Shown: positions 1 through 5,892 of the stretch, piece by piece
How the letters are laid out: each line of letters begins with the position of its first letter
Numbering within the stretch: the first letter of the stretch is position 1
Origin: Lachnospiraceae bacterium
GTDB taxonomy: Bacteria; Bacillota_A; Clostridia; Lachnospirales; Lachnospiraceae
Length of the DNA: 5,892 bases
Direction of reading: 5' to 3'
Assembly: GCA_017390645.1 (NCBI GenBank)
Contig: JAFPAZ010000028.1
Coordinates: 1-5,892, forward strand
Notes under the pieces: generated by a model
What the model was told of the DNA's origin: nothing
Database searches by the model: none
The model's input: only the letters and a program-made list of their open reading frames with translations
Program-made: the position numbers and the translations under genes

Positions 1-2
1 GA

Positions 3-152
3 CAGATTATTGTTGCAAGCAATGTTTTAGAAAATCAAAAAATCTGGTATTATTTTCCAATGCTATTTTTTAGTGGGATTATCGCAGGAACGATGATTGG
101 CTTTTTGGGATACTCCATATGCAAAAAAATAAAAAAAATTAACAGAATGTGA
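3..152 (+). CDS. C-terminal fragment of a membrane protein (partial, identity uncertain)
   Basis: An open frame runs in from the left edge and stops at TGA 150-152, leaving 49 visible residues. They contain a hydrophobic segment (about residues 15-40, from WYYFPMLFF through GTMIGFLGYSI) followed by a basic, lysine-rich tail (CKKIKKINRM). That pattern is typical of a last membrane helix with a cytoplasmic C-terminus. The other two forward frames have stops in this stretch. The glycine-containing helix next to an rnf operon makes a Gx-transporter or heptaprenyl-diphosphate-synthase-component-I-like protein possible, because such genes often sit beside rnfC in clostridia. This is inference from context, and no diagnostic motif is visible. 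The gene ends about 90 nt before rnfC and lies on the same strand. Confidence 0.5.
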   Translation, partial: QIIVASNVLENQKIWYYFPMLFFSGIIAGTMIGFLGYSICKKIKKINRM

Positions 153-174
153 TGTGAATTGCTGAGGATTAGAC

Positions 175-203
175 TTGAATTTAAGAGTCTTTTGTAATAT
201 ATT
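175..203 (+). promoter_or_regulatory. Candidate sigma-A-type promoter for the rnf operon
   Basis: TTGAAT (175-180) is followed after 17 bp by TATATT (198-203), which matches the -35 consensus at 4 of 6 positions and the -10 consensus at 5 of 6. Transcription would begin near 210 and leave a leader of roughly 33 nt before the rnfC ATG at 243. This is the best-spaced candidate in the gap between the upstream fragment and rnfC. The AT richness of the region makes chance matches common, so this is a prediction only. Confidence 0.4.
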
Positions 204-228
204 AGTCAAAGACATTTGATGAAGAAAA

Positions 229-234
229 GAGAGG
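229..234 (+). promoter_or_regulatory. rnfC ribosome binding site (decides the start)
   Basis: GAGAGG lies 8 nt upstream of ATG 243. Longer in-frame starts exist at TTG 216 and ATG 219, but they have no Shine-Dalgarno-like sequence before them. They would add only a charged leader (MKKREVRE) absent from typical RnfC N-termini. The ATG at 243 gives MSKITFQGGIHP, which matches the usual family start. Confidence 0.7.
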
Positions 235-242
235 TTAGGGAA

Positions 243-1559
243 ATGAGTAAGATTACGTTTCAAGGTGGAATTCACCCTTATGAAGGAAAAGAATTAACCG
301 AAGACAAGGAAATACAACCAATATTACCAACATCGGATTTAGTATATCCTTTAAGTCAGCATATTGGTGCACCTGCAACCCCGGTTGTAAAAAAAGGAGA
401 TTCGGTTTTAGTCGGTCAATTGATTGCACAGGCAGGTGGTTTTGTGTCTGCCAATATTCATTCAAGTGTTTCCGGTACTGTAAAGTGTATTGAACCTAGA
501 ATGACAACAAACGGTGTAAAAGTTAATTCTATTGTGATTGAAAATGATGAGGAATATCGAGAGATGGAAGCTACTCCTATCTTAGATGATGAAAAACTTA
601 CCAAAGAAGTGATACGGGCAAAGATTAAAGATGCCGGTATTGTTGGTATGGGTGGTGCGGGATTTCCAACCCATGTTAAGCTTACTCCTCAAAATGATGA
701 TGAAATTGATTATGTGATTGTGAACTGCGCAGAATGCGAGCCATATATTACATCTGATTATAGAAGAATGATAGAAGAACCCGAGAAATTAGTAGAAGGT
801 TTAAAGATTATTTTGAAACTGTTTAAAAATGCCAAAGGTATTCTTGCAGTTGAGGATAATAAGCCGAAGGCAATAAAAGTGCTGAAAGACTTAGTAGAAG
901 GTGAGGAACGGATTACGGTACAAACCTTAAAAACAAAGTATCCTCAAGGTGCAGAAAGACAGTTGATTTATGTAATAACAGGAATAAAAATTGATTCTTC
1001 CATGCTTCCGGCTCACGCAGGATGTGTTGTAAATAATGTGGATACTGTAATAAATGTATATCGTGCGATTCGTGAAGGGAAACCGTTAACAGAAAGAGTT
1101 GTTACCGTAACTGGAGATGCCGTGAAGGAACCAGGTAACTTTCTGGTAAAATTAGGGACGAATTGTGAAGAGTTGATTGAGGCAGCAGGCGGTTTTAATT
1201 GTGAACCAGAAAAAATAATTGCAGGCGGTCCTATGATGGGTAAAGCTATATCTAACATCAAGATTCCATCGGTGAAGGGATTATCTGCCCTTTTAGCCTT
1301 TAAGGTGGATGAGGTTGCAAAGTGTGAACCATCGAATTGCATTCGCTGTGGTCGTTGTATTACTGTCTGCCCTGGAAGAGTGGTGCCATCATTACTTGCA
1401 AAAATTGCAGAACAAGGAGATGAGGAAGCCTTTGTTGCAAATCATGGAATGGAGTGTTGCGAATGTGGATGCTGTTCCTTTGTATGTCCTGCTAAGAAGC
1501 CATTAACCCAGGTAATCGCAGGAACCAGAAAACAAGTTTTAGCAAATCGGAAGAAGTAA
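243..1559 (+). CDS. rnfC: RnfC, NADH/FMN-binding Fe-S subunit of the Rnf complex
   Basis: RnfC is the peripheral cytoplasmic subunit where NAD+ is reduced, or NADH oxidised, in the Rnf ion pump. The 438-residue product begins with the family signature GGIHP and has a barrel-sandwich region with HSSVSGTV (residues 73-80). It carries the glycine-rich FMN/NADH loop GMGGAGFP (135-142) and the conserved NCAECEP motif (161-167). Near the C-terminus are two CxxCxxCxxxCP clusters, Cys366/369/372/376 and Cys405/408/411/415, each expected to hold one [4Fe-4S] centre. The length fits the shorter clostridial RnfC type; the long repeat tail seen in some proteobacterial RnfC proteins is absent. It is the first gene of the operon, ends with TAA, and is followed 13 nt later by the RnfD-RnfG gene. 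Extra cysteines at 361, 406 and 410 flank the clusters. Identification is secure. Confidence 0.97.
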   Translation: MSKITFQGGIHPYEGKELTEDKEIQPILPTSDLVYPLSQHIGAPATPVVKKGDSVLVGQLIAQAGGFVSANIHSSVSGTVKCIEPRMTTNGVKVNSIVIENDEEYREMEATPILDDEKLTKEVIRAKIKDAGIVGMGGAGFPTHVKLTPQNDDEIDYVIVNCAECEPYITSDYRRMIEEPEKLVEGLKIILKLFKNAKGILAVEDNKPKAIKVLKDLVEGEERITVQTLKTKYPQGAERQLIYVITGIKIDSSMLPAHAGCVVNNVDTVINVYRAIREGKPLTERVVTVTGDAVKEPGNFLVKLGTNCEELIEAAGGFNCEPEKIIAGGPMMGKAISNIKIPSVKGLSALLAFKVDEVAKCEPSNCIRCGRCITVCPGRVVPSLLAKIAEQGDEEAFVANHGMECCECGCCSFVCPAKKPLTQVIAGTRKQVLANRKK

Positions 1560-1572
1560 AGGAGAAGAAGTT

Positions 1573-3147
1573 GTGACTGGATTATTAAATGTATCTGCTT
1601 CACCTCATGTGAGGGATAAAAAAACTACTACCGGTATTATGCTGGATGTGATTATTGCATTATTACCGGCTACCATCGTTGGTATTATTAACTTTAAATT
1701 AGATGCGCTGATTATTATTTTGTTATGTATTGCTACCTGTGTGTTTACAGAAGGAATTTTTCAAAAAATCACGAAAAGAAAATATACTATGACAGATTTA
1801 AGCGCTGTGGTAACAGGTTTGCTCTTAGCACTGAATTTACCAAGTACGGTACCATTTTACATACCTATTTTGGGAAGTGTTTTTGCTATTCTTGTAGTGA
1901 AACAATTTTTTGGTGGGATTGGTCAGAATTTTATGAATCCTGCATTAGCTGCGAGATGCTTTCTGGTTATTTCCTTTACAGGAAAAATGACAGACTTTAC
2001 ATATGATGCTGTGTCCGGTCCGACACCATTGGCATTGTTAAAGAGCGGAGAATCCGTAGATATACCGAATATGTTCTTAGGAACTACAGCAGGAACCATC
2101 GGTGAAACTTCTGCTTTGGCTTTGTTAATAGGTGGAATCTATTTGTTGATTCGTGGGATTATCAGTTATCGCATTCCTTTCTTTTATATTGCAACCGTAG
2201 CTGTTTATGCGGCTATTTATTCCGTAACATCTTTAGGCGGATTTTCCTTAGAATATATTGCAGGTCATTTGTTTGGTGGTGGCTTAATGATAGGAGCAAT
2301 TTTTATGGCAACGGATTATGTTACATCACCGGTAACTCCAAAAGGCCAGATTGTATTTGGTATCTTTTTGGGTCTGTTGACAGCAACCTTCCGTATTTTT
2401 GGTGGAAGCGCAGAAGGTGTTTCTTATGCTATTATTTTAGGTAATTTATTAGTTCCTATGATTGAAAAATTTACTATGCCGAAACCTTTTGGTCCATCCA
2501 AAAAAGAAAAGGCACAAAAAGAAACAAAAGAAAAGAATGAAGTTATTCCTAATACAATAAAGTTATTCCTGATTACTTTGGTATCTGGTGCTTTACTTGG
2601 ATTGGTTTATGTTGTTACTGAGAAGCCGATTTCGGAACAAAATAAAAAGAAACAGCAAGAGGCCTATAAGAGTGTATTTGAAGTTGCTGAATCCTTTGAA
2701 GAGTTAGCAGGTTTTGAAAAAGAAGAAGCTGGAAAGATTTTGGAAACAGGTGGATTTAAAGGTTCCGACATTTCTGGGGTAGTAATTGCCAAGGATTCCA
2801 ATGGTGAAATGTTAGGATATGTTGTTACAGCAGTTTCACATGAAGGATATGGTGGAGATATTGAATTTTCTGTCGGCATAACCAAGGACGGAACAGTAAA
2901 TGGGATTGAATTTTTATCTATTGGTGAAACTGCAGGTCTTGGTATGAATGCTACCAAGGATGAGTTTAAATCACAATTTACAGGAAAACAGGTTTCTGCC
3001 TTTGTCAGCACGAAAAATGGGGTAAAAGCAGAAAATGAGATTGATGCTTTAACTGGGGCAACGATTACAACCAATGCGGTGACAGGGACTGTGAATGCTG
3101 CGATATATTATTGTGATTATTTAGAAGGAGGTACAGGTAATGAGTAA
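1573..3147 (+). CDS. rnfD-rnfG: RnfD-RnfG fusion protein, flavin-carrying membrane subunits of the Rnf complex
   Basis: This single 524-codon frame encodes two Rnf subunits that are normally separate. Residues 1-307 are RnfD, a multi-helix membrane protein starting MTGLLNVSASPHVRD. It has the motifs DLSAVVTGLLLALNLP and GGIGQNFMNPALAARCFL, and a flavinylation-like site D145-x-x-S-G-P-T151. Residues 308-324 are a lysine/glutamate-rich linker. Residues 325-524 are RnfG: one membrane helix (about 329-350), then an FMN-binding domain with D491-A-L-T-G-A-T497, the ApbE-type site where FMN is esterified to the threonine. No stop codon or in-frame ATG occurs at the junction, and no Shine-Dalgarno sequence was found there. 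The start is GTG, with AAAGGAG (1558-1564) 8 nt upstream overlapping the rnfC stop. The last 8 nt overlap rnfE. In the complex, RnfG receives electrons on the outer face and RnfD passes them inward toward RnfC. The family assignment of both halves is firm; the fusion is seen directly. Confidence 0.95.
   Translation: MTGLLNVSASPHVRDKKTTTGIMLDVIIALLPATIVGIINFKLDALIIILLCIATCVFTEGIFQKITKRKYTMTDLSAVVTGLLLALNLPSTVPFYIPILGSVFAILVVKQFFGGIGQNFMNPALAARCFLVISFTGKMTDFTYDAVSGPTPLALLKSGESVDIPNMFLGTTAGTIGETSALALLIGGIYLLIRGIISYRIPFFYIATVAVYAAIYSVTSLGGFSLEYIAGHLFGGGLMIGAIFMATDYVTSPVTPKGQIVFGIFLGLLTATFRIFGGSAEGVSYAIILGNLLVPMIEKFTMPKPFGPSKKEKAQKETKEKNEVIPNTIKLFLITLVSGALLGLVYVVTEKPISEQNKKKQQEAYKSVFEVAESFEELAGFEKEEAGKILETGGFKGSDISGVVIAKDSNGEMLGYVVTAVSHEGYGGDIEFSVGITKDGTVNGIEFLSIGETAGLGMNATKDEFKSQFTGKQVSAFVSTKNGVKAENEIDALTGATITTNAVTGTVNAAIYYCDYLEGGTGNE
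2494..2544 (+). other. Linker joining RnfD and RnfG
   Basis: This segment encodes residues 308-324 of the fused protein. It is low-complexity and charged, with KKEKAQKETKEK at its core, and joins the end of the RnfD fold (the PKPFG region) to the RnfG membrane helix. The nearby ATG at 2537 is out of frame. The nearest in-frame ATG upstream (2476) has no Shine-Dalgarno sequence, so a separately initiated RnfG is not supported. The high lysine content agrees with a cytoplasmic location under the positive-inside rule, which suits the expected cytoplasmic C-terminus of RnfD and N-terminus of RnfG. Confidence 0.8.
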
Positions 3148-3832
3148 ATGTCTGGAACGTGTATACAATGGTATCATTAAAGAGAATCCGACCTTTGTAC
3201 TTATGCTAGGTATGTGCCCTACCATGGCGGTAACCAGTTCTGCAATTAACGGTTTAGGTATGGGACTTACTACAACAGCAGTATTGATTTTATCCAATAT
3301 GCTTATTTCTTTGTTGAGAAAGGTAATTCCAGATAAAGTCAGAATTCCTGGGTTTATCGTTGTTGTAGCCTCTGTTGTTACTATTATTCAATTTTTGTTA
3401 GAAGCTTTTATTCCTAGTCTTTATGAGAGTTTAGGATTATATATTCCACTTATTGTTGTTAACTGTATTATTCTTGGACGTGCGGAAGCTTATGCGTCCA
3501 AAAATCCGGTTTTACCTTCTGCCTTCGATGGATTGGGAATGGGACTTGGATTTACGGTTGGATTGACAGCAATTGCGATTTTTAGGGAAATCATTGGTAG
3601 TGGAACCATTTTTGGAACACAGATTATGCCGGAAAGCTATGAACCGGTTAGTATTTTTGTTTTAGCACCGGGTGCGTTCTTTGTGCTTGCTGCATTGGTT
3701 GCGGTTCAAAATCAGGTTAAGATAAACAAAGCAAAGGCGAAGGGTGAAAAACCAGAATTAGAAAGTGGTTGTGGCAGTGATTGTGGCCATTGTGGAAACA
3801 GTTCTTGTGGAACAAGAAATGACAATTCATAA
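3140..3832 (+). CDS. rnfE: RnfE, integral membrane subunit of the Rnf complex
   Basis: RnfE is a polytopic membrane protein that pairs pseudo-symmetrically with RnfA. The pair holds an Fe-S centre within the membrane and is tied to ion translocation. The 230-residue product shows the family features: KENPTFVLMLGMCP with Cys26, and IPLIVVNC with Cys109. These are the conserved half-helix cysteines that, with their RnfA counterparts, ligate the intramembrane cluster. The LGMGL and GLGMGLGFTVGLT segments and the FREIIGSGTIFG motif are also typical. ATG 3140 is preceded by a near-perfect AGAAGGAGG (3123-3131) and overlaps the end of the RnfD-RnfG gene by 8 nt, implying coupled translation. After the last helix comes a soluble tail of about 35 residues ending in a cysteine cluster (Cys211/215/218/223), an addition to the core fold. 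Confidence 0.96.
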   Translation: MSKCLERVYNGIIKENPTFVLMLGMCPTMAVTSSAINGLGMGLTTTAVLILSNMLISLLRKVIPDKVRIPGFIVVVASVVTIIQFLLEAFIPSLYESLGLYIPLIVVNCIILGRAEAYASKNPVLPSAFDGLGMGLGFTVGLTAIAIFREIIGSGTIFGTQIMPESYEPVSIFVLAPGAFFVLAALVAVQNQVKINKAKAKGEKPELESGCGSDCGHCGNSSCGTRNDNS

Positions 3833-3847
3833 AAAGGAGAATGCGAA

Positions 3848-4423
3848 ATGAAAGATTTAATTATCATTTTTATTGGAGCCGCGTTAGTAAATAACGTTGT
3901 ATTAAGCCAGTTCCTTGGACTTTGTCCTTTCTTGGGTGTATCTAAAAAGACAGATACTGCTTTGGGCATGGGAACTGCGGTAATTTTTGTTATTACAATA
4001 TCCTCGTTTTTTACTAGTTTAATTTATAATTATTTGCTAGTACCTTTGGATTTGGAATATCTTCAAACGATTGTATTCATTTTGGTAATTGCCGCTTTGG
4101 TGCAATTTGTGGAAATGTTCTTAAAAAAATCCATTCCGTCATTGTACGATTCTTTAGGCGTCTATCTTCCTTTGATTACAACAAACTGTGCTGTGTTAGG
4201 TGTTGCAATTATTAATGTGCAAAAGTCGTATGGTGTATTAGAAAGTGTAGTGAATGGATTCTCTACAGCATTTGGTTTTACGATTTCAATCGTGATTTTA
4301 GCCGGTATCCGTGAAAGAATTGAATACAATGATATTCCGGAATGTTTAAAGGGAACCCCGATTACATTAATCTGTGCAGGATTGATGTCTATTGCATTCT
4401 TTGGATTTTCAGGTCTGATTTAG
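3848..4423 (+). CDS. rnfA: RnfA, integral membrane subunit of the Rnf complex
   Basis: RnfA is the membrane partner of RnfE and lies in the electron path between RnfB and RnfG. The 191-residue product is the normal family length and consists of about six hydrophobic helices. It carries the paired conserved motifs LVNNVVLSQFLGLCPFLGVS with Cys26, and LPLITTNCAVLG with Cys114. These match the cysteines that hold the intramembrane Fe-S centre together with Cys26 and Cys109 of RnfE. The start ATG is preceded by AAGGAG (3834-3839) with 8-nt spacing. An out-of-frame ATG at 3841 lies nearer the Shine-Dalgarno sequence and is not the start. The gene lies 15 nt after rnfE, and its TAG stop overlaps the ribosome binding site of rnfB. 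Confidence 0.97.
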   Translation: MKDLIIIFIGAALVNNVVLSQFLGLCPFLGVSKKTDTALGMGTAVIFVITISSFFTSLIYNYLLVPLDLEYLQTIVFILVIAALVQFVEMFLKKSIPSLYDSLGVYLPLITTNCAVLGVAIINVQKSYGVLESVVNGFSTAFGFTISIVILAGIRERIEYNDIPECLKGTPITLICAGLMSIAFFGFSGLI

Positions 4424-4436
4424 GAGGAATGAAAAG

Positions 4437-5231
4437 ATGACAAGTGTATTGATTGCAACAGCAGTGGTTGCCATAACCGGTATCATTATCGGTATCTTTT
4501 TAGGTGCTGCTGGCGAAAAATTTAAGGTAGAAGTGAATGAAAAGGAATTGCTGGTTCGTGAAGAATTGCCTGGAAACAATTGTGGTGGTTGTGGATTTGC
4601 CGGTTGTGATGCGTTGGCAAAAGCAATTGCAGAGGGAACAGCTCCGGTAAATGGATGTCCGGTTGGCGGAGATACGGTTGCGCAAAAAATTGCAAAAATA
4701 ATGGGAGAAACTGTAAAAAGCGGTGCAAAACCATATGCTTTTGTAAAATGCTCCGGTAATTGCGAAAAGGCGAAAGAAAGATATAGGTATGTTGGTCCAA
4801 AAGACTGTAAAGCGACCATGAATACTCCTGGAAACGGACCAAAAGCATGTAGCTTTGGTTGTACCGGCTTTGGAAGCTGTAAAGCGGTTTGCGAATTTGG
4901 AGCCATTGAAATCGTAAATGGAATTGCTGTTATTGATAAAGAAAAATGTAAGGCGTGTGGTAAATGTGTTGCAGAATGCCCAAAACACCTAATTGAAATT
5001 GTGCCGGGAGATACTCCTTATATGGTAGCATGTAATTCGCAGGATAAAGGAAAAGAGGTAAAAGAAGTATGTTCAGCGGGCTGTATTGGTTGCAGTTTGT
5101 GTGAAAAAAACTGTCCTGCAGAAGCTATTACCATGCAGGGGAATGTTGCAAAAATAGATCCTGATCAGTGTGTAGGATGTAGAATATGTGCTGAAAAATG
5201 TCCTGTGAAAGTAATTAAAGAATTAAGTTAA
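4437..5231 (+). CDS. rnfB: RnfB, multi-cluster ferredoxin-oxidising subunit of the Rnf complex
   Basis: RnfB is the electron entry subunit, membrane-anchored and facing the cytoplasm, and it accepts electrons from reduced ferredoxin. The 264-residue product has an N-terminal anchor helix (about 3-24). A four-cysteine Fe-S domain follows (Cys49/52/57/74, NNCGGCGFAGC...NGCPVGG). Next is a cysteine-rich middle region (Cys105, 109, 124, 138, 142, 148, 152) and three CxxCxxCxxxCP clusters at Cys171/174/177/181, 216/219/222/226 and 245/248/251/255. The 25 cysteines allow at least five [4Fe-4S] clusters, possibly six. This is the long clostridial form, richer in clusters than the shorter proteobacterial RnfB. 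AGGAGG (4422-4427) overlaps the rnfA stop and sits 9 nt before the ATG. It is the last gene of the rnf operon; no strong terminator follows it. Confidence 0.97.
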   Translation: MTSVLIATAVVAITGIIIGIFLGAAGEKFKVEVNEKELLVREELPGNNCGGCGFAGCDALAKAIAEGTAPVNGCPVGGDTVAQKIAKIMGETVKSGAKPYAFVKCSGNCEKAKERYRYVGPKDCKATMNTPGNGPKACSFGCTGFGSCKAVCEFGAIEIVNGIAVIDKEKCKACGKCVAECPKHLIEIVPGDTPYMVACNSQDKGKEVKEVCSAGCIGCSLCEKNCPAEAITMQGNVAKIDPDQCVGCRICAEKCPVKVIKELS

Positions 5232-5244
5232 TATAGTTGCGGCG

Positions 5245-5300
5245 AACGCATATCTTACATATTGTTATATTAATAGCATAAATGAGGTAAGATATGCGTT
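5245..5300 (+). promoter_or_regulatory. Perfect 14-bp inverted repeat covering the ylmC/ymxH start codon
   Basis: AACGCATATCTTAC (5245-5258) is exactly the reverse complement of GTAAGATATGCGTT (5287-5300), with 28 bp between. In the mRNA the arms would form a 14-bp stem. The right arm contains the ATG at 5294-5296 and the last base of the GAGG ribosome binding site (5284-5287), so folding would hide the start codon and crowd the ribosome binding site. In DNA it could instead be a protein-binding palindrome. The spacer is AT-rich and contains the palindrome TATTAATA (5268-5275). Only a short T run (5299-5302) follows, so it is a poor intrinsic terminator. The repeat is certain; its role is inference. 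Confidence 0.6.
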
Positions 5301-5554
5301 TTAGTGAATTAAGAGAAAAAGAAGTAATAAATTGTAATGATGGAATGAGATTGGGGTTTGTTGTGGATGCAGAAATTGATATCTGCAATGGTAAAATAGT
5401 TTCCCTGATTGTTCCGGAGGCTACAAAATTTTTTGGTTGTTTTGGATGTAGTAAAGAATTTGTGATTCCGTTTTGTGATGTGGTAAAAATCGGTACGGAT
5501 ATTATTTTGGTAGATGTAAAGTGTGAAAAAATATTGAAGAGTTGCAAAGATTAG
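5294..5554 (+). CDS. YlmC/YmxH-family sporulation-associated PRC-barrel protein
   Basis: This 86-residue protein begins MRFSELREKEVINCNDG, then MRLGFVVDAEID, then GKIVSLIVP. It matches the small PRC-barrel-like YlmC/YmxH family of endospore-forming Firmicutes, whose molecular function is poorly defined. No transmembrane helix or signal peptide is visible, so it is probably cytoplasmic. Cysteines occur at C14, C31, C49, C52, C61, C77 and C84; the GCFGC pair (residues 48-52) is the most conspicuous, although no known metal site is claimed. ATG 5294 is preceded by GAGG (5284-5287) with 6-nt spacing. The gene lies 62 nt after rnfB and 88 nt before nrdR, so it may be read through from rnf or have its own promoter. 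The start codon lies within a perfect inverted repeat. Confidence 0.85.
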   Translation: MRFSELREKEVINCNDGMRLGFVVDAEIDICNGKIVSLIVPEATKFFGCFGCSKEFVIPFCDVVKIGTDIILVDVKCEKILKSCKD

Positions 5555-5642
5555 TAGATTGAGAGTGAATAAAAGGATAGCTCTGGTCAGGAAATAGGAA
5601 ATCCGGTAAAAAAACACATACGATTAGAGGAGGAGATATGAT

Positions 5643-5892
5643 ATGAAATGTCCATTTTGTTTTAAGGCAAATACAAAGGTAATTGATTCAAGACCAGTAG
5701 AAGATAATGGTGCTATTCGTCGTAGGAGAGGTTGTGACGGGTGTGGAAAACGTTTTACTACCTATGAGAAAGTTGAAACTATTCCTTTGATTGTAATAAA
5801 AAAAGATAAGAATCGAGAGTCTTTCGATCGTTCTAAAATCGAAGGAGGAATTCTTCGTTCCTGTCATAAACGTCCGGTATCTGTGGAACAGA
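5643..5892 (+). CDS. nrdR: NrdR, transcriptional repressor of ribonucleotide reductase genes (partial, cut at right edge)
   Basis: NrdR represses nrd operons in response to ATP/dATP levels. The 83 visible residues start MKCPFC and include the zinc ribbon (Cys3/Cys6 and Cys31/Cys34) with [18 protein letters not shown] and [12 protein letters not shown]. The beginning of the ATP-cone follows from about residue 47 (IPLIVIKKD...[23 protein letters not shown]). The full protein is usually about 150 residues, so roughly the second half lies outside the window. Two usually conserved positions differ: Phe7 where glycine commonly follows the CPFC motif, and Gly30 where glutamate is common. All four zinc ligands are kept. 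AGGAGG (5628-5633) is 9 nt upstream of ATG 5643. An earlier ATG at 5638 reads only ATG ATA TGA and cannot be the start. Confidence 0.95.

Follow-up and report, generated by a model that had tools for sequence, protein, structure and literature searches.

The Rnf complex is a ferredoxin:NAD+ oxidoreductase and an ion pump, and the solved Rnf complexes contain one RnfD and one RnfG. In the structures from Clostridium tetanomorphum (7zc6) and Acetobacterium woodii (9eri), these two subunits are separate chains. As far as the excerpted text of the structural reports goes, both RnfD arms of the C. tetanomorphum complex reach the cytoplasm, with the C-terminal arm lying on RnfC (PMC9588780), while in A. 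woodii RnfG is extracytoplasmic, hangs on one membrane stalk, and has no more than minor contact with RnfD, in which the cofactor residues are numbered T156, N123, and D249; the same excerpts describe conformational gating of FMN(G) and RnfG motion in models of the pump cycle (PMC11889175). Homologous domains occur in NqrB and NqrC of Na+-NQR, again as separate chains. An NqrB/RnfD-like membrane domain that is also fused to a partner is found in the two-subunit NQR/RNF-like systems; there, in the available portions of the papers, the membrane domain is joined to a cytosolic NAD-binding domain (PF00175), a separate subunit holds the FMN domain, and the threonine that bears covalent FMN in NqrB/RnfD is absent (PMC8238504, PMC11334425). 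Here, we describe a locus on a stretch of 5,892 nucleotides (the window) in which RnfD and RnfG form one chain with a 23-residue junction, very probably a subunit joining RnfD and RnfG within an Rnf complex that is ordinary in other respects, from a Lachnospiraceae-like bacterium.

The fusion gene (1573..3147, forward strand) starts at a GTG with good Shine-Dalgarno pairing (-8.8 kcal/mol) and encodes 524 aa in an open frame without an internal stop. Its RnfD part (residues 1-307; 1573..2493, forward strand) matches PF03116 and TIGR01946 and aligns to 7zc6_D and 9eri_D, and its RnfG part (residues 331-524, from the membrane helix on; 2563..3144, forward strand) matches PF04205 and TIGR01947; between them, the junction (residues 308-330; 2494..2562, forward strand) ends at the RnfG membrane helix and is predicted by homology to be cytoplasmic. 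The Pfam matches in this chain are NQR2_RnfD_RnfE at 7-307 and FMN_bind at 425-511, and the NCBIfam models give 293.5 bits for rnfD (residues 10-307; cut-off 207.05) and 111.2 bits for rnfG (residues 329-514; cut-off 102). With both NCBIfam cut-offs exceeded in a single frame, the original prediction of RnfD and RnfG in one 524-residue protein holds, and the gene is confirmed as a genuine D-G fusion. The same is true of the earlier claim that the junction has no usable internal start: the sole in-frame ATG/GTG/TTG in the junction interval, ATG 2476 (M302), lies inside the conserved end of RnfD and lacks Shine-Dalgarno pairing (+0.4). The two parts resemble those of 7zc6 and 9eri in domains, sequence, fold, and flavin threonines, and are less similar to NqrB and NqrC, for which the model matches are weaker and fall below the NQR cut-offs. 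An Na+-NQR identity was rejected, as the RnfC and RnfB models score above cut-off and the NqrA model below its own. We treat the one-chain D-G arrangement as a variant of Rnf, the number of chains not defining the enzyme.

The linker proper (residues 308-324) comprises 17 residues, among which a visual count gives 6 Lys and 4 Glu (net +2); it is thus lysine-rich, as had been proposed, and its charge is mixed rather than strongly basic. Because the RnfD arms are cytoplasmic and RnfG has a single stalk, a cytoplasmic D-to-G linker is topologically allowed, and the cytoplasmic placement proposed for the RnfD C-terminus and the RnfG N-terminus is compatible with the excerpted reports on both structures (PMC9588780; PMC11889175), the cytoplasmic arms of C. 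tetanomorphum RnfD agreeing with the side predicted for the linker. Two benefits ascribed to the fusion by the original prediction fared less well. A fixed 1:1 stoichiometry already obtains without fusion, as is generally known from the solved complexes. That the tether keeps the two flavins adjacent is not supported, as it lies on the cytoplasmic face, both covalent FMNs face outside, and the contacts between RnfG and RnfD are described as minor in A. woodii. By homology, the RnfD part would form ten helices with both ends cytoplasmic, carrying FMN on Thr151 as well as riboflavin, and its C-terminal arm would run on in the cytoplasm as the lysine-rich linker and then become the stalk helix of RnfG, which would cross outward and bear the FMN domain (Thr497). 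We infer that the subunit would be flavinylated and assembled into a pumping complex in which electrons pass, like in known Rnf, from RnfB to the RnfA/E iron-sulfur centre, FMN(G), FMN(D), riboflavin, and finally RnfC; the fusion would couple the synthesis and location of D and G, and the catalytic path need not change. An AlphaFold2 model of the D-G chain alone (pLDDT 76.5, pTM 0.62, linker about 50-69) was matched by Foldseek to 7zc6_D, 9eri_D, 9eri_G, and 7zc6_G and draws a single helix over residues 310-368, with low confidence over the linker; with the partner subunits absent from the model, it is uninformative for the placement of D relative to G.

The gene sits in an operon ordered rnfC, rnfD-rnfG fusion, rnfE, rnfA, and rnfB, all on the forward strand, and the window encodes each of the six parts of Rnf (C, D, G, E, A, and B) above its curated cut-off. 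Upstream lies rnfC (216..1559; TIGR01945, 506.8 bits), which encodes 447 aa from the listed TTG 216; ATG 243 is the likelier true start, with Shine-Dalgarno pairing of -8.7 compared with -1.1 for the TTG. Downstream are rnfE (3140..3832; 230 aa; TIGR01948, 261 bits; Shine-Dalgarno pairing -13.5), whose ATG falls within the final 8 bases of the fusion gene, rnfA (3848..4423; 191 aa; TIGR01943, 270.5 bits), and rnfB (4437..5231; 264 aa; TIGR01944, 93 bits, cut-off 68.7), which encodes a polyferredoxin. A YlmC/YmxH-type sporulation gene (5294-5554) follows rnfB, and after it comes the beginning of nrdR (from 5643). The order C, DG, E, A, B recurs in 22 of 23 fused loci, the window included, of which L002 and L198 represent one genome place; rnfC is split into two pieces in L177, and no B was seen on the 5 kb contig of L001. 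RnfE carries a Cys-rich C-terminal tail (3740-3832) whose match to FeoB_associated is below cut-off, and at least four Cys occur in the last 45 RnfE residues at 18/21 fused and 44/60 separate loci.

The original prediction had left open whether this fusion is catalogued elsewhere and had suggested searching for single chains with both RnfD and RnfG domains. A protein search of 5.8 billion sequences left 7996 scored candidates, and the best 120 of these, at identities from 99% downward, carry PF03116 and PF04205 on one chain in 120/120 cases, a listing that is biased to fused chains (a two-domain match scores higher) and thus speaks for existence, not frequency. The fusion is therefore catalogued: JGI proteins named "D subunit/G subunit" (P0012, P0024, P0066, P0082, P0087, and P0111) carry the same kind of fusion under automatic naming only. 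An ORF test of 79 named-record loci plus the window gave 68 separate pairs, 8 without a G match, and 4 fused, the last including the window and L077, which this first test scored as fused but whose D is spread over two frames and looks frameshifted. Most named relatives are metagenome assemblies. A draw of 299 genomes from the family to which L002 belongs, recorded as Lachnospiraceae, gave a match in 264; ORFs were read at 78 loci in 77 of these, yielding 19 fused loci (18 genomes) and 59 separate ones, and as the 77 are the top of a score list favouring fused genes, 18/77 is not a frequency and 18/264 is a lower bound. Four additional fetched family genomes yielded D only. Ten loci that appeared fused by frame length alone (e.g., 533 aa, "1 TAA") were dropped once their ORFs showed stops between D and G. 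In the wider class, 183 of 245 genomes matched at E 1e-20, and among the matches listed, G358 aside, a D-G span without a stop was found only in G001 and G183, which also belong to the family draw. The D-G fusion is a minority state in related bacteria. For the tree and site counts, 128 of 159 sources served as rows (22 fused and 106 separate), the 31 dropped being L077, nine sources with D only, and 21 separate pairs in which the match to D or G was short.

The residues expected to bind flavins are conserved. The expected RnfD attachment residue, T151, aligns with T156 of A. woodii (position by eye), and N122 and D248, which would contact riboflavin, align with N123 and D249 (counted by eye); T151, N119, N122, and D248 are kept in 22/22 fused rows. 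In the RnfG part, the flavinylation motif reads TGAT at T497, the expected attachment Thr, which is kept in 121/121 among the matches listed (P0001-P0121). The general motif is given in the accessible part of one report as [S/T]GA[S/T], so that Ser is permitted (PMC8238504), and Ser replaces Thr at the RnfG site in 10/22 fused rows (L001, L114, L116, L174, L177, L178, L179, L180, L181, and L185, most in one lineage) and in 0/106 of the separate rows kept for the tree. Since three of the 21 dropped separate pairs (L043, L049, and L068) also have Ser, with the motif unreadable in a further three (L022, L036, and L062), the association between Ser and fusion is only partial, and it is confounded by descent. 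One fused row, L113, reads SGCT. The RnfD flavin motif of the window is SGPT, with Pro at residue 150 (2020-2022) where most sequences have Ala; this Pro is found in 2/22 fused, 13/93 overlapping-gene, and 0/13 in-frame rows. The flavin transferase ApbE scored above cut-off in 18/19 fused genomes, the one without a match (G133) perhaps being incomplete, and its presence is permissive rather than specific because 7/14 control genomes have it too.

A missed stop or an indel joining two genes during sequencing or assembly could mimic such a fusion, and L077, with D across two frames, looks like an instance of such an artefact. We consider this explanation exceedingly improbable for the window and reject it. 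In another assembly, from goat caecum (L002/L198), the fused frame recurs at equal length and 90% identity; its codons differ from those of the window at 161 synonymous and 54 non-synonymous sites (6 and 5 of them in the junction), and among the matches listed, five more database clusters, 82-99% identical, are likewise fused. The linkers of the closest database relatives are shorter yet in frame, by two residues in P0005 and by six in P0004, so that linker indels preserve the frame; in total, 22 fused loci were found, and the window has no internal ribosome-binding site. A genuinely fused gene might still yield two working subunits, either through internal initiation or through proteolysis of the linker. 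The junctions of the 22 fused loci, at 15 to 65 residues, may be exposed to protease, and at three of these loci (L116, L118, and L178) a junction start that pairs at -6.1 to -6.9 kcal/mol is kept. Pairing at the rnfG start of -5 kcal/mol or stronger is found, however, in 60/60 separate-gene loci (median -11.8) compared with 3/22 fused loci and none in the window, these figures being maxima (the best in the search interval for separate genes and the best in the junction for fused ones), and a need for two chains should have preserved the signal. Two-chain production thus appears distinctly unlikely, and because the rnfG ribosome-binding site is gone in the window and kept in all the separate loci, D-G is expected to be made as one polypeptide in the cell.

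As to how the single-chain subunit arose, rnfD and rnfG abut or overlap in separate relatives, and most likely the rnfD stop was lost (or the frame changed) between such neighbours and the rnfG ribosome-binding site disappeared as well. In nine fetched family loci (L159, L160, L161, L165, L167, L168, L169, L170, and L175) the two genes share a frame and are separated by one stop with a gap of 0, offering a plausible one-step route to fusion, and these pairs possibly represent a pre-fusion or post-fission state; L173 has a D/G stop plus another two codons on. A quick tree of 84 rows, with SH-aLRT as its only support measure, gave six state changes, three of which are forced by starred branches. 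In clade tests covering 65 of the 128 rows, with groups picked after the tree was seen, forcing the 22 fused rows into a single clade was 128.9 log units worse (AU p 0.003) and such a clade was rejected under those terms, while one clade was compatible for the window, L198, and five other fused rows (p 0.73, in a test that turned up a tree improving on the unconstrained quick tree by 20.6 log units) and for the remaining 15 (p 0.315). Judged from these alignments, the fused genes appear to form at least two clades, with two sufficing and parsimony allowing up to six, which we read as suggesting two or more fusion origins, although gain and loss are indistinguishable on this tree. A single ancient fusion, later split repeatedly in the separate-gene lineages, would agree with the fit of each fused subset to one clade and with change counts that do not separate gain from loss, and one gain with many losses survives even the rejection of the all-22 clade. 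That rejection nevertheless weighs against it, as do junctions that by eye look unrelated between groups and the prevalence of separate genes in the wider sample (68/80), and we regard it as unlikely. It is also rather improbable that the fusion is a natural tether, favoured by selection more than once, and the mark of a functional Rnf subclass, in which the RnfD C-terminal arm (on RnfC in C. tetanomorphum) would extend into the RnfG stalk and couple docking of the NADH module to the mobile RnfG flavin domain, with a Thr-to-Ser anchor in one lineage. The Ser found at three separate-gene loci makes such a subclass less likely, and the lack of junction conservation across groups favours a mere tether. 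Among the 22 fused loci, the junction has a positive net charge in 18, is neutral in 2, and is negative in 2. If the subclass were real, flavin loading or potential might differ in the Ser lineage, and the RnfD end would have to stay, at every pump step, within reach of the RnfG helix start over the shortest junctions (15 residues in L001, 16 in L164, and 11 in the database chain P0056), about 40-55 angstroms fully stretched.

For the single-chain subunit that we favour, normal pumping by a tethered Rnf would exclude large excursions of the RnfG stalk from RnfD, and the fused Rnf could provide a one-chain purification handle. No description of a D-G fusion was found in searches of open-access literature, most subscription papers being outside that scope, and where "rnfDG" (two papers) or "rnfD-rnfG" (one paper) occurs in the passages available, it is shorthand for two genes or an operon order. 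Surveys that count rnfD and rnfG individually may give wrong scores for some Lachnospiraceae; a genomic survey of butyrivibrios recorded every Rnf subunit as present, and a term search of its text found neither "fused" nor "fusion" (PMC4478896). More than one fused copy can occur in a genome: G002 (L001, L116, and L117), titled "uncultured Clostridiales", has a separate pair alongside two fused rnfDG genes, and G212 (L114 and L177) has two fused rnfDG copies.
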